NCBI GenBank assembly: GCA_025059995.1
Contig: JANXCF010000001.1
Coordinates: 248,001 to 312,000 of the forward strand
DNA length: 64,000 nucleotides
Reading direction: 5' to 3'
Source: Leptospiraceae bacterium
GTDB lineage: Bacteria; Spirochaetota; Leptospiria; Leptospirales; Leptonemataceae
The notes under the pieces are model-generated. The model made no database searches, was not told the DNA's origin, and saw nothing but the letters and a program-made list of their open reading frames with translations. The translations under genes were made by a program, and so were the position numbers. Numbering within the stretch: position 1 is the first letter of the stretch; every line of letters starts with the position of its first letter. Positions 1 to 64,000 of the stretch are shown one piece after another.

Positions 1-125
1 GCGATTACCTTACCTTCTTGTGGCTTTTCTTTCGCGGTGTCGGGAATAATGATACTACCAATTTTTTCTTCTTGTTGTCCTATGGGTTCAATCAAAACCC
101 TATCACCAAGTGGTTTTATGTTCAT
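1..125 (-). CDS. groES: Co-chaperonin GroES, N-terminal part (runs off the window)
   Basis: About 41 residues are visible, and the gene continues beyond position 1. The start ([13 protein letters not shown], then [19 protein letters not shown]) is the classic GroES N-terminus with the beginning of the mobile loop. GroES caps the GroEL cage in the cytoplasm and helps fold proteins. The ATG at 125-123 has a strong Shine-Dalgarno AGGAGGT at 131-137 (complement). Two inverted repeats of CIRCE type lie upstream, so control by the heat-shock repressor HrcA is likely. groEL would be expected just outside the window to the left. Identification is firm although the gene is partial. Confidence 0.93.
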
Positions 126-160
126 TACTCACCTCCTAATGATTTTATTATTAGTATGAT

Positions 161-187
161 TTAGCAATCAATATGTTTGATTGCTAA
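161..187. promoter_or_regulatory. CIRCE operator 1 (HrcA binding site), variant arms
   Basis: A perfect inverted repeat, TTAGCAATC-N9-GATTGCTAA, lies 36 bases upstream of the groES start. The arm length, the 9-base spacer and the position match CIRCE (TTAGCACTC-N9-GAGTGCTAA). One base per arm differs from consensus (C to A in one arm, with the compensating G to T in the other), so the palindrome is preserved. HrcA regulation is inferred. Confidence 0.85.
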
Positions 188-243
188 TCTCAAGGAACAA
201 AAAAGTAAAAACGCTGCTATCGTCAAACAAAATTTCCTTCAAA

Positions 244-270
244 TTAGCAATTTTTTTCATCGATTGCTAA
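244..270. promoter_or_regulatory. CIRCE operator 2 upstream of groES
   Basis: A second repeat, TTAGCAATT-N9-GATTGCTAA, with the same 9-base spacer and one mismatch between the arms. It lies 57 bases upstream of the first operator. Two CIRCE copies in front of groESL are known in several bacteria. A hexamer TTGACG (complement of 221-226) lies between the operators and could be a -35 box, but no good -10 box follows at the right distance. Confidence 0.75.
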
Positions 271-491
271 TTAGTTAAATTTTTTAATAATTTTTTTGTG
301 TTGAGGATGAGTTTTTAATAGAAACTCAGTTTTAAACATCCTTCAAGGAATATAAGAAAGCTATTTGATTAAAGAATGGTAAAGTTTAAGTGAAACCATT
401 GTTATCTCGAGAAAAAAAACTTTTTTAGAGAAAAAAACGAAATGACTCGAGAAGTGAGTTTTTTAAATTTAGAGTGGTTTTCTTTTGATTC
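271..491. other. AT-rich intergenic stretch between groES control region and AMMECR1 gene
   Basis: About 220 bases with no plausible gene. It holds two CTCGAG hexamers and long A/T runs, but I could not build a convincing terminator or promoter from them. The two genes on either side are both transcribed leftward, so it should contain the end of the AMMECR1 transcript. Confidence 0.5.
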
Positions 492-1058
492 TTAGAAATT
501 TTCGGTTGTGTAGCGAAACCATTCTATTTTCGAGAAAGGGTAATTCTGTGAAAGTTCCGCTTTTTTGTAGAGGTGGTAAATAAATTCTTTTTTATCTTCT
601 ATCTTATTCCATACGTCTGGTAAGTAGGTGGCTCTGCCATCAGGTGATTTTAAGTAAATTCCATCAACGTGAGGTCGTATCTTGCTAAGTAAGTCATCGA
701 AACTCACACAAGAAATTTTTTCCAATGGACTTAAAACTGAGATTTTTATATCTACATAAGGGAATTCTTTTTCTGTGAGTGGGGGGAATCTATGGTCTTT
801 GAAAGCAGCACTAAAAGCATTATAGGAAACGTTCATTGCTAAGGGTTCATTCGGGAAGATACTACCAATACAACCTCGTAGATTTTTTTCTTTTGGCAGG
901 TTTTTGAGGGTGATTGTTACAAAACTTGCTTTTTTTTCATGAAGTTTTTTGGGTAAATTCTCTAATGTGATTTTAGGAGGCTTATGATGTATCAAGCCAT
1001 ATTCAATTGATTTTCTTGCTATCGATTTTAGTATTTTTTTTTCTTCTTCCGTTAGCAT
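492..1058 (-). CDS. amrA: AMMECR1-domain protein (AmmeMemoRadiSam system protein A)
   Basis: 188 residues covering one AMMECR1 domain. The family signature LRGCIG is present at about residues 59-64, followed by the usual conserved motifs (NVSYNAFSAAFKD, then the EFPYVDIKISVLSP strand). Its biochemical role is not settled. In bacteria and archaea it is typically encoded with a MEMO1 homologue and a radical SAM enzyme, and all three are present here. It lies 6 bases downstream of the MEMO1 gene, in the same direction, so the two form an operon. The ATG at 1058 gives the normal N-terminus. The family call is firm; the function is unknown. Confidence 0.9.
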   Translation of the reverse strand: MLTEEEKKILKSIARKSIEYGLIHHKPPKITLENLPKKLHEKKASFVTITLKNLPKEKNLRGCIGSIFPNEPLAMNVSYNAFSAAFKDHRFPPLTEKEFPYVDIKISVLSPLEKISCVSFDDLLSKIRPHVDGIYLKSPDGRATYLPDVWNKIEDKKEFIYHLYKKAELSQNYPFSKIEWFRYTTENF

Positions 1059-1064
1059 GAAAGT

Positions 1065-1859
1065 TTAAACAAAGCACCATGAGCCATATCCGACCACACG
1101 TTTTCTATCACCCGCAGTATCACCTGAGTTTCTCAAATCCAACCGAATTGTGCTCCACTGCTTTTGTTTTGCAAATATCAACAATGCTTGAATTCCAATC
1201 CTTCCGCAAGCTTGCTCTTGGTGGATATCATAGGGATTTTGATTTTCGATTGCAAGTGCCGTTTTTTCATCAATTGCTTTTGCAGTAGAATAATCCAAAT
1301 AATGACTAAGATCAGAGCTCACTACAATCAAAGTCTGGTCGGTGTATAGTGTTTGTAAAACCTTCACCACATCTTCGGGGTCAACTTTCCCAATAGCCAG
1401 AGGAATAATCATGATTTCATTCCCAAAAATATATTGCAAGAATGGTAATTGAACTTCTATGCTATGTTCTCTTCGGTGGGCTTTATCATTTTCAAAGACA
1501 AATGAAAAATCTTGGATTTTTTGGATAGCACTCTTATCGATGGGGATAATCCCTAAAGGAGTTTCAAAGTAATCTGAAGAATGATAAGCAATGCCAGGAA
1601 TATACTCAAAATGGCTAGGTCCTAAAAGAATGATAGTTTTATACTCTCTTTTATATGGCAGAAGGATTTTGTAAGAATAACCTGCAATTGGACCTGAATA
1701 AACGTATCCAGCATGAGGGGAAATAATGGCTTTGGGTTTCTGTTTGATTTCAATCTTTGCCTCATCAATGAATTTTTTGATGAGCTGTGATAATTTTTGA
1801 GGATGGGAAGGATAAAACATTCCAGCAACTGCAGTAGGGCGAATACTCAAAGAATTCAT
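1065..1859 (-). CDS. amrB: MEMO1-family protein (AmmeMemoRadiSam system protein B)
   Basis: 264 residues, the usual length for MEMO1 homologues, which share the fold of class III extradiol dioxygenases. Visible family motifs are ISPHAGYVYSGP near residue 47, LLGPSHFEY near 80, VVSSDLSHY near 180 and the terminal NSGDTAGDRKRVVGYGSW. The two histidines of the first motifs match metal ligands of human MEMO1. The C-terminal cysteine ligand of the human protein is not obvious; bacterial members commonly have the NSGDT form. It is the first gene of a leftward pair with the AMMECR1 gene. A good promoter (TTGACA-N16-TATATT) ends about 8 bases before the ATG, so the mRNA may be leaderless. Confidence 0.9.
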   Translation of the reverse strand: MNSLSIRPTAVAGMFYPSHPQKLSQLIKKFIDEAKIEIKQKPKAIISPHAGYVYSGPIAGYSYKILLPYKREYKTIILLGPSHFEYIPGIAYHSSDYFETPLGIIPIDKSAIQKIQDFSFVFENDKAHRREHSIEVQLPFLQYIFGNEIMIIPLAIGKVDPEDVVKVLQTLYTDQTLIVVSSDLSHYLDYSTAKAIDEKTALAIENQNPYDIHQEQACGRIGIQALLIFAKQKQWSTIRLDLRNSGDTAGDRKRVVGYGSWCFV

Positions 1860-1866
1860 AGCAAAA

Positions 1867-1915
1867 AATATATACTCAGAAAAAAAGTTGTCAATAATAA
1901 AAAAATCATTATAAT
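1867..1915. promoter_or_regulatory. Divergent promoters with overlapping -35 boxes
   Basis: On the plus strand TTGTCA (1888-1893), a 16-base spacer and TATAAT (1910-1915) point at the radical SAM gene. On the minus strand TTGACA (complement of 1889-1894), a 16-base spacer and TATATT (complement of 1867-1872) point at the MEMO1 gene. The two -35 hexamers share five bases. The predicted transcription starts lie within about 10 bases of both start codons, so both messages would have little or no leader. Confidence 0.65.
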
Positions 1916-1929
1916 CTTTATCTTGATTT

Positions 1930-3021
1930 ATGCCAAAAACACATTATATTCATCCTACAAAATACTGGCATGCTGTTGAAAACGGAAAAATCCAGTGTGA
2001 CGTATGCCCTCGTGGATGTAAATTGAGTGAAGGTCAAAGAGGGTTATGTTTTGTTCGTGGACGCGAAAATCATCAGATAGTGCTTTATACGTATGGGCGT
2101 TCAAGTGGTTATTGTATTGATCCCATTGAAAAAAAGCCATTGAATCACTTTCTTCCCGGAACTCCTATTCTTTCTTTTGGAACAGCAGGTTGTAATTTGA
2201 TCTGCCAGTTTTGTCAAAACTGGAGCATAAGCAAATCCCGAGAAATGGATACTTTATCTGATGAAGCAAGTCCAGAATTGATTGCCAAAGTGGCTAAAAA
2301 ATATCAGTGTCGTAGTGTTGCCTTCACGTATAATGATCCCGTTGTTTTTATGGAATATGCCATTGATGTGGCTAAAGAATGCCACAAGTTGGGGATAAAA
2401 ACCGTCGCAGTAACGGCAGGTTACATGAATCCCGAACCAAGAGAAGAATTTTATCAACACATGGATGCGGCTAATGTGGATTTAAAGGCATTTTCAGAAA
2501 GCTTTTATCGAAAGATTTGCGGAGGGCATTTACAAGCAGTTCTGGATACTTTAGTCTATTTAAAAAAACATACAAAAGTCTGGTTTGAGATCACAACCCT
2601 ATTAATACCTGGTGAAAACGACTCCAACGAAGAAATCAAAAAAGAATGCGAATGGATACTCAAAAATCTTGGACCTGACGTCCCCCTCCACTTTACGGCT
2701 TTTCATCCAGATTTCAAGATGCTTCATAAACCCAGAACTCCCCATTCAACACTACTACGAGCAAGAAAAATTGCGTTGGAAGTAGGATTACATTATGTCT
2801 ATGTAGGAAATGTCTATGATGAAGATGCCGAAAGCACCTACTGCCCGAATTGCCAACAAAAAGTGATTGCGAGAGATTGGTTCGAGATCAAAGAATACCA
2901 CTTAACCGATAACGGTCGTTGCAAATTCTGTTATTATCCCATTGCGGGTTATTTTGATGGTCCTGTGGGAAATTGGGGTGCCAGAAGACTCCCTATCCGC
3001 ATCAAAAATGTGAAAGTGTGA
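1930..3021 (+). CDS. amrS: AmmeMemoRadiSam system radical SAM enzyme
   Basis: 363 residues, with a radical SAM core. The iron-sulfur cluster motif CNLICQFC is near residues 88-95, followed by QNW as is typical for this family. An N-terminal CDVCPRGC and a C-terminal pair (CPNC and CKFC, near residues 298 and 335) add further cysteine clusters seen in family members. The DPIEKKPLNHFLPG stretch is also diagnostic. The enzyme should cleave S-adenosylmethionine to a 5'-deoxyadenosyl radical; the substrate is not known to me. It is divergently transcribed from the MEMO1-AMMECR1 pair. The ATG follows its -10 box by about 14 bases, with no Shine-Dalgarno sequence. Confidence 0.92.
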   Translation: MPKTHYIHPTKYWHAVENGKIQCDVCPRGCKLSEGQRGLCFVRGRENHQIVLYTYGRSSGYCIDPIEKKPLNHFLPGTPILSFGTAGCNLICQFCQNWSISKSREMDTLSDEASPELIAKVAKKYQCRSVAFTYNDPVVFMEYAIDVAKECHKLGIKTVAVTAGYMNPEPREEFYQHMDAANVDLKAFSESFYRKICGGHLQAVLDTLVYLKKHTKVWFEITTLLIPGENDSNEEIKKECEWILKNLGPDVPLHFTAFHPDFKMLHKPRTPHSTLLRARKIALEVGLHYVYVGNVYDEDAESTYCPNCQQKVIARDWFEIKEYHLTDNGRCKFCYYPIAGYFDGPVGNWGARRLPIRIKNVKV

Positions 3022-3032
3022 ACTCAAAAAAA

Positions 3033-4091
3033 TCAGTAATATGAATATGGATTTTGATTATTTCGAAAGAATTTCTCAAAGCTCAGGTAAAATGAATCAA
3101 AATCTTTGAGTTTTTGGAATTCTAGTTTTGGGTAAGGTTCATATTCCACAAAAACATCAAAGTATTCATAGATGGTGTTTTGGAATAATCTTTTGATACG
3201 AACTTTTGTGATTTTTTTTCGCTTCTTGTTTATGTAGATTTCTGCGAAGATACCTCCTTCCTGAGGTCCGTAGATTGAGTCCACAGCTCCAAAGTTTGAG
3301 GGATTAAGAAATAGCGTGCCTTTTTTGTTTACTTGGATTCCGTAGTCTTCGTGGATGTGTCCCGACAAAACCATCATGGGTGTATGATAATCCAAGTAAT
3401 TCCTTATTCCCATAGAACCTACGTTTCCGTAAGAGGGGATTTGATCGAAATACCCAAAAGCTGGATTATGAAGAACCAGTACGTCAGGTTGGTGGTGTTC
3501 GAAAAACTCTTGAGGTTCCGAATAAAAACTTTTTCCAACCCCACCTTCTAAATAGGGAACAATCAATTTTTCGGGGATTCCTGAAGTTGGAACAGGCGCA
3601 CCTCCATAACCACCAAAAGTTATGTTTTCGAAATACATGATTTTTTTGTGTAAGTTTCTTGATGCTAATGCAGTGTATTTGAAGTCAATGTCGTAGTTTC
3701 CAGGCAAAACAAAACAATCAGCATTGGAATGTTTTTGTATCGTTTCTTCAATCTTTCTGTATTTTTCTTTCATCGTTTTAGTTGCTAAATGAAACAACTC
3801 TCGATATTCTATGGATTTTTGAACCAAATCCTCTTGTTTTTTTTGATGTGATTCTTGGATGAGGATTTCCGAGGCAAAATCATAAGGAAATATTTTTCTC
3901 TTTTGTTCCCGAAGCAAAAACTGAAATTCCTCTTGCAAAGTAGTAAAGCGAATCACATTTTCAATGTCATAAAAGGCATAATACAAAATATCGCCACTGA
4001 TTAGATATAAATCTGCTTCTGTGAGCTGTATGAGTTGATGAAGTTCATCAATAGAATCATGAACGTCGGTGACATATATGATTTTAATCAT
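3033..4091 (-). CDS. Calcineurin-like metallophosphoesterase
   Basis: 352 residues with the two-metal phosphoesterase motifs in order: DVHD (residues 9-12), GD (33-34), GNYD (131-134), a histidine in VLHNP and GHIH (near 245). In the third motif tyrosine takes the place of the usual histidine (GNHD), so the transition-state histidine may be missing or supplied elsewhere. An insertion of about 70 charged residues separates motifs II and III and probably forms a helical cap. No signal peptide, so it is likely cytoplasmic. Substrate unknown. It lies just downstream of a glycosyltransferase on the same strand and converges with the radical SAM gene. Confidence 0.8.
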   Translation of the reverse strand: MIKIIYVTDVHDSIDELHQLIQLTEADLYLISGDILYYAFYDIENVIRFTTLQEEFQFLLREQKRKIFPYDFASEILIQESHQKKQEDLVQKSIEYRELFHLATKTMKEKYRKIEETIQKHSNADCFVLPGNYDIDFKYTALASRNLHKKIMYFENITFGGYGGAPVPTSGIPEKLIVPYLEGGVGKSFYSEPQEFFEHHQPDVLVLHNPAFGYFDQIPSYGNVGSMGIRNYLDYHTPMMVLSGHIHEDYGIQVNKKGTLFLNPSNFGAVDSIYGPQEGGIFAEIYINKKRKKITKVRIKRLFQNTIYEYFDVFVEYEPYPKLEFQKLKDFDSFYLSFEKFFRNNQNPYSYY

Positions 4092-4110
4092 AAACAGCTT
4101 GATTTTAAAA

Positions 4111-5211
4111 TCAAGAAAAGGTATAATTCGTATTCGTAAAGGAAAATACTATTTTTTTAATCTTTTCGATAAAATTATCGTATGTAAACTTCATCAAGTG
4201 GTTTCGAAAGGTTTTTTCGTTGAATTGAAAATTTTCGAATTTTTTTATTGCATCGATTAAGCTGTTTTCGTTTTGTTCGTCGAAAAAAATCCCCGTTTCG
4301 TTTTCGACCACGGTTTCTAAAGCTCCACCCCTTCGATAGGCAATCACTGGGCATCCGTAGGACTGAGCTTCTACTGGCACAATCCCAAAATCTTCAATCC
4401 CTGGGAAAATCAAAGCCTTTGCTCGTTGGTAAAGTTGAGCAATCTCGGTTTTTGAAGGAGATACCCAAAATTCTATATTTGGTGTTGCTAACTTTTTGAG
4501 TTTATTGAGCTCAGGTCCATTTCCTGCAATAATGAGCTTTTGATTCAACTTACGAAATGCTCTAACGGCTATATCCACTCTTTTGTAGGGAACTAAAGCA
4601 CTCACAATCAAGTAAAACGAATCACGTTGGTGAAGATTTAATTCAGGAAAGTTTTTTATGCATGGCGGATGAATCACAACAGCATCCCTTCCGTAGTATT
4701 TTTTGATACGTCGAGCTACAAACTGACTATTCGCAATGTACTGATCCACACGATGGGCAGATGCCGAATCCCAAGTTCTTAAATAATTTGCAAAAAAGGG
4801 AATCAAAAATTTTTGAAGGAAATTCTCACCGGGAAAATACGTTCTATACATATCCCAAACATATCGCATGGGGGTGTGAATATACGAGATGTGAGGAACA
4901 TCAGGCGGAACAATCACACCCTTGGCAACACAATGAGAACTCGAAAAAACCAAATCATATCCCCAAAAATCAAACTCTTCGATAGCGGTCGGAAAGAAAG
5001 GAAGATAATATCGATACAACTTTTCTTTGAAGGGAAAATTTTGAATGAAGCTTGTATAAATTTTTCTTTTTTCGATCTTGTCCGAACAACAATTAGGAAT
5101 GTGAAGCAAAGTAAAAAGATCAGCCTCGGGAAAGAGATCCAACAGGGCTTCTAAAACCACTTCTCCACCTCGCATCCCGGTGAGCCAATCATGAACAATA
5201 GCAACTTTCAT
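4111..5211 (-). CDS. GT4-family glycosyltransferase
   Basis: 366 residues with a GT-B fold. The N-terminal start KVAIVHDWLTGMRGGEVVLEAL is the acceptor-side glycine loop typical of GT4 enzymes, and the C-terminal half carries the nucleotide-sugar motif FGIVPVEAQSYGCPVIAYRRGGALE, with the E-x7-E pair. It probably transfers a sugar to a lipid or polysaccharide precursor at the cytoplasmic face of the membrane. Donor and acceptor cannot be told. The start codon fits the family start exactly. It lies 19 bases upstream of the phosphoesterase gene and is likely co-transcribed with it. Confidence 0.85.
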   Translation of the reverse strand: MKVAIVHDWLTGMRGGEVVLEALLDLFPEADLFTLLHIPNCCSDKIEKRKIYTSFIQNFPFKEKLYRYYLPFFPTAIEEFDFWGYDLVFSSSHCVAKGVIVPPDVPHISYIHTPMRYVWDMYRTYFPGENFLQKFLIPFFANYLRTWDSASAHRVDQYIANSQFVARRIKKYYGRDAVVIHPPCIKNFPELNLHQRDSFYLIVSALVPYKRVDIAVRAFRKLNQKLIIAGNGPELNKLKKLATPNIEFWVSPSKTEIAQLYQRAKALIFPGIEDFGIVPVEAQSYGCPVIAYRRGGALETVVENETGIFFDEQNENSLIDAIKKFENFQFNEKTFRNHLMKFTYDNFIEKIKKIVFSFTNTNYTFS

Positions 5212-5410
5212 GAGAACAAAATTTTTTATGTAATTAGAATAAAAAGAGATTCTCTAATTGATTTTTTAAGGTTTTTGATTGGATTTGAAATTTTATAAAT
5301 TTGAATCTTAAATTTTCTTTATGATTTGTCATCACGTTTTGAGTTTCTAAGATGAGAGTTAATTATTGACGAAAAAGAATTAGTAGTTAGCTTGATTGTA
5401 TAGAGAATTT

Positions 5411-6232
5411 ATGAGGCAAGATGTGGAATTTCTTTCAAAAGATCGAACAAAATTAATAGCCAGTCTGTGGGATGCGAACTCACATCAGTGGCTTCTTTGG
5501 ATACATGGCTTTGCTGAACATCGACTACGATATGAGAACTTTGCCAATTTTCTCTACGAACATCAAATCTCTTTTTTTATCTTTGACTTAAGAGGACATG
5601 GAGATTCTGAAGGAAAAAGAGGTTTGATTTTAGATTTTCAAGAATACTTAAATGATGTAGAAGCTGCCATTCAATTTCTTTCCACCAAAACAAAAAAAAT
5701 TCACATAGGCGGTCATTCTATGGGAGGCTTGATTTTAGGAAGGTATCTTGAAACACGAAATCCTCCCATCGAAATCAAAAGTGCGATTTTAACCTGTCCT
5801 TTTATAGGTTTGGGAATGCCCGTTCCTGGATGGAAAAGATTTTTAGGAAATTTATTATCAAAACCATTGCCAGGACTATTACTTCCCTCAGGCTTGGATC
5901 CGGAAAAACTAAGTCATGACAAACACGTTGTAGAATCTTACAAAAACGATCCAAAGGTGTTTAAACATGCCACTGCTCGCTGGTTCGCCGAATGTCTTAA
6001 ACACCAAGAACTTGTCGTAAAAGAGGCATCAAACATACGAATTCCGACGTTGGTGCTTCAAGGACTGAGTGATGAGATAGTTGACCCTCAGGCTGCCAAG
6101 ACATTTTACGAAAACCTAACAACAGAAAAAAGATGGATTGGATATGAAAGATTGTATCATGAAATCTTAAACGAAATTCAAGAAGAAAGACAAAAAGTTT
6201 ATCAGGATATTTTAAAATGGATAAAAAAATAA
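5411..6232 (+). CDS. Alpha/beta hydrolase, monoacylglycerol-lipase-like
   Basis: About 273 residues. Motifs of the lysophospholipase/monoacylglycerol lipase group are visible: the HGFAEH oxyanion segment, the DLRGHGDSEG strand, the nucleophile elbow GHSMGG, the acid in GLSDEIVDP and the base in YHEILNE. The catalytic triad is therefore complete. No signal peptide. I prefer the ATG at 5411; an in-frame TTG at 5396 would add five residues. The next gene begins inside its last codons (overlap 16 bases), so the two are translationally linked. The likely role is hydrolysis of a lipid ester. Confidence 0.82.
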   Translation: MRQDVEFLSKDRTKLIASLWDANSHQWLLWIHGFAEHRLRYENFANFLYEHQISFFIFDLRGHGDSEGKRGLILDFQEYLNDVEAAIQFLSTKTKKIHIGGHSMGGLILGRYLETRNPPIEIKSAILTCPFIGLGMPVPGWKRFLGNLLSKPLPGLLLPSGLDPEKLSHDKHVVESYKNDPKVFKHATARWFAECLKHQELVVKEASNIRIPTLVLQGLSDEIVDPQAAKTFYENLTTEKRWIGYERLYHEILNEIQEERQKVYQDILKWIKK

Positions 6233-7413
6233 CAAAAGAATTCAGAGAACTCGTAGAAAAACTTATCGATGAAGTTTTACCCCAAGTGATTGAATGGAGG
6301 CATTTTATTCATTCCAATCCTGAGTTGGCATTTCATGAGTTCGAAACATCAAAGTTTGTCCAAGAAAAACTCCAAGAATTTGAAATACCCTATGAAAACA
6401 ACATTGCCAAAACGGGAGTGATTGGAAGAATAGAAATTCCACATGCCACAAAGCGATTGGCTTTTCGTGCAGAACTGGATGCTCTTCCCATCCAAGAGTT
6501 AAACACCTTCGAACATCGATCCAAAATCCCTCACCGCATGCATGCATGTGGACATGACGGACACTTAGCAGGATTATTAGGAGCTGCCAAGGTAATAAAA
6601 GAAGTTTCAAAATTTTATAAATTAAATCAATCAATTTATTTTATCTTTCAGCCAGCAGAAGAAAATGAAGGTGGTGCAAAAAAGATGTTCGAAGAAGGAT
6701 TAAAAGAAAAATACCATTTCGATGAAGTTTATTCTATCCACAACTGGCCCGAGATGAAAGAAGGAATCTTTGGTATTCGATCTGGCTCCATTATGGCATC
6801 TTATGATAGCTTTGATCTCATCATTAAAGCGAAAGGTTCTCATGCCGCAATGCCTCATCAAGGAATAGATGTGATTTTTCTATCATCGCTTCTGATACAA
6901 ACTATATATTCATATTTGAGTCGATGGAATCCTGTGGATGAAAAAGTTTTGTCTTTTACTTCAATTCACGCAGGTAGCACTTATAACGTTTTGCCTGATC
7001 AAATCGAAATCAAAGGGACCCTAAGAACATTCCAGCAAAGCACAAGGGAAAATATCTTAAATTATATAAATAACTTATTGAAGAGCTGGGTAGAATTGTA
7101 TGGGATTGATTATAAGTTCGAACTCAAGGAAGGATACCCAGCCACTATAAATTCCAAAGAAAAATACGAAAAAATAAGGGCATTCATAGAAAAAACCTTC
7201 GATAAAAGTAAATTTGTTGAAATCGAAAAGCCCAGCATGGGAAGTGAAGACTTTTCGTTTTTTCTTCGTAATTACGATGGAGTTTACATATGGCTTGGTT
7301 CAAAAAAAGAACACTCAACAAATCCTCCGTTGCATAGCCCAGAATATGACTTTAACGATAATATCCTAAAAGACATCATAAGTTTCTGGACCTACTTAGC
7401 ATATTGGGAATAG
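6217..7413 (+). CDS. M20-family amidohydrolase (N-acyl-amino-acid deacylase type)
   Basis: 398 residues of the M20D type. Metal-binding motifs are present: ACGHDGH near residue 110, PAEENEGG near 148, IHNWPE, and the C-terminal LHSPEY histidine. The dimerisation domain lies between about residues 190 and 310. Such enzymes remove acyl groups from N-acyl amino acids or related amides. It overlaps the end of the hydrolase gene by 16 bases, suggesting a small operon that breaks down lipid or acyl-amide substrates. The ATG at 6217 gives the usual start. No terminator is evident downstream, where a decayed region begins. Confidence 0.88.
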   Translation: MDKKITKEFRELVEKLIDEVLPQVIEWRHFIHSNPELAFHEFETSKFVQEKLQEFEIPYENNIAKTGVIGRIEIPHATKRLAFRAELDALPIQELNTFEHRSKIPHRMHACGHDGHLAGLLGAAKVIKEVSKFYKLNQSIYFIFQPAEENEGGAKKMFEEGLKEKYHFDEVYSIHNWPEMKEGIFGIRSGSIMASYDSFDLIIKAKGSHAAMPHQGIDVIFLSSLLIQTIYSYLSRWNPVDEKVLSFTSIHAGSTYNVLPDQIEIKGTLRTFQQSTRENILNYINNLLKSWVELYGIDYKFELKEGYPATINSKEKYEKIRAFIEKTFDKSKFVEIEKPSMGSEDFSFFLRNYDGVYIWLGSKKEHSTNPPLHSPEYDFNDNILKDIISFWTYLAYWE

Positions 7414-7588
7414 AGTTTTGTTTTTAAGAATTGTATAATTAATTTGATGAACTTATTTACTTTTTTACTTTTAGAGTGAAGAGGAAACTAATAACTTTTG
7501 GCTAACGCAATACTCATTATACATAATTTGTCTGAACAGATGGTTTTCCTGTGTCCATTTTTACAATTTCCAAAAATTGTTGATTTTG

Positions 7589-7740
7589 TCTGAGAAAATT
7601 AATATTATCTCCATCTCAAACTCAAAAGAAGAAATTGAGAGACTTCTGCTTCACCTCTTGAGAATGAAGGGATTTTAGAAGACTTCAAAAAAAACTAAAA
7701 GAAGAAATTTTAATCAGTGTTGAAGAAAAAATACAAGAAG
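7589..7740 (+). pseudogene. Possible remnant of a small coding sequence
   Basis: Two short reading frames can be joined across a shift near 7665 into a charged, helical stretch (KINIISISNSKEEIERLLLHLL, then ENEGILEDFKKK and KEEILISVEEKIQEE). The composition is protein-like, but no family is recognisable. It lies in a gene-free gap after the amidohydrolase gene and runs toward the decayed restriction-type remnants on the other strand. The call is weak. Confidence 0.3.
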
Positions 7741-7742
7741 AA

Positions 7743-8156
7743 TTATTTTTCTGGTTTTACATGTTTTTTGTAATAATCAAACCAATCGTCTAAAGTTTTG
7801 GGTTGGCAATTTCTTATTTCTTCTGCAACTTTACTTACATATTTTGGTCTATTGAATTGCCAGCGATTTGTTGCAATGTTTAAAATCCACTTTTTTTATT
7901 TTATCATTCTTTCTCATAATCACCTAATCCCATTTGCACCATTTTTTTGTTAATGTTGATTTTGTTTTTAAGGATGACTTTTCCAAAAACTGAGTTATGT
8001 TGGTGTCCTTCTTGTTGGATGTAAACATGCCTGCCTTTGATGTAGTTGATCAGATAGTGGATAGCTTCGGTAAGTTTTTGATTTCTATATTACTAAGGGG
8101 ATCACCTTGTATCTGCCATAAAGACCTTGCATCGAGCAAACATGTTCCGTAAGTTT
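7743..8156 (-). pseudogene. Frameshifted remnant, possibly of a MjaI-like restriction endonuclease
   Basis: No intact frame exists, but protein-like pieces line up head to tail on the minus strand: TYGTCLLDARSLWQIQGDPL, then LTEAIHYLINYIKGRH followed by VYIQQEGHQHNSVFGKVIL, then KWILNIATNRWQFNRPKYV followed by VAEEIRNCQPKTLDDWFDYY, ending in a stop at 7743. At least two frame changes separate them (near 8060 and near 7905). The last piece reminds me of the ILNxxxxxxQxxRPKxV pattern of MjaI-type endonucleases. This is from memory and is a weak assignment. It overlaps the end of a helicase remnant and is clearly not functional. Confidence 0.45.
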
Positions 8157-8543
8157 GTATAGACTCTTCCGCCGGTTTTCATCCATTCGATGAATTTTTC
8201 AATGCCGTTGTCTATAATGCTTTCGTCTTCTGAGTTTTCCAATTCGTCGATTATGAGTTTACTAACAATCTCTTTCGTCTTTGCATGGGAATAGGATTCG
8301 TCTTGCTTGATCTAATAGTTTAGCATACTCTATGAGTTTGAAAGCTTTGGGATCAATCCCCATGCCAATCAAAATGCGAATTTTTTGTGTATTCTCGAGA
8401 GCTGGGTAAATCTCATGAAAACCACTGACAAAAAAATACCCTACTAAGCAATCAAAAGAAGTGGATTTTTGAAGTAAGATCTTGAATCTGTCCTTGATTG
8501 TTCTATTCTCTTCATTCGTGAAAAAGGTTAAATCTGTTATCAT
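8102..8543 (-). pseudogene. Truncated N-terminus of a PLD-domain helicase (defence type)
   Basis: The first 93 residues (from ITDLTFFTNEENRT through FDCLVGYFFVSGF and IRILIGMGID) match the start of large helicases with an N-terminal phospholipase D-like domain found in defence and mobile islands. After a frameshift near 8285 the next frame continues as KEIVSKLIIDELENSEDE and IEKFIEWMKTGGRVY, ending in a stop at 8102 near the expected first PLD motif. The helicase domains are absent. This is the front stub of a gene usually about 1000 residues long, disabled by frameshift and deletion. Confidence 0.6.
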
Positions 8544-8627
8544 ATCTACCTCAACTTTTAAATTTTTATCATTCTTGGAATTATAAATAAGATTGATAAA
8601 AAAATAAAGAAATATATTTTTTATCTT

Positions 8628-8837
8628 ATGTTAATAAAAATGTATTCATTGATGTATGGTTATAGGAAACTAAAGGGGGAGGTTAAGATAGAAAATGGAG
8701 AGCCTAGGCTTTATGTGGAAGAATTGGGATATGTAAGCCCTTTGGAGTTCATAAAACAGGGTATGAAGATCTTGGAGATATCTGAACATGAGAAAGAATT
8801 ATTAAAGAGAGGAAAATACAAATTCCGAGATTTTTGA
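8628..8837 (+). CDS. Small protein of unknown function
   Basis: 69 residues, starting at ATG 8628, with further in-frame ATGs at 8640 and 8652. No clear Shine-Dalgarno sequence precedes any of them. The sequence is soluble and charged (GYRKLKGEVKIENGEPRLYVEELGYVSPLEF) and looks protein-like rather than random, but I do not recognise it. It lies between the decayed island and cfpA, on the cfpA strand. It may be a real small gene or a surviving fragment of the island. Confidence 0.45.
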   Translation: MLIKMYSLMYGYRKLKGEVKIENGEPRLYVEELGYVSPLEFIKQGMKILEISEHEKELLKRGKYKFRDF

Positions 8838-8938
8838 AAAAAGGGGTGAAAAAAATTATAAAAATTTACAAAAAATTTAATTTTTTAGTTGATAATAAAT
8901 TAAGGTTATTTAATTATACGATAATTAATAGGAGAATA

Positions 8939-8977
8939 ATGGTAAACTTTACACTTTTTATCATTTGGAGGAATTAA
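8939..8977 (+). CDS. Leader peptide ORF upstream of cfpA (12 codons)
   Basis: ATG at 8939 follows a good Shine-Dalgarno sequence (AGGAG, 8930-8934) and encodes MVNFTLFIIWRN before TAA at 8975-8977. The stop lies two bases before the cfpA ATG (8980), and the cfpA ribosome-binding site GGAGG (8967-8971) is inside the leader ORF. The layout is that of a translated leader that could couple or gate cfpA translation. It is too short for normal gene finding. Whether it is translated is not known. Confidence 0.5.
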   Translation: MVNFTLFIIWRN

Positions 8978-8979
8978 AT

Positions 8980-11019
8980 ATGGCAGCAGGACAATTTCCC
9001 AAAAGCCCTAATAAAGTAGACCCTATAATTCCAAGTGCGGTGGCATCACGAACTTCGTTGGTCTGGGAAGGAAGAAATAAGATTGCCGAATCAAAAAAGA
9101 TTGTTGATGATGCAGCAGCAAGAGTGAGGGATTTTGTTCAAACCAAATTGCCACCCGAGATTGCAAAAGATGTCGATATAATGGCAAGCATTGAAGATAA
9201 AATCTACAACTACGTGAACCAAGCATATGTGAATATGTTCAATCGCTACACAATCACCGTAGAAGACGAGATGATGAAGAAGGTTCGTGATTTCGTAGAT
9301 AAAGAAGAAATGCGGGTTTTAGCTCGTTATACCCCGAGAGAAATCTCTGAATTGATCGACAAATTGGCTGGTGCAGACAAATTCAATACCGGCGAGATCG
9401 AGAAATCTATCATCAACATGTATGGACACTTGCAAGGACACATCCAAAGAGGTGTGAACGATTTAGAAAACGAAACCAACGCTATCTTGCGTCAAAAAAC
9501 AGACGTTGGTGCATTCGTTCGTGGTGAGAACGCGTACTCGATAGTCAAATGCGTCTTTAAGGACAATCTTTACAAGCCCAAAACTGTAACAGATATTAAG
9601 CTTTCTATCAACATTCTTGATTCAGAATTGATTAGCCCAATCTTTCATTACCAAACAACCGTAGAATATCTATTGAAGGATACTTTAGCAAAACACATCA
9701 TGGAGTTGATTGATCGAGAGATTGAAAAACTCAAAGAAGAGATCATCGATTCAGGACGACCTGAATTAACCGACGGAGAAATCATGTTCGAAAAAATCAA
9801 GTTGGTCGATAAGTTTACAGATGATAATGCTTCTGATCCTAACTCAAAACGATACGCTATCTTGGCAAAGAAATTCTTAGATAAAATAGAAGGTTTAAGA
9901 GCTGAAATCGACCAAGAAGACTACGATCCTCTCAACATGAGGGAAAGAATCAAAGCCATAATTGATGACGAGAACATCAGAAACCGTGGTTTTAACACAG
10001 CTGTAAACACAATTACTTCTATTCTTGATACCTCAAAATTAGGATATCAAGTTTGTGATAACAAAAAGAATGCAAGAGAGTGTTTAATCAGAGAATACGA
10101 AGATGAGGATGAAACCCAACTACCAGATGAACGTTATTCCATACGATTGGTCTACTATGATCAATCCCAAATACGAGAATTGAAGCGTATCTATGACGCA
10201 AGGATGAATGCTTTTATTCGCGAAGTAGATGCTGTGATGGATGTAGTAGAAGAACTTTATCAAAGAAGCAAAAGGAAATTTGGTGGATTGAAGAAAATCA
10301 TCAAGGATTTCGAAGACTTAGCAGAAGCAGTGATGCCAAAAAAATGGGTTAAAGAACGAAATGCTGTGAATTCAGACCCAGATGAAATCCAATGGAACAA
10401 GCTAAAATATCGTGATCCCGTGAATACCTTTGTGGAAAAGAATAATAGAACATACACTGTTGAAATCAAAAATACTTCTCAAAAACTCAAAGAAATCAGA
10501 CAAAGACTTCATCAAATGTATGGATACCAAAACCCAATTGAGCGAGTTGTGATAGAAGAAAGAGTGAATTTATTAGAACAACAATTCAATAAATTTATTT
10601 ATGAAATCAATCCTCACCATCTTCAACCTGGATTACTTTTGGACATTGATATAAGTACGAACAAACGCAAACAATATATGATGAAAGCAATGGCGAATGT
10701 TCTTAATGAGTTCCTACATAGTGTATCTAAAGGTTTTGCTGATGCGGCATTTGCAACCTTCAAGCGAAGAAGATCAACAGTTCGCGATGATAAAGAAATG
10801 TCTTTTGAAGCTGACTCTGAAAAAGACGCTCAATTAAAGAAATTAGCAAGCCAATACGCAGCTCCAACAAGTAATCAGCAAGAAACCAACACAAATTTTA
10901 CTCCAACATCAAATAATATTGAAAATGGCGAAACCAGTAGTGGTGTGAGAGGTTCTGCTGATGTAACACCCAAATCCTATGAAGATAAACTAAGAGACAT
11001 GGGATTGAAAGAACTTTAA
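8980..11019 (+). CDS. cfpA: Cytoplasmic filament protein A
   Basis: 679 residues, matching the roughly 680-residue length of treponemal CfpA. The N-terminus (MAAGQFPKSPN, then SRTSLVWEGRNKI) and the long, charged, helical body with few prolines are as in that family. CfpA polymerises into the ribbon of cytoplasmic filaments under the inner membrane of spirochaetes and affects cell division and chromosome segregation in Treponema (known from the family). The last 70 residues are low in hydrophobic residues and rich in Asn, Thr and Ser, so probably disordered. The ATG at 8980 has GGAGG nine bases before it; a TTG at 8965 is less likely. A strong hairpin follows the stop. Confidence 0.9.
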   Translation: MAAGQFPKSPNKVDPIIPSAVASRTSLVWEGRNKIAESKKIVDDAAARVRDFVQTKLPPEIAKDVDIMASIEDKIYNYVNQAYVNMFNRYTITVEDEMMKKVRDFVDKEEMRVLARYTPREISELIDKLAGADKFNTGEIEKSIINMYGHLQGHIQRGVNDLENETNAILRQKTDVGAFVRGENAYSIVKCVFKDNLYKPKTVTDIKLSINILDSELISPIFHYQTTVEYLLKDTLAKHIMELIDREIEKLKEEIIDSGRPELTDGEIMFEKIKLVDKFTDDNASDPNSKRYAILAKKFLDKIEGLRAEIDQEDYDPLNMRERIKAIIDDENIRNRGFNTAVNTITSILDTSKLGYQVCDNKKNARECLIREYEDEDETQLPDERYSIRLVYYDQSQIRELKRIYDARMNAFIREVDAVMDVVEELYQRSKRKFGGLKKIIKDFEDLAEAVMPKKWVKERNAVNSDPDEIQWNKLKYRDPVNTFVEKNNRTYTVEIKNTSQKLKEIRQRLHQMYGYQNPIERVVIEERVNLLEQQFNKFIYEINPHHLQPGLLLDIDISTNKRKQYMMKAMANVLNEFLHSVSKGFADAAFATFKRRRSTVRDDKEMSFEADSEKDAQLKKLASQYAAPTSNQQETNTNFTPTSNNIENGETSSGVRGSADVTPKSYEDKLRDMGLKEL

Positions 11020-11022
11020 TAC

Positions 11023-11047
11023 TTGTGGGGGTAGCTTACTCCCACAA
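11023..11047 (+). terminator. Strong hairpin just after cfpA
   Basis: The stem pairs TTGTGGG with CCCACAA and continues inward with GTA/TAC and one G-U pair, leaving a three-base loop (GCT). It begins four bases after the cfpA stop codon. The following bases are only moderately T-rich (TTCAATTTTAT), so it may be a leaky terminator or a 3' stabilising hairpin instead of a full stop. The next gene begins 44 bases later on the same strand. This would allow far more CfpA than downstream product. Confidence 0.65.
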
Positions 11048-11090
11048 CTGTTCAATTTTATAAAAATAATCGAATTTAGGAGAATTATGT

Positions 11091-12041
11091 ATGGTAGGTA
11101 AAATTTTTTTTCCTACTGGCAAGAGAGAGATCTATAATCGTCTATTGAGACATATGGTATTCACAACCACGATTGTTGAAAGGTTTGAAAAAGGTGAAAA
11201 TCTTGCTGATATTATTCAGGAATTACTGGACAGTCATGTAATTACGAATGAACAAGTTCCAGCTATCCTTCAATTATTACTTGTTGAAAGAGCGAAATGG
11301 GCTTTTAGAGTAGAAAACCTACATAAGAATTTTTCAAATTTTACTAACTTAATAAAGATCATAAAGAATTGGAATAATATAGATTTCGTGGTTTCGTATT
11401 ACCATCCAACTTATGGTATTATAGTTATTAATCCCAAAAATAATGAACATTGGGTTAAGGTTCATGAATTAAAAAAAGATGAGCTTTTGATCATATATGC
11501 TAAGCAGAAAAAAGGAAATGTAGAAATTGCAGAAAAAGCCATTAATGAAGTTTTTAATCTAATAGATGATAAACCTTATGAGGATGATCCTAATTTCAAA
11601 ATACCTGAATTGAAAGAGGCAAAACAGGAAATTAAAGTTGAACAAAGAATCGAAGCTCAACAAAAACAACAAGCAACACCAGAAAAAACTCCAATAAAAG
11701 AACCAAAAAAAACTAATATTACATTAAAATATTCGGTGCAAGTGACGAATGAGTTATTTCATAATGGAAACGTTGAAGCTTGGAAAAATATTATTGAGTC
11801 CTATCATGCAAAATATCCTGACTGTAGAGTAATAGTGTATTACGAAGGAGAATTAATTCATGATTTAAATTCATTGTTCAAATGGGGAAAAGTCAAGCAC
11901 GGAAATGTTATTTTTTTTCAAGTTGTTGGAGAAAACATCAGAGGTGTTAGTAGGTTGCAAAAGTATTTATATGAAGGAGCTTCTCCAAGATTCGAGGCAT
12001 TCTTAAAGAAAGATGTGAACAAGATCCTCAATCTGTTTTAA
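11091..12041 (+). CDS. Unknown protein encoded next to cfpA (316 aa)
   Basis: 316 residues with no family I can name. The N-terminal half (about 1-170) is helical then mixed. A Gln/Lys/Pro-rich linker (about 180-215) follows, then a compact C-terminal domain of about 100 residues with strands such as CRVIVYYEGEL and GNVIFFQVV. No signal peptide or membrane segment, so it is cytoplasmic. AGGAG at 11079-11083 precedes the ATG at a good distance. It directly follows the cfpA hairpin and is followed after one base by the next gene. The context suggests a role with the cytoplasmic filament, but this is inference. Confidence 0.75.
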   Translation: MVGKIFFPTGKREIYNRLLRHMVFTTTIVERFEKGENLADIIQELLDSHVITNEQVPAILQLLLVERAKWAFRVENLHKNFSNFTNLIKIIKNWNNIDFVVSYYHPTYGIIVINPKNNEHWVKVHELKKDELLIIYAKQKKGNVEIAEKAINEVFNLIDDKPYEDDPNFKIPELKEAKQEIKVEQRIEAQQKQQATPEKTPIKEPKKTNITLKYSVQVTNELFHNGNVEAWKNIIESYHAKYPDCRVIVYYEGELIHDLNSLFKWGKVKHGNVIFFQVVGENIRGVSRLQKYLYEGASPRFEAFLKKDVNKILNLF

Positions 12042-12042
12042 T

Positions 12043-12756
12043 ATGTTCGAAAAGTATTTCATTCAGCAATCCAATTGGTTGCAAGAATCATTAAATAAAC
12101 GCTTAGAAAAGAAAGGGATTTCTATTCCAGAAAAGAAAGATTTAAGCATCTTTAAAGAGTTTTTTGATTTTATAAAGGAACATATTCCCATCGGATTTTC
12201 TTTAGCGATGGGAAAAATAAGAAATAAAACCCATGTTTATGGAAAAAATGTCGATTTGATTATATACAAAAAATGGACCAAAAGTTTATTGAAATTGAGT
12301 GGTGGATATATATTGGTTGATCATATCTACGCTTTTCTTTCGATAGAGCAAGAGCTCAGTACTGATTCTCTAATTCAACATATTGAAATGACAAATTCAA
12401 TAAAAACCATGTATGCAATGGATTATGAATTGGATGAAAGTAGAATTATTCCCGTATACTCTATTCTATTTGCTTATAAATCTAGGATCCCTCTTTTATC
12501 TCATAAACTCACATTAATTAATGCATCACACGAAAAAGAAATACCTCCAACAAAAGAGGTAGATCTAATATGTGTCTTAGATCAAGGAGTTATAATTAAA
12601 GATTGGGAAATGGGAATTTTTAAGATTATTGAAACAAAAGAAGACACATTGATGTGGTTTTATATTATGCTTATTGAGTATCTTGATCGAGACAATGAAA
12701 TAAAAGTCGATTTAAGAAGGTATATTCGAGAAGTAAAAGAATATGCAGAAAAGTGA
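12043..12756 (+). CDS. Nuclease-fold protein of DUF6602 type, probably inactive
   Basis: 237 residues. The pattern FFDFIKEHIPIGFSLAMGKI, then VDLIIYKK, then YAFLSIEQEL and a helix with an IxxxxSIKTM ending resembles DUF6602-type proteins with a restriction-nuclease-like fold. In active PD-(D/E)xK enzymes the last strand carries ExK; here it reads EQE, so the lysine seems to be lost while the upstream Asp is kept. I infer a non-catalytic, perhaps nucleic-acid-binding or structural, domain. It starts one base after the previous stop and overlaps the GTG of the next gene. The family assignment is tentative. Confidence 0.6.
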   Translation: MFEKYFIQQSNWLQESLNKRLEKKGISIPEKKDLSIFKEFFDFIKEHIPIGFSLAMGKIRNKTHVYGKNVDLIIYKKWTKSLLKLSGGYILVDHIYAFLSIEQELSTDSLIQHIEMTNSIKTMYAMDYELDESRIIPVYSILFAYKSRIPLLSHKLTLINASHEKEIPPTKEVDLICVLDQGVIIKDWEMGIFKIIETKEDTLMWFYIMLIEYLDRDNEIKVDLRRYIREVKEYAEK

Positions 12757-14036
12757 GGCTTATGGTTTCTATAAAAGGAAAGGTTAACGTAGTTCTTCTT
12801 TTATTCACATGGTTTTCTTTGATGATCATTGGATGTAAAAAAGAACCAAAAGAAGTAATTATCCAAAAAAATGAATTTTTCTTCATTATCGATACTTCCG
12901 GTTCGATGGCATACGGACCTTTCCAACACATACAAAAAAAATTCGAAGATTTTTTAACCTTAATAAAGACTGGAGACTCCATTTATATTATCAAATTTGA
13001 CGTAGAACCCATTTTATTGAAAAAAATAGATAACTACGACATAATCAATAAAGATGAGATAATAAACCTAATAAAAGAACTAAAACCCATTGGAAGATAC
13101 ACTGATATACAGCTAATGCTTGATTATACAAAAAATTTGGTAATGAATTCAAAATTAGAGGAGACTTACTTTGATGAAACAAAAAATGAAATCAGAAAAA
13201 TCCAAAAAACACAATTTATCATTGTTTTTTCAGATGGAAAAGATGAACCGCCAAAGAAGAGAAATGTCGTAAATCTCAATGAATATAGAACTAGCCCTAC
13301 TTTACCTATAGAAGATAGATATGTGTATTATGTTAATTTTTCGAGAGAAACTAGCAAGCAAATAGAAGAAGGACTCAAAGAACAATCTAAAGAAGTAAGA
13401 GTAATCCAGAGACCTTTAATGGAAAAGACAACGGATAATGCAAAAACTGAAGATGAAATTTCTTCAAACAATAAGCCTATTGATGATCCTTCGGGAATTG
13501 AAGAATTAAAAGAAAATATCCAACAAAAACAGCAGGAAATCCAAGAGAAATCGGAAAGCTCTTTTTGGCAGAAGTTTCAAATAACTGCTTTTGAAATTTT
13601 TGAAAAAAATAAGAATTTTTTGCTTTTGCTTCTTTTGGTTTCGATTGTTATTTTATCGCTATATTTCTTGTTAAGATATCTTTATAATAGGTTCAAGTCA
13701 GCTTTGAGAGGAGAAATCATTTATTACGAAGTGGGGTCTCATCCTTCTATGGGAAAAACCATAAAACTCAGTAGATTTGAAAAAAATAAGTTAACGATAG
13801 GAAATGATCCTGATTGCTTGATTCGAATCCGTTCAAGGGATTTTCCAACAAAGATAGTTCTAAAACCTATTGAAAAAAATGATCACTATTTTTTCAAAGT
13901 TCCGAAACGCTTTCAAAATGAAATCCAGTTTTTATCAAAAGATTCAAATCAAAATGTTATTTTTTCTGGTGATAAATTCAAAATAAAAAATTATATATTC
14001 GAGTTCAGTTATGGTAGCAAGTCAAAAAACTATTAA
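12753..14036 (+). CDS. von Willebrand factor A lipoprotein with C-terminal membrane segment
   Basis: About 425 residues. A signal peptide ends in the lipobox IIGC (Cys near residue 28), so the N-terminus should be lipidated outside the inner membrane. The vWA domain follows with the metal-site motif DTSGS (near 48-52) and the TDIQ threonine near 113. A coiled, Gln/Glu-rich stretch leads to a hydrophobic segment near 287-307. After it, about 110 residues resemble an FHA or similar beta-sandwich (KLTIGNDPDCLIRI). The start is GTG 12753, overlapping the previous stop, or ATG 12762. It may tie envelope and cytoplasm together; the last 26 bases overlap the next gene. Confidence 0.75.
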   Translation: MRLMVSIKGKVNVVLLLFTWFSLMIIGCKKEPKEVIIQKNEFFFIIDTSGSMAYGPFQHIQKKFEDFLTLIKTGDSIYIIKFDVEPILLKKIDNYDIINKDEIINLIKELKPIGRYTDIQLMLDYTKNLVMNSKLEETYFDETKNEIRKIQKTQFIIVFSDGKDEPPKKRNVVNLNEYRTSPTLPIEDRYVYYVNFSRETSKQIEEGLKEQSKEVRVIQRPLMEKTTDNAKTEDEISSNNKPIDDPSGIEELKENIQQKQQEIQEKSESSFWQKFQITAFEIFEKNKNFLLLLLLVSIVILSLYFLLRYLYNRFKSALRGEIIYYEVGSHPSMGKTIKLSRFEKNKLTIGNDPDCLIRIRSRDFPTKIVLKPIEKNDHYFFKVPKRFQNEIQFLSKDSNQNVIFSGDKFKIKNYIFEFSYGSKSKNY

Positions 14037-16050
14037 AATGAATCCTTTAGAACTAAGAGGAAATGATAGAGTTTTTCAAGTAGATAGAGATACAATTTTG
14101 ATTTATACAGGAATTCATTTAGAGGACTTTCGACCTTTTGCTAGGATTGGTGCGGGAATTGAATTACCATCATCTATCGTAAATCTGATAGAGAATGTTT
14201 TGTTGCCAGAAAGGCATGTATGGAACGTTGGTATGGAGGAAATGTGGCTGAGGAATTCTATAGAAGCTGGGGTTTCTAAGATCATTTATGTAGGTAATAA
14301 AGAAATGCTAAACAATATCAATAAATATTTTGATCTGGAGACATATTTCTCAAATGGAAAGAAAACTGAGAGATTATATCTCCCGGTTGAATATAAAGTT
14401 TATCAGCATTTATCTCAAAAAGAAATAGCTAAAGACAAAGCATCGATTATTTACATGCATACGGGTGATTTTCAAGTTCTTGTTTCTGGAAGTAGAGTTT
14501 TAGACTCTGGAAATTACTTTCGGGCAAGACTCACAATAGACAAAGAATACAGTTTTTTAAAGAGAATTCTTGAGAAATTACCTAAAGAACGAGCGAAAGA
14601 AAAATTTAGCTTTTTTCTATTTCCAGGAGAACAAGTAAGCTGTTTGTTGAATTTTAATGGGATTCTCCTAATGGTAAATCCTCCCATGGAAATGCATTAT
14701 CGATTATTTGAAATGCATATCGACCCCGATAGAGTGAGTATGGCAATCACTTCATCACCATATCAGCCGGGATTTGTTGAAATCTTCAGGAGAGCTGATG
14801 TTCTACAAAAAGAAATAGCTGTTAGCTATCCTGATTTAGAAAAACTTAGTTTATTAAAGAAAATTTATTATTACTCTCGACCTAAATTTTTCACTGATGG
14901 AAGCACGTTACCATTTGCAAGATACGTAAATTATTACGAGTCAAAAACAAAATCGCATTTTGCATTAACATTTCGAACAAGAGATGATGTAGAAGTTCAA
15001 ATGAAATTACTTTTCCCGTTCTTAAAAGAGAAAGAAAATAAAAGTTTTGATTACATAAAAGCTCCATTTGATATTGAATTCCTTAGGGTTAATCATAAAA
15101 AGGATATTTACGATTTACAGACGTCGAATTACTTTATTTTAATACAGGGAGAAATTTCAGATAAAAATTGGGCTAATATCCGACTAAAAGGAAATTTTAT
15201 CCCAGCATTGTTTAATTCGGAATTCCGTTTACATCAGATTGTAGCATTGGATGAGATATTCGACTATATCAACGAAGCATTCAAAGATACTGTTTTTGGT
15301 GAATATATTATTAATCTCGCTACTAAAATTGTAAATTTTAATTCTGTAGATGAATTGATTTCTATTAAAGATGAATTGTATTTGATAAGAACTCAACCTT
15401 TGCCAAATGATACTATCACATTATTCAATTTAGCAGAAACATTAAAATTACTTTATCATGTTGCCAGCTATAATATGGAATTACCAAAAGATGTTGATAA
15501 GCTATTCTTAAATGTAATGAAGAGATTTTCTTTTGAAAAGATTAAAATAAAAGACCTATTATCATTAAAGAGCCCAGTTGATGTAGATTTATTTGTTAAA
15601 GCTGGAGAAATAGTTTCTGTTTACCTAAAAGAATCGAAACCTCTTTGGAATATACATATACAGTATCCACCTGATCCGGGTAATGCAATTGAGCTAGAGA
15701 AAGAATACAGAAAATATCTTAAAGAACAACATAAATTGATTGATAAAGGTTTGGGAACACAAAACGAAAGGCAGTTATTAGAATTTTTGGAGAAGCTGTT
15801 AGAAGAAAGAATTTTTTACAATGAGCAAAGAAATCGATTAGGACAACTCCTAGAAATTATAACTCCAAGCTTGGAAGCATTGACAGAAAGTATGAAGCCT
15901 AAGGGAAAAAAGGTACCATTTCATATGAAACTTCCCTACTGGTTGAGAAAAATTGTTGAAATGCTAAAAATACCAGATCTGATAAATGTAATTGAAATGA
16001 GCATAGAGAAAATCAAAATTAAGAGATTTAAGAGATTAAAGAAGGGATAG
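14011..16050 (+). CDS. Large unknown protein of the cfpA block (679 aa)
   Basis: 679 residues, no signal peptide or membrane segment, and no domain I can name. Early strands such as DTILIYTGIHLEDF and ASIIYMHTGDFQVLVSG alternate with helices; a mostly helical half begins near residue 400. The C-terminus is strongly basic (IEKIKIKRFKRLKKG). It begins inside the vWA gene (26-base overlap), so translation of the two is coupled and joint action is plausible. Its end overlaps a small opposite gene by 15 bases. The conserved function is unknown; a cytoplasmic partner of the membrane-anchored vWA protein is my best guess. Confidence 0.75.
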   Translation: MVASQKTIKMNPLELRGNDRVFQVDRDTILIYTGIHLEDFRPFARIGAGIELPSSIVNLIENVLLPERHVWNVGMEEMWLRNSIEAGVSKIIYVGNKEMLNNINKYFDLETYFSNGKKTERLYLPVEYKVYQHLSQKEIAKDKASIIYMHTGDFQVLVSGSRVLDSGNYFRARLTIDKEYSFLKRILEKLPKERAKEKFSFFLFPGEQVSCLLNFNGILLMVNPPMEMHYRLFEMHIDPDRVSMAITSSPYQPGFVEIFRRADVLQKEIAVSYPDLEKLSLLKKIYYYSRPKFFTDGSTLPFARYVNYYESKTKSHFALTFRTRDDVEVQMKLLFPFLKEKENKSFDYIKAPFDIEFLRVNHKKDIYDLQTSNYFILIQGEISDKNWANIRLKGNFIPALFNSEFRLHQIVALDEIFDYINEAFKDTVFGEYIINLATKIVNFNSVDELISIKDELYLIRTQPLPNDTITLFNLAETLKLLYHVASYNMELPKDVDKLFLNVMKRFSFEKIKIKDLLSLKSPVDVDLFVKAGEIVSVYLKESKPLWNIHIQYPPDPGNAIELEKEYRKYLKEQHKLIDKGLGTQNERQLLEFLEKLLEERIFYNEQRNRLGQLLEIITPSLEALTESMKPKGKKVPFHMKLPYWLRKIVEMLKIPDLINVIEMSIEKIKIKRFKRLKKG

Positions 16051-16329
16051 GATACTATCAATGAATTCTTTATGTTCTTGGAGAATTTTTTTCAGTTCTT
16101 CTTTTTTGCCTGTTCGAATATGACGGCGAATGATTTCTGCTAATCCATTTCGTATCATCGAGTCTAATTCTGATAGGTTATTGAAAGTGATGTCTGTTTT
16201 TCTTTGTTGTTCTTTGCTCTTCTCTATTTTTTCTATGATTTCTTCTACGTTTCTTTTGTTTTTTTGACTGAGGATATAGTTCTTTAGGGTCTCTGGCGTG
16301 AATTCTTCCATATATTTAGCAATCGACAA
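16036..16329 (-). CDS. Small helical protein of unknown function
   Basis: 97 residues from a TTG at 16329, or 91 from ATG 16311. Neither start has a clear ribosome-binding site. The product is almost all charged helix (EEIIEKIEKSKEQQRK, then IIRRHIRTGKKEELKKILQEH) and could form a coiled coil. It lies between two rightward genes of the cfpA block, overlapping the end of one by 15 bases. No family recognised. Being on the other strand, it is the least certain member of this region. Confidence 0.5.
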   Translation of the reverse strand: MSIAKYMEEFTPETLKNYILSQKNKRNVEEIIEKIEKSKEQQRKTDITFNNLSELDSMIRNGLAEIIRRHIRTGKKEELKKILQEHKEFIDSILSLL

Positions 16330-16344
16330 GATAATTCATAATAT

Positions 16345-17406
16345 GTGATTAGCAATAAGAAAATCAATATGGATTGTGAAAAATTACAGAAAACCATTGA
16401 TAAATTATATGAAATCTTAGAAGCTAATCGTTATTTATCATCAACATTGAATCTCACAATCGTTTTAGAAAGATTATTAGAAAAAGCAAAAGAGGTGGTG
16501 GAAGCAGAAGCATCAAGCTTGATGCTGTTGGACGAAGAAAAACAAGAGCTTTATTTCCATACAATTTTAGGAGAGAAGAAAGAAAAATTAAAAGATATAC
16601 GATTAAAGTTAGGAGAAGGGATTTCCGGATGGGCAGCTCAAAACCAAAAATCAGTTTTGGTGGAAGATTGTTCTAAAGATCCAAGATTTTATCGAAAAGC
16701 TGATGAAACGTCAGGATTCGTAACACGTTCTATGATGTGTGTACCATTGATATTTCGTAATAGAGTTTTAGGAACAATTCAAGTTTTAAACAAAACACAG
16801 AATCGCAGCTTTGATTCTGAGGATCTAAGAATCATAGAAATCATGGCATCTCAAGCAGCAATAGCAATAGAAAATGCAAGATTGCATGCTTTGGCAACAA
16901 TTGATAATGCCACCGGTCTTTATCGAAAGGAATATTTTTTAATGAGACTTAAAGATGAATACAGAAGATTTCTTCATAGCAATGTGCCATTATCTGTCCT
17001 AATGAGTGACATCGATTATTTTAAAAGGATCAATACTGAGTATGGGCATATTGGGGGAGATATAGCCTTAAAAGAATTAGCTAATGTAATATTGAATGTT
17101 ATACACGAATCTAAAGAGGATTATGTTGCTGGTAGATATGGTGGTGAAGAATTCTGCGTGATAGTCCCCAATTCCACTGAGGATAAAGCAATGGAGTTGG
17201 CTGAAACAATAAGAAAGAAAATATATGATCACGAATTTTACATAAATGATAAAAAAGCAAGAATCACTATTTCCATTGGAATTTCGAGTTTACCAAAACA
17301 TATGGATTATATTCAAAGTCATGAAGATTTGATCAAATTGGCTGATGAGGCATTATATATTTGTAAGGATCGAGGAAGAAACTGTTGTGCAATATTTGAA
17401 AAATGA
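16345..17406 (+). CDS. GAF-GGDEF diguanylate cyclase
   Basis: About 350 residues. A GAF sensor domain covers about residues 25-180 (EAEASSLMLLDEEKQEL, GEGISGWAAQ, SMMCVPL). A GGDEF domain follows, with the active-site signature GGEEF (near 266-270) and upstream ATGLYRK-type start (NATGLYRKEYF). The intact signature predicts c-di-GMP synthesis. No inhibitory RxxD is evident just before the signature (the sequence reads DYVAGRYGGEEF). No membrane segment, so it is a cytoplasmic sensor. The start is GTG 16345 or ATG 16369. It lies upstream of the dikinase-like gene on the same strand (16-base gap). Confidence 0.88.
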   Translation: MISNKKINMDCEKLQKTIDKLYEILEANRYLSSTLNLTIVLERLLEKAKEVVEAEASSLMLLDEEKQELYFHTILGEKKEKLKDIRLKLGEGISGWAAQNQKSVLVEDCSKDPRFYRKADETSGFVTRSMMCVPLIFRNRVLGTIQVLNKTQNRSFDSEDLRIIEIMASQAAIAIENARLHALATIDNATGLYRKEYFLMRLKDEYRRFLHSNVPLSVLMSDIDYFKRINTEYGHIGGDIALKELANVILNVIHESKEDYVAGRYGGEEFCVIVPNSTEDKAMELAETIRKKIYDHEFYINDKKARITISIGISSLPKHMDYIQSHEDLIKLADEALYICKDRGRNCCAIFEK

Positions 17407-17422
17407 CTTATAGGAGTTGATT

Positions 17423-20029
17423 ATGAACCAAATTTATGTATTTGAAGGAAAAGGTGAAGTTTATGATCAAAATATATATGAACGTGTAGGCAAAAGAGGT
17501 AGAAGAATGTTAGAATTAACGGAGATGAAGATCCCAGTAGTGCCAGGCTTTATAATTGATAACGAATATACTCCCAAACTTTTAACTGAGGATTTTATCC
17601 CACTTTTGCGAAGGGGATTAATTTTTATTGAAGATGGTGTTGGAAGAAAATTTGGTGATGCAAATAATCCTTTGCTATTAAAAGTTGTAGTAAGTTCAAA
17701 TTTTAGTTTGCCTTTTTATCCTACTGTTTTCAATGTGGGATTGTCCCCGCAAACCATAAAAGGTTTCGCTAATTTAATTGGAGAGAGATCTGCATGGTTT
17801 GAATATGGATATTTGATACGCACTATTGGAACGAAAATCTTTGATATTGAACAGAGAAAATTTGATGAGATATTATCAAAATATGATGATACAGCGGAAG
17901 GAGTAAAACAAGCTGCTTTTGAAATGTTGGAACTCGTAGGGAAAGAAAATGTTCCTGATGATCCCTATCAGCAACTACAATTAGTAATAAAAAATTTAGC
18001 AAAACGATATTACGATCCAGAATTGGATAGGGAAGATCCACCTGCCATGCTTGTGCAAGGAATGGTTTTTGGTAATTTGGGAGAAGACTCAGCTGTAGGA
18101 AATTACTATACTCGTGACATCATTACGGGAGAAGATGTTTTAAGGGGAGAATTCCTTCTCAATCGTTATACTTTGGATAGAGAAGGAGAAGACATAAACA
18201 AACTTGATGAAAAATACTTAGTTGAATTAAAGAGAATAGGAAAATCAATCGAAAGAAAGTTTCGCGAAATTCGAGAAGTTAAATTCATCATCGAAAAGAA
18301 AAAGTTATGGATCATAAACCAAACGGAAGTCGATAAAAAATCAACGCAAGCCCATTTGAGAACTCTTCTGGATTTATTAAAGGAAGGAGTCATAACAGAA
18401 GAATGGCTCGTAGAACAAATCCCTCCTGGTCAGTTGGCGACCTTGCTTCATGCAGTCGTAGATGAAAAATCATTAAAAGAAATTCCATCTATTAAAGGTG
18501 GTTTGACGGGAGCTCCCGGAGCTGCCGTTGGAAGAGTTTACTTCAACTCTGATAGATTAATGGAGGCTCACAGAGAAGCTATTTTGAAGGGAGAGGATAC
18601 TCGATTGATTCTTTGTGTTCCTGCCTCCTTTGCAGAAGATGTAAAGGCAATAGAAGTAGGAGTGGGAGTTCTCTCTTCTGAAGGTGGATATTCTTCTCAT
18701 GCACCTGTTGTGGCACGTTCATTGGGTAAAGTAAGTATCGTTCATCCCGAAATTAAAATAGGAGAAAATTTCTTTGAATACAATGGTCATCGTATTAATG
18801 AAGGAGATTACATTACCTTAGATGCTCCGGTTTACCGAGAACCAACGATTTATTTAGGAAAAGCGAACCTTATCACGCCTGATATCCATAAAAATGGTTT
18901 AGTGGAATTCATTCAAGTTATAAAGAAATTTATTACAGAAGATTTTGTTGTTAGGGCAAATGCAGACTTAGCTCGGGATGCCAAAGTAGCAAAAATGATG
19001 GGAGCTTACGGAATTGGTTTGTGTCGAACAGAACACATGTTCTTCGAGGAACAAAGAATTAATAAATTCAGGGAAATGATATTATCGAAAGATTATAACG
19101 AACGTGTAGAAGCTCTAAAAGAACTAAAACCTCTGCAAAAAAATGATTTCTATGAATTATTCAAAATCATGGCACCTTATCCAGTAACTATACGACTTTT
19201 GGATGCGCCATTACATGAATTTCTTCCAAGAAATGAAGATGCTTTTCGTGATTACATACAATATTTACAACAAAAGGGATTAAAACCTAATGAAAAAGAA
19301 ATCAAAGAAAGAATCGATCGTTTGCATGAATTTAACCCCATGTTGGGTCATAGGGGATGTAGGGTAGCAATTACTTATCCAGAAATCTATGAAATGCAAG
19401 TAAGGGCAATTTTCGAAGCCGCAACTCAACTAAAAAAAGAAGGAATAGAAGTAGAACCAGAAATCATGATCCCCATCGTGATGAATAGTAGTGAGTTGAA
19501 GTTTATCAAAAATGGGAAATTGATAGAAGGAAAATACATAAAGGGGATTCGAGACATTGCAGAAGAAGTATTCAAACAAGAAGGTGTTCGAGTCAAATAC
19601 AAAGTGGGAACAATGGTCGAGCTACCTGCCGCAGCTTTGCAATCTCATGAATTAGCTCAGTATGCAGAGTTTTTTAGCTACGGAACAAATGACTTAACTC
19701 AGACAACTTATGGCTTAAGTAGGGATGATATTAATTCCTTCTTCCCTGCATATACAATGTATGATTTACTTCCTGGAAATCCGTTCCAAGTTTTAGGCGA
19801 ACCTGTGAAAGAACTCATTTTACTCTCTGCCGAGAGAGGAAAACTTACAAGACCAAATATAAAACTAGGTCTTTGTGGTGAGCATGGAGCTGATCCTTCA
19901 AATATCCCTTTCTGTATGGATGAAGCTAAGTTAGATTATGTTTCAGTTTCTCCTTATGGTATCCCTATAGCGTTGTTAGCGGTAGCCCAACACAATATTA
20001 AGAAGGCAAAAGAAAAAGCAAAAAAATAA
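17423..20029 (+). CDS. Pyruvate phosphate dikinase-like protein with altered ATP-grasp half
   Basis: 868 residues, the length of pyruvate phosphate dikinase (PPDK). The swivelling and PEP halves look intact: GGYSSHAPVVAR with the phospho-histidine (near residue 425), GLCRTEHMFF, GHRGCRV, FFSYGTNDLTQ and GLCGEHGADPS with the catalytic cysteine (near 816). The N-terminal ATP-grasp half has lost key features: the usual GGKGAN reads VGKRGRR, SVRSGA reads VVVSSNF, and the QTR motif reads QTE. ATP may therefore not bind in the normal way. TAGGAG precedes the ATG at 17423. PPDK genes near cfpA are also known, as I recall, in Treponema pallidum. Confidence 0.8.
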   Translation: MNQIYVFEGKGEVYDQNIYERVGKRGRRMLELTEMKIPVVPGFIIDNEYTPKLLTEDFIPLLRRGLIFIEDGVGRKFGDANNPLLLKVVVSSNFSLPFYPTVFNVGLSPQTIKGFANLIGERSAWFEYGYLIRTIGTKIFDIEQRKFDEILSKYDDTAEGVKQAAFEMLELVGKENVPDDPYQQLQLVIKNLAKRYYDPELDREDPPAMLVQGMVFGNLGEDSAVGNYYTRDIITGEDVLRGEFLLNRYTLDREGEDINKLDEKYLVELKRIGKSIERKFREIREVKFIIEKKKLWIINQTEVDKKSTQAHLRTLLDLLKEGVITEEWLVEQIPPGQLATLLHAVVDEKSLKEIPSIKGGLTGAPGAAVGRVYFNSDRLMEAHREAILKGEDTRLILCVPASFAEDVKAIEVGVGVLSSEGGYSSHAPVVARSLGKVSIVHPEIKIGENFFEYNGHRINEGDYITLDAPVYREPTIYLGKANLITPDIHKNGLVEFIQVIKKFITEDFVVRANADLARDAKVAKMMGAYGIGLCRTEHMFFEEQRINKFREMILSKDYNERVEALKELKPLQKNDFYELFKIMAPYPVTIRLLDAPLHEFLPRNEDAFRDYIQYLQQKGLKPNEKEIKERIDRLHEFNPMLGHRGCRVAITYPEIYEMQVRAIFEAATQLKKEGIEVEPEIMIPIVMNSSELKFIKNGKLIEGKYIKGIRDIAEEVFKQEGVRVKYKVGTMVELPAAALQSHELAQYAEFFSYGTNDLTQTTYGLSRDDINSFFPAYTMYDLLPGNPFQVLGEPVKELILLSAERGKLTRPNIKLGLCGEHGADPSNIPFCMDEAKLDYVSVSPYGIPIALLAVAQHNIKKAKEKAKK

Positions 20030-20033
20030 AAAA

Positions 20034-21101
20034 CTACACGTTTTGATATTCTTCTATGTAATGTCTTTGGTATTTTTTTATATTGTAGAAAATATTTTTT
20101 GCATCTTCTATGATGTGGGCTAATGTAAAGGGATGAATGGATTGCTTTGGATCGTCTCCAATCCCTAATTGGGCTTTGATGTGTGTTTCAATGATCAATC
20201 CATCGGCTCCATAGGAAATAGCTGCTAAAGCTGCATGAGGAACATAATCAGACTTGCCAACGGAATGAGAAGGATCTACAATAACGGGAGCCCATGTCTT
20301 TTGCTTCAAAAGTGGAGTAATGCTTTCATCTGGATAATTCCTATATCCTACGATATTTGGTTGAGTTCCTCGTGGGCAAAGAACTACATTAGGATTTCCA
20401 TGCAAGACGATATATTCAGCTGCACTTATAAATTCATCAACAGGTGCCATATGGATTCCTCTTTTGAGCAAAACTGGAGTTCGTGTATGCTGAGTTAACT
20501 CGCCTACTTTTTTTAATAGAGAATAATTCAAGGCATTTCGTGCTCCAATTTGGATCATGTCAACTTTAGCGGAGATGGCTATTTCTAATTGCTCATCATC
20601 CATTACTTCTGTTATGATGGGGATTTTGAATCTTTCTCTCGCTTCTAATAAAATTTCTAAGGCTTTTCCATCACCTTGATAAGAATGTGGGCTCGTTCTT
20701 GGCTTCCATACGCCACCTCTCAATACATCCGCACCTGCTTCTTTAATAGCATGGGCACTTTCATAAAATAGAGACGGATTTTTGGGATCAATTGTGCAGT
20801 GTCCTGCTATAACAATCAATTCCTCGCCAGGCACTTTGCCAGCGATTCGGAATTTGTTTTTCGCAAGTTCAGACTTCCTATCCATCAATTTATAAGGTGA
20901 TTGGATTAGACTGACACGTTCAACAAAAGGAAGTCCTTCAATACGATTGATCATGAGTTCATTACGTTCATCGCCTTTTATAGCATAAACAGTCATGGTC
21001 TCCCCAGGAATAGGGATTACATCACAACCAAATTCGTTTACAATCTTTTTGATAGCAAGGAACTCTTCTTGTGTGAATTCTTTATGTTTTGGTATTATCA
21101 T
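20034..21101 (-). CDS. aroF: 3-deoxy-7-phosphoheptulonate (DAHP) synthase, type I beta
   Basis: 355 residues. An N-terminal ferredoxin/ACT-like domain of about 80 residues is followed by the DAHP synthase barrel. Motifs include AGHCTID, RGGVWKPRTSPHSYQG, PVLLKRG, CPRGTQ and IVDPSHSVG. The enzyme joins PEP and erythrose 4-phosphate in the first step of aromatic amino acid synthesis. It sits convergent with the PEP-related dikinase-like gene, with only 4 bases between the stops. An AGAGGAG sequence (complement near 21106-21115) supports the ATG at 21101. The N-terminal domain in related enzymes mediates feedback inhibition. Confidence 0.92.
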   Translation of the reverse strand: MIIPKHKEFTQEEFLAIKKIVNEFGCDVIPIPGETMTVYAIKGDERNELMINRIEGLPFVERVSLIQSPYKLMDRKSELAKNKFRIAGKVPGEELIVIAGHCTIDPKNPSLFYESAHAIKEAGADVLRGGVWKPRTSPHSYQGDGKALEILLEARERFKIPIITEVMDDEQLEIAISAKVDMIQIGARNALNYSLLKKVGELTQHTRTPVLLKRGIHMAPVDEFISAAEYIVLHGNPNVVLCPRGTQPNIVGYRNYPDESITPLLKQKTWAPVIVDPSHSVGKSDYVPHAALAAISYGADGLIIETHIKAQLGIGDDPKQSIHPFTLAHIIEDAKNIFYNIKKYQRHYIEEYQNV

Positions 21102-21202
21102 TTAATGGCTCCTCTTAGATGAATGGAATAGAATATATTTTAAACAAAATCCAAAAAATAAAAGAATTTCTAATCAGGCAAGAAATTAATTATGATTGTT
21201 TT

Positions 21203-21733
21203 TTAACGTGGTTGTTTTTCAGCTTCATAGTTTTGATGATTAATCCTTACGATTACTTTATAGATATTTGCTGTTGATACAAAATTTGGAAGATTTATAA
21301 TAAGTTTGGGGTTTTCTTTGCTTAGCTTTTTTTTCGTAAATGTTGGTTGGAATCTTAAGTTATAGGAATTTTGATTGTGCATATAGATAAATTGTATCTC
21401 TTCTAAAAAGAAAATATTTTTCTCGTTCATCTCTGATGCGATTGTGATTTCGTGATTTAGTTCAAAGTTCAAAATTAAAAGCTGATCTTGAATGGTATAG
21501 CTAATTTTTTGGATAGCTTTGGATTTTTGTTGTATAAGCAATCCACTTTTTTCTAAAATGAAGAGAACAATCACAATAATCAATATGTTTAAAAAAATCA
21601 TCCAAAAGGTTTTGTTATAAGGGGATTTCTTATGTTCTCTTATGTATTCTTCGATTTCTTTTTTGACTTGCTCTGGAGTTTTATAATAATACTTCATTGG
21701 ATTTTTTGTAGTTGGGATTTGAAGCTTTTCCAC
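21203..21733 (-). CDS. Single-pass membrane protein of unknown function
   Basis: 176 residues with one clear membrane segment (MIFLNILIIVIVLFILEKSG, near residues 46-65). About 45 polar residues lie before it and about 110 residues rich in beta strands after it. By the positive-inside rule the C-terminal part probably faces out. It begins inside the end of the sirtuin gene (overlap of 40 bases), so it is translated as part of that operon. No family recognised. Confidence that it is a gene is fair because of the overlap and the orderly domain structure. Confidence 0.65.
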   Translation of the reverse strand: MEKLQIPTTKNPMKYYYKTPEQVKKEIEEYIREHKKSPYNKTFWMIFLNILIIVIVLFILEKSGLLIQQKSKAIQKISYTIQDQLLILNFELNHEITIASEMNEKNIFFLEEIQFIYMHNQNSYNLRFQPTFTKKKLSKENPKLIINLPNFVSTANIYKVIVRINHQNYEAEKQPR

Positions 21734-22458
21734 AATTTCGGAAGAGCCTCAGCAGATTTGAAATTCAAAACTACTTCCGCAAATTCACTATAATACGAAC
21801 GTTCGGGGTTTATTTCTAAAATAAAAGCTCCTTTCATTTGGGCTTGTTTTGCAATGTATACTGGAACATAAACTTGTCCCGAAGAACCAATGATAAAAAT
21901 AATATCAGCTCCATCAAAAAATTCTTGGATGGAATTTAATATTTTTATATCATACATCTCTCCAAACCACAAAACATCTGGTCTCATGAGGGAACTACAT
22001 TTCGTACACTTGGGGGGAATTTCATTTAAAGGGGTATCTAAAAATTCTTTGTGTCCACAAAAAGTGCAGCGTGCCTTCCAAATGTTTCCATGAATTTCAA
22101 CAACATTTTTTGATCCTGCTTTTTCATGGAGTCCATCTACATTTTGTGTAACAAGAAGGAATTCTTCAAAAAATTCCTCCATTTCAACGAGAGTAATGTG
22201 AGCTAGATTTGGTTTTGCATTTTTGATGATTTGTCTTCGCATTTCATACCATTCCCATACTAACACGGGATTTTTACGAAAAGCTTCTGGGGTTGCCAGT
22301 TCTTCTGGTCGGTAGTTTTTCCAGAGCCCGTCATTACCACGAAAAGTGGGAATACCGCTTTCATTTGATATTCCAGCGCCTGTCAAAACCCCCAATCTTT
22401 TTATGTTTTTGGGGATTTTCTGTAGGACCTGCTCAATGGCACTATCGAGATCACTCAT
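21694..22458 (-). CDS. cobB: SIR2-family NAD-dependent protein deacylase
   Basis: 254 residues, a typical bacterial sirtuin. NAD-site motifs GAGISNESGIPTFRG and TQNVDGLHEKAG and the catalytic histidine in VEIHG are present. A zinc site is given by CTFC and CTKC. The segment WYEMRR carries the Y-x-x-R pair that in CobB and SIRT5 binds the acidic group of succinyl- or malonyl-lysine, so desuccinylase activity is likely besides deacetylation. It follows the DedA gene by a few bases and overlaps the next gene by 40 bases. Confidence 0.9.
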   Translation of the reverse strand: MSDLDSAIEQVLQKIPKNIKRLGVLTGAGISNESGIPTFRGNDGLWKNYRPEELATPEAFRKNPVLVWEWYEMRRQIIKNAKPNLAHITLVEMEEFFEEFLLVTQNVDGLHEKAGSKNVVEIHGNIWKARCTFCGHKEFLDTPLNEIPPKCTKCSSLMRPDVLWFGEMYDIKILNSIQEFFDGADIIFIIGSSGQVYVPVYIAKQAQMKGAFILEINPERSYYSEFAEVVLNFKSAEALPKLWKSFKSQLQKIQ

Positions 22459-22460
22459 AT

Positions 22461-23102
22461 CTAAAAAGATTTTTGTTTTAATTTCATTTTAATGTAAATA
22501 AAAAAAACGATTATTGAAATAAGAAAAATAGTGATGAAGTAACTATAAAGCTCAATCCATTCAACTACTTTTCGCCAATTTTCGGCTAAGATATAGCCAC
22601 CAGCAAAAAGAAGACTATTCCAAATCAAAAGACCAACAAAAAACGCAATAGAGAAATAAAAAAGATTCAACTTCATCATGCCTGCAAAAATGCTAACAAA
22701 AAACCGAATCCCAGCAAAAAAACGAGAAGCCGCAACAAAAAGAAAACCCCACTTCTGGAACCATAGTTGTGTGGTTTGCAGATTTTTCTCAGAAATGAGG
22801 TCTTCTAAAGCTTTTCGTAAGAAGCGTGTATGGATTTTGCTATGAGTTTTGTGAGCGAAGTCTAAAATGTTTTTCCCAAAAAAATACATAGTAAATGCAC
22901 CAATGAAATTACCTATGGTTGTTGATAGATAAGTCGAAAAAACATCAATCACATTGTGATAAATCAAAAACCCTGCAAAAACAATAAAAGTATCACCAGG
23001 CCATACAGGAAAAATATTTTCTGTAAAAGTCGAAGCAATAAGAAATAAATGAATAAAAAGTGGGTTGAGATTTTGTAAATTTTGTATAATCGTTTCTACC
23101 AT
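22461..23102 (-). CDS. DedA-family membrane protein
   Basis: 213 residues with several hydrophobic segments, the DedA/VTT length and the conserved stretch FFAGIRFFVSIFAGMM (the usual R-F-x-P-x-x-R helix region) near residue 125. The N-terminus carries the ENIFPVWPGDTFIVFAGF motif, with the acidic residues that DedA proteins need. Family members move undecaprenyl phosphate or phospholipids across the inner membrane. It is directly upstream of the sirtuin gene, stop to start within 2 bases. Confidence 0.88.
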   Translation of the reverse strand: MVETIIQNLQNLNPLFIHLFLIASTFTENIFPVWPGDTFIVFAGFLIYHNVIDVFSTYLSTTIGNFIGAFTMYFFGKNILDFAHKTHSKIHTRFLRKALEDLISEKNLQTTQLWFQKWGFLFVAASRFFAGIRFFVSIFAGMMKLNLFYFSIAFFVGLLIWNSLLFAGGYILAENWRKVVEWIELYSYFITIFLISIIVFFIYIKMKLKQKSF

Positions 23103-23183
23103 AACAACCTCAAATTCAAAAAAGAATTTGTGATTTTAAAGGAAAATGACATTTCTATAAATGTTTTGGATTTCGATATAAAT

Positions 23184-24350
23184 TTATTGTGAATTTACAA
23201 TCTTTAGTAGAGTCTCAGCAGCTTTTTGGATTTCTTCTTCTGTAATCATGATGTGGGGAGCTATGCGAAGGTAATTTCCTCTTACAGTGCAAACCAAAGA
23301 ATGTTTACGAAGGATTTGAGCTACTTCTTGCGGATTCTTAACAATCGCAGAAAGTATCCCTGAGCGGTTTTCAAAAGGAAACTCAGGAATGAGGATATGT
23401 TTGTTTTTCTTTATGATTTCTTTGAAAATTTGATGTAATTTTTGAATGTGAGAAAAAATCTTCTCAGGACTATATGGCAGAATCAAGCCTTCGATACATT
23501 CCGTCAAAGCAATCACATCACTATACGAAATTGTGCTATATTCGAATTTACGTCCATCAGTATGTGGTTGCCAAGTGTGATTTAGATAATCCTGCCCTTG
23601 AATCATCACCTCAGCTCCAACGTTCATCAACTCAATTTTATTTCTGAATTTTTCTGAAGTATATAAAATTCCACTTCCTAATGGTCCCAACAACCACTTC
23701 CAACCAGATGCAGCGATGGCAGAGATATTCCATTCTTCTGGGTATAACGGAATAACACCTAAACTTTGAGCTGCATCCACAATCAAGTCAATATTGTGAG
23801 TTTTACAAAAATCTCCCAGCTCCTTCAAGTTAGCAGCAAATCCCGAAGTAAATTGAACATGACTGATGGCTATGATTTTAGTATGTTTCGTAACAATCTT
23901 TTCTATATCTTGCATAGAAAATCCGTATACAAAACCATCTGGGACTTCTTCTGGATTTAAAAGAACGGATTTTGTATTAGGGATGATTTTGAACTTTGCT
24001 TTTTGTTTTCGTTCTTGGAGTTTCCAAGGGTAATGATTCGATGGATATTCAAAAACAAAGCTCAAAATTTCGTCTTTGTCTGATTCGAAAGGATAACCAT
24101 TCGCAATTAAGGATAACCCTTCGGCAGTATTTTTTACGAATGAAATATTCTTTTCTGAGGTTTTTAATAATTTGGCAACGCTCTCATGAAATTGTTTTAA
24201 AACATTTGGATATTCGAGAAAAACCAGAGCTCCCAGTTGACTTTGTAGATTTTCAAATTCTTGTTTTTTTCTTCTTGCAGGTTCATAGAGGGGAGAGACT
24301 CCGCAAAAATTTAGATAAATGTATTTGTTTTTAAAAGGGAACTGATCCAC
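23184..24350 (-). CDS. Class V aminotransferase (PLP enzyme)
   Basis: 388 residues, PLP-dependent fold type I. The substrate-site pattern FVKNTAEGLSLIANG, the cofactor aspartate and glutamine in DLIVDAAQSLG and the Schiff-base lysine in SGWKWLLGPLGSG are visible. The length and the GWKWLLGP form fit the isopenicillin-N-epimerase/cysteine-desulfurase-like group instead of IscS proper; the flexible cysteine loop of IscS is not seen. The substrate is unknown. It lies 3 bases after a glycosyltransferase gene on the same strand. Confidence 0.85.
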   Translation of the reverse strand: MDQFPFKNKYIYLNFCGVSPLYEPARRKKQEFENLQSQLGALVFLEYPNVLKQFHESVAKLLKTSEKNISFVKNTAEGLSLIANGYPFESDKDEILSFVFEYPSNHYPWKLQERKQKAKFKIIPNTKSVLLNPEEVPDGFVYGFSMQDIEKIVTKHTKIIAISHVQFTSGFAANLKELGDFCKTHNIDLIVDAAQSLGVIPLYPEEWNISAIAASGWKWLLGPLGSGILYTSEKFRNKIELMNVGAEVMIQGQDYLNHTWQPHTDGRKFEYSTISYSDVIALTECIEGLILPYSPEKIFSHIQKLHQIFKEIIKKNKHILIPEFPFENRSGILSAIVKNPQEVAQILRKHSLVCTVRGNYLRIAPHIMITEEEIQKAAETLLKIVNSQ

Positions 24351-24353
24351 TGA

Positions 24354-25100
24354 TTAAGTAGTTTTGTTTTGATATTGAAGTTGGAACTTCCGATCAGATT
24401 TTTTTAATACTCGAAGGTAGTAATGATAACGAACAGTGTGTCGATCCAAATTCTCCCCAAAGCTTCGATCGTTTGTTACGTAAACACGTGCAACCGGGAT
24501 TTCTTTGATGGTAAGCTTATTATAAAAAGAATAAGCCCAAAATTCCATTGGAAAGGCATACCCTTTTTCTTCAAATACCTCAGGTTGAATGTTTTTGAGT
24601 CGATAGCGTTTAAATCCACAAAAAGAATCAGTCAAATAGAAATGATATGTCTTGTTGAGTTTTGCAGTAATTCTTTTGTTGATTTCAATCCTTTCAGGTG
24701 GTGGATCGACTCCAGCAATTGGAGATTCTGGCAAGTATCTTGAGCCAGAAACTACATCTATTTCTTTTGATTCTTGTATGAACTTTTGAAGATCCTCCAC
24801 TTGATGTTGTAAATCACAATCCATCGTTATGAGGTAATCGTAATTAGCTTCTTTTGCCATAGACATTAAGAAAATAATTCCTGCACCATAACCTTGATTG
24901 GGATATTGATGGATTACTTGGATTTTCGTTCTGTTGGGTGTTTTGATTTCATCAAGGGCATGGCGAGAACCATCTGTGGAACCATCATTTATCACTATGA
25001 TTTCGTTGATCTCATCTGGAAGATTTTTTAGTAGTTTCTCAAAAAAAATGGGAATAAACTTTACTTCATTGTAAACAGGGATTCCCAAAAGAAACGTCAT
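24354..25100 (-). CDS. GT2-family glycosyltransferase (dolichyl-phosphate mannose synthase-like)
   Basis: 248 residues. A GT-A fold with GIPVYNE at the start, the nucleotide site INDGSTDGS and the metal motif DCDLQHQ (D-x-D type). The enzyme lacks the C-terminal membrane helices seen in many relatives, so it is a soluble or peripheral DPM1/polyprenyl-phosphate glycosyltransferase type. It probably charges undecaprenyl phosphate or builds a glycan on it. The ATG overlaps the gatB stop by 4 bases, indicating coupling. Confidence 0.85.
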   Translation of the reverse strand: MTFLLGIPVYNEVKFIPIFFEKLLKNLPDEINEIIVINDGSTDGSRHALDEIKTPNRTKIQVIHQYPNQGYGAGIIFLMSMAKEANYDYLITMDCDLQHQVEDLQKFIQESKEIDVVSGSRYLPESPIAGVDPPPERIEINKRITAKLNKTYHFYLTDSFCGFKRYRLKNIQPEVFEEKGYAFPMEFWAYSFYNKLTIKEIPVARVYVTNDRSFGENLDRHTVRYHYYLRVLKKSDRKFQLQYQNKTT

Positions 25101-26554
25101 GACTGGGTTTTTAGGGTTTTGATCTTTTCGTCGATGTATCTGTGAACTTCATCAGGTGGAGCTTGACCTTTGGTTTCTTTCATCACTTGTCCAACTAAAA
25201 AGCCTTTTACTTTTTCTTTCCCATTTAGAATTTGTTGAACCTGTTCAGGGAATTGTTCGAAAATGCGATCGATCACTTGTTTTACATTATCAAAATCAAT
25301 TGGTTTATAGCCATATTTTTCGATTACTTCTTCAGTATCTAAGTTCTCTTCGTAAATGTGTTCGAAAACTTGCTTTGCTATTCTTTGTGTGATTTTTCCT
25401 TCATTAAGAAGTTTGATCAAAGTTCCCAAACGCTTAGGAGTGCAGGCAAATTTTTGGATGGGAATATCAAGTTTATTAATGACTCCCAAGACTTCATCTT
25501 TTACCCAGTTTGAGGATTTCTTGGCATCCCCAGAAACCTTCACAGTTTCTTCGAAATACTCAGCTATTTCTTTTTCTCGGGATAACACGATTGCATCGTA
25601 TTCTGGAAGTCCAAATTCTTTGATGTATCGATCTCGTTTTTGATCTGGGAGTTCTGGCATTTTCTTTCGGATTTCTTCTACCAGTTTTGGGCTTATCTCA
25701 AATACAGGTAGGTCTGGGTCTGGAAAGTATCGATAGTCTTCGGCATCTTCTTTGGTTCTCATTAAGCGTGTTTCTTTTTTGTCTGCGTCCCATAGGACTG
25801 TTGATTGAATGATTTTCCCCCCTGATTCTAAAACAGAAATTTGACGTTCAATTTCGTAATCAATCGCATTCCTTACAGCTTTAAAGGAGTTTAAATTTTT
25901 GATTTCTACTCTTGTTCCTAAAGGTTCATTGGGTCCTTTTCGAACGGAAACATTTGCATCACAACGTAAACTTCCTTCTTCCATGTTGGCATCAGAAATC
26001 CCCAGAGCTCGTATCATCCCTCTAAGGGTTTGTAAGAAATACCAGGCATCTTCACTACTACGAAGATCAGGTTCGGTAACAATTTCCAATAATGGAACAC
26101 CAGCACGATTCAAATCAACAAACGAAACAGCCCGTCCACCATAATAACTATGAAGTAACTTCCCTGCATCTTCTTCTATGTGAATTCTGTGGATGCGGAC
26201 ACGAACTACTTCTTGATTGGGTTTTTTAAATTCCACGATTCCATTTTTTGCGTAGGGTTGATCATACTGAGAAATTTGGTATCCTTTTGGTAAGTCAGCA
26301 TAAAAGTAATGTTTGCGATCAAACTTGGTGATTCTTGCTATTTCGCAGTTCATAGCTAAAGCTGCCATGATTGCCATTTCTAAAACTTCTTCATTCAAAA
26401 CAGGAAGACATCCAGGAAGCCCAAGAGTCACCGGACCTGCTAAGGTATTGGCGGGAGCTCCAAACTCATAAGGATCATTACAAAAGAGTTTTGTTTTTGT
26501 TTTAAGTTGGCAGTGGATTTCTAAGCCAATTACTGCTTCATAACTCATATTCAC
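25097..26554 (-). CDS. gatB: Aspartyl/glutamyl-tRNA amidotransferase subunit B
   Basis: 485 residues (GTG at 26554, or 483 from ATG 26548). GatB is the kinase/transferase subunit that turns Glu-tRNA(Gln) or Asp-tRNA(Asn) into the amidated form. Motifs GLEIHCQLKTKTKLFC, LGLPGCLPVLNE, YFYADLPKGYQISQ and the C-terminal tail domain VGQVMKETKGQAPP are all present. The companions gatA and gatC are not in the window. It is the first gene of a leftward run and overlaps the glycosyltransferase start by 4 bases. Confidence 0.96.
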   Translation of the reverse strand: MNMSYEAVIGLEIHCQLKTKTKLFCNDPYEFGAPANTLAGPVTLGLPGCLPVLNEEVLEMAIMAALAMNCEIARITKFDRKHYFYADLPKGYQISQYDQPYAKNGIVEFKKPNQEVVRVRIHRIHIEEDAGKLLHSYYGGRAVSFVDLNRAGVPLLEIVTEPDLRSSEDAWYFLQTLRGMIRALGISDANMEEGSLRCDANVSVRKGPNEPLGTRVEIKNLNSFKAVRNAIDYEIERQISVLESGGKIIQSTVLWDADKKETRLMRTKEDAEDYRYFPDPDLPVFEISPKLVEEIRKKMPELPDQKRDRYIKEFGLPEYDAIVLSREKEIAEYFEETVKVSGDAKKSSNWVKDEVLGVINKLDIPIQKFACTPKRLGTLIKLLNEGKITQRIAKQVFEHIYEENLDTEEVIEKYGYKPIDFDNVKQVIDRIFEQFPEQVQQILNGKEKVKGFLVGQVMKETKGQAPPDEVHRYIDEKIKTLKTQS

Positions 26555-26633
26555 GTTTTTTCCCTTGTGTTTCCTCTATCAACAAAAAAGAAATTGTAAA
26601 GATTTTGCGAACTTAAAAATAGATTTTGCTTTT

Positions 26634-27422
26634 ATGAAATTTCCCAAAATCATTTCTTTTGCGAATCAAAAAGGAGGTGTAGGAAAGACCACATCAGCTC
26701 TTCAGTTATCATTTCTTCTGAGTAAAAAAGACTTTCGTGTTTTGTTGGTTGATATTGATCCACAAGCAAATACAACTTCTATTTTTTTTGATGTTCACAC
26801 AATACCCATAGAAGAAACCATTTATACCGTTTTAAAAGAGCCGAGTGTTTTAAAAGATAATTTTATCCCCAAACAAACAAAATGGCAGAATCTTTCTATT
26901 TTACCATCAACGTTACAGCTCTCTGAGTTGGAACCCTCACTCATTGGCGCAATTGATGGTTTTTTTCGTTTGCAGGATGCATTTTCCCATATAAAAAATC
27001 ACTATGAATTCATAATCATTGATTGTCCTCCGAATTTAGGAATGCTAACCCTAAATGCTTTAATCACTTCGGATTATGTCATTATTCCCTTGCAAGCAGC
27101 GAAATTTTCTTTAGAAGGAATAAAAACCATCCTTCAAACCATAGAAACATTGAACACGAAGTTTCATTGCCATATCCAAGTTTTAGGTGCATTGATGACC
27201 ATGTTCAACGAAAGGACTACTATAGCGAAGACCATGTTAGAAGAAATGAAAAAATACTTATATCTTTTTAAAACCACGATTTCTCATAGTGTGATTGTAG
27301 AAGAATCCTACATTATGAAGGAACCCCTTTACACGTATGCGCCAAAATCAAAAGTTTTGAGTCAATACCAAACCTTTACTGAGGAAGTATTAAATGAAAT
27401 CCAAAAAAGAGAAGCTTACTAA
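26634..27422 (+). CDS. parA: ParA/Soj-family ATPase
   Basis: About 262 residues from ATG 26634; an upstream TTG-type start at 26565 would add a lysine-rich, unlikely extension. The deviant Walker A motif KGGVGKTT, the Walker A' motif DIDPQANTTS and the Walker B region DCPPNLGMLT are intact. ParA proteins bind DNA cooperatively with ATP and move chromosomes or place protein complexes. No parB gene is visible nearby, and instead two envelope-type genes follow, the first overlapping by 29 bases. It may be a positioning ATPase instead of the chromosomal Soj. Confidence 0.88.
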   Translation: MKFPKIISFANQKGGVGKTTSALQLSFLLSKKDFRVLLVDIDPQANTTSIFFDVHTIPIEETIYTVLKEPSVLKDNFIPKQTKWQNLSILPSTLQLSELEPSLIGAIDGFFRLQDAFSHIKNHYEFIIIDCPPNLGMLTLNALITSDYVIIPLQAAKFSLEGIKTILQTIETLNTKFHCHIQVLGALMTMFNERTTIAKTMLEEMKKYLYLFKTTISHSVIVEESYIMKEPLYTYAPKSKVLSQYQTFTEEVLNEIQKREAY

Positions 27423-28143
27423 AAAAGTTCAAGAAGAAGTTCAAAAGAATATAGGGAAAGAAACTCAGCCAACCTACAAAGAAGTATTACAAGAAATCCA
27501 GCAATCACCAACAGAACAAACTCAAACCTCAGAAGTAAAATCACACGAAATATCAGATCAGACACAAAAAAGAAATACTGACGAAAAAATCAAAAAAAAT
27601 CAAGACAAATCCAGCCAAAAAGAAAATTCGGAATATATGTCTACAAAACGGGATTCAATTTATAATGTTTCGTCAGATATTCGATTAGAAGATTACGTCG
27701 AAGAACCCCAGAAAAAAGATTTCGGACCTTATCTTCGCTATGTCCTTATTTTCTTAATTATTTTACTTTTGATATTTGGTCTTTGGAAGTTGGGAACTTG
27801 GCTATTTGCCCCTAAGTATTATTTATCTATTTCTAATACAGAAATCACCGATGAAAACTATAAAACTTTTATCAAAAATAAACAAATTCCTTTATATCCG
27901 GGACAGCTCATTCACATACGTTTTACTTATTTAGAACTGAAATCCAACTTTTATACAATACAAATTCTCAGAAAAGATGGAGCTGCTCTCAGCGAAGAAG
28001 CCACTTTTGGAAGAAAAATCCCAAGAACCGTAAATTATATTTACTATGCAGGAACGTTGGATCCCGGAAGTTATGTAGTGAGAGTGTTTGATGAAAATCG
28101 TGAGATCTTGATTGAAAGAGAAATTGAAGTTGTTTCACAATGA
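27394..28143 (+). CDS. Membrane protein with charged N-terminal tail, unknown function
   Basis: 249 residues. The first 105 or so are rich in Lys, Glu and Gln and probably disordered. One membrane segment (YVLIFLIILLLIFGLWKLGTWL) lies near residues 116-137, followed by about 110 residues with a beta-sandwich look. It starts within the end of the parA gene and its stop overlaps the next ATG, so the three genes are one operon. The disordered, charged tail faces the cytoplasm and could contact ParA or DNA. That is inference. Confidence 0.72.
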   Translation: MKSKKEKLTKKVQEEVQKNIGKETQPTYKEVLQEIQQSPTEQTQTSEVKSHEISDQTQKRNTDEKIKKNQDKSSQKENSEYMSTKRDSIYNVSSDIRLEDYVEEPQKKDFGPYLRYVLIFLIILLLIFGLWKLGTWLFAPKYYLSISNTEITDENYKTFIKNKQIPLYPGQLIHIRFTYLELKSNFYTIQILRKDGAALSEEATFGRKIPRTVNYIYYAGTLDPGSYVVRVFDENREILIEREIEVVSQ

Positions 28144-28718
28144 TAAAGAAATTTTATAATTTTTTTTTATTAATTCTTGTTATTTCGTGTGATCGATTAT
28201 ATTATCCTCCTAAACCTCATGGTGTGAATGAGAGAGCGGTTTTTAATTCGAAAACAAAAATGTGGGAATACAAGGATGAACAAAAAGAAATCGTATGGTA
28301 TGAGGATGGCAAAATTTTTCGTGAAGCACAAAAAAAGGGAGAGCTGTATCATGGAAAGTTTAAGCAATATTTTCGAAATGGAAAGGTATCTCAAGAAGGA
28401 ATATATGAAGAAGGGTATCGAGTGGGAACATGGTATTATTACTACCCAGATGGAAAATTTTATTTAATCATAAATTATCAAAAAGAACCAGTAAGTAATT
28501 TCTTCTTTTTGAATTCAACGACAGGAAATGAAAACGGTCTTTACAAACGTTTTTATCCTGGAGGTATCATAGAAGAAGAAGGATATTTTTTAGGGGGGAA
28601 ACTTCATGGGAAAAGGATTCGCTATCACAAAAATCAACAACTTCATTTTGTGATGGAATACGAGCAGGGTGTAGTAAAACGATATACAACATTTCATCAA
28701 AAATCAACCATGGATTGA
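28140..28718 (+). CDS. Lipoprotein with MORN-like repeats
   Basis: 192 residues. A short signal peptide ends in a lipobox (VISC, Cys 18). The mature part has MORN/YwqK-like repeats of the form G-x-F-K-Q-Y-F-R-N-G-K (HGKFKQYFRNGKVSQEG, then VGTWYYYYPDGKF, then KRFYPGGIIEEEG, then HGKRIRYHKN). Such repeats form beta-hairpin rods; no catalytic function is known for them. The lipoprotein should be anchored in the inner or outer membrane. It overlaps the previous gene by 4 bases and ends the parA operon. Confidence 0.75.
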   Translation: MIKKFYNFFLLILVISCDRLYYPPKPHGVNERAVFNSKTKMWEYKDEQKEIVWYEDGKIFREAQKKGELYHGKFKQYFRNGKVSQEGIYEEGYRVGTWYYYYPDGKFYLIINYQKEPVSNFFFLNSTTGNENGLYKRFYPGGIIEEEGYFLGGKLHGKRIRYHKNQQLHFVMEYEQGVVKRYTTFHQKSTMD

Positions 28719-28850
28719 ACTCCATAAGAAACGTAGAGGTTTCGGGAGTGGATTTTTTGAGAATTTGGATTTAGCGACATAAGACATAATTTGAGAAAAA
28801 GTTATATCATCAAAAAAATCATTAAAAAGGATAATATCAAATGGAATGAC

Positions 28851-29989
28851 TTAATTTCTTACAGAATGAGGAAAAATTTCACTTTTCACAACTCGAATAA
28901 AATTTATTTCATAAAGCGAGTTAGTATTTAAAAAAGCAATAAGATTTTTTGATAATGAGTAATAAAAACCTAAACTTAATCCATACCCAGTAGAGGGCAA
29001 GGAATATACCTCAAAATTATAGCCTAATATTGGTGTGGTTGGAAAAAAACTTTTTTTGATCAAATTAAAAGTGTTTAAAAAGTAATCAAAATTGAATGAT
29101 AAGATTAATTTTAAATTTTTCGATATAAGCCAATCAATCTTTAAACCAAACCAAAATGAAGTCTTTTCATTCTGAAAACGCCAATCAGATAATGCAAGAG
29201 ATGATATTTCAGTTCTTGGCTGCATTAGTGTTAATAATATTCTACTTAGAGAGTTGTAAGATAAATTAAGGTTTGAAGTTTCAAATTTTAACCTATAGCC
29301 AATGACACAAATCATCTCTACCAACAAAAACGTTTAAATAAAGATTGTAAATTTCGGTTTTATGATTATGTTTTATTGCAGTAAAATATGGATCAATATC
29401 TAAAGTTTCAATTTGGGCTGTAATGAAAGGTTCGAAAAACGTCAAGTTTTTTACTAACGGTTTTAACGAAAATGAAGTATAAGAAAAATAAATCGATACT
29501 TCATCAATATGTGTGAATAATTCCATGGAAACATGATCTGTTGTAGGATTTAAAAGTGTGCTGATGAGGCATGAATTTGTCGGATTCCTATCCCAATAGT
29601 TGAAATTAGAGAATAAAATGTGAGTAATTTTACCAAGGCAGATTTATAAGAACTCGGACCGGTTTCAAAAGAAATTCCAGAGTTTTGTCGTGAAATTAAA
29701 GGTTTTTTTGGGGGAACTAAAGTTGCTTGCTGTTTTTTTTCTTCTTTTCGTTTTCTTTCTAATTCTTCTTTCGATGGGGTATAACGAATTCTTTTGATGT
29801 CTTTTTTATCGAGGACGAGAACTTGTTTATTATCGAGTTCGACTTGGATTTTTTCTCTTGATTGATTGATGATTTTTCCTTCATAGACTTTTCCATTTTT
29901 CATTTTTTCATTTCGATGATTTCTGAACGTAGGGGAAAGGAAAATAACAAAAAGTTGAGAAATAATAAGTATCGTTTAGAATTTGATGT
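28851..29989 (-). pseudogene. Decayed copy A of a surface-protein-like gene
   Basis: This is a broken paralogue of the intact gene at 30251-31675. The start codon position reads ACA instead of ATG (29989), a small insertion after the signal peptide shifts the frame near 29900, and further shifts occur near 29540 and 29310. The pieces match the intact copy closely (GKIINQSREKIQVELDNKQV and SKEELERKRKEEKKQQ are nearly identical). It has one coiled repeat unit where the intact copy has more. The C-terminal barrel part is more diverged. Clearly nonfunctional as one protein. Confidence 0.8.
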
Positions 29990-30250
29990 GATTATTAATT
30001 TTTTGACATATAATAAAAGTCAATATATTTATAGAATATTTTTATAAAACAATATAATTTTTTTTATATAATTATAGATATTAGAGTTACTAATAGGAAA
30101 TATATAAGAGGATGCTTCATAGCAAGATGTTTATTCTAAGCAGAAAAGCGATGGAGTTTTTCCATGGATCAGTCATGAGCATAAAATTGATGGCAGAATG
30201 TTCTTTGTGTATTATTTTTATTTTGTCAATACTGATTGTTATGCTATTAC
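29990..30250. other. Duplicated upstream region of the surface-protein gene family
   Basis: About 120 bases here (TTTTTTGACATAT, TCAATAT, ACAATATAATTTTTTT, ATTAGAGTT and AATAGGAAATA in order) match the region just upstream of the intact copy (31680-31780) in sequence and order. So the duplication included the promoter region as well as the gene. The remaining 130 bases show no gene I would support; a 65-codon plus-strand frame at 30112 overlaps the neighbouring gene end. Confidence 0.6.
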
Positions 30251-31675
30251 TTAAAAATCGATCATTGATTGGACTCCAAAAGAAAAATTTAAGCTTTGAG
30301 AATCAATAAGTAATCTATTAGTGAAAAATTGAGAGATTTGATTAAAAACAATATCTTTGGCAAAATTTTCTAATTGAATAAACTGTCTAATCTGACCTCC
30401 ATTTTCCCTATAGATAAAACCATATAATTTATTATTAACATCAGTTATGATAGAAGTTTTAAAGGTTGAATTAAGATTAAGAAATACGACAAAGTTTTTA
30501 GAAGCGAAATACTGGAGCTCGATACCCAATCCCAATCCCAAAGTAAGCATATTTGAAACATCAAAATCATAACCAATCAAAGGTGAAGTTGAACCTAATT
30601 TGTTCTTGTTGAATGTGGAAAAACTTTCTCCAATTTCATAAGATATTAGGGTAATTATTTTAGAATTCTTCGATGTCAACCATTCAAGATTCACACCGGA
30701 CCATAAGGTAATGCTTCTATTTCGAAAACGCCAATTAGATCCTGTGAGTGTAGGATTTCGGTTTTGAGTTGATGAAAAGCTGATGCTGTCATTTGGTGAG
30801 ATAAGATTTGAATCTTCCATTTTTAATCCCAGCGGTATGCCAATAAAAAGAAAAGTATTTAGAAGCTCATTTTTATCAATTATGAAGTTAAGATAAAAAT
30901 TGAAAGTATTTGATATGGGGTTGGTTTTCCTTGCTGTAATAAAAGGGTCAATATCTAAATATTGCATATTTCCTGTGTATAAATATTCAGAAAGGATTAG
31001 ATTTTTAATTACGGGATTTAAAGAAAATGAAGTAAAAGAAAGGTAAAAAGATACTTCATCAATATGTGTAAATAGTTGCATTGAAATATGATTTGTGGAA
31101 GTATTCATGGGAGAACTAAGGAAAGATGTAAATTGACCACCTCCTAAGTTTTGAGCTACATAGAAAATCTGATAAGTTAAATATAAAGAATAAAAGTTCA
31201 ATAGATCGATAAAAGCATGCCGATAAGAACTCGGACCTATGCCAAAAGAAATTCCAAAGTTTTGTCGTGATATCAAAGGTTTTTTTGGGGGGACTAAAGC
31301 TGTTTGCTGTTTTTTTTCTTCTTTTCGTTTTCTTTCTAATTCTTCTTGTTGTCGTAAGAGTTCTTTTTGGCGTTCTTCTTTTCGTTTTCTTTCTAATTCT
31401 TCTTGTTGTCGTAGGAGTTCTTTTTGACGTTCTTCTTCTCTACGCTTTCTCTCTAATTCTTCTTTCGATGGGGTATAACGAATTTTTTTGATGTCTTTTT
31501 TATCGAGGACGAGAACTTGTTTATTATCGAGTTCAACTTGGATTTTTTCTCTTGTTTGATTGATGATTTTTCCTTCATAGATTTTTCCATTTTTCATTTC
31601 GATGATTTCAGAAAAAAGAGGGAATGAGAATAACATTAAATAAAAGAATAGCAAGTATAGTTTAGAATTTAACAT
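30251..31675 (-). CDS. Probable outer-membrane or periplasmic protein with coiled repeat region (intact copy B)
   Basis: 474 residues. A signal peptide (YLLFFYLMLFSFPLFSEI) is followed by a short domain that reads IIEMKNGKIYEGKIINQTRE, like the SH3-like repeat of spirochaetal envelope proteins. Residues about 68-125 form a charged helix with a 19-residue repeat (RQKELLRQQEELERKRKEE). The last 330 residues have an alternating, aromatic and Asn/Ser-rich pattern with ends such as SFGVQSMIDF, suggestive of a beta-barrel. The stop codon is at 30251, and the plus-strand frame there is a shadow. It is one of three tandem copies, the others decayed. Barrel and location are inference. Confidence 0.7.
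   Translation of the reverse strand: MLNSKLYLLFFYLMLFSFPLFSEIIEMKNGKIYEGKIINQTREKIQVELDNKQVLVLDKKDIKKIRYTPSKEELERKRREEERQKELLRQQEELERKRKEERQKELLRQQEELERKRKEEKKQQTALVPPKKPLISRQNFGISFGIGPSSYRHAFIDLLNFYSLYLTYQIFYVAQNLGGGQFTSFLSSPMNTSTNHISMQLFTHIDEVSFYLSFTSFSLNPVIKNLILSEYLYTGNMQYLDIDPFITARKTNPISNTFNFYLNFIIDKNELLNTFLFIGIPLGLKMEDSNLISPNDSISFSSTQNRNPTLTGSNWRFRNRSITLWSGVNLEWLTSKNSKIITLISYEIGESFSTFNKNKLGSTSPLIGYDFDVSNMLTLGLGLGIELQYFASKNFVVFLNLNSTFKTSIITDVNNKLYGFIYRENGGQIRQFIQLENFAKDIVFNQISQFFTNRLLIDSQSLNFSFGVQSMIDF
31318..31431. repeat. 57-bp tandem repeat inside the surface-protein gene
   Basis: Two nearly identical 57-base units (31318-31374 and 31375-31431), with a third partial, diverged unit to about 31470. 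Each codes 19 residues of heptad-like charged helix. The frame is kept by copy changes since 57 is a multiple of three. The decayed copy A has fewer units, showing that the number has changed during evolution. Confidence 0.8.
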
Positions 31676-32019
31676 AGTTACTAGTTTTTTGACATATGTT
31701 GAAGGTCAATATTTTTTTAAAACAATATAATTTTTTTATTTAATTACAGACATTAGAGTTGTGAATAGGAAATAGGAAGATATAGTAATTAAAAGATACC
31801 CATTATGATTTTTTATTAGTTTCAATCGATAAGACAAAAAATTAGTTCTTATCGAACTGCGAGGATTTCAACGAGAACGAAGAATATAGGAAATTGTTTT
31901 AATTTGTTTTTGTGCATCAAATATTATGAAACTTCAATATATTAATTTCTTAAGGTTATTTTTTTATTCAAAAGTCAATCAATAATTGTATTACAAAAGA
32001 ATTATTAGAGTTTCAATAG
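31676..32019. other. Intergenic stretch upstream of the intact surface-protein gene
   Basis: About 340 AT-rich bases. The first 100 contain the duplicated upstream block shared with copy A. The rest has no open frame of note and no recognisable RNA. A short TCGATAAGACAAAAAATTAG/CTTATCGA inverted pair near 31826-31856 could form a weak hairpin. Confidence 0.4.
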
Positions 32020-32190
32020 TCGATAAGCAAATTCTTAGGATAAATTTGAGGGAATTAATTTAAATCACTTGGTAAAATTTTCTAATTAATTACCATTCCG
32101 CTCCAACATTTAATATTTTTTTTGAATGGTGATTTTTCCTACGATGATTTTTCCATCTTTCATTTCGATTTTTCTGGATGGAGTCAAAAT
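32020..32190 (-). pseudogene. Third, internally deleted copy C of the surface-protein gene
   Basis: On the minus strand the N-terminal motif is recognisable as IEMKDGKIIVGKITIQKK (near 32110-32180), matching IEMKNGKIYEGKI of the intact gene. Directly after it, the bases AATTAGAAAATTTTACCAA (near 32075-32095) match the 3' end of the intact gene (AATTAGAAAATTTTGCCAA). The whole middle is gone. So this is a relic formed by a large internal deletion. Confidence 0.55.
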
Positions 32191-32375
32191 TTAGTGAATA
32201 AGCAAAAAAGGATATAAATTTAAATTTTGACATTTGGACTAACTACCAACAGTTAAAAAAATTTCAAATTCTTTTTCTTTATTAGTGTTTGGTTGGTTTT
32301 TTATTTGTTTTTTAGGCTTTAACTTTTTATTTCTTTGCTTGAGACTGAAGCCATTTTAGGTATTCTTAAATTTTC

Positions 32376-33092
32376 TTAAATTTGCACCATGATGTCTTTT
32401 AGAATTTGTTTGTTTAAATCGTTGGAAAGCACACGCCAACTAATTCCTTTAGGAGTGGCAAGCAAGGAACGACCTAAAAGTTTTTTCCCAAGAAATGAAC
32501 CAGTAGCATCGCAATTGACGATACTGATATCTAATTCTTTTGCGGGCTTGAGGTAGGTATCATTTTCGTATTGGAGTAGTGCTTCTTCATCTTTTCCTTC
32601 ATCAGGGTTAGCATTTGGATTGAAAATTAAGTGGATTTGATTATTTTTTAATTCTTCTATCAACTTTATGTTTTGTATTTCTTCCCCTATGAGGACACCA
32701 AATCGAATATTATTTAACATAAACATACCAATGTCACTACCAGCAGTAAAGAAAGATGTTTCTTCTTGATTTAAAAAACGCTTTTGGTACCAATCCACAA
32801 TATTTTCATCATATATAATTGGAGTGGAGTGATATAATTTACCCTCATGAACTTGTACGACACTTCCGCCTATGATGACGCCTTTGTAGGATTGACTAAG
32901 TTTTAAAAGCCAATCAACAGCATTCTGTGTTTTTTCTTTTAGCTCGAGGATTTGTTTTACATTTTGATCTGAATAAAAAAAAGATGGAAGAATAAGAAAA
33001 TCGGATCTTAAACTTGCCAACTTCTTAAAGGTTTGAAGATTCAGCCCTTCACTTAAATTTTTTTGGAAGAGAGAGATTTTTATTAATGGCAT
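32376..33092 (-). CDS. Nitrilase-superfamily homologue lacking catalytic residues
   Basis: 238 residues with the carbon-nitrogen hydrolase fold (FLILPSFF, then GVIIGGSVV and FGVLIGEEI, then LIFNPNANP). Active members use a Glu-Lys-Cys triad. Here the Glu of the DxxxxPE motif is Ser (LPSFF), and the position of the Cys is Glu (LIGEEIQN, normally xxICxDxxF). The Lys is kept (YQKRFL). Hydrolysis by the normal mechanism is therefore unlikely. A regulatory or binding role is possible. It is divergent from the EamA transporter gene with only 28 bases between starts. The fold is likely; loss of catalysis is seen in the sequence. Confidence 0.75.
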   Translation of the reverse strand: MPLIKISLFQKNLSEGLNLQTFKKLASLRSDFLILPSFFYSDQNVKQILELKEKTQNAVDWLLKLSQSYKGVIIGGSVVQVHEGKLYHSTPIIYDENIVDWYQKRFLNQEETSFFTAGSDIGMFMLNNIRFGVLIGEEIQNIKLIEELKNNQIHLIFNPNANPDEGKDEEALLQYENDTYLKPAKELDISIVNCDATGSFLGKKLLGRSLLATPKGISWRVLSNDLNKQILKDIMVQI

Positions 33093-33120
33093 AGATAAAA
33101 TATTTTTAAGAATTGAACTT

Positions 33121-34017
33121 GTGAGTCAATTCATTTATGATCTGAAGGATAAGAAAAGTATAAAGGGGATATTTTGGAATCTACTTAGTGCTCTGATGTT
33201 TTACTTTGCAACAGTTTTTGTCTACCTTGGACTTTCAATGGATGATCCTACCTCAAATGCTTATGTATATGCTTTTTATCGTTATTATGTGGGAAGCATT
33301 GTGTTTTTGTTTCTTTTAATTAAGAAAAATATCCGCCTTTCCTTTGAACTTCCCTTACCTGTTTTTATGAGAGGAATTACCAATGGCATCGCAGTGATCT
33401 TTTTTTACTTGGCGATTGAATGGGGAGAGACGGGACGAGCAAATGTTTTGAACATGACGTATCCTGCTTTTGTAGCATTGATTTCCGGTCCTTTGATCAG
33501 AGAATATCCTGATTTTCGCACCATTTTGAGTCTGATTTTGTGTATTATTGGAATTTTCTTTTATTTCATTGAACCTTTATTGAAGTTAGCTCACGAAATC
33601 CTGATTTCTGATATATTTGCTCTTTTGTCATCAATCACTGCAGCTTTTTCGATTGTGTCATTAAGAAGCTCTGCTAAGATTGCTCCAACAGAATATATAT
33701 TGTTTTGGATGTTTTTTTTAGGAGTTTTTATTACGCTTCCTTTTTGTTATAAAAATTTATTTTTACTTGATAAATCTGATTTAGTGTATCTTTTGGTATC
33801 AGCGGTTATGGGTGTGTTGGGTCAATGGTTTCTTACGATTTCTTATCGATACTTAGATGCCACAACGGGCAGTATTGTTTCAGGTTCAAGAATCCCAATC
33901 GCTTTGTTGTTCGGATTTTTCTTTCTTGGGGAACCATTTTCATTTTTTGCCTGGATGGGTGGTCTTTTGATTTTTACCAGCAACATCTTGATTGCTCTCA
34001 AACATGAGTTTAAGTAG
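33121..34017 (+). CDS. EamA/DMT-family transporter
   Basis: 298 residues with about ten hydrophobic segments arranged as two EamA repeats (one near residues 18-150, one near 160-290). Such proteins are drug/metabolite or amino-acid exporters, or nucleotide-sugar importers, of the inner membrane. The substrate cannot be told. The start is GTG at 33121. The next gene begins inside the last codons. The upstream divergent neighbour is the nitrilase homologue. Confidence 0.85.
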   Translation: MSQFIYDLKDKKSIKGIFWNLLSALMFYFATVFVYLGLSMDDPTSNAYVYAFYRYYVGSIVFLFLLIKKNIRLSFELPLPVFMRGITNGIAVIFFYLAIEWGETGRANVLNMTYPAFVALISGPLIREYPDFRTILSLILCIIGIFFYFIEPLLKLAHEILISDIFALLSSITAAFSIVSLRSSAKIAPTEYILFWMFFLGVFITLPFCYKNLFLLDKSDLVYLLVSAVMGVLGQWFLTISYRYLDATTGSIVSGSRIPIALLFGFFFLGEPFSFFAWMGGLLIFTSNILIALKHEFK

Positions 34018-34651
34018 CCTAGAGCAAGCCAGTCTAAATAAAATCGAAAATCGCATTTTATACATGGGTAAATTAGGACTTTTTGGAACATTAAAGGAAT
34101 TCTATTGTTGGTATCAATATTTGTTTAATGAGGCAGTTCCAATGCGCACTTTTCTAAAAATTTTCATGAAACTCATAAAATCAAAAGTGTTCATAAATTA
34201 TGATAACCTCAAACATGAATATATTTACAATTCGGAAATATTGTTTGGAAATTCTGTTGAGTTTACGTTTCCGATTGACTTAAAGTGTTCCCCCATTCAG
34301 TTTGTTCGTTCCCGTATGATATCGTTTTTAAAATCCCATAAAGTTCAAGAAGAACTCCTCTACGATATCATCATCGCATCGACAGAAGCAGTAGAAAATG
34401 CAGTCAAGTATTCCTCCCATGATGAGATTTACATAAAATATTATATCGAAAATAAAACCTTCTATGTAGAAATTCGAAATCATTATGAAATTCCAGAAAT
34501 TCAGAAAGATATTAAGCGAGGGAAATACGATAGCTCTCTAACATTAATGCGGGGTATGTTAGTAATGTCAAAACTATTCGACGAAATTGATTTCGATAGA
34601 ATAGAAGATAAAAAAATAGCAATTTTTCGAGCTTCAAAAAAATTAAAATGA
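34004..34651 (+). CDS. Anti-sigma-factor-type ATP-binding protein (RsbW/SpoIIAB-like)
   Basis: About 215 residues from ATG 34004; a TTG at 33992 adds four residues. The C-terminal 130 residues form a histidine-kinase-like ATPase domain with the N-box [11 protein letters not shown] near residue 127 and a G2-like [13 protein letters not shown] near residue 185. The N-terminal 80 residues are unknown. Proteins of this kind phosphorylate anti-sigma antagonists or hold sigma factors or other targets in check. No antagonist or sigma gene is adjacent. It overlaps the transporter end by 14 bases and the uvrB start by 4 bases. Confidence 0.72.
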
Positions 34652-36723
34652 AAAAATTCAAGCTCATCTCTTCGTATAAACCTGCAGGAGATCAACCCAG
34701 GGCTATTCGAGAACTTGTTGAAGCTGCGAAATCTGGCAAAAATCAGTTGTGTCTAGTGGGAGTAACGGGCTCAGGAAAAACCTTCACAATGGCGGGTTTT
34801 ATAGAGGGCGTACAAAAACCTGTTTTGGTCCTCACCCACAATAAAACCTTAGCTGCTCAATTGTACAAAGAATTCAAAGAATTTTTTCCCGAGAATGCTG
34901 TTGAGTATTTTGTTTCTTACTATGATTACTATCAACCCGAAGCTTATGTTCCTACAACGGATCTATACATCGAAAAAGATGCGAGTATCAATGATGAGAT
35001 TGATCGTCTTCGTTTGAGAGCAACTTCAGCTGTATTGGAGCGAAGGGACGTGGTGATTGTGGCTTCAGTTTCTGCAATCTATGGTTTGGGTTCTCCAGAG
35101 GATTACAAAGAAAGCACCATCTTGTTGGATGTAGGACTCACGATAGATCGGGATGAGGTTTTAAAGAAACTCATCTTTATTCAATATGTTCGAAATGACG
35201 TTGAATTCGCAAGGGGAACTTTTCGGGTTCGTGGTGATACGGTTGAAGTCATCCCAGCATATCGTCAAGAGGCAGTTCGTATTGAATGGTTTGGCGACGA
35301 GATTGAATCTTTGAGCTTGATTGATCCTTTAACTGGCAAAATATTAGAAAAACTCAATCGCATCATCATTTATCCTGCAAAACACTTTATCACATCACCC
35401 CCAAGACTAAAAGAAGCCATCAAAGCCATAGAAGAAGAACTCAAAGAAAGAATAGAGTTTTTCAAAAGCCAAGGGAAGTTATTAGAAGCAGAGCGAATCC
35501 AAATGAGAACAAAATATGACTTAGAAATGCTCATGGAATTGGGTTATTGTAATGGGATTGAAAACTACTCAAGGCATCTATCGGGAAGAAAGCCAGGAGA
35601 ACCTCCAGCAACACTACTGGATTATTTTCCGGATGATTTTTGGGTGATCATTGATGAAAGTCACGTCACAATCCCACAGATTCGAGGAATGTACGAAGGA
35701 GATCGTTCACGAAAGCAAACCTTAGTTGATTTTGGATTTCGATTGCCTTCAGCTCTGGATAATCGTCCTTTGAACTTTCAAGAATTCGAAAAGAAAGCAA
35801 AAAACATTTTGTATGTTTCAGCAACACCAGCAGAGTATGAATTAAACAGAGCTCAAGTTGTAGTAGAACAATTAGTAAGACCAACGGGACTTTTGGATCC
35901 AATTGTTGAAGTGCGACCTACAAAAAATCAGATTGAAGATTTGATCATAGAAATCAAAAAACGAATCAAAAAAAATCAAAGAACCTTAGTAACAACTTTG
36001 ACCATCAAGATGGCAGAGGATTTGACAGATTACCTACGGGAGTTAGATATTTCTGTTGCTTATCTACATTCAGAGATTGATACCATAGAAAGAGTGGAAA
36101 TCATTCGAGATTTAAGAAAAGGAATTTATGATGTGGTAGTAGGAGTAAATTTACTCAGGGAAGGATTGGATATTCCTGAGGTTTCCCTCGTTGCCATTTT
36201 GGATGCTGACAAAGAAGGCTTTTTGCGAAATGCTCGTTCTTTGATCCAGACTATCGGAAGAGCTGCAAGAAATGTTGATGGTATGGCAATTCTTTATGCT
36301 GATAAAATCACACCCTCAATGAAATATGCGATTGAAGAAACTCAACGAAGAAGAAAAATCCAAGAAGAATTCAACCGACTTCATGGTATCACGCCAGAAA
36401 CCATCAAAAAGAGAATTGATGACATCTTACCAAGAGACATAGAGCTCCAAGAAATCGAAGAAGAAATAAAAACATACGAAGAATTAGAAAAAGAATTAGA
36501 ATTGTCAGGAATTTCGATTTCTCAGAAAATAGAAAAAATCAAAAAAGCCATGTTGGAAGCAGCAGAAAAATTGGACTTCGAGAAAGCCGCCCTTCTTCGG
36601 GACTGGATGTTGAGCTTAGAGGGAAAAGAAACTGCCAAACTAAAATTCATAGGAGAGCAAAAATTGCTTGAACTCAAATCTCCAAAAAGAAAAGCAATAG
36701 CAAAAAAAAAAGAGAATAAATGA
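34648..36723 (+). CDS. uvrB: Excinuclease ABC subunit B
   Basis: 691 residues, normal for UvrB. UvrB is the damage-verifying helicase subunit of nucleotide excision repair in the cytoplasm. Visible are Walker [11 protein letters not shown], the beta-hairpin region [46 protein letters not shown] and the C-terminal UVR motif ([21 protein letters not shown]). It starts inside the end of the ATPase gene (ATGA overlap) and its end overlaps the next lipoprotein gene by 4 bases. No other uvr gene is in the window. Confidence 0.97.
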
Positions 36724-37844
36724 AAAGAAAAATCATCTTTTTCTTGTTTGTTTTAGTCTTTAATACAGCATGCAGCTCTTTGTTTCAAAAACAACTCGAA
36801 GAAAAAAGTATAACACCACTTCTGATTCATCCCAACGAAAAGCGCTTCAAAAGCATGGTGCAACTTACTTTCTTTGGAAATAATGCTGAAGGGTATTTCA
36901 GTTTTGATGACTCAATGTTGGTATTTCAAAGTGATTGGAATTATCGAACCCAAACGCAGAGAGAGTGTGATCAAATCTATCGAATCGATATTTCGTCATT
37001 GGACTTTACGAAGAATAACACCTTTCAATATGAGTTAATTTCCACGGGTAAAGGTAGAACGACATGTTCTTATTTCTTAAAAGATAATCAAATCCTTTAT
37101 TCATCAACCCATGAAATTTTTCCTGAGTGTCCTAACCCAATCAGAACTTATCAAGGTAAATACGTCTGGCAACTTTTTGACTATGATATTTATCTTTTCA
37201 ATCCTAAAACGAAAGAACTAAAGAAATTCGTAGCTAACAAAGGTTATGATGCAGAAGCAACTGTTTCTCCAGATGGACGATATGTTGTTTATACTTCCAT
37301 GAAAAGTGGAGATTTAGAAATCTGGAGAAAAGATTTAATCACCGGTGAAGAAAAACAACTTACAAATGAGTTAGGCTATGATGGTGGTGCTTTCTTTTCG
37401 TATGACTCAAAAAAAATTGTATGGAGAGCTTCACGTCCCAAAACCAAAGAAGAGATTACCCTATACAAAGAATTGTTGTCTAAAAATCTGGTTCAACCAT
37501 CAGAACTGAATGTTTACGTAATGGACGCAGATGGAAAGAACAAAAAACAAGTCACGTTTCTTCCGGGAACTAACTGGTCTCCATTTTTCCATCCAAGTGA
37601 TCAGAAAATTTTATTTTCCTCAAACCATCATGTTTTGCAAAAGGGAGGGAGAACTTTCCATTTGTTCATGATTAATATAGATGGAACGAATTTAGAACAA
37701 GTTACCTTTGGAAATGAGTTTGAGTCTTTCCCCATGTTTTCATTCCATAAACACAAAGATCACTATTGGTTGGTATTCGCAAGCAATCGGAATGCAAAAA
37801 GACCAAGGGACACAAACCTATTTATAGCAGAGTGGGTGGACTAA
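36720..37844 (+). CDS. TolB-like beta-propeller lipoprotein
   Basis: 374 residues. A signal peptide ends in a lipobox (NTAC, Cys 18), so it is membrane-anchored. The body contains PD40/TolB-type propeller repeats such as [54 protein letters not shown] and [23 protein letters not shown]. It may bind other envelope proteins or sugars; the role is unknown. It overlaps uvrB by 4 bases but the two functions appear unrelated. It converges with the thioredoxin-like gene 13 bases away. Confidence 0.8.
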
Positions 37845-37856
37845 CGAAAAGAAAAA

Positions 37857-38654
37857 TTAAAAAAGAAGTCGAGACAGTTTTTTTCTGTATTCATTCGAGA
37901 GGGGATGATTCTGTCCTAAAATATTAAAACAAGTCACCAAGTGATCTTTAAGTTCCATTTTTCGACTGAGGTTTTGTTCAATTAATTGGTAGAAAAACTC
38001 TAAGGTTTCCCTTTGTTGGTTTTCGTTTCCAAAAAGATGAATGAATTTATTTAAGTATTCCCAAAAATATTCTTGGTCTTCGTGTTTTTTTATATAATCC
38101 AATAGAGATGTTGCAGAGGAGGCATATTCAGCTTTTCGTTCTATCAAGTAGTTTAAGATTTTTTTGACCATATCAATATCTTTTTCTGCAATATATATGC
38201 TCATAGATTTCCATAGATGAAAAGAAACTTCTGTTCCATCAATTTTTTTCTCTATGATTTTTGATACAGCATTTTTGATTTTTTCTGGAACGTTTGATTG
38301 TAGTTCTTTTACGAAATAATCCCTTTCTTCGTTGGGAATATGTTTATCGAGAAATTTTCTAATAAGGGGCTCAGGAAGTGCTCCTGTAAATGAGTCAACT
38401 GCTTTTCCGTTTTTGAAGAGAACACAATGAGGAATACCAGTTACACGAAACTTCATTGCCAATTCGGGTTCATAATCAGTATTTACTTTGGCTAATTTCC
38501 ATTTTCCTTGGTATTCACGTTCTAATTTCTCTAATACAGGACTTAGGATTCTACACGGAGCACACCATTCTGCCCAAAAGTCGACTAAAACTGGAACTTG
38601 ATGAGAAGCTTCTATGACTTCTTTTTGAAAATCCTGGGCGGTTAATGATTTCAT
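37857..38654 (-). CDS. Thioredoxin-domain protein with helical C-terminal extension (CnoX-like)
   Basis: 265 residues. Residues 1-107 form a thioredoxin domain with the active site WCAPC (near 29-33) and the cis-proline in TGIPHC. The remaining 155 residues are helical, with TPR-like spacing (LIERKAEYASSATSLLDYI, LNKFIHLFG), the architecture of CnoX/YbbN, a holdase for unfolded and oxidised proteins. The intact CxxC suggests redox activity, unlike E. coli CnoX (SxxC). A promoter TTGACT-N17-TTATTT (complement near 38661-38689) ends close to the ATG. Confidence 0.82.
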   Translation of the reverse strand: MKSLTAQDFQKEVIEASHQVPVLVDFWAEWCAPCRILSPVLEKLEREYQGKWKLAKVNTDYEPELAMKFRVTGIPHCVLFKNGKAVDSFTGALPEPLIRKFLDKHIPNEERDYFVKELQSNVPEKIKNAVSKIIEKKIDGTEVSFHLWKSMSIYIAEKDIDMVKKILNYLIERKAEYASSATSLLDYIKKHEDQEYFWEYLNKFIHLFGNENQQRETLEFFYQLIEQNLSRKMELKDHLVTCFNILGQNHPLSNEYRKKLSRLLF

Positions 38655-38768
38655 ACATCCAAATAAGAAAAACCACTGTTTAAAGTCAATTTATTTTTTA
38701 ATATTGACTTGTTTTGAGATTATGAAAAACAATCGTAGGTTTTTTTAAATATTACGATAAATAGAGAA

Positions 38769-40772
38769 GTGAGGTATTTAAAATACATTCGCTATCGTTG
38801 GGAAATTGTTGTAATTATTTCTTTTTTCTTGGTTTTGGTTTTCCTTTCAGAGTGGTTATTTCATCGAAATCTTTTTGTTTTAGATTTTGAGCTTTTCTTT
38901 GGGTATCTTTTGCTTTCGTGGTCCTTTTCTTTGATTTTATTTTTTGTTTTGGATGGAATTTATTTTGTTTCTAAAGTTTTCTCAGCTGTCTCTTTGAGGT
39001 TAAAAGAACTGTGGAAATATTCGATACCCGCTATCCTCGCATTTCTTTTAGTAGTTTTTCCTTATTTTGACTGGGTTGTAATGGAAATTGGGTTTTTGGA
39101 TTTATTGAAAAGTCCTTCTTCTTTGATGGTTTTGATTTTCGTTTTGATTATTTCGTTTGTGGTCGTTTTAATTATCCCATTGTTTTATGGTCTTAATGGT
39201 GGTTTTGTTATCACAGCCAGCTTACTTTCTTATGGATTGTTGAAGTCATTGTATCTTCTTTTGTCGAAAACTTTTGTTTGGTGGGAATTTTATCTTTGGT
39301 TCTTTTATTTAACGTTTTTGTTTTATTTGTATTTACAGGCAAGAAGAAGAGTAGGACTTCAAATTTATTATGAGTCATATCATTATCCGTTTTGGTTTCT
39401 TTTGATTTTGATTTTTAATCTTATATTTCTTTTCTCTATAAAAGTTTATTATCAAGAATTTTTTTCTTATTTGCTGGTGCTACTTGGCTTGATATTGACT
39501 ACAGCTATCATAGGTTATGTTTTAGTAATAAATTTTGAATTCAAACGAGCAAAAAGAATCATCCTTTTGCCTTTTTTAATTTTTTTGTTTTTTCCCCTTT
39601 CTGTTTGGATGTTCACCTATTTCTATTTAAAGAACTCTGATTTTTTAAGAATGAAGCAAAAGCTTTTTTACGAAACAAGAGACATATTGTTTATCTATGG
39701 ATTGTATGGATTGCATTTTCTTTCAGATGAAGATCAAGATGGTGAAAATACCGTATTGGGGAATGATCTTAACAACTTCAATTTGTTTGAAAGAAGCGAA
39801 GGAAAGTATCAACCTAATCAGAATGAAACTCAAATCATAGTAAAAAACAACTTTCACTACTTTATAATCACAATCAATCTGCCAAAAAAACCGGTTCCAA
39901 ATAAAAATCTTTCAATTTCAATTTCTGAAAGAATCGATCACACCTTATTTGGTCTAATTTATAACCTTTCGTCTTTTGAAGTGTCACTTTATACAAAAGA
40001 TCAACTTTCAATCAAGCCTAAAAGTTTTTTTACTTTTTTCACAGAAAATTACTACAGGACTATATGCATAGGATTTGATGGAAAGCAAAATTATTTTCGC
40101 CCCAGAAACATTCCAAAATTGGATATTGGCTGTGAGGTCTTCCTCAGATATGAAGAAGAAAATCATCAAGGTTATGATTTGTTTAAAAAGTTTATAAATT
40201 TTTCTTATGAAAATTACCAAAGCTATAAAGCTCAAAAAAATGTAGTATGGATTCATTTTGATTTTTCTTCTTTAGCTGATAAAAATTTTCAGATCGAGAA
40301 AGAACAAATAATAAACATCCTCAATGAGGAGTTAATCCAAAAAGCAAGAGTCTATCCAAACTTTTCAAGGAATGTCTTTATATTGTATTTTTTCTACCAA
40401 TCAGAAATTCCAATGTATGAAATCGAGGTGATCCCTTTTTTAACTTCTCAACTTACTTTCTTACAAAATGATCCTGGTTTGTCTTATTATGGAAGTTTAT
40501 TTCGTTATGTGAATTTTATTGAAAATTTTAGTTTTTTTGGCTATGGAATGAATGTTTTTACCACACCTTTCTTCAAAAGAGAATTTGAATTCAAAGAACA
40601 TCAGACCCTCAACCACTTTGTTTTTATCGAACCAAATGACAGCTACTGGAATAACATTACCAAAATCTTTTTTAAGCCCAAATTACCTCCCATCACAATT
40701 ACACGAAGAGACGATAAGCTTTATTTCTATGATGGAAGGACTGGTTATCGAAAAACAATTGAATTACAATAG
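38769..40772 (+). CDS. Large membrane protein of unknown function
   Basis: 667 residues. The N-terminal 300 are extremely hydrophobic, with about seven or eight membrane segments (first near residues 10-30). The C-terminal 370 residues are soluble and largely beta-rich, with no recognised domain. Charges suggest that the soluble part follows a final helix ending near residue 290. It starts with GTG at 38769, supported by the continuous hydrophobic reading from the first codons. The end overlaps the tpiA end by 9 bases. Function unknown; membrane placement is certain. Confidence 0.7.
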   Translation: MRYLKYIRYRWEIVVIISFFLVLVFLSEWLFHRNLFVLDFELFFGYLLLSWSFSLILFFVLDGIYFVSKVFSAVSLRLKELWKYSIPAILAFLLVVFPYFDWVVMEIGFLDLLKSPSSLMVLIFVLIISFVVVLIIPLFYGLNGGFVITASLLSYGLLKSLYLLLSKTFVWWEFYLWFFYLTFLFYLYLQARRRVGLQIYYESYHYPFWFLLILIFNLIFLFSIKVYYQEFFSYLLVLLGLILTTAIIGYVLVINFEFKRAKRIILLPFLIFLFFPLSVWMFTYFYLKNSDFLRMKQKLFYETRDILFIYGLYGLHFLSDEDQDGENTVLGNDLNNFNLFERSEGKYQPNQNETQIIVKNNFHYFIITINLPKKPVPNKNLSISISERIDHTLFGLIYNLSSFEVSLYTKDQLSIKPKSFFTFFTENYYRTICIGFDGKQNYFRPRNIPKLDIGCEVFLRYEEENHQGYDLFKKFINFSYENYQSYKAQKNVVWIHFDFSSLADKNFQIEKEQIINILNEELIQKARVYPNFSRNVFILYFFYQSEIPMYEIEVIPFLTSQLTFLQNDPGLSYYGSLFRYVNFIENFSFFGYGMNVFTTPFFKREFEFKEHQTLNHFVFIEPNDSYWNNITKIFFKPKLPPITITRRDDKLYFYDGRTGYRKTIELQ

Positions 40773-41525
40773 TTCTTCGTATGCTAAGATAAGTTTGTGA
40801 TAAGAGTCTACTTTTAGCGAAGCTCCTCCAATCAAGCCTCCATCAATATCGGGTTGGGAAAAGATTTCTTTTGCGTTCTCAGGTTTTAAACTTCCCCCAT
40901 AAAGGATTCTCATTTTCTCTGCTTTATCTTGACCATATAGTTTTTTTATAATCTCACGAATAAAACTCTGCATTTCTTGGGCTTGTTCGGGTGTGGCGTT
41001 TCTTCCCGTTCCGATTGCCCATACAGGTTCGTAAGCAATCACTGTTTCTTTTATGTCTTTGATGTTTTCAAATGCTTTGATAACTTGCCTTTCTACAACC
41101 ATCATGTGTTGGTTTTCATCACGTTCTTTTAGGGTTTCTCCCACACAAACAATCGGGGTTAAATTGTGTTCAAGAGCTTTTCGAATTTTCTTGTTTACGG
41201 TTTCATCAGTTTCATAGAAATAGGTTCTTTGTTCTGAGTGTCCAATGATTACGTAATCACATCCTGAGTCTTTGATCATTTTTGCCGAGACTTTTCCTGT
41301 GTAAGCTCCTTCTTCTTCCCAGTGCAGATCTTGTGCACCAATCTTGATTTGAGGTGTTGTAAACATGTTCAACATAAGTAATGAGGTATAAGGAGCACAA
41401 ATGAGAACTTCTGATTTTGTAGGCTTCAAAATAGATTGTAATTCCAACAAAAATTGAAGGGATTCTTTAGGAGTTTTATACATCTTCCAATTCGCAGCAA
41501 TTAAAGGGATTCTTGTTTTTCTCAT
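40764..41525 (-). CDS. tpiA: Triosephosphate isomerase
   Basis: 253 residues. It interconverts dihydroxyacetone phosphate and glyceraldehyde 3-phosphate in glycolysis. The barrel motifs are complete: AANWKMYK (the catalytic lysine), GHSEQRTYF (histidine), AYEPVWAIGTG (the catalytic glutamate and loop 6) and GGSLKPENA with DGGLIGGASL. The start matches the family. It stands alone, leftward, with 200 bases of AT-rich sequence to purL, and its end overlaps the membrane protein gene on the other strand by 9 bases. Confidence 0.96.
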   Translation of the reverse strand: MRKTRIPLIAANWKMYKTPKESLQFLLELQSILKPTKSEVLICAPYTSLLMLNMFTTPQIKIGAQDLHWEEEGAYTGKVSAKMIKDSGCDYVIIGHSEQRTYFYETDETVNKKIRKALEHNLTPIVCVGETLKERDENQHMMVVERQVIKAFENIKDIKETVIAYEPVWAIGTGRNATPEQAQEMQSFIREIIKKLYGQDKAEKMRILYGGSLKPENAKEIFSQPDIDGGLIGGASLKVDSYHKLILAYEELL

Positions 41526-41724
41526 AAATTGCAGTTTTCCACATCAAAACAAAAAGTAAAGTAGTTTAAATGATTTTAAATACATACGACGTAAAGCACA
41601 TTAGCAAATTCTTTGATCGATTTCTCAAGCATAAAAAAGTAAAAAAATTTTACAAAAAAATTTAATAAAATCAGAATGCTAAATCATTAGAAAAAAGTTT
41701 ATTCTGATTGATGATTATAAAAAG

Positions 41725-44079
41725 TTAATAGTGATAAAAGACTGATTGTAAGGGTTTTTCGAAAGAATCAATCGATTTTTGAATCTCTGCTTTAAAAACT
41801 CCAAAGTCAATCATTTGTAGGTTTGGATTAACTTCTCCCAACCTCCAATAGGGTAAATCCAAGTTATTTAATAATTCTTGGATATGTTTTTCATTAGCTC
41901 TCTTGAGGCTAATGATGATTGAAGCACTGGTTTCTCCGAAAAAGATTTTATCCCAACGTTTAAAAATTTTATAAAATTCATTTAATACTTCTACATCAAG
42001 AAGAAATGGAGTAAAAGATTGACTCCAACTATGGTAAGCCATTCGGAATAAAATCACGGAAAGCCCTCCTAAAGAAAGATCCCCTGCGGATAAGATCCAT
42101 TCCTTCTTGAAACAATACAAAAGAAATTCAATCAACTTTTTTTCGATTTCTGGATATGCATCGGGGATTTTTCCGGTGATTTGATTTTTCATTAGATATA
42201 AATACTCAGAACCTCCAAAAGTGGGCTCAAACTTACCAACGAGATAGATCACCTGATCACCTTCTTTTCGAAAAAAAGGCTGAATAGCTTTAGAAACATC
42301 CTCCATGATTCCCACCATCCCAATCGTCGGCGTGGGTAGAATCACCCCTTCATCACTTTCGTTATAAAAAGAAACATTGCCCCCTGTAACAGGAATGTTT
42401 AAAACCCTACATGCATCCCCCATACCTTTCACACTTTGCTCAAACATGTAGTAATTTTCGGGTTTGTAGGGATTGCCAAAATTCAGATTGTTGGTAATCC
42501 CAATGGGTTCTGCACCCAACACAGCAACGTTTCTTGCAGATTCGAAAACAGCCAGTTGTGCTCCAACGTAAGGATTTAAGTAAACATAGCGAGGATTGCA
42601 ATCAACACTTACGGCAATTCCCTTTCGAGAAATTCTCTCTTTTTCTTCTTTCGAAAGTTTTATTGACTTAATATAAGATTCATTCTCCAATTCCAAATCT
42701 TCTATGAGATTTGCTGGGATTCTGATTAAACCACCTTGACCACCAGGACCTTGCACGCGAACAAGCCCCACTTCTTGATCATACTGATCATATACAGGTC
42801 TTTTCGAAGCAACATTGGGTGTTTTTAAGATTTTATAAAAAATTTCAACTAATTCTTTCTCGTCAGGAATAGTGAGTTCCTTTTCGTTCCATGTGAGGGC
42901 TTCTTCGATATGTGGTGGTTTTTGCGTATCTCTTTTGTATTTCGGAGCTTCGGTGGATAATGCATGAACGGGAATATCAGCATAGAGTTTGTTTTGGAAA
43001 AACACTCGAAGTCTTTTTGTATCGGTGACAACTCCTATTTCTTCGGAATGAAGACCCCACTTATCGAAAATCTTTTTTACTATGTCTTTTTTATCTTTAT
43101 CCACAATCACAAGCATTCGTTCTTGCGATTCTGAGAGCATGATTTCATAAGGAATCATGCCTTTTTCTCGAAGAGGAACTTTGTCTAAAAATAAATCGAT
43201 TCCCACGTTTCCTTTTGCAGCCATTTCTGAACTACTTGATGATAATCCCGCAGCTCCCATGTCCTGAATGCCAATCACCGCACCACTACGTATCGCTTCT
43301 AACGTTGCTTCCATGAGGAGTTTTTCTTTAAAGGGATCACCAACTTGAACAGCACTTCTTTGGGTTTGTGTTTTTTCGTTAAGTTCTTGGGAGGCAAAAC
43401 TTGCACCATGAATGCCATCTCGACCAGTGTCAGCTCCCACGTAAAAAACAGGATTTCCAATGCCAGAAGCTCTAGCTTTTGCTAGTTGGTGTTTGAAGGC
43501 AACTCCCACCGTCATGGCATTCACTAAGCAGTTTTTCGTGTAAGATGGATCGAAAAAAACTTCTCCACCAGCAACGGCAACCCCTAAGCAATTTCCATAA
43601 AAAGCAATCCCTTCAACAGCTCTTCGAAATAAGTATTGATTTTTGGGTTGTTCAGGAGGACCAAAACGTAAAGAATTTAACGAACAAAGTGGTCTTGCCC
43701 CCATAGTAAAGACATCCCGCATGATACCTCCCACACCCGTTGCCGCGCCTTGGAAAGGTTCTACTGCCGTTGGATGATTGTGGGATTCGATTTTGAAAAC
43801 TACAACTAAATTATCTCCAATATCTAGGGCTCCGGCATTTTCTTCTCCGGCTTTTGCGACAGTTCTGGCAGACTCTTTGGGTAGTTCTTTCAGAACTAAA
43901 ATTGAGTTTTTATAACTACAATGTTCGGACCACATTCCAGAAAAAATCCCTAACTCTGTAAAAGTGGGGTTTCTACCTAAGAGCTTTTTTATTTCCTTGA
44001 ACTCTTCTTCCGTGAGATTGTGTGCTAAAGCATCCGAAACTTCCACTTCTTTTTCAGAGAAGAGTTGGTGGTTATTCAT
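41725..44079 (-). CDS. purL: Phosphoribosylformylglycinamidine synthase, PurL subunit
   Basis: 784 residues, so the small-type PurL that works with PurS and PurQ. It makes FGAM from FGAR in purine synthesis. Visible motifs: GIFSGMWSEHCSYKNS, VFKIESHNHPTAVEPFQGAATGVGGI, GQFD-like QDMGAAGLSSSSSEMAAKG and GGNVSFYNE. Neither purS nor purQ is nearby. The gene immediately precedes (in transcription follows) the chemotaxis receptor gene, with 3 bases between them, so they may share a transcript. The ATG is in the expected position. Confidence 0.96.
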   Translation of the reverse strand: MNNHQLFSEKEVEVSDALAHNLTEEEFKEIKKLLGRNPTFTELGIFSGMWSEHCSYKNSILVLKELPKESARTVAKAGEENAGALDIGDNLVVVFKIESHNHPTAVEPFQGAATGVGGIMRDVFTMGARPLCSLNSLRFGPPEQPKNQYLFRRAVEGIAFYGNCLGVAVAGGEVFFDPSYTKNCLVNAMTVGVAFKHQLAKARASGIGNPVFYVGADTGRDGIHGASFASQELNEKTQTQRSAVQVGDPFKEKLLMEATLEAIRSGAVIGIQDMGAAGLSSSSSEMAAKGNVGIDLFLDKVPLREKGMIPYEIMLSESQERMLVIVDKDKKDIVKKIFDKWGLHSEEIGVVTDTKRLRVFFQNKLYADIPVHALSTEAPKYKRDTQKPPHIEEALTWNEKELTIPDEKELVEIFYKILKTPNVASKRPVYDQYDQEVGLVRVQGPGGQGGLIRIPANLIEDLELENESYIKSIKLSKEEKERISRKGIAVSVDCNPRYVYLNPYVGAQLAVFESARNVAVLGAEPIGITNNLNFGNPYKPENYYMFEQSVKGMGDACRVLNIPVTGGNVSFYNESDEGVILPTPTIGMVGIMEDVSKAIQPFFRKEGDQVIYLVGKFEPTFGGSEYLYLMKNQITGKIPDAYPEIEKKLIEFLLYCFKKEWILSAGDLSLGGLSVILFRMAYHSWSQSFTPFLLDVEVLNEFYKIFKRWDKIFFGETSASIIISLKRANEKHIQELLNNLDLPYWRLGEVNPNLQMIDFGVFKAEIQKSIDSFEKPLQSVFYHY

Positions 44080-44082
44080 ACA

Positions 44083-45720
44083 CTACCTTTGTTGATTATT
44101 CATTACGAAGTTTTTCAAATTTTCAGATAAATTTTTTAGGCTATGGATTTGGTCATTTAAATTTATGAACTTTTGCACGATCTTTTGGATGGATTTTTCC
44201 ATAACAGATAAAGTTTTGGTGATTTCTTCTACACCTCGATTTTGTTCTTTTGAAAAGCTTTCGATTTCTTTGCCTACTTTGTAGATTTCATCAAGATATT
44301 GGATGAATTTATGATTGATTTGAATTTGATTTTGGATGTGGTTTTTGAGCTGTTCGAAAAACCGAATAGTAGTTTGTAAATTTTGGTTTTGAATGTCAAT
44401 AAGGTTGGTGGTGATGTTGACGCTGTTTTCCCCAACGAGGAGATTTTGGGAACTTTCCTTGATGATTTTGCTTATATTTTTGGCGTTTTCCATGCTGTTT
44501 TCTGCGAGTTTGTTGACTTCTTGAGCCACGATAGCAAAGCCTTTCCCATGTTCACCAGCTCTTGCGGCTTCAATTGAGGCATTGAGAGAAAGGAGATTGG
44601 TTCTGTCGGCGATTTCTTTCATGATAGTGTTGACTTCATTTACTTTTTGAAAGGAGTTTTTGAGAGTATCCATGATTCTTTTTAAATTTTCAGAAGCAGT
44701 TTTGGATTCTGATGACTTTTCTTTGGCTTTGAGGATTTCTTGGTAGAGTTCGAGGGAGCTTTTATTAACTTCAGAAAGAACCTTTTCGAGAGATGAGGTA
44801 TGAGATTTTAGTTCTTCAATCATTCGGTATTGGTAGGAGATCATTTCTGTGGTTTTAATGGAGGTTTGAGATAATTCTTCCATAGTAGCAGAAATTTGTT
44901 GGATGGAAGCACTTTGATCTTGGATTTCCTTCATGAACTTATTGGAGAAACTTGCAATAAAGTCAATATACTCGCCCATAGCTGTTGAGTCAGAAGTAAT
45001 TTTCTGATTAGTTTCCTCAATCTGTTTCATCTTTGAATTAAGCATAGTTTGGTTGTAAATCAACGATTGAAATAAGTTTTTAAACAAACTTGAAAAGCTT
45101 GTAAAAATGATAGTAAAAATTATATAAAATGCAATCAATAAAATGGGTAGAACCCAAGCGACAAATCCTGGTTGAGATGCAAGTTGATTATCTTTTGTAA
45201 AAGTAACTCCTGCATAAAAGTTAGTAAGACCAAACAAAACAGCTTCAAAAAATGAGGTTACTGAACCGACAAGGTATGATTGAGTCTTATTTGAAGAATA
45301 TAAACTACCAAAAAAAATATAAAGAATAGGTATTGTGTGGAGTATAGGAGTTTTCCAAAAGTCAGCAGCCTCAATATTATTTTCCAAAACTATTATGGAA
45401 TAAACAATGAAAGTTAGAACAATGTCTATTAGGGTGATAAGATAATTCATTTGGTTTATCGTAGTATATCTTTTGTTAAATTTTTGATTTTTTATTATTT
45501 TAGAGTAAACGAAATTCGTAGCTAACATGATTCCTGCAACAGTATAATATGCAATAGCATGATTTATTGGTATTGATTGAAAACTGATTGTTATGCCTAT
45601 GATATAGAAAGAAGAAATCAAGTATCGAAAGTTGATTAGAAAGTAAGTAAATTTCGACATGACTTCATCATAATTGTTAAATAAATTATTCTCACGTGTG
45701 GTTGTTTTTATTTCCTGCAT
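44083..45720 (-). CDS. Methyl-accepting chemotaxis-type receptor with multi-pass N-terminus
   Basis: About 545 residues from ATG 45720, which has the AAAGGTG ribosome-binding site; a TTG at 45765 is less likely. The N-terminal 200 residues hold about six membrane helices and no periplasmic sensor domain. The signalling hairpin is clear ([36 protein letters not shown]). No HAMP domain is evident. The receptor probably senses through its membrane segments or a small bound ligand. It is 3 bases upstream of purL. Function as chemoreceptor is likely; ligand unknown. Confidence 0.85.
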
Positions 45721-45897
45721 GTCTATCACCTTTCGTATAGAGTATTCTTTGTCAAGTATTGCCAAGTAAAATCATAAATTTCTTCTTAAGGGGATATGTT
45801 GTTTTTATTTATTAGCTTGCTATTATAAAACTCTTCTTGATAGTTGAATATACTTCGAGTATAGTTAGAAAAAATTTTTCTCATCAAATTTTGATAC

Positions 45898-46086
45898 CTA
45901 GTTTTTATCTGAGATAAAAACATCTTTGTAAAAAATGATTATTTGTTGAGATTGCAACAATATAATATAATAATATAAATGTAGCATATATCGAAATTTC
46001 AAAAATCTTCGAATGAATTTGAACTTTAATGTTTCTGAAAGGGAGTCTTCATTAAGTTTGCTTTCTAAGTGATTTTGATTGTTCAT
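45898..46086 (-). CDS. Small protein of unknown function with strong ribosome-binding site
   Basis: 62 residues from ATG 46086, which is preceded by AAGGAG at a good distance (complement of 46094-46099). A promoter TTGTCA-N17-TACATT (complement of 46109-46137) points at it. The N-terminal 20 residues are polar (NNQNHLESKLNEDSLSE); then comes KFKFIRRFLKFRYMLHLYYYIILL, basic and then hydrophobic, so it may associate with the membrane. Could also be the surviving front of a longer gene. No family recognised. Confidence 0.5.
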   Translation of the reverse strand: MNNQNHLESKLNEDSLSETLKFKFIRRFLKFRYMLHLYYYIILLQSQQIIIFYKDVFISDKN

Positions 46087-46108
46087 TTTTATTCTCCTTC
46101 TTAAGGAA

Positions 46109-46137
46109 AATGTATTGTATTGCTTAATAATTGACAA
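46109..46137 (-). promoter_or_regulatory. Promoter for the 62-residue gene
   Basis: TTGTCA (complement of 46132-46137), a 17-base spacer and TACATT (complement of 46109-46114), then about 22 bases to the start codon with its ribosome-binding site. The -35 box overlaps a TTGACA on the plus strand (46131-46136) that could serve the penicillin-acylase gene, but the plus-strand -10 box is weak (TTCATT). Confidence 0.5.
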
Positions 46138-46164
46138 GAAAATAAAAATGATTTTCATTACAGC

Positions 46165-48570
46165 ATGTTTAAAATCTTTTTTAGATTAGTTTTTCTTTTA
46201 CTCATAGTAATTCTTTCTGCTGTTTTTATATTCATACAATTCACTCTACCAAACTATGAAGGAAAAATCTATAGTGATCGAATACGAGATACCATTACGA
46301 TTTATCGGGATAAATTTGGAATGCCTATTGTAAAAGCAGAAAATGAAACCGACTTGGCTTTTGGGATTGGCTATGCGATGGCACAAGATCGTCTTTTTCA
46401 AATGGATTTAATCCGAAGAGCTGTGCAAGGAAGACTTTCCGAAGTTTTAGGTTCAGCATTGATACCTACGGATAAGTTTTTTTTAACCATCACATCAGGC
46501 AAAAGTTTAAACGAGATGTGGGAAGCATACCCCGAAGACATCAAAAGCTTAATCAAAAGCTTCTCTGATGGAGTAAATCACTTCATCAAAGAGAACCGCC
46601 TTCCTATAGAATTTACTCTTTTGGGATACAAACCAGAACTTTGGACTCCTACGGACAGTGTTGCCGTGTTTTATTACATGAGCTTTGATTTGAATACGGG
46701 TTATGATGTTGAGATTGTTCATTACTTGATTGCAAAGCAGTTTGGTTTAGAAAGAGCTAAAGAACTTTTTCCTGATTACCTTCCTCAAAAGGGTGAGATT
46801 TTAGAAGTCACAAAAAATCAAAATAAAAAAACGACCAATGAAACAATATTGACTTTTCTGGAATGGTTTTATCAAACCAGAGAGTTTTTTGGTGACCACG
46901 AAATCGGGGCTTCCAATAACTGGGTCATTTCTCCTTCCAAATCAGAAACAGGAACTCCTATCTTGGCAAGTGATATGCATTTGGCATTCCGTATTCCAGG
47001 AATTTGGTATGAGGCTCAACTGATTACACCAGAGTATAATGTATCAGGGGTTTTACTTCCAGGGATACCCTTTGTTATCGTTGGAGCCAATGAAAACGTC
47101 GCATGGGCATACACAAACGTGATGGCAGATGATATCGATTTTTACATTGAACAAGTCAATCCCAATAATCCTCAACAGTATCTCTTTCGTGGACAATACA
47201 GGGATTTTGCGATTGAAAAAAAAATATTCAAAACAACAAAAGATGGTCAAACGCAAGAAGAAGAGTTTTTCATTTATAAAACCCATCGGGGTCCCATCAT
47301 CAATTTCATATATCCAATTCAAACAGAAGAAGTTTTCAGCATGCGTTGGACAGCATATGATCATTTTCTTTCTGCCATTGGGATATACATTGCAAACAAA
47401 GCCAAAAACATTGATGATTTAGAAAAAGCGACTGAGTTTTTTCGAACACCAGGACAAAACTGGGTATATGCCGACAAAGATGGAAACATAGGATTCACAG
47501 CAGCAGTGGGAATTCCCATACGAATTGGATTTAGTGGACTACTTCCTATGCCAGGTTGGAATGGTCAATATGAATGGATTGGATATGTTCCTTCAAATCA
47601 GCTCCCAAGATTACGAAACCCCGCAAAAGGATGGATAGCCACAGCAAATAATAAACATTCTTCAAAGTATCCCTATGTGATTTCAAATTATTATCATCAT
47701 GCGGATCGGTATGAAAGAATCAAACAAGTTCTCAATTCCAAAGAAAAATTCTCCATTGATGATATAAAAAATTTACAAATTGACTCGAAAGCTCTGATTG
47801 CCGAAGAATTGACCCCCATTTTTCTTAAGGACCTAGAAACATTAGATCTTTCCCAAAATCCCTTAGCGAAACAAGCCATTGAAAGCTTAAAAAACTGGAA
47901 TTACGAAACCAATAAAGAAAGTATTGCATCTTCGGTTTTTCATGTGATGTTATCAAAAATGGTTTACAATACTTTCTTTCCTCATTTAGGGGAAAAGCTT
48001 TATAAGTATTACATAAAAAAACAATTCATTCCTATCACTGCACTTCGTATCTTTTTAAAAAATGAAACTTCTTTTTGGTTTGATCATCCTCAAACTCCTC
48101 AAACTGAAACCAGAAAAGACGTAATTCAAAAGAGCTTCCTTGAGGCAATAGAAACCCTCAAAGCCTACTCCGAGAACATTCAAGAATGGAAGTGGGGAAA
48201 AGTTCACATGCTTGAGTATCAGCATCCTTTTGGTCGAAATCCCCTCATGGCAAAAATCTTCAATCGAGGACCCTATGAAACTCAAGGTTCATTCTCGACG
48301 GTAAGTATGATGGATTTTCCTTTGGAAAAGTTCCCATACAAAGTTCGCTCTGGTGTTTCGGAAAGGTTGATCCTACTTCCAGGAAGAATTCATGATTCTT
48401 TAAGAATTATTCCAAGTGGTGTCAGTGGAAATCCTTTTAATGAATTTTATGCAGATCAAATCCGGTATTTTTTAAAGAACCAATATAGGGAATTCAAGTT
48501 ATATAAACCTGAGCAAAAAGAATTTACGTATGAACAAAAACTCGTGATTCAGCCCATAAATCAAAAATAA
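46165..48570 (+). CDS. Penicillin acylase-family hydrolase (Ntn-hydrolase)
   Basis: 801 residues with an N-terminal membrane anchor or signal (FFRLVFLLLIVILSAVFIF). The alpha chain contains IGYAMAQDRLFQMDLIRR. The processing site GASNNWV (Ser near residue 250) would become the N-terminal nucleophile of the beta chain. HLAFRIPGIWYEA and VGANENVAWAYTN follow as in the family. Such enzymes are autocatalytically split and cleave amides, for example N-acyl homoserine lactones or lipid amides; the substrate is not known. The PP2C gene follows after 1 base. Confidence 0.9.
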   Translation: MFKIFFRLVFLLLIVILSAVFIFIQFTLPNYEGKIYSDRIRDTITIYRDKFGMPIVKAENETDLAFGIGYAMAQDRLFQMDLIRRAVQGRLSEVLGSALIPTDKFFLTITSGKSLNEMWEAYPEDIKSLIKSFSDGVNHFIKENRLPIEFTLLGYKPELWTPTDSVAVFYYMSFDLNTGYDVEIVHYLIAKQFGLERAKELFPDYLPQKGEILEVTKNQNKKTTNETILTFLEWFYQTREFFGDHEIGASNNWVISPSKSETGTPILASDMHLAFRIPGIWYEAQLITPEYNVSGVLLPGIPFVIVGANENVAWAYTNVMADDIDFYIEQVNPNNPQQYLFRGQYRDFAIEKKIFKTTKDGQTQEEEFFIYKTHRGPIINFIYPIQTEEVFSMRWTAYDHFLSAIGIYIANKAKNIDDLEKATEFFRTPGQNWVYADKDGNIGFTAAVGIPIRIGFSGLLPMPGWNGQYEWIGYVPSNQLPRLRNPAKGWIATANNKHSSKYPYVISNYYHHADRYERIKQVLNSKEKFSIDDIKNLQIDSKALIAEELTPIFLKDLETLDLSQNPLAKQAIESLKNWNYETNKESIASSVFHVMLSKMVYNTFFPHLGEKLYKYYIKKQFIPITALRIFLKNETSFWFDHPQTPQTETRKDVIQKSFLEAIETLKAYSENIQEWKWGKVHMLEYQHPFGRNPLMAKIFNRGPYETQGSFSTVSMMDFPLEKFPYKVRSGVSERLILLPGRIHDSLRIIPSGVSGNPFNEFYADQIRYFLKNQYREFKLYKPEQKEFTYEQKLVIQPINQK

Positions 48571-48571
48571 A

Positions 48572-49336
48572 ATGAAAGTTCTTTATTTTACCAATGCAGG
48601 TATAAGAAAAAAAAATGAAGATAGTTTGCTAATTCATAATCGAATCCTTTCGAACATAAGCATGGATACATGTGAGGAAATTGAGCTCTCGCAAAAAACC
48701 CCATTGATTTTTGGGATTGCGGACGGTATTGGAGGAAGACCAGGAGGAGAGGTTGCTAGCTACCTTGTTTTGAAGGATCTAAAAGAAAACAAAGAGCTTC
48801 TACAAAAAAAAGATTATTTGGGTATATTGCAAAAGATGCATCAGTCTTTGAATTTTGAAGTAAAAACAAAAGCGGATTTAGAAGGTATGGGAACAACTAT
48901 TTCTTCTATTTTAGTGAATAATGAAAATGTGAATGTTTTTCATGTAGGAGATACAAGGATTTATGCTTGGAATGAACAAAAATTGGAGTTGATTACCCAT
49001 GATCACACTCATGTGATAGATTTAGTTGAAAAAGGATTTTTAAAGTACGAAGACGTACCTTTCCATCCAATGAGGAATTACCTCAAATCAGCAATTACAA
49101 CCAACATTGATGTTGAAAAGTTAGAATTCCAATCAATAACTTTACCACTGGAAAAAAAGAATTTTTTTTTATGTTCAGATGGGGTTTGGGAAGTAATACC
49201 TGACAAAAAACTAAAACAAATCTTGACGAGTCCTATCGAGCTCTTCAAAAAAGGTGAAAAAATCATCAAGCAATGTATAGAGAATAAAGTCAAAGATAAT
49301 TTTTCGTTCATAATAATTGAAAATTCTCGGAAGTAG
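48572..49336 (+). CDS. PP2C-family serine/threonine protein phosphatase
   Basis: 254 residues. The N-terminal RKKNEDSLL motif, the metal-binding IADGIGGRPGGEVAS, then GMGTT, HVGDTRIYAW, CSDGVWE and DNFSF are in PP2C order. All the metal-binding aspartates are visible. Bacterial members reverse Ser/Thr kinase signalling; no kinase gene is nearby. The ATG follows the acylase stop after 1 base, suggesting coexpression. The end overlaps the SRAP gene (opposite strand) by 29 bases. Confidence 0.9.
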   Translation: MKVLYFTNAGIRKKNEDSLLIHNRILSNISMDTCEEIELSQKTPLIFGIADGIGGRPGGEVASYLVLKDLKENKELLQKKDYLGILQKMHQSLNFEVKTKADLEGMGTTISSILVNNENVNVFHVGDTRIYAWNEQKLELITHDHTHVIDLVEKGFLKYEDVPFHPMRNYLKSAITTNIDVEKLEFQSITLPLEKKNFFLCSDGVWEVIPDKKLKQILTSPIELFKKGEKIIKQCIENKVKDNFSFIIIENSRK

Positions 49337-49952
49337 ATTTTTGGATTTTGGTTGCTTGCAGCTTTACATCAGGAACTTCATGGATTTTGCCTAAAAGCCA
49401 ATCCCTTTCAGTCTCTTTTGTAAGCAAAAGTGGCATCCTTTTTTTTGAATTATGGATTTCTTCCATGAGTTTATTGGCTGGTTGGGTGATGAGAGTAAAG
49501 GTTGGAATTAGTTGATTGGTTTTGGGATTTTTCCAGAAGTTATAAATACCTCCGATAGCAAAAGGTTCGGAAGGGTTTTCTTGTAAAGTTAGGTAGTACT
49601 TTTCCTTTCTTTTTCCTTTTGGGTCTAACCATTTCCACTCGTAGAAACCATTCACGATTATCAAACACCGATTTTGGGTGTAATCTTTGAATGCTGGTTT
49701 TTCTGAAAGAGTTTCCCATCTTGCATTCAACGTGTGCTTTGCGATCTCCTCGTTTTTTGCCCAATTCGGAATAAGCCCCCATCGAAAAAACAAGAGCTCA
49801 TTGGGTTTTTCTTTAGTGATTACGGGTAAATAGGGATGAGTAAAAGCAAGAAGATCCCCTTGTATCAGACTGTCCAAACTTCCATAAAACTGAACCTGAA
49901 AGCGATTAATGATATCATCAATGGAACTATGAATACGAACCGAAAAACACAT
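49308..49952 (-). CDS. SRAP-domain protein (YedK/HMCES family)
   Basis: 214 residues. After removal of Met the N-terminal Cys 2 (MCFSVRI) forms the thiazolidine link to abasic sites in single-stranded DNA. The conserved NARWETL (Asn), NGFYEWKW (Glu) and the late histidine in MEEIHNSKKRMPLLL complete the active site. The protein shields abasic sites at replication forks. It lies 2 bases after gyrA and so is likely co-transcribed with it. The exact start at Met-Cys supports the start codon. Confidence 0.92.
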   Translation of the reverse strand: MCFSVRIHSSIDDIINRFQVQFYGSLDSLIQGDLLAFTHPYLPVITKEKPNELLFFRWGLIPNWAKNEEIAKHTLNARWETLSEKPAFKDYTQNRCLIIVNGFYEWKWLDPKGKRKEKYYLTLQENPSEPFAIGGIYNFWKNPKTNQLIPTFTLITQPANKLMEEIHNSKKRMPLLLTKETERDWLLGKIHEVPDVKLQATKIQKSTSENFQLL

Positions 49953-49954
49953 GC

Positions 49955-52468
49955 TTATTTTTTGGAACTCGAAACCACGGCTACATCAACAACTTTTTCG
50001 TCCGAGTCCTCGCCTTGAGGAACATCAATCAACTTAATTCCACTGGCACTTCTTCCCTGAACTGAAACTTCTTCTGCTGAGAGACGAATGATCTTTCCAT
50101 TGGATTGGATGATAAAAATATCATCAGTTCGATTTAAGGACTTGATGGCAACAGGATGTCCAGTCTTTTCTGTGATTTTCATATAATGAATGCCTTTGCC
50201 ACCACGACCTTTTGTAGAGAAAAGTTTTTCTTCCATGAGTTTTCCGTATCCGTTTTCAGAAACCACAAGGATGTATTGACCTTTTTTTAGGATATCCATT
50301 CCAATAATTACATCATCATCACTTAGCCTCATTCCAATAATTCCGGAAGCGTTCCTTCCTTGATCCTTCATTTTACTTATGTTTGTTCTAAGAGCTAAGC
50401 CCATTTTTGTGGCTATGATGATTTCATTTTTGGGATCTACGGCAATCACATTCATAAGTTCATCATCTTCTCTAAGTTGGATAGCCATAATCCCCTTTTT
50501 TGTAGCGTTTTTGAAGATTTCTAAGTTGGTTTTCTTTAAAATCCCTTTTTTGGTAATCATAACCAATGAATGATCTTTTGGGAACGCTTTGACCGAACAA
50601 ACAGATGTGATCATTTCTTCTTGAGCTAAATTTAAGAGAGCTTTGAGAGATTTCCCTCGAGATTCTTTGGTCGAATCAGGGATTTCGTAAACCTTCAAGG
50701 CAAAGACCTTTCCTCTGTTCGAAAAGAGAAGTAAGGTTTCGTGAGTGGAGGAATGATAAAGAAGTCTAATGGTATCTTCTTCTTTTAGATTGGTGCTCTT
50801 GATTCCTTTCCCACCACGTTTTTGTCTTTTGAAGGTGTCTATATTGGTTCGTTTAATAAAACCATCATTGGTTATTGAGATAATCACATCTTCTTCGTGG
50901 ATTAAATCTGTTATGTCAAATGTGGTGATGACGTCGGAGCTACCGCTGATTTCGGTCAGTCTCTTGGCTCCATTTTTTTGGATTTTTTCTAATGCTTGAT
51001 TTAGTTCTTCCTTGATGATCTGGTATTGCCTACTTTCTTTGGACAAGATGTCTTTGTAGTCTTCGATTTTCTTTTTGAGTTCTTCTAATTCCTCGAGGAT
51101 TTTTTGTCTTTCCAAAGAAGTGAGTTTTTGTAATCTCATATCTAAAATGGCATTGGCTTGGATTTCGGTTAGCTGAAATCTTTGCATCAAGTTTTCTTTG
51201 GCTTCTTGAACAGTTTTAGAGGATCGAATGATTTTGATTACTTCGTCTATAAAATCCAAAGCAACCTTTAATCCTTCTAAGATGTGAGCTCTTTTTTCGG
51301 CTTCATCTAACTCGTATTGAGTCCGACGATAAACGACTTGTTTACGATGCTTGATATATTCAGTTAAGATTTCTTTTAAATTTAAAATCTTTGGTTGTCC
51401 ATCAACAAGAGCCAAGAAGATGATCCCGTAGCTCACTTGAAGTTGAGTCATTTTGTAAAGTTGGTTTAAAACTACTTGGATGTTGATGTCCTTTTTGAGT
51501 TCTATTTCCACGCGAATGCCGTTTCTATCCGATAGATCTTTGATATCTATAATCCCTTCAATGACCTTTTCTTGAACTAATTCACCAATTTTTTCTAATA
51601 TTGCTTTTTTACTTACTTGATAGGGGATTTCTTTGATGACAAGTAATTTTCGTTTGCGTTTGGGGTCCTCTTCTTCTTCGATTTTTGCTCGGATTTTGAT
51701 GGAACCTTTTCCTTGAGTGTATGCGGCTTTTAGCCCTTCATCACCAATAATGATACCTCCTGTCGGAAAGTCGGGTGCGGGAATGATCTTCATTAACTCC
51801 TTGATGCTTATATTGGGGTTATCTATCAAAGCATTCACGGCTCTTATAACTTCAACCGGATTGTGGGGTGGGATGTTGGTTGCCATGCCAACTGCTATAC
51901 CACTTGAGCCGTTAATCAGGAGATTGGGAATCCCAGCAGGAAGAACTACGGGTTCTTCTCGTGTATCATCAAAGTTGGGAACAAAGTCAACCGTGTTTTT
52001 ATCAATATCACGAAGTAATTCTTCAGCTGCCAACGTGAGTCGTGCTTCCGTATAACGATAAGCGGCTGGGTTATCACCATCGATGGAACCGAAATTCCCT
52101 TGACCTTCAATCAATGGCACATTCATCACAAAATCCTGTGCCATACGAACCAACGTCTCATATACAGCCATATCACCATGTGGATGATAATTACCAATGA
52201 CCTCACCCACAATCTTTGCGCATTTCACAAAAGGACGATCATGCCTCCAGGCGCGTTCGTGCATGGCGTAGAGTATCCTTCGGTGGACCGGCTTCAATCC
52301 GTCTCGAACATCAGGGAGAGCTCGCCCTACAATCACACTCATGGCATAATCAAGATATGCCGACTTCATTTGTTTTTCTAACTCAACGGGAACAATCCGT
52401 ATGCCTTGCTTGAGAGACTCACTTATATCAGGAAGTTGTAAGGGATTTTCTGGTAGGTTTGATTTCAT
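49955..52468 (-). CDS. gyrA: DNA gyrase subunit A
   Basis: 837 residues. The N-terminal topoisomerase domain has AMSVIVGRALPDVRDGLKPVHRRIL and the active tyrosine in AAYRYTEARL. The GyrA-box QKRGGKG (near residue 560) distinguishes it from ParC. The quinolone-contact region reads HPHGDMAVYE, so the position equal to Ser83 of E. coli is Met and that of Asp87 is Glu. gyrB is not next to it. The SRAP gene follows downstream. The start gives an extended but plausible N-terminus. Confidence 0.96.
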   Translation of the reverse strand: MKSNLPENPLQLPDISESLKQGIRIVPVELEKQMKSAYLDYAMSVIVGRALPDVRDGLKPVHRRILYAMHERAWRHDRPFVKCAKIVGEVIGNYHPHGDMAVYETLVRMAQDFVMNVPLIEGQGNFGSIDGDNPAAYRYTEARLTLAAEELLRDIDKNTVDFVPNFDDTREEPVVLPAGIPNLLINGSSGIAVGMATNIPPHNPVEVIRAVNALIDNPNISIKELMKIIPAPDFPTGGIIIGDEGLKAAYTQGKGSIKIRAKIEEEEDPKRKRKLLVIKEIPYQVSKKAILEKIGELVQEKVIEGIIDIKDLSDRNGIRVEIELKKDINIQVVLNQLYKMTQLQVSYGIIFLALVDGQPKILNLKEILTEYIKHRKQVVYRRTQYELDEAEKRAHILEGLKVALDFIDEVIKIIRSSKTVQEAKENLMQRFQLTEIQANAILDMRLQKLTSLERQKILEELEELKKKIEDYKDILSKESRQYQIIKEELNQALEKIQKNGAKRLTEISGSSDVITTFDITDLIHEEDVIISITNDGFIKRTNIDTFKRQKRGGKGIKSTNLKEEDTIRLLYHSSTHETLLLFSNRGKVFALKVYEIPDSTKESRGKSLKALLNLAQEEMITSVCSVKAFPKDHSLVMITKKGILKKTNLEIFKNATKKGIMAIQLREDDELMNVIAVDPKNEIIIATKMGLALRTNISKMKDQGRNASGIIGMRLSDDDVIIGMDILKKGQYILVVSENGYGKLMEEKLFSTKGRGGKGIHYMKITEKTGHPVAIKSLNRTDDIFIIQSNGKIIRLSAEEVSVQGRSASGIKLIDVPQGEDSDEKVVDVAVVSSSKK

Positions 52469-52739
52469 CTTAAGACAATTTTTCTGCCTAAGAGAAAAAG
52501 AAAAGAATTAAAGAACAGAAAATTTCGTTCATTAACATCAAGCTTTTGGGTCAAAACAAAATTCACCCGATTGCAACGCAGAAATCAAGAAATCATACTA
52601 CTCTCATGATTGCCTTTTTTTGAATGATCCCAACGAAAATTTGACTACCAAAAAAATTCAAAAAAATTTACGAAATCATATATAATCACAAGAAGAACGT
52701 TTAGCAAAGACATGGTAGTTAAACTTAAATCTGGGGTAG

Positions 52740-52876
52740 ATACGTCATCATGGAACAATTGTGAAAGAAGATGGGAAAAAGTGTCGAATTCCTATTTATA
52801 ATGATCCAACAGGGATAGATAACTATTTTTTTTGAACTCTTAAAGGCTATGAAATCAATAGGGGGTTTATCGCTAT
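52740..52876 (+). pseudogene. 3' end of a small gene upstream of the type III locus, frameshifted
   Basis: A plus-strand frame reads IRHHGTIVKEDGKKC and RIPIYNDPTGIDN, then after a one-base shift near 52828 FFELLKAMKSIGGLSL to a stop at 52876. That stop (TGA) overlaps the ATG (52875) of the methyltransferase gene as ATGA, the mark of translational coupling. So this is probably the relic of a gene that once preceded the methyltransferase in the operon. The family is unknown to me. Confidence 0.4.
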
Positions 52877-55436
52877 GAACTATAAAGAACAATTTTTTAG
52901 AAAGTTGGAGGACATGTTTGTTGGAGAGAGAGTTCAAGGCGAGGGTGGATACATAAATTTAATGCGCATAAAAACTAAGTATTTCAAAGAAGGCATACTT
53001 CCTATACTAAAAAAGGAAATTGCAGAGGCTCTTAGGGATTTTCATGAATTCGAACATGAATTCTTTGAAAAGCTATATACTTTTTTTGAACCCTTTTTTT
53101 CCGAAAATGGTTCAGTTTATTTTAGATTTACACCCGTATATAAAAACATTTATGAGAAGGTATATACTGATGAAAAAGATGTCGTTCTTTTCTGGAAAAC
53201 CCACATGCTTTACTACGTGAAATCGGACAGGCTCTTTAAGGATCTCGAAGTTGAAGTGGGTGATTTTAAATTCTTTTTTGATGTCTCCGAGTTGGAGCAT
53301 AAGAAATCTAACGAGAAAAGAAGCCTGGTTTATGAACTAAAACAAAAAAGAGAGGATGGGGTTATCGTCTTTAGGGTTCTCTACTCAGAAAGAGGAAGAA
53401 AAACGGATATAGAGGACATACTAAAGAAATTAAAAGATAAAAAACTAAAAGAAAATGTTTTACAAAAGGCTTTTAGCATTTTTGAAAAGCAGAGCGAAGT
53501 GGATTATTTTATAAACAAAAACGCAAAAGAGTTTTTAAGGGAACAATTTGACTTATGGCTCTATCAGTATATTTTTAGGGGACAAACAAATTGGACATAG
53601 AGGAGAATAAAGCAATTACAAGCCATTAAAAACATTGCCTTTAAGATAATCGATTTTGTTTCTCAATTCGAAGAGGAACTTGTAAAAATTTGGAACAAGC
53701 CTAAGTTTGTGCTCAAGTCAAATTACGTGATAACTCTCGATAAAATAGCGAAGAAAAATGGTTGGAGTATTTTAGAAAAACTCACAAGCATCAAGGATGG
53801 AAGGATCAAGTAAAAGAATGGCTTGATCTTGAAATTTTAGATCATGAGCCAAAAAGCTTATTCAACAATGGGCTCATGCAAAATGAACTAAAAAAAGAAT
53901 ACAGATTTCTTCCGAATAGATACTAAGTATTTCAAAGATTTGGAGTTGGAATTGCTTAGCCTGTTTGATAATCTCGATAAAGAGCTGGATGGATGGTTGA
54001 TAAAGAGCGAAAACTATCAAGCTCTAAATACTATTTTACCAAAATTCAAAGAGAGAGTGCAAACAATTTATATTGATCCACCATTTAACAAAGAACAAGA
54101 TGGAGATTATTTCTATTCTGTAAAATATAAAGATTTGGGCGACTATGCTTGAGAATAGATTAAGCATAGCAAGGGACTTACTGAATGACAGAGGAAGCAT
54201 CTTTGTTAGGTGTGATTATAACGGAAACTGGATTGTCAGACCTTTGATGGATGAGGTGTTTGGAAAGGAGAATTTTAGAAATGAGATAATTATAAAAAGA
54301 ACTGAAGGTAAAAGTAGGATAGAGGGTTTATCCTACTCTATTGCAACAGAGAGTCTATTGTTTTACGCAAAGAGTGAAAAACAATTTTTCTATATACCTT
54401 TTTTAAAAACTGAATTTTATGAAAATATGGAGATTTTTTTAGAAAAAATAAAAAAAACACAGAAAAATGAAACATTAAGAATATTAGAGAACCTATTTAA
54501 TGAAATTTTCTGGATAGATCTAGATCACAGACCTGGAGAAAGAAAAACATCATCTACAATAACAGTTTTTGGGTTAGATTTTGTAGCTCCACAAGGAAGA
54601 CACTGGTTATATAATCAAAAGAGAATAGATGAAGCAATGATAAATAAAAAAGTAAGAATAGTTTGTTCTAATTGTGGTAAACCATATTTTCAAAGATTTT
54701 TACTTGTGAAATTTGTAATAGCAATCAATTTAAAGTCCAGATATTTTACAATGAAGAAAGTCTAACAACTAATTGGACAAGAATACAAAGTTATTCTCAA
54801 TCCGATTTTTGGGGTATCAAATTCCCTACCCAAAACTCCGAGGACCTTCTCAAGCGTGTTATCGAATCCACATCCAACGAAGGCGATTTAGTTATGGATT
54901 TCTTCCTCGGTTCTGGTACGACTGTAGCTGTCGCTCATAAGTTAAAAAGAAAATGGGTAGGTGTGGAAATGGGAGAGCATTTTTATAGTGTGATCCTGCC
55001 AAGAATGAAGAAAGTGTTAGCCTACGATAAAACTGGTATATCAAAAGAAAAAGATGTCAAAGAAAAATATAACAAAGACAATGCTGGTGGATTTTTTAAG
55101 TACTATGAGCTTGAGCAATACGAAAACACCTTAGAAAAAGTAGTCTATAAAGATGCGGATCTCTTTCGAAATCCTTATCAAGATCCTTTTAATCAATATG
55201 TCTTCATGAAGGATGAAAAACTCTTAAAGTCAGTAGAGCTGGATTATGAAAATGACAAAGTAAAGATAGACTTTAGTAGACTTTACGAAAACGTTGATCT
55301 ACCAGAGACTTTATCCAATCTACTTGGAAAGTGGATTAAAAAGATCACTCCTGAGATTGTAGAATTTGAAGATGGAGAAAAGATAAATCTGAACAATCTT
55401 GATTACAGGGTTGTAAAACCACTTATCTGGTGGTAA
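52875..55436 (+). pseudogene. Type III DNA adenine methyltransferase (Mod), broken by stop and frameshifts
   Basis: Pieces of one Mod-like protein follow in order. The first is the N-terminal helical part (to a TAG at 53598-53600). The same frame then continues as LQAIKNIAFKIIDFVSQFEE to 53810. Near 53785 the frame changes to HQGWKDQVKEWLDL, and near 53918 back to DTKYFKDLELELLSLF with the catalytic DPPF motif. Near 54140 it jumps to MLENRLSIARDLLNDRGSIF, with CSNC then CEIC zinc-type cysteines, and near 54710 to the SAM-binding FLGSGTT (about 54900). Every domain is recognisable, but at least five lesions stop full translation. It overlaps the Res start, so it is the front gene of the operon. 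Confidence 0.85.
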
Positions 55437-55438
55437 AT

Positions 55439-58342
55439 ATGAGGATCTTCCTGCAGAACATGCTACAACAAGTGGATTGGAATAGCTTGCCACTGGAATG
55501 GAGTTCTTTTGACCTTGAGTTTTTTTCGTCAGGAAAAAGACTATGGGATTACCAGCAATCAGCTCTAAAGAATACCATCAAACTCTTATGGAAGTATTAC
55601 GATGATTTTGGAGGTGATAAGTCAAAACTTTTTCAGTGGTATAGAATCAATGGACTTCAAGAAAACTTTGATATAAAGTTAAGCAAAAAAAACGGGAAGC
55701 TAAGTTCGCTACTTGAGGAACATTTCGAAATAAAAAATGGGAGGATTCCCTATTCCAACTACATAAACCGCATGGGTTTTTGGATGGCTACTGGCTCAGG
55801 AAAGACTCTGGTAATCATAAAACTTATCTACATACTAAAAAAACTTATAAAGTTAGAATTAATTCCAGATGGGGATATTTTGTTTCTCACGCCAAGAGAT
55901 GATCTAATCAACCAATTCAAAAAAATCTTAGATGAGTTTAATTACTCAGAGAGAGAAAAGATTGAGCTTAGAGATTTAAGGGAGTATCCTGAAGTTAAAA
56001 GAATACCAGGACTTTATGGAAAACCAATTTTCTATTACAGAGCTGACAACATAAGCGACGAGCAAAAGGAAAAGATTGTTGACTATAAAAATTATTACAA
56101 CTACGGAAAATGGTACGTCATTCTGGATGAAGCTCACAAAGGAGATAAAGAAGACTCTAAAAGGCAACACATATATACTATTCTATCTAAGAATGGATTT
56201 CTTTTTAACTTCTCTGCAACTTTTACGGACCCACAAGACATAATAACTACAGGCTTTGAGTTTAATCTTTCAAACTTTATAGAAAGAGGATATGGAAAGC
56301 ATATATGCCTTTTGGAAGAAGAAGTTAAAGCTTTCAGAGATGAAGAAGATTTTAGTGATGAGGCAAAGCAAAAAGTGGTTTTAAAATCTCTCCTTTTACT
56401 TACTTACATAAAGAAGTTTTATGAGATGGCAAAAAAAGAGGACCTTAAACTATATCATAACCCTTTGCTTCTTGTGCTTGTAAATTCCGTTAATGAAGAA
56501 GATGCAGACCTTAAGCTTTTTTTAAAAGAAATCGAGAAAATAGGAAAAAGACAGATAAAAAGAAAACTCTTCAAAAAGGCAAAGAAAGAACTCTTCATTG
56601 AGTTAAAAAAGTCTCCAAAGTTCATGTATGAAGACGAAAACTTTTCACTGAATAAAAACCTCTTAAAAAGCATTAAATATAAAGACGTGCTAAAGTATGT
56701 GTTTAACTCAGAAACGCCTGGAGAAATGGAAATATCATACAGACCTTCGAGCAAAAAAGAAGTGTTGTTTAAGTTAAAATCTGCGGATAGACACTTTGCT
56801 CTAAGCAAAACCGGAAACTTACCCACATGGCTTAAGAATGAACTGGACAGATTTAACGTTAACCACCAATTCGAAGAAGAAAGTCATTTTGAGAGGATAA
56901 ATAACGAAGACTCTCCTGTTAACATCCTCATAGGATCAAGAGCTTTTTACGAAGGCTGGGACTCCAATAGACCCAACATAATCATGTTTATAAACATAGG
57001 AATAGGAGAAAAAGCCAAGAAATTTGTTCTTCAATCCGTGGGAAGGGGAGTAAGGATTGAACCAATTCCAAACAAAAGAAAAAGACTCCTGGCACTCTAT
57101 AATGATAAAGAGTTAGAAGAAGACCTCTTTAACAGTCTAAAAGATAAAATCCAGCCGATAGAAACCCTCTTCATCATAGGCACAAATAAAAAGGCATTAG
57201 ATACAGTTATTAAAGAACTAAAACGGGAAGAAACAACTACTGAGATTAAACTTTTCAAAAATCCAGCTACAGAGAAACATACGTTGCTTATACCTACATA
57301 TAAGACTGCAAATTACAGCTTATGGCAAGAGAACAGAGGAGCAAAGTTCGAAATTACTCAGCAACAGTTAGAGCTCCTAAAATATTATGTAGATTACTTT
57401 GAAGATGATAAAGTCTTACTCTTCACTTACGAAGTAGAACCGAAAATCTTAAAAATCCTAAGAAAAACTCTAAACGAACCACGTAAATACTACAATGAGG
57501 GAGAAAGAGAATTTAAAAATGTAGAGCTACTTACAAGACAAGTGCTAAGCTATTTGAAGGTCGTTCCTGAGGAATTAGATAAGTTCAAGGAATTAGAAGA
57601 TGAGATAAAGCATTTTGAACACATAAAGATTTATTTTAAAGATGCAAAAGAACTAGTAAAGAAAATAAATATAATGAAGGATTATCCACAGAAAAACAAA
57701 GAATTGGATGATTTATTCAAAATTGCTAAAAATCGCTCAGAATATGATAAAAAACACAAAGAACTTGAAGAATATAAGATTTTTGAGCATAAAGGTATAA
57801 AACTAATTATAAAGCACATTGCTCAGCACTACTACGTGCCACTTTTAATGTCAGAAGAAGAAAAAATAGATTACCTAAGCCATATAATTAAAACAAAGAG
57901 TGAAGCGGGTTTCATAAAGAAGCTTGAAGAATATTTGCAAGAACCAAACAACAAATTTTCAAATTTCGATTGGTGGTTTTTTAGCAAATTAGATGAGACT
58001 CTGGATGAAGTATATATTCCATACTACGATCCAGAAATCAACCGACTCAGCAAATTCAAACCTGACTTTATATTCTGGCTCAAGAAAAATGATAAGTATT
58101 ACATAGTATTTATTGATCCAAAAAGCATAAAGTTTACTTCTTACGAACATAAAGTAAACGGATATAAAAGGCTATTTGAAGAAAATGATAAACCAAAGGA
58201 TTTTATGTTTAATACCTTTAAAGTCAATGTTTTTCTTTTTTTGAACACTGATGATGTAAATAAGTTATCGGATAATAGCTACAAGAAATACTGGCTTGAT
58301 AATATCGAAACGTTCTTAGAAGTGATTACAGAAAGCAATTAA
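55439..58342 (+). CDS. Type III restriction helicase-nuclease (Res), apparently intact
   Basis: About 967 residues (ATG 55439; a GTG at 55430 overlaps the end of mod). A superfamily 2 helicase with Walker A ATGSGKT (near residue 117), DEAH (near 225), SAT (near 256) and QSVGRGVRIEP. The C-terminal part carries a PD-(D/E)xK-like nuclease pattern: PDFIFWLKK, then YYIVFIDPKS (D-x-K form). Together with Mod it should cut unmodified DNA after ATP-driven movement. Mod is broken here, so the protein has no obvious specificity partner. The reading frame is intact over its full length. Confidence 0.82.
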   Translation: MRIFLQNMLQQVDWNSLPLEWSSFDLEFFSSGKRLWDYQQSALKNTIKLLWKYYDDFGGDKSKLFQWYRINGLQENFDIKLSKKNGKLSSLLEEHFEIKNGRIPYSNYINRMGFWMATGSGKTLVIIKLIYILKKLIKLELIPDGDILFLTPRDDLINQFKKILDEFNYSEREKIELRDLREYPEVKRIPGLYGKPIFYYRADNISDEQKEKIVDYKNYYNYGKWYVILDEAHKGDKEDSKRQHIYTILSKNGFLFNFSATFTDPQDIITTGFEFNLSNFIERGYGKHICLLEEEVKAFRDEEDFSDEAKQKVVLKSLLLLTYIKKFYEMAKKEDLKLYHNPLLLVLVNSVNEEDADLKLFLKEIEKIGKRQIKRKLFKKAKKELFIELKKSPKFMYEDENFSLNKNLLKSIKYKDVLKYVFNSETPGEMEISYRPSSKKEVLFKLKSADRHFALSKTGNLPTWLKNELDRFNVNHQFEEESHFERINNEDSPVNILIGSRAFYEGWDSNRPNIIMFINIGIGEKAKKFVLQSVGRGVRIEPIPNKRKRLLALYNDKELEEDLFNSLKDKIQPIETLFIIGTNKKALDTVIKELKREETTTEIKLFKNPATEKHTLLIPTYKTANYSLWQENRGAKFEITQQQLELLKYYVDYFEDDKVLLFTYEVEPKILKILRKTLNEPRKYYNEGEREFKNVELLTRQVLSYLKVVPEELDKFKELEDEIKHFEHIKIYFKDAKELVKKINIMKDYPQKNKELDDLFKIAKNRSEYDKKHKELEEYKIFEHKGIKLIIKHIAQHYYVPLLMSEEEKIDYLSHIIKTKSEAGFIKKLEEYLQEPNNKFSNFDWWFFSKLDETLDEVYIPYYDPEINRLSKFKPDFIFWLKKNDKYYIVFIDPKSIKFTSYEHKVNGYKRLFEENDKPKDFMFNTFKVNVFLFLNTDDVNKLSDNSYKKYWLDNIETFLEVITESN

Positions 58343-58428
58343 AGATTATCTTAGGTTTGATGATTTGGTTTTTTATCATATTTTTTACATGGTTGATTGT
58401 GATGGTTATCCACGTTCAGAAATTCTTT

Positions 58429-59343
58429 CTACCCAACAAACATTGGCATTAACCTCGAGATTTTTTCTTGGATTTTCGTGTAAATCTTGTTTGTTTTCTC
58501 TGAAAATTCATATTTTTGTCTTTGGGTTTGGACGATTCGATAGCGATATTGGATTTGTTTTAGGAGCTCTTCTTTTTCCCACGGGTCGAGTTTTTCGAAG
58601 TAGTGTTCATAAACTTTTAGTAGAGAATAAAGACGAAAAACATCAATGTTTTTGGTTTGACTGGTCTGCGCCCACCCACCCGAACGCTTTAATGTGGGGG
58701 AACGACGATGGATGTTTGGGATTATCGCAATTGGATAATGCACTAAATACCTTATCCAGAAGTCATAGTCTTCTGCTGCGATGAGTTCTTCATCAAAATA
58801 TCCAATCTCCTCGAAGACACTCTTGTGAATCATGATGGAACTCATCGAAATCAAACAATGCCGAAAGGCTTCTACTAAAAATTTTCCAGTTCCCGGTTCT
58901 AATCTCTTAGGTGTGGGATTGAACTTTTGGTTTTTATACCATTGTTCTTTTGTATGACATGCCTTCAAAAATGGTCGTTTTGATAAAAATTTCCATTGGT
59001 AGTAGAGTTTTTCTTTATGCCATAAGTCATCCGAATCTAAAAATGCCAACCATTCATATTGTGATTGTTCTATGGCAAGATTTCTTGCACCAGCGGGACC
59101 TTTGGTCCTCGTATTTCGATAGATGCGAACATAAGAAAAATCAAGAAACTTATATCGATAAATCAGATTCCGATAAGAAAAAAATTCTTCTTCTGGCACG
59201 TCCAAAATGATGATAATCTCAGAAGGAAGAAAAGAATTTTTCTGAATAGAATAGATGGCATCAATCAATAACGAGATTCTTTCAATATGATGGTCGATGA
59301 CGATTGCAGAAACAGGAATTCTTTGTTCAAAAGAAAAAGACAT
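58429..59343 (-). CDS. GT2-family glycosyltransferase
   Basis: 304 residues. A GT-A domain with the start VSAIVIDHHIERISLLIDAIYSIQKNSF-like pattern (kept short: IYSIQKNSFLPSEIIIILD), the GAARNLA motif (GPAGARNLAIEQS) and the metal site FLDSDDLW. The ED motif region IAAEDYDFWIRY is also present. No membrane segment. It probably adds a sugar to an envelope glycan. The gene follows the 3-hydroxyacyl-CoA dehydrogenase gene by 18 bases, but no functional link is apparent. It lies next to the foreign-looking type III locus. Confidence 0.86.
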   Translation of the reverse strand: MSFSFEQRIPVSAIVIDHHIERISLLIDAIYSIQKNSFLPSEIIIILDVPEEEFFSYRNLIYRYKFLDFSYVRIYRNTRTKGPAGARNLAIEQSQYEWLAFLDSDDLWHKEKLYYQWKFLSKRPFLKACHTKEQWYKNQKFNPTPKRLEPGTGKFLVEAFRHCLISMSSIMIHKSVFEEIGYFDEELIAAEDYDFWIRYLVHYPIAIIPNIHRRSPTLKRSGGWAQTSQTKNIDVFRLYSLLKVYEHYFEKLDPWEKEELLKQIQYRYRIVQTQRQKYEFSEKTNKIYTKIQEKISRLMPMFVG

Positions 59344-59361
59344 AGGAATAAATTCCTACGT

Positions 59362-60666
59362 CTAAACTGCACGAAAAAGTTGACGATAGTCTAATTTTCT
59401 TTTTAGGGTATAAATTTGATCTCTGGGTATTTCGTGAATGGCATCGGGAACAGGAAGATTGGCTTTTTCGATGAACTTGATGGTTTCTTCAACGCCACCT
59501 AATAATTCGATCCATGCTGTTGGTGGAACCCAATTGAAGCCAAATCCCATTGCTCCATCTACACCTTTTATGTCAGTAACCTCAGGAACTAAGCTGAGTG
59601 CATAGCTAATGTATCTTGCAATGAAGTATCTAACAAGTTCTGCTTCTGAACCCGAAGAATTTTTGATGTGATTTGCTAAACCTCGATAATCTGACTCTCG
59701 AACATAAGCAATGGCTTTGTTTCGAAAACTCAAGTCGATTTGAGGTGGGATTTCATACTCACCTTTGGCAATGTTATAAACTCTTGCTATGGTTTTTCCT
59801 TCTTCGGTTTTTTCTCTTTTGTAAAGACCTCTTCCTGCTTTATTACCTAGAGCTCCTTGATTTATCAAGTCTTGCATAAACTCAGGTAATTTAAATGTAT
59901 TATGGGCATTATCATTAGTATGTTCGTAGATATTGTCTACAATGGCTTTGTGGACATCCAAGCCTACTAAGTCAATGGTTGCCAAAGGACTCATAGCCCT
60001 TCCTGTATAACCCGACAGCATTTGATCTACTAGATAAATGCCACCATGATTTTTAAATCTTTCTGCGTAAATAGCAGATTCGTTCATAAATTGGAAACCA
60101 ATGCGATTACCTGCAAACCCGGGTTTGTCATTACAAATCACAACATGACGTATCAACACTTTCTCTAAGTAATGGCTAAACTCTTTTGTGAAGTTGGGGT
60201 CATTTTTGGGGTGAGTAATGAGCTCACACAAGGTTAGTTTATAGGGAGGATTGAAAAAATGAGTTCCATAATAATATTTTTGCCCGTCATCATCAAATAC
60301 ACTTGCTAATTTCTCAATTGATAAGCCTGAGCTAACAGTGGAAACAATCGTGCCGGGTCTTCTTGACTTTGCAATCCTTTCATTGATGGGGAGTTTGGCT
60401 TCATAAGTCTCAGCGATCGCTTCGAAAACCCAATCACTTTTTGATACACAATCTTCTAAATCTTCGTAGGTTGCAGCTATCATTTTGTCTCTAATAACAT
60501 CAGAACGAACCGACTCAACGGCTTTTTCAATACCTTCTTGAGCTTTTTCTAGTGTTCTCGCAATCATATATACGGTTAAGTTTCCAAATGCTGCAAGGAT
60601 GGCTGCACTTCCAGAACCCATTGTGCCATTAGCACCAATTAGTGTTACGTTTTTGATTTCTTTCAC
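59362..60666 (-). CDS. 3-hydroxyacyl-CoA dehydrogenase
   Basis: 434 residues. The N-terminal Rossmann domain has GANGTMGSGSAA for NAD, then the VFEAIAETYEAK segment and the catalytic histidine in GTHFFNPPY. The C-terminal helical domain includes KPGFAGNRIG. It oxidises 3-hydroxyacyl-CoA to 3-ketoacyl-CoA in fatty acid breakdown or butyrate-type pathways. The GTG at 60666 is well supported by AAGGAG 8 bases upstream. A partner enoyl-CoA hydratase is not present in the window. Confidence 0.9.
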   Translation of the reverse strand: MKEIKNVTLIGANGTMGSGSAAILAAFGNLTVYMIARTLEKAQEGIEKAVESVRSDVIRDKMIAATYEDLEDCVSKSDWVFEAIAETYEAKLPINERIAKSRRPGTIVSTVSSGLSIEKLASVFDDDGQKYYYGTHFFNPPYKLTLCELITHPKNDPNFTKEFSHYLEKVLIRHVVICNDKPGFAGNRIGFQFMNESAIYAERFKNHGGIYLVDQMLSGYTGRAMSPLATIDLVGLDVHKAIVDNIYEHTNDNAHNTFKLPEFMQDLINQGALGNKAGRGLYKREKTEEGKTIARVYNIAKGEYEIPPQIDLSFRNKAIAYVRESDYRGLANHIKNSSGSEAELVRYFIARYISYALSLVPEVTDIKGVDGAMGFGFNWVPPTAWIELLGGVEETIKFIEKANLPVPDAIHEIPRDQIYTLKRKLDYRQLFRAV

Positions 60667-60770
60667 ATTGGTCTCCTTGAGTCTCTTTTAATGCAATGTT
60701 TTTAAAAATAATCTCCATGTCAAAGAATTTCAATTTACTTTTTCATTATATTGTATAATAAATCTTGAGT

Positions 60771-61385
60771 ATGATTTGCTTTGAGAATGGAAGTTTAATC
60801 TATATTCCTGATTTCTTGCCTAGCGAAGAAGCGGATTCTCTTTTTTACTATCTAATTCACAATATTCCTTGGATGGAAAAGAAAATAAAGATTTTCGGTA
60901 AGTGGGTGCAGCAACCTCGTTTGGTGTTTTGGTTCGGAGATAAAGTATATAGGTATTCTGGCATATCTTTAGAAACACGAGAGTGGGATGAAAAGATTTT
61001 TGAACTCAAAAAGCGCATTGAGTCTTTTTTTTCTTTTGAGTGGAATCATTCTTTATTGAATTTTTATCGTAATGGTAGAGACTCTATGGGATGGCATGCC
61101 GATGATGAAAAAGAATTAGGAAAAAATCCTATTATTGCTTCGTATTCTCTCGGAGTTTCTCGAAAAATACTGTTTTGTCGAAAAAAAATGCCAAAAAGAA
61201 ATGAAAATATCGCAAGCATTATACTTTCCCACAATAGCTTGTTTTTTATGTTAGGAGAAATTCAACATTATTGGTATCACGCAGTTCCGAAAGAAAAGAA
61301 CATTCAAAAGATAAAATTTAGTCATAAAAATCAAACATGGGAAACCGAAAGTAGAATTAACATCACCTTCAGAAAAATTATTTAG
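60771..61385 (+). CDS. alkB: AlkB-like 2-oxoglutarate/Fe(II) dioxygenase
   Basis: 204 residues (ATG 60771; a TTG at 60765 adds two). The facial triad is present: H-x-D in MGWHADDE, then the distal histidine in QHYWYHAVPK, with the 2-oxoglutarate arginine in SRINITFR. NFYRNGRDSMGWHAD is diagnostic of the AlkB/ABH2 group, which removes alkyl lesions from DNA or RNA by oxidation. No membrane or signal segment. It lies between the dehydrogenase (divergent) and a chemoreceptor gene. Repair is the likely role; tRNA demethylation cannot be excluded. Confidence 0.9.
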   Translation: MICFENGSLIYIPDFLPSEEADSLFYYLIHNIPWMEKKIKIFGKWVQQPRLVFWFGDKVYRYSGISLETREWDEKIFELKKRIESFFSFEWNHSLLNFYRNGRDSMGWHADDEKELGKNPIIASYSLGVSRKILFCRKKMPKRNENIASIILSHNSLFFMLGEIQHYWYHAVPKEKNIQKIKFSHKNQTWETESRINITFRKII

Positions 61386-61474
61386 TTTTGCATGAAACGA
61401 GATTATGATTACGAAAGAATTTATATTGACGTTCTACTTATTTGTTTCAATATATAAAATCATACAAATATGAG

Positions 61475-63610
61475 ATGAATATGGATGTTTCGATATTTTT
61501 GAAAAAGAATTATGATAAAAGAGAGAGCGGATATCTTTTGTCTTCGACGTTGTTTGTTTTTTTTGGTATCTTTTATATACCAGTGGTTGACTTTGTACAA
61601 AACCTAAAGTTTTTCTTTAGTGATTTTGAGTTAATTGCTATTTTTTTTATTATTTTTATTGTCAATATTTTTTTTAGTTTTATCATTCGCCATATTCTTT
61701 TCAAAAAGTTTGATTTTTTTTTTGAATTATATCGAAAGAATGGAAATTTAACCCCTGATGAAGTGATTTTATTTTCTAATTTTGTAAAAAAAATTTACAG
61801 AAGTGAACTCTATCTTTTTATATTAGATTATGTTCGTTTCTTAGTATTGTTAGGTATAATTTTATTGGTGCGTTCTATTCTTCTTCGAGATATTCATTTG
61901 TTTCATAATTTCATTATTGTAGAAATGTTAATTTTCAGTGGTTTGCATTTTATTATACAATATACTTTTACAAAAAAGCAACTTGGTGTATTAACTACAA
62001 GAGAAAAATTTTTTCATATAAAAGATGTGAAATTACCGAGAATGAGATATCTTTTCTTCTTAGAAATTTTCATTTATTTTCATTTTTTTGTTGGTTTGGT
62101 TCTTGGATTCCTCTATACTTTTCATATTTACTATTTATTAAGAGAAAATGAAAATGAAGAACAAAAACTAATCAAGATCATTCAAAATGATAAAAATATT
62201 TTATTCACATTATATTTTGATGATATACTTCAGCTTAGAGGAAAATATATTTTTATGAATCAAAATCAAGAAATCCTTTTCTCGAATCTCAAATGGAATT
62301 GGGAAGAAATAAAACAATCAACCTTATCAAGTTCTGAGGAATATGATGTATTAAAAATTCATAGTGATTTTTTTGTCATGAGAAAATGGGAATCCAAAGA
62401 ATTAAAAATTGTAATTCTAACACCTTTGAAAAATATTTTTGACAATATAAATTTCTTTTTTTCTTTTTTCTTGTATTTTCTGGCTTTACCTTTGGCAATT
62501 ATTTTTTCTGGAACAATTTCTTACTCATTTGGCACTTTTATTTCTCATATCTATCAGCTTAATCAAATCATTAACGAATTGTATCAGGGAAATTTTCCTT
62601 TTCCCTACAAAAAAGAAATTCCTTCGAATCCGATTGGGATTTCGATTATACAGATAGAGTCGTATGGAATGTTTTTATTCGAATTTGTTTCTGATCTGAA
62701 AATCCTCATTTCGAATTTAGAGGATATATATAATACTAATCTAAATTTAGTGTATGAAACAACAAAATTGACAAAGTCTAGTAATCAAAACTTTAATACG
62801 TTAAGATTATCATTAGAAGATGAAAATCTAAAGCAACAAAATTTACTTGTTAGCATAAAAAAAGAAGAAGAAGATGTAGAAGGCTATATCATTTCAGTAA
62901 GAGAATTGAATCGTCAAATCGATGTAATGAATTCTACTATTAGTAACTTGGTGAGTTTTTATAATGCAACAAAAAGTGAAGCATATATTGGAAAATCAAG
63001 CTTAAAAAAATTAGAAAGCATATTAAGAGAATTGGAAGAAAACTCGAATAAAATTCAAAAGATCATTAAGTTTATTCAGGATATTTCTAAACAAGTAGAT
63101 ATCTTAGCTCTGAATGCCTCTATAGAAGCAGCAAGAGCTGGGGATGCGGGGAAAGGTTTTGCCGTGGTTGCTGATGAGATTTCCAAGTTATCAAGCAAAA
63201 TTCAAGAGAATGTCAAGACTATAAATCAATACATAAAAGAAAATAAAGACAAAACCGAAGAAGCTAATACCACAGCAAGAGAAACTTTACATATGTTTAA
63301 TCGAGTGATAGTTGATTTATCAACTATCCAAACCACCATAGATGAAATCATCGATGTAAAAAATAACTTAGAATCACAAAATCAAAAAATCAAATCTATC
63401 ATTGATAAGCTAAGCGAGTTTCTAAATAAAATGGAAAATATCTTAATGTACAATGCAGATTTTCAAAACAAAGCATTAAGTAACATGACTAATTTTTATC
63501 AAGAATACCAAAAAGTTTACGAATTATTTTCAATCCTTCCTGTTTATTTAACAAACATGAGGGAAATTTTAGAAAATGTGAAAAATAAGATATTGTATTT
63601 CAAATTTTGA
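61475..63610 (+). CDS. Methyl-accepting chemotaxis protein with multi-pass N-terminus
   Basis: 711 residues from ATG 61475; an upstream TTG at 61442 is possible. About seven hydrophobic segments lie in the first 220 residues and another near 325-350, with a HAMP-like stretch possible after it. The soluble signalling hairpin ([37 protein letters not shown]) is intact near residue 550. A region of about 100 residues between membrane parts may be the sensor. It should report to CheA/CheW. It converges with lepA, whose stop lies 1 base away. Confidence 0.85.
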
Positions 63611-63611
63611 G

Positions 63612-64000
63612 TTATCGTTTTTCTTCGTTGGTTTTCAATAAAGCTAAGAAAGCCTCTTGTGGGATTTCCACGGATCCAATCATCTTCATTCTTCGTTTCC
63701 CTTCTTTTTGTTTTTCTAATAGCTTTTTCTTTCTTGTGATGTCTCCACCGTAGCATTTTGCTAATACATTTTTTCGCAGGGCGGAAATGTTTTCTCTTGC
63801 AATCACTTTTGAACCTATGGCTGCTTGGAGGGGTATTTGAAATTGATGGCGTGGTATTAACTCTTTGAGTTTTTCGATGATGGTTCTTGCTCTTTCATAA
63901 GCCTTCGAGCGATGGGTGATCATTGCTAAAGCATCGACAGGATCACCGTTCACCAAAATATCTACCTTCACTAAGTCTGATTCTCTATAACCTACAAACT
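63612..64000 (-). CDS. lepA: Elongation factor 4 (LepA), C-terminal part (runs off the window)
   Basis: 129 residues of the C-terminal part are in the window, and the gene continues beyond position 64000. The sequence [21 protein letters not shown], then [21 protein letters not shown] and the final [25 protein letters not shown] are unmistakable LepA (including its unique C-terminal domain). LepA is a ribosomal GTPase that moves tRNAs backward or aids ribosome assembly. It ends only 1 base from the chemoreceptor gene on the other strand. Confidence 0.96.

Follow-up and report, generated by a model that had tools for sequence, protein, structure and literature searches.

The window, which is the whole 64-kb stretch of Leptospiraceae DNA that was analysed, contains a block of genes that opens with cfpA, the gene of the spirochaete cytoplasmic filament protein, and ends with a gene derived from pyruvate phosphate dikinase (PPDK) (Table 1). 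The reading frames that a preliminary description, made from the letters of the DNA, had listed for this block are all present at their positions, and the identity of CfpA proposed there is confirmed by the NF040882 score, which lies above the curated cut-off.

Table 1. Genes of the cfpA block, with positions counted from the first nucleotide of the window.
Gene	Position	Strand	Product and features
cfpA	8980..11019	+	679 aa cytoplasmic filament protein; NF040882 867.9 bits, cut-off 500
g2	11091..12041	+	316 aa, TP0747-type; two predicted domains, the C-terminal one HPr-like
g3	12043..12756	+	237 aa, DUF6602-related, cytoplasmic
g4	12753..14036	+	lipoprotein-type signal, periplasmic vWA, one TM, FHA-like cytosolic domain; TP0750 family
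g5	14011..16050	+	679 aa; predicted tandem metallo-beta-lactamase folds without HxHxDH
small convergent gene	16036..16329	-	97 aa; conserved, between g5 and dgc
dgc	16345..17406	+	GAF-GGDEF diguanylate cyclase (Pfam); GGEEF intact
PPDK-like gene	17417..20029	+	870 aa, PPDK-derived; ATP-grasp half degenerate, phospho-His and PEP site intact

The first five genes are closely packed, with 71 nt between cfpA and g2, 1 nt between g2 and g3, an overlap of 4 nt between g3 and g4, and an overlap of 26 nt between g4 and g5. The gap between g5 and dgc is 294 nt and the one between dgc and the PPDK-like gene is 10 nt. Among the loci of f1, the window's family, that span this region, most carry a homologue of the small reverse-strand gene between g5 and dgc, so the tight unit is cfpA-g2-g3-g4-g5, and dgc and the PPDK-like gene probably form a second unit with a separate transcript. 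The single transcript that had been proposed for the genes after cfpA agrees with their close packing and probably does not extend to the two genes behind the convergent one. Promoter and terminator scans of the locus gave no signal above shuffled sequences, and a search of the window for RNA families and tRNAs found none. Outside the window's genus, many members of f1 (L034, L038-L042, L044, L045, and L048) carry a large gene, of about 830 residues, immediately upstream of cfpA and in the same orientation.

The distribution of these genes was followed by phylogenetic profiles over 296 genomes of the phylum Spirochaetota, of which 109 have cfpA. Given as genomes with both genes, cfpA only, the partner only, and neither, the counts are 104/5/2/185 for g2, 102/7/3/184 for the PPDK-like gene, 84/25/4/183 for g5, and 59/50/2/185 for the cytosolic domain of g4, and the genomes that have only the partner are mostly incomplete assemblies. 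The profiled genomes share ancestry and are not independent, so that Fisher P values overstate the significance of these counts and are not to be read literally.

Gene order was compared in the cfpA regions of 20 genomes of f1 and in 34 loci from 22 other families, and the sample further included 80 named loci; the nearest named relatives of the window are the Leptospiraceae MAGs KatS3mg129 and SKW199. The order in f1 is cfpA-g2-g3-g4-g5-dgc-PPDK, families f23, f31, f35, f39, f41, f46, and others have g3-g4-cfpA-g2-PPDK, families f9, f27, f30, f42, f48, and f54 have g5-cfpA-g2-PPDK, and f33 has cfpA-g2-PPDK-g5. The Treponema-type families f22, f34, f43, and f52 have a divergent vWA gene (g4), often accompanied by the gene of pallilysin, and then cfpA-g2-PPDK. 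The positions of g3, g4, and g5 around cfpA vary, and cfpA, g2, and the PPDK-like gene are contiguous in 20 of the 22 other families, which makes the PPDK-like gene a core partner of cfpA and not a mere follower of the block, as it had been described. Families f12 and f32 still retain g2 and the PPDK-like gene, at other places in the genome. In f12, f23, f31, and others g5 is unlinked from cfpA, yet it is restricted to genomes that bear cfpA, so the association exceeds the inertia of gene order.

The recurrence of the block beside cfpA throughout the phylum is far beyond chance, and the association of its genes with cfpA is strongly supported. The earlier proposal of a filament-linked system depended on linkage across genera. 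Nearly all families show it for g2 and the PPDK-like gene, three gene orders include it for g4, and g3 and g5 show it in subsets. That these genes form a functional module of the CfpA filament is held with high confidence. Two genomes depart from the common pattern in other ways. In one of them, which is complete (G212, loci L207 and L208), about 160 kb separate cfpA from g2, the pallilysin gene, and a PPDK-like gene of reduced length, so that the module appears to be split. In the other, G013 (locus L209), no cfpA was detected, and a g4-type protein that has the cytosolic domain is encoded next to a protein of 630 residues.

The diguanylate cyclase gene does not share this distribution. Its GGEEF motif, at residue 266, is intact and it adjoins cfpA in nearly all complete f1 loci, which is what a c-di-GMP-controlled module for adhesion or anchoring would show in this family. 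As a rule, though, cfpA lacks a diguanylate cyclase neighbour in the other 22 families, and the conserved convergent gene separates dgc from the putative anchor genes in f1, so such a module is highly improbable. c-di-GMP, which had been counted as part of the filament system, was rejected as its core on the same grounds.

The protein encoded by the last gene, previously taken for a PEP-synthase-like protein, is a paralogue of the PPDK family, which matches TIGR01828 with 699.5 bits, below the cut-off of 843.45. Its residues were compared with those of the solved PPDK 1DIK and of 12 canonical PPDKs from the Spirochaetota. Each of the 44 full-length copies that are linked to cfpA lacks all four ATP-grasp residues (K22, R92, E323, and R337), and the copy of the window has R27, V91, and K289 at ATP-grasp positions and no Arg at the position of R337. 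R92, E323, and R337 presumably act in the ATP chemistry of PPDK, and their roles are reportedly treated in the work of Ye et al. of 2001. The phosphorylated histidine (His455 equivalent) and the tested residues of the PEP/pyruvate domain are retained in all 44 copies, and the window copy keeps His428 (codon 18698-18700), R537, R593, E735, N758, D759, and C820. In several cases the lost residue has been replaced by a new one that is itself invariant (K27R, S89K, and Q286R), which suggests re-use with a new ligand or partner and not decay. From this pattern of residues, the PPDK-like protein would no longer be able to use ATP and would keep the half that carries phosphate from PEP to histidine. 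In the related rifampin phosphotransferase the mutation of Lys22 abolished activity and Glu297Ala was tolerated (PMC4844700), so not every residue lost in the PPDK-like protein need be decisive. Of its closest known counterparts, which are PPDK (1DIK) and PPDK-derived kinases such as VadK and rifampin phosphotransferase, the PPDK-like protein shares the domain order and the PEP-site residues of PPDK. VadK, which has lost the pyruvate domain and kept its ATP part (PMC13400623), is degenerate in the opposite half, whereas the ATP-grasp residues are the ones lost here.

The copies linked to cfpA form one clade (support 0.87), and most cfpA-positive genomes have a second, canonical PPDK. Pyruvate kinase is present in 11 of 12 genomes tested, and the exception is the T. 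pallidum-type genome G056 (locus L056), which is the Nichols strain of T. pallidum or a very close one. In T. pallidum, TP0746-TP0748 and TP0750 are the same gene set as the block of the window, and TP0746, which is treated as the glycolytic PPDK of this organism (PMC10013896, PMC8525777), is among its highly expressed genes, with cfpA in the same table and not in the very top group (PMC8525777). G056 has neither pyruvate kinase nor a canonical PPDK, and its sole PPDK-like gene, whose reading frame contains nt 810772, the published position of a single-nucleotide variant of TP0746 (PMC10013896), has a degenerate ATP-grasp half. TP0746, judged by its residues, would be unable to make ATP. Both PEPCK and OadA are encoded in G056, and they are a possible route from PEP to pyruvate in T. 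pallidum. The published role of TP0746 and the place of the protein in the TIGR01828 family speak for an ordinary PPDK, whose gene, like g2 and the others, would merely be conserved next to cfpA. This is very improbable, because the four ATP-grasp residues are lost in every copy, a canonical PPDK exists beside it in most cfpA-positive genomes, the partners stay with cfpA after the linkage is broken, and PEPCK and OadA could bypass the step in T. pallidum.

The product of g2 has no convincing match by sequence in Pfam, NCBIfam, or the PDB, and none of 23 g2 members matched the HPr model PF00381. An HPr-like domain was proposed from the pattern of conserved residues, ahead of structure prediction. 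The AF2 model of g2, which has a mean pLDDT of 86.5, is formed by two domains with the topology beta-alpha-beta-beta-alpha-beta-alpha, and in it His224 (codon 11760-11762) immediately precedes the helix 225-241, which is the position of His15 in HPr. A NELFHNG motif with an invariant His is found in 108 of 109 g2 copies. The 50 top Foldseek matches of g2 in the PDB are mostly HPr proteins, with probabilities up to 0.99, target TM-scores up to 0.73, and weak E-values (0.07-0.4), and hhalign gives 53% for the C-terminal domain against spirochaete HPr, where the maximum of a null set of 52 unrelated slices is 1.5%. The C-terminal domain is thus predicted to be HPr-like in fold and topology. The N-terminal domain, which was considered as a second HPr by sequence, received no support from hhalign. 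The equivalent of HPr Arg17 is absent from g2 (HNGNVEAW in alignments A2 and A7, against HTRPAA in HPr), so His224 may not be phosphorylated.

The two proteins resemble enzyme I and HPr of the PTS, since the PPDK-like protein keeps the residues for the transfer from PEP to histidine and g2 has a predicted HPr-like fold with a His before helix 1. They differ from that system in that g2 lacks Arg17, the module is linked to a cytoskeletal filament, and 11 of the 12 genomes tested encode a genuine HPr as a separate protein, and the HPr-binding subdomain of enzyme I is not among the features seen in the PPDK-like protein. A search of the open-access literature, which did not cover subscription papers, found no paper on TP0747 or on a link between cfpA and PPDK.

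The g4 protein matches the Pfam VWA model with 35.9 bits and its MIDAS residues D47, S49, S51, T117, and D161 (DxSxS, T, D) are invariant in alignment A3. It has a lipobox (Cys28 when the GTG start is residue 1) and a single TM in its interior, at about residues 289-307, in agreement with the lipidated vWA protein with a membrane segment that had been described. The TM is followed by a cytosolic domain of about 110 aa, whose matches to FHA-type domains are weak (E 0.0015-1.7). A search with TP0750 retrieves g4 proteins, the best of which are longer Spirochaetales forms with the TM, and by this sequence comparison TP0750 is a truncated g4 relative without the TM and the cytosolic domain. Pallilysin (TP0751), which is paired with TP0750 and is a frequent neighbour of cfpA, is widespread in cfpA-negative genomes, and in seven cfpA-negative loci it has no g4 alongside, so the vWA protein tracks cfpA and pallilysin does not. 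Pallilysin was rejected as a member of the module for this reason. In the Spirochaetales loci L063, L066, L069, L072, and L081, a gene for a DHH/DHHA1 phosphoesterase of about 330 residues lies between the pallilysin gene and the vWA gene or cfpA.

Published work on fibrinolysis and the extracellular matrix (Mol Microbiol 2014, as cited in PMC7521688) would favour a vWA protein that is a host-directed adhesin or protease, as reported for TP0750, and that is near cfpA by accident. The family is, however, present in environmental genomes, including those nearest to the window, its members mostly have the TM and the cytosolic domain, it is absent beside pallilysin in the seven cfpA-negative loci, and TP0750 itself has been described as periplasmic (PMC7521688). 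An accidental neighbourhood of this kind is highly improbable.

The AF2 model of g5, until now a 679-residue protein of unknown kind, has a pLDDT of 88.3 and a pTM of 0.84 and is formed by two metallo-beta-lactamase folds, with ELAC2 as the best Foldseek match (E 2.2e-7, probability 1.00). The HxHxDH metal motif is found in none of 48 g5 proteins, and g5 is predicted to be a dead double metallo-beta-lactamase fold. It shares the tandem arrangement with the long-form RNase Z (ELAC2) and differs from it by the missing metal motif and by the TM and LysM that most g5 relatives carry. A TM segment is present in 35 of 54 g5 copies, and most relatives add it together with a periplasmic LysM-like end that is below the Pfam cut-off by single sequence and visible only by profile search. 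The g5 of the window has no TM or LysM, and no remnant of them follows it in the three forward frames; because it ends before the TM, g4 is the only membrane-spanning member in the window's genus. The nuclease fold that had been assigned to g3 relies on a match to DUF6602 (PF20247) of 26.9 bits, just under the Pfam cut-off of 27, and over 66 copies of g3 the nuclease motif E-x-K is not kept, and D71 and K121 are invariant.

A mechanism can be outlined in which PEP would phosphorylate the histidine of the PPDK-like protein, as it does with PTS enzyme I, and the phosphate, or a PEP-dependent state, would be handed to g2, which would bind CfpA and set the assembly or the bridging of the ribbon by the level of PEP. 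Such PEP-dependent regulation of the filament through g2 is a tentative proposal, to which we give somewhat less than an even chance. In the same module, g2 and the PPDK-like protein could be pure pseudo-enzyme scaffolds, which would bridge the ribbon or bind a ligand within it and would transfer no phosphate. The loss of catalytic motifs in several parts of the module (ATP-grasp, HxHxDH, and E-x-K) and the absence of the Arg17 equivalent from g2 agree with scaffolds, whereas the phosphorylated histidine and the tested PEP-domain residues, present in every PPDK-like copy, would be needless for them, and the histidine of g2 is invariant. Scaffolding is possible and somewhat doubtful, and it has nearly equal weight to the PEP relay.

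Together, g4 and g5 would tie the ribbon to the inner membrane and the wall, g4 with its periplasmic vWA, TM, and cytosolic FHA-like domain, and g5 with its cytosolic pair of dead metallo-beta-lactamase folds, which the TM and the peptidoglycan-binding LysM usually follow. The role of g4 and g5 as anchors is slightly favoured, and both could be among the "novel bridging and anchoring components" that a tomography study of the filaments by Izard, of 2004, has in its title, as cited in PMC3398590. Treponema-type genomes have neither g5 nor the cytosolic domain of g4, so these anchors cannot be universal. The anchoring and control module of the preliminary description thus keeps its link to the filament and two genes with an architecture for anchoring to membrane or wall, and loses its c-di-GMP part. 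The identities of the genes, their co-occurrence, the lost residues, and the predicted folds are results of the analysis, and from them we infer the binding of g2, g4, and g5 to CfpA, the phosphotransfer, and the direction of control. The overall reading, in which the CfpA filament has an accessory module, specific to spirochaetes, with a PEP relay and g4/g5 anchors, has about an even chance of being correct. Its most complete form is more doubtful, although possible: a PTS-like phosphorelay of its own would control an intermediate-filament-like cytoskeleton, vWA-FHA and dead metallo-beta-lactamase-LysM anchors would tie it to the membrane and peptidoglycan, and TP0746 would be a regulator in T. 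pallidum and not its glycolytic PPDK.

The CfpA filament of Treponema (You 1996; Izard 1999-2008) is made of the same protein family (NF040882), and a cfpA mutant of T. denticola shows chromosome condensation and filamentation (PMC3398590). The accessible literature identifies no genes for partners or anchors of this filament, and the partner set described here is new; with it, candidate genes are put forward for the structures that bridge and anchor the cytoplasmic filament of spirochaetes. A bacterial cytoskeletal filament would be linked to central metabolism by a re-used pair of PPDK-like and HPr-like proteins, which could report the feeding state of the cell. TP0750, which has been studied as a host-directed protein, would be recast as a member of a filament-linked family that is common to environmental relatives. 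If TP0746 has no ATP chemistry, this bears on how the syphilis agent converts PEP to pyruvate.
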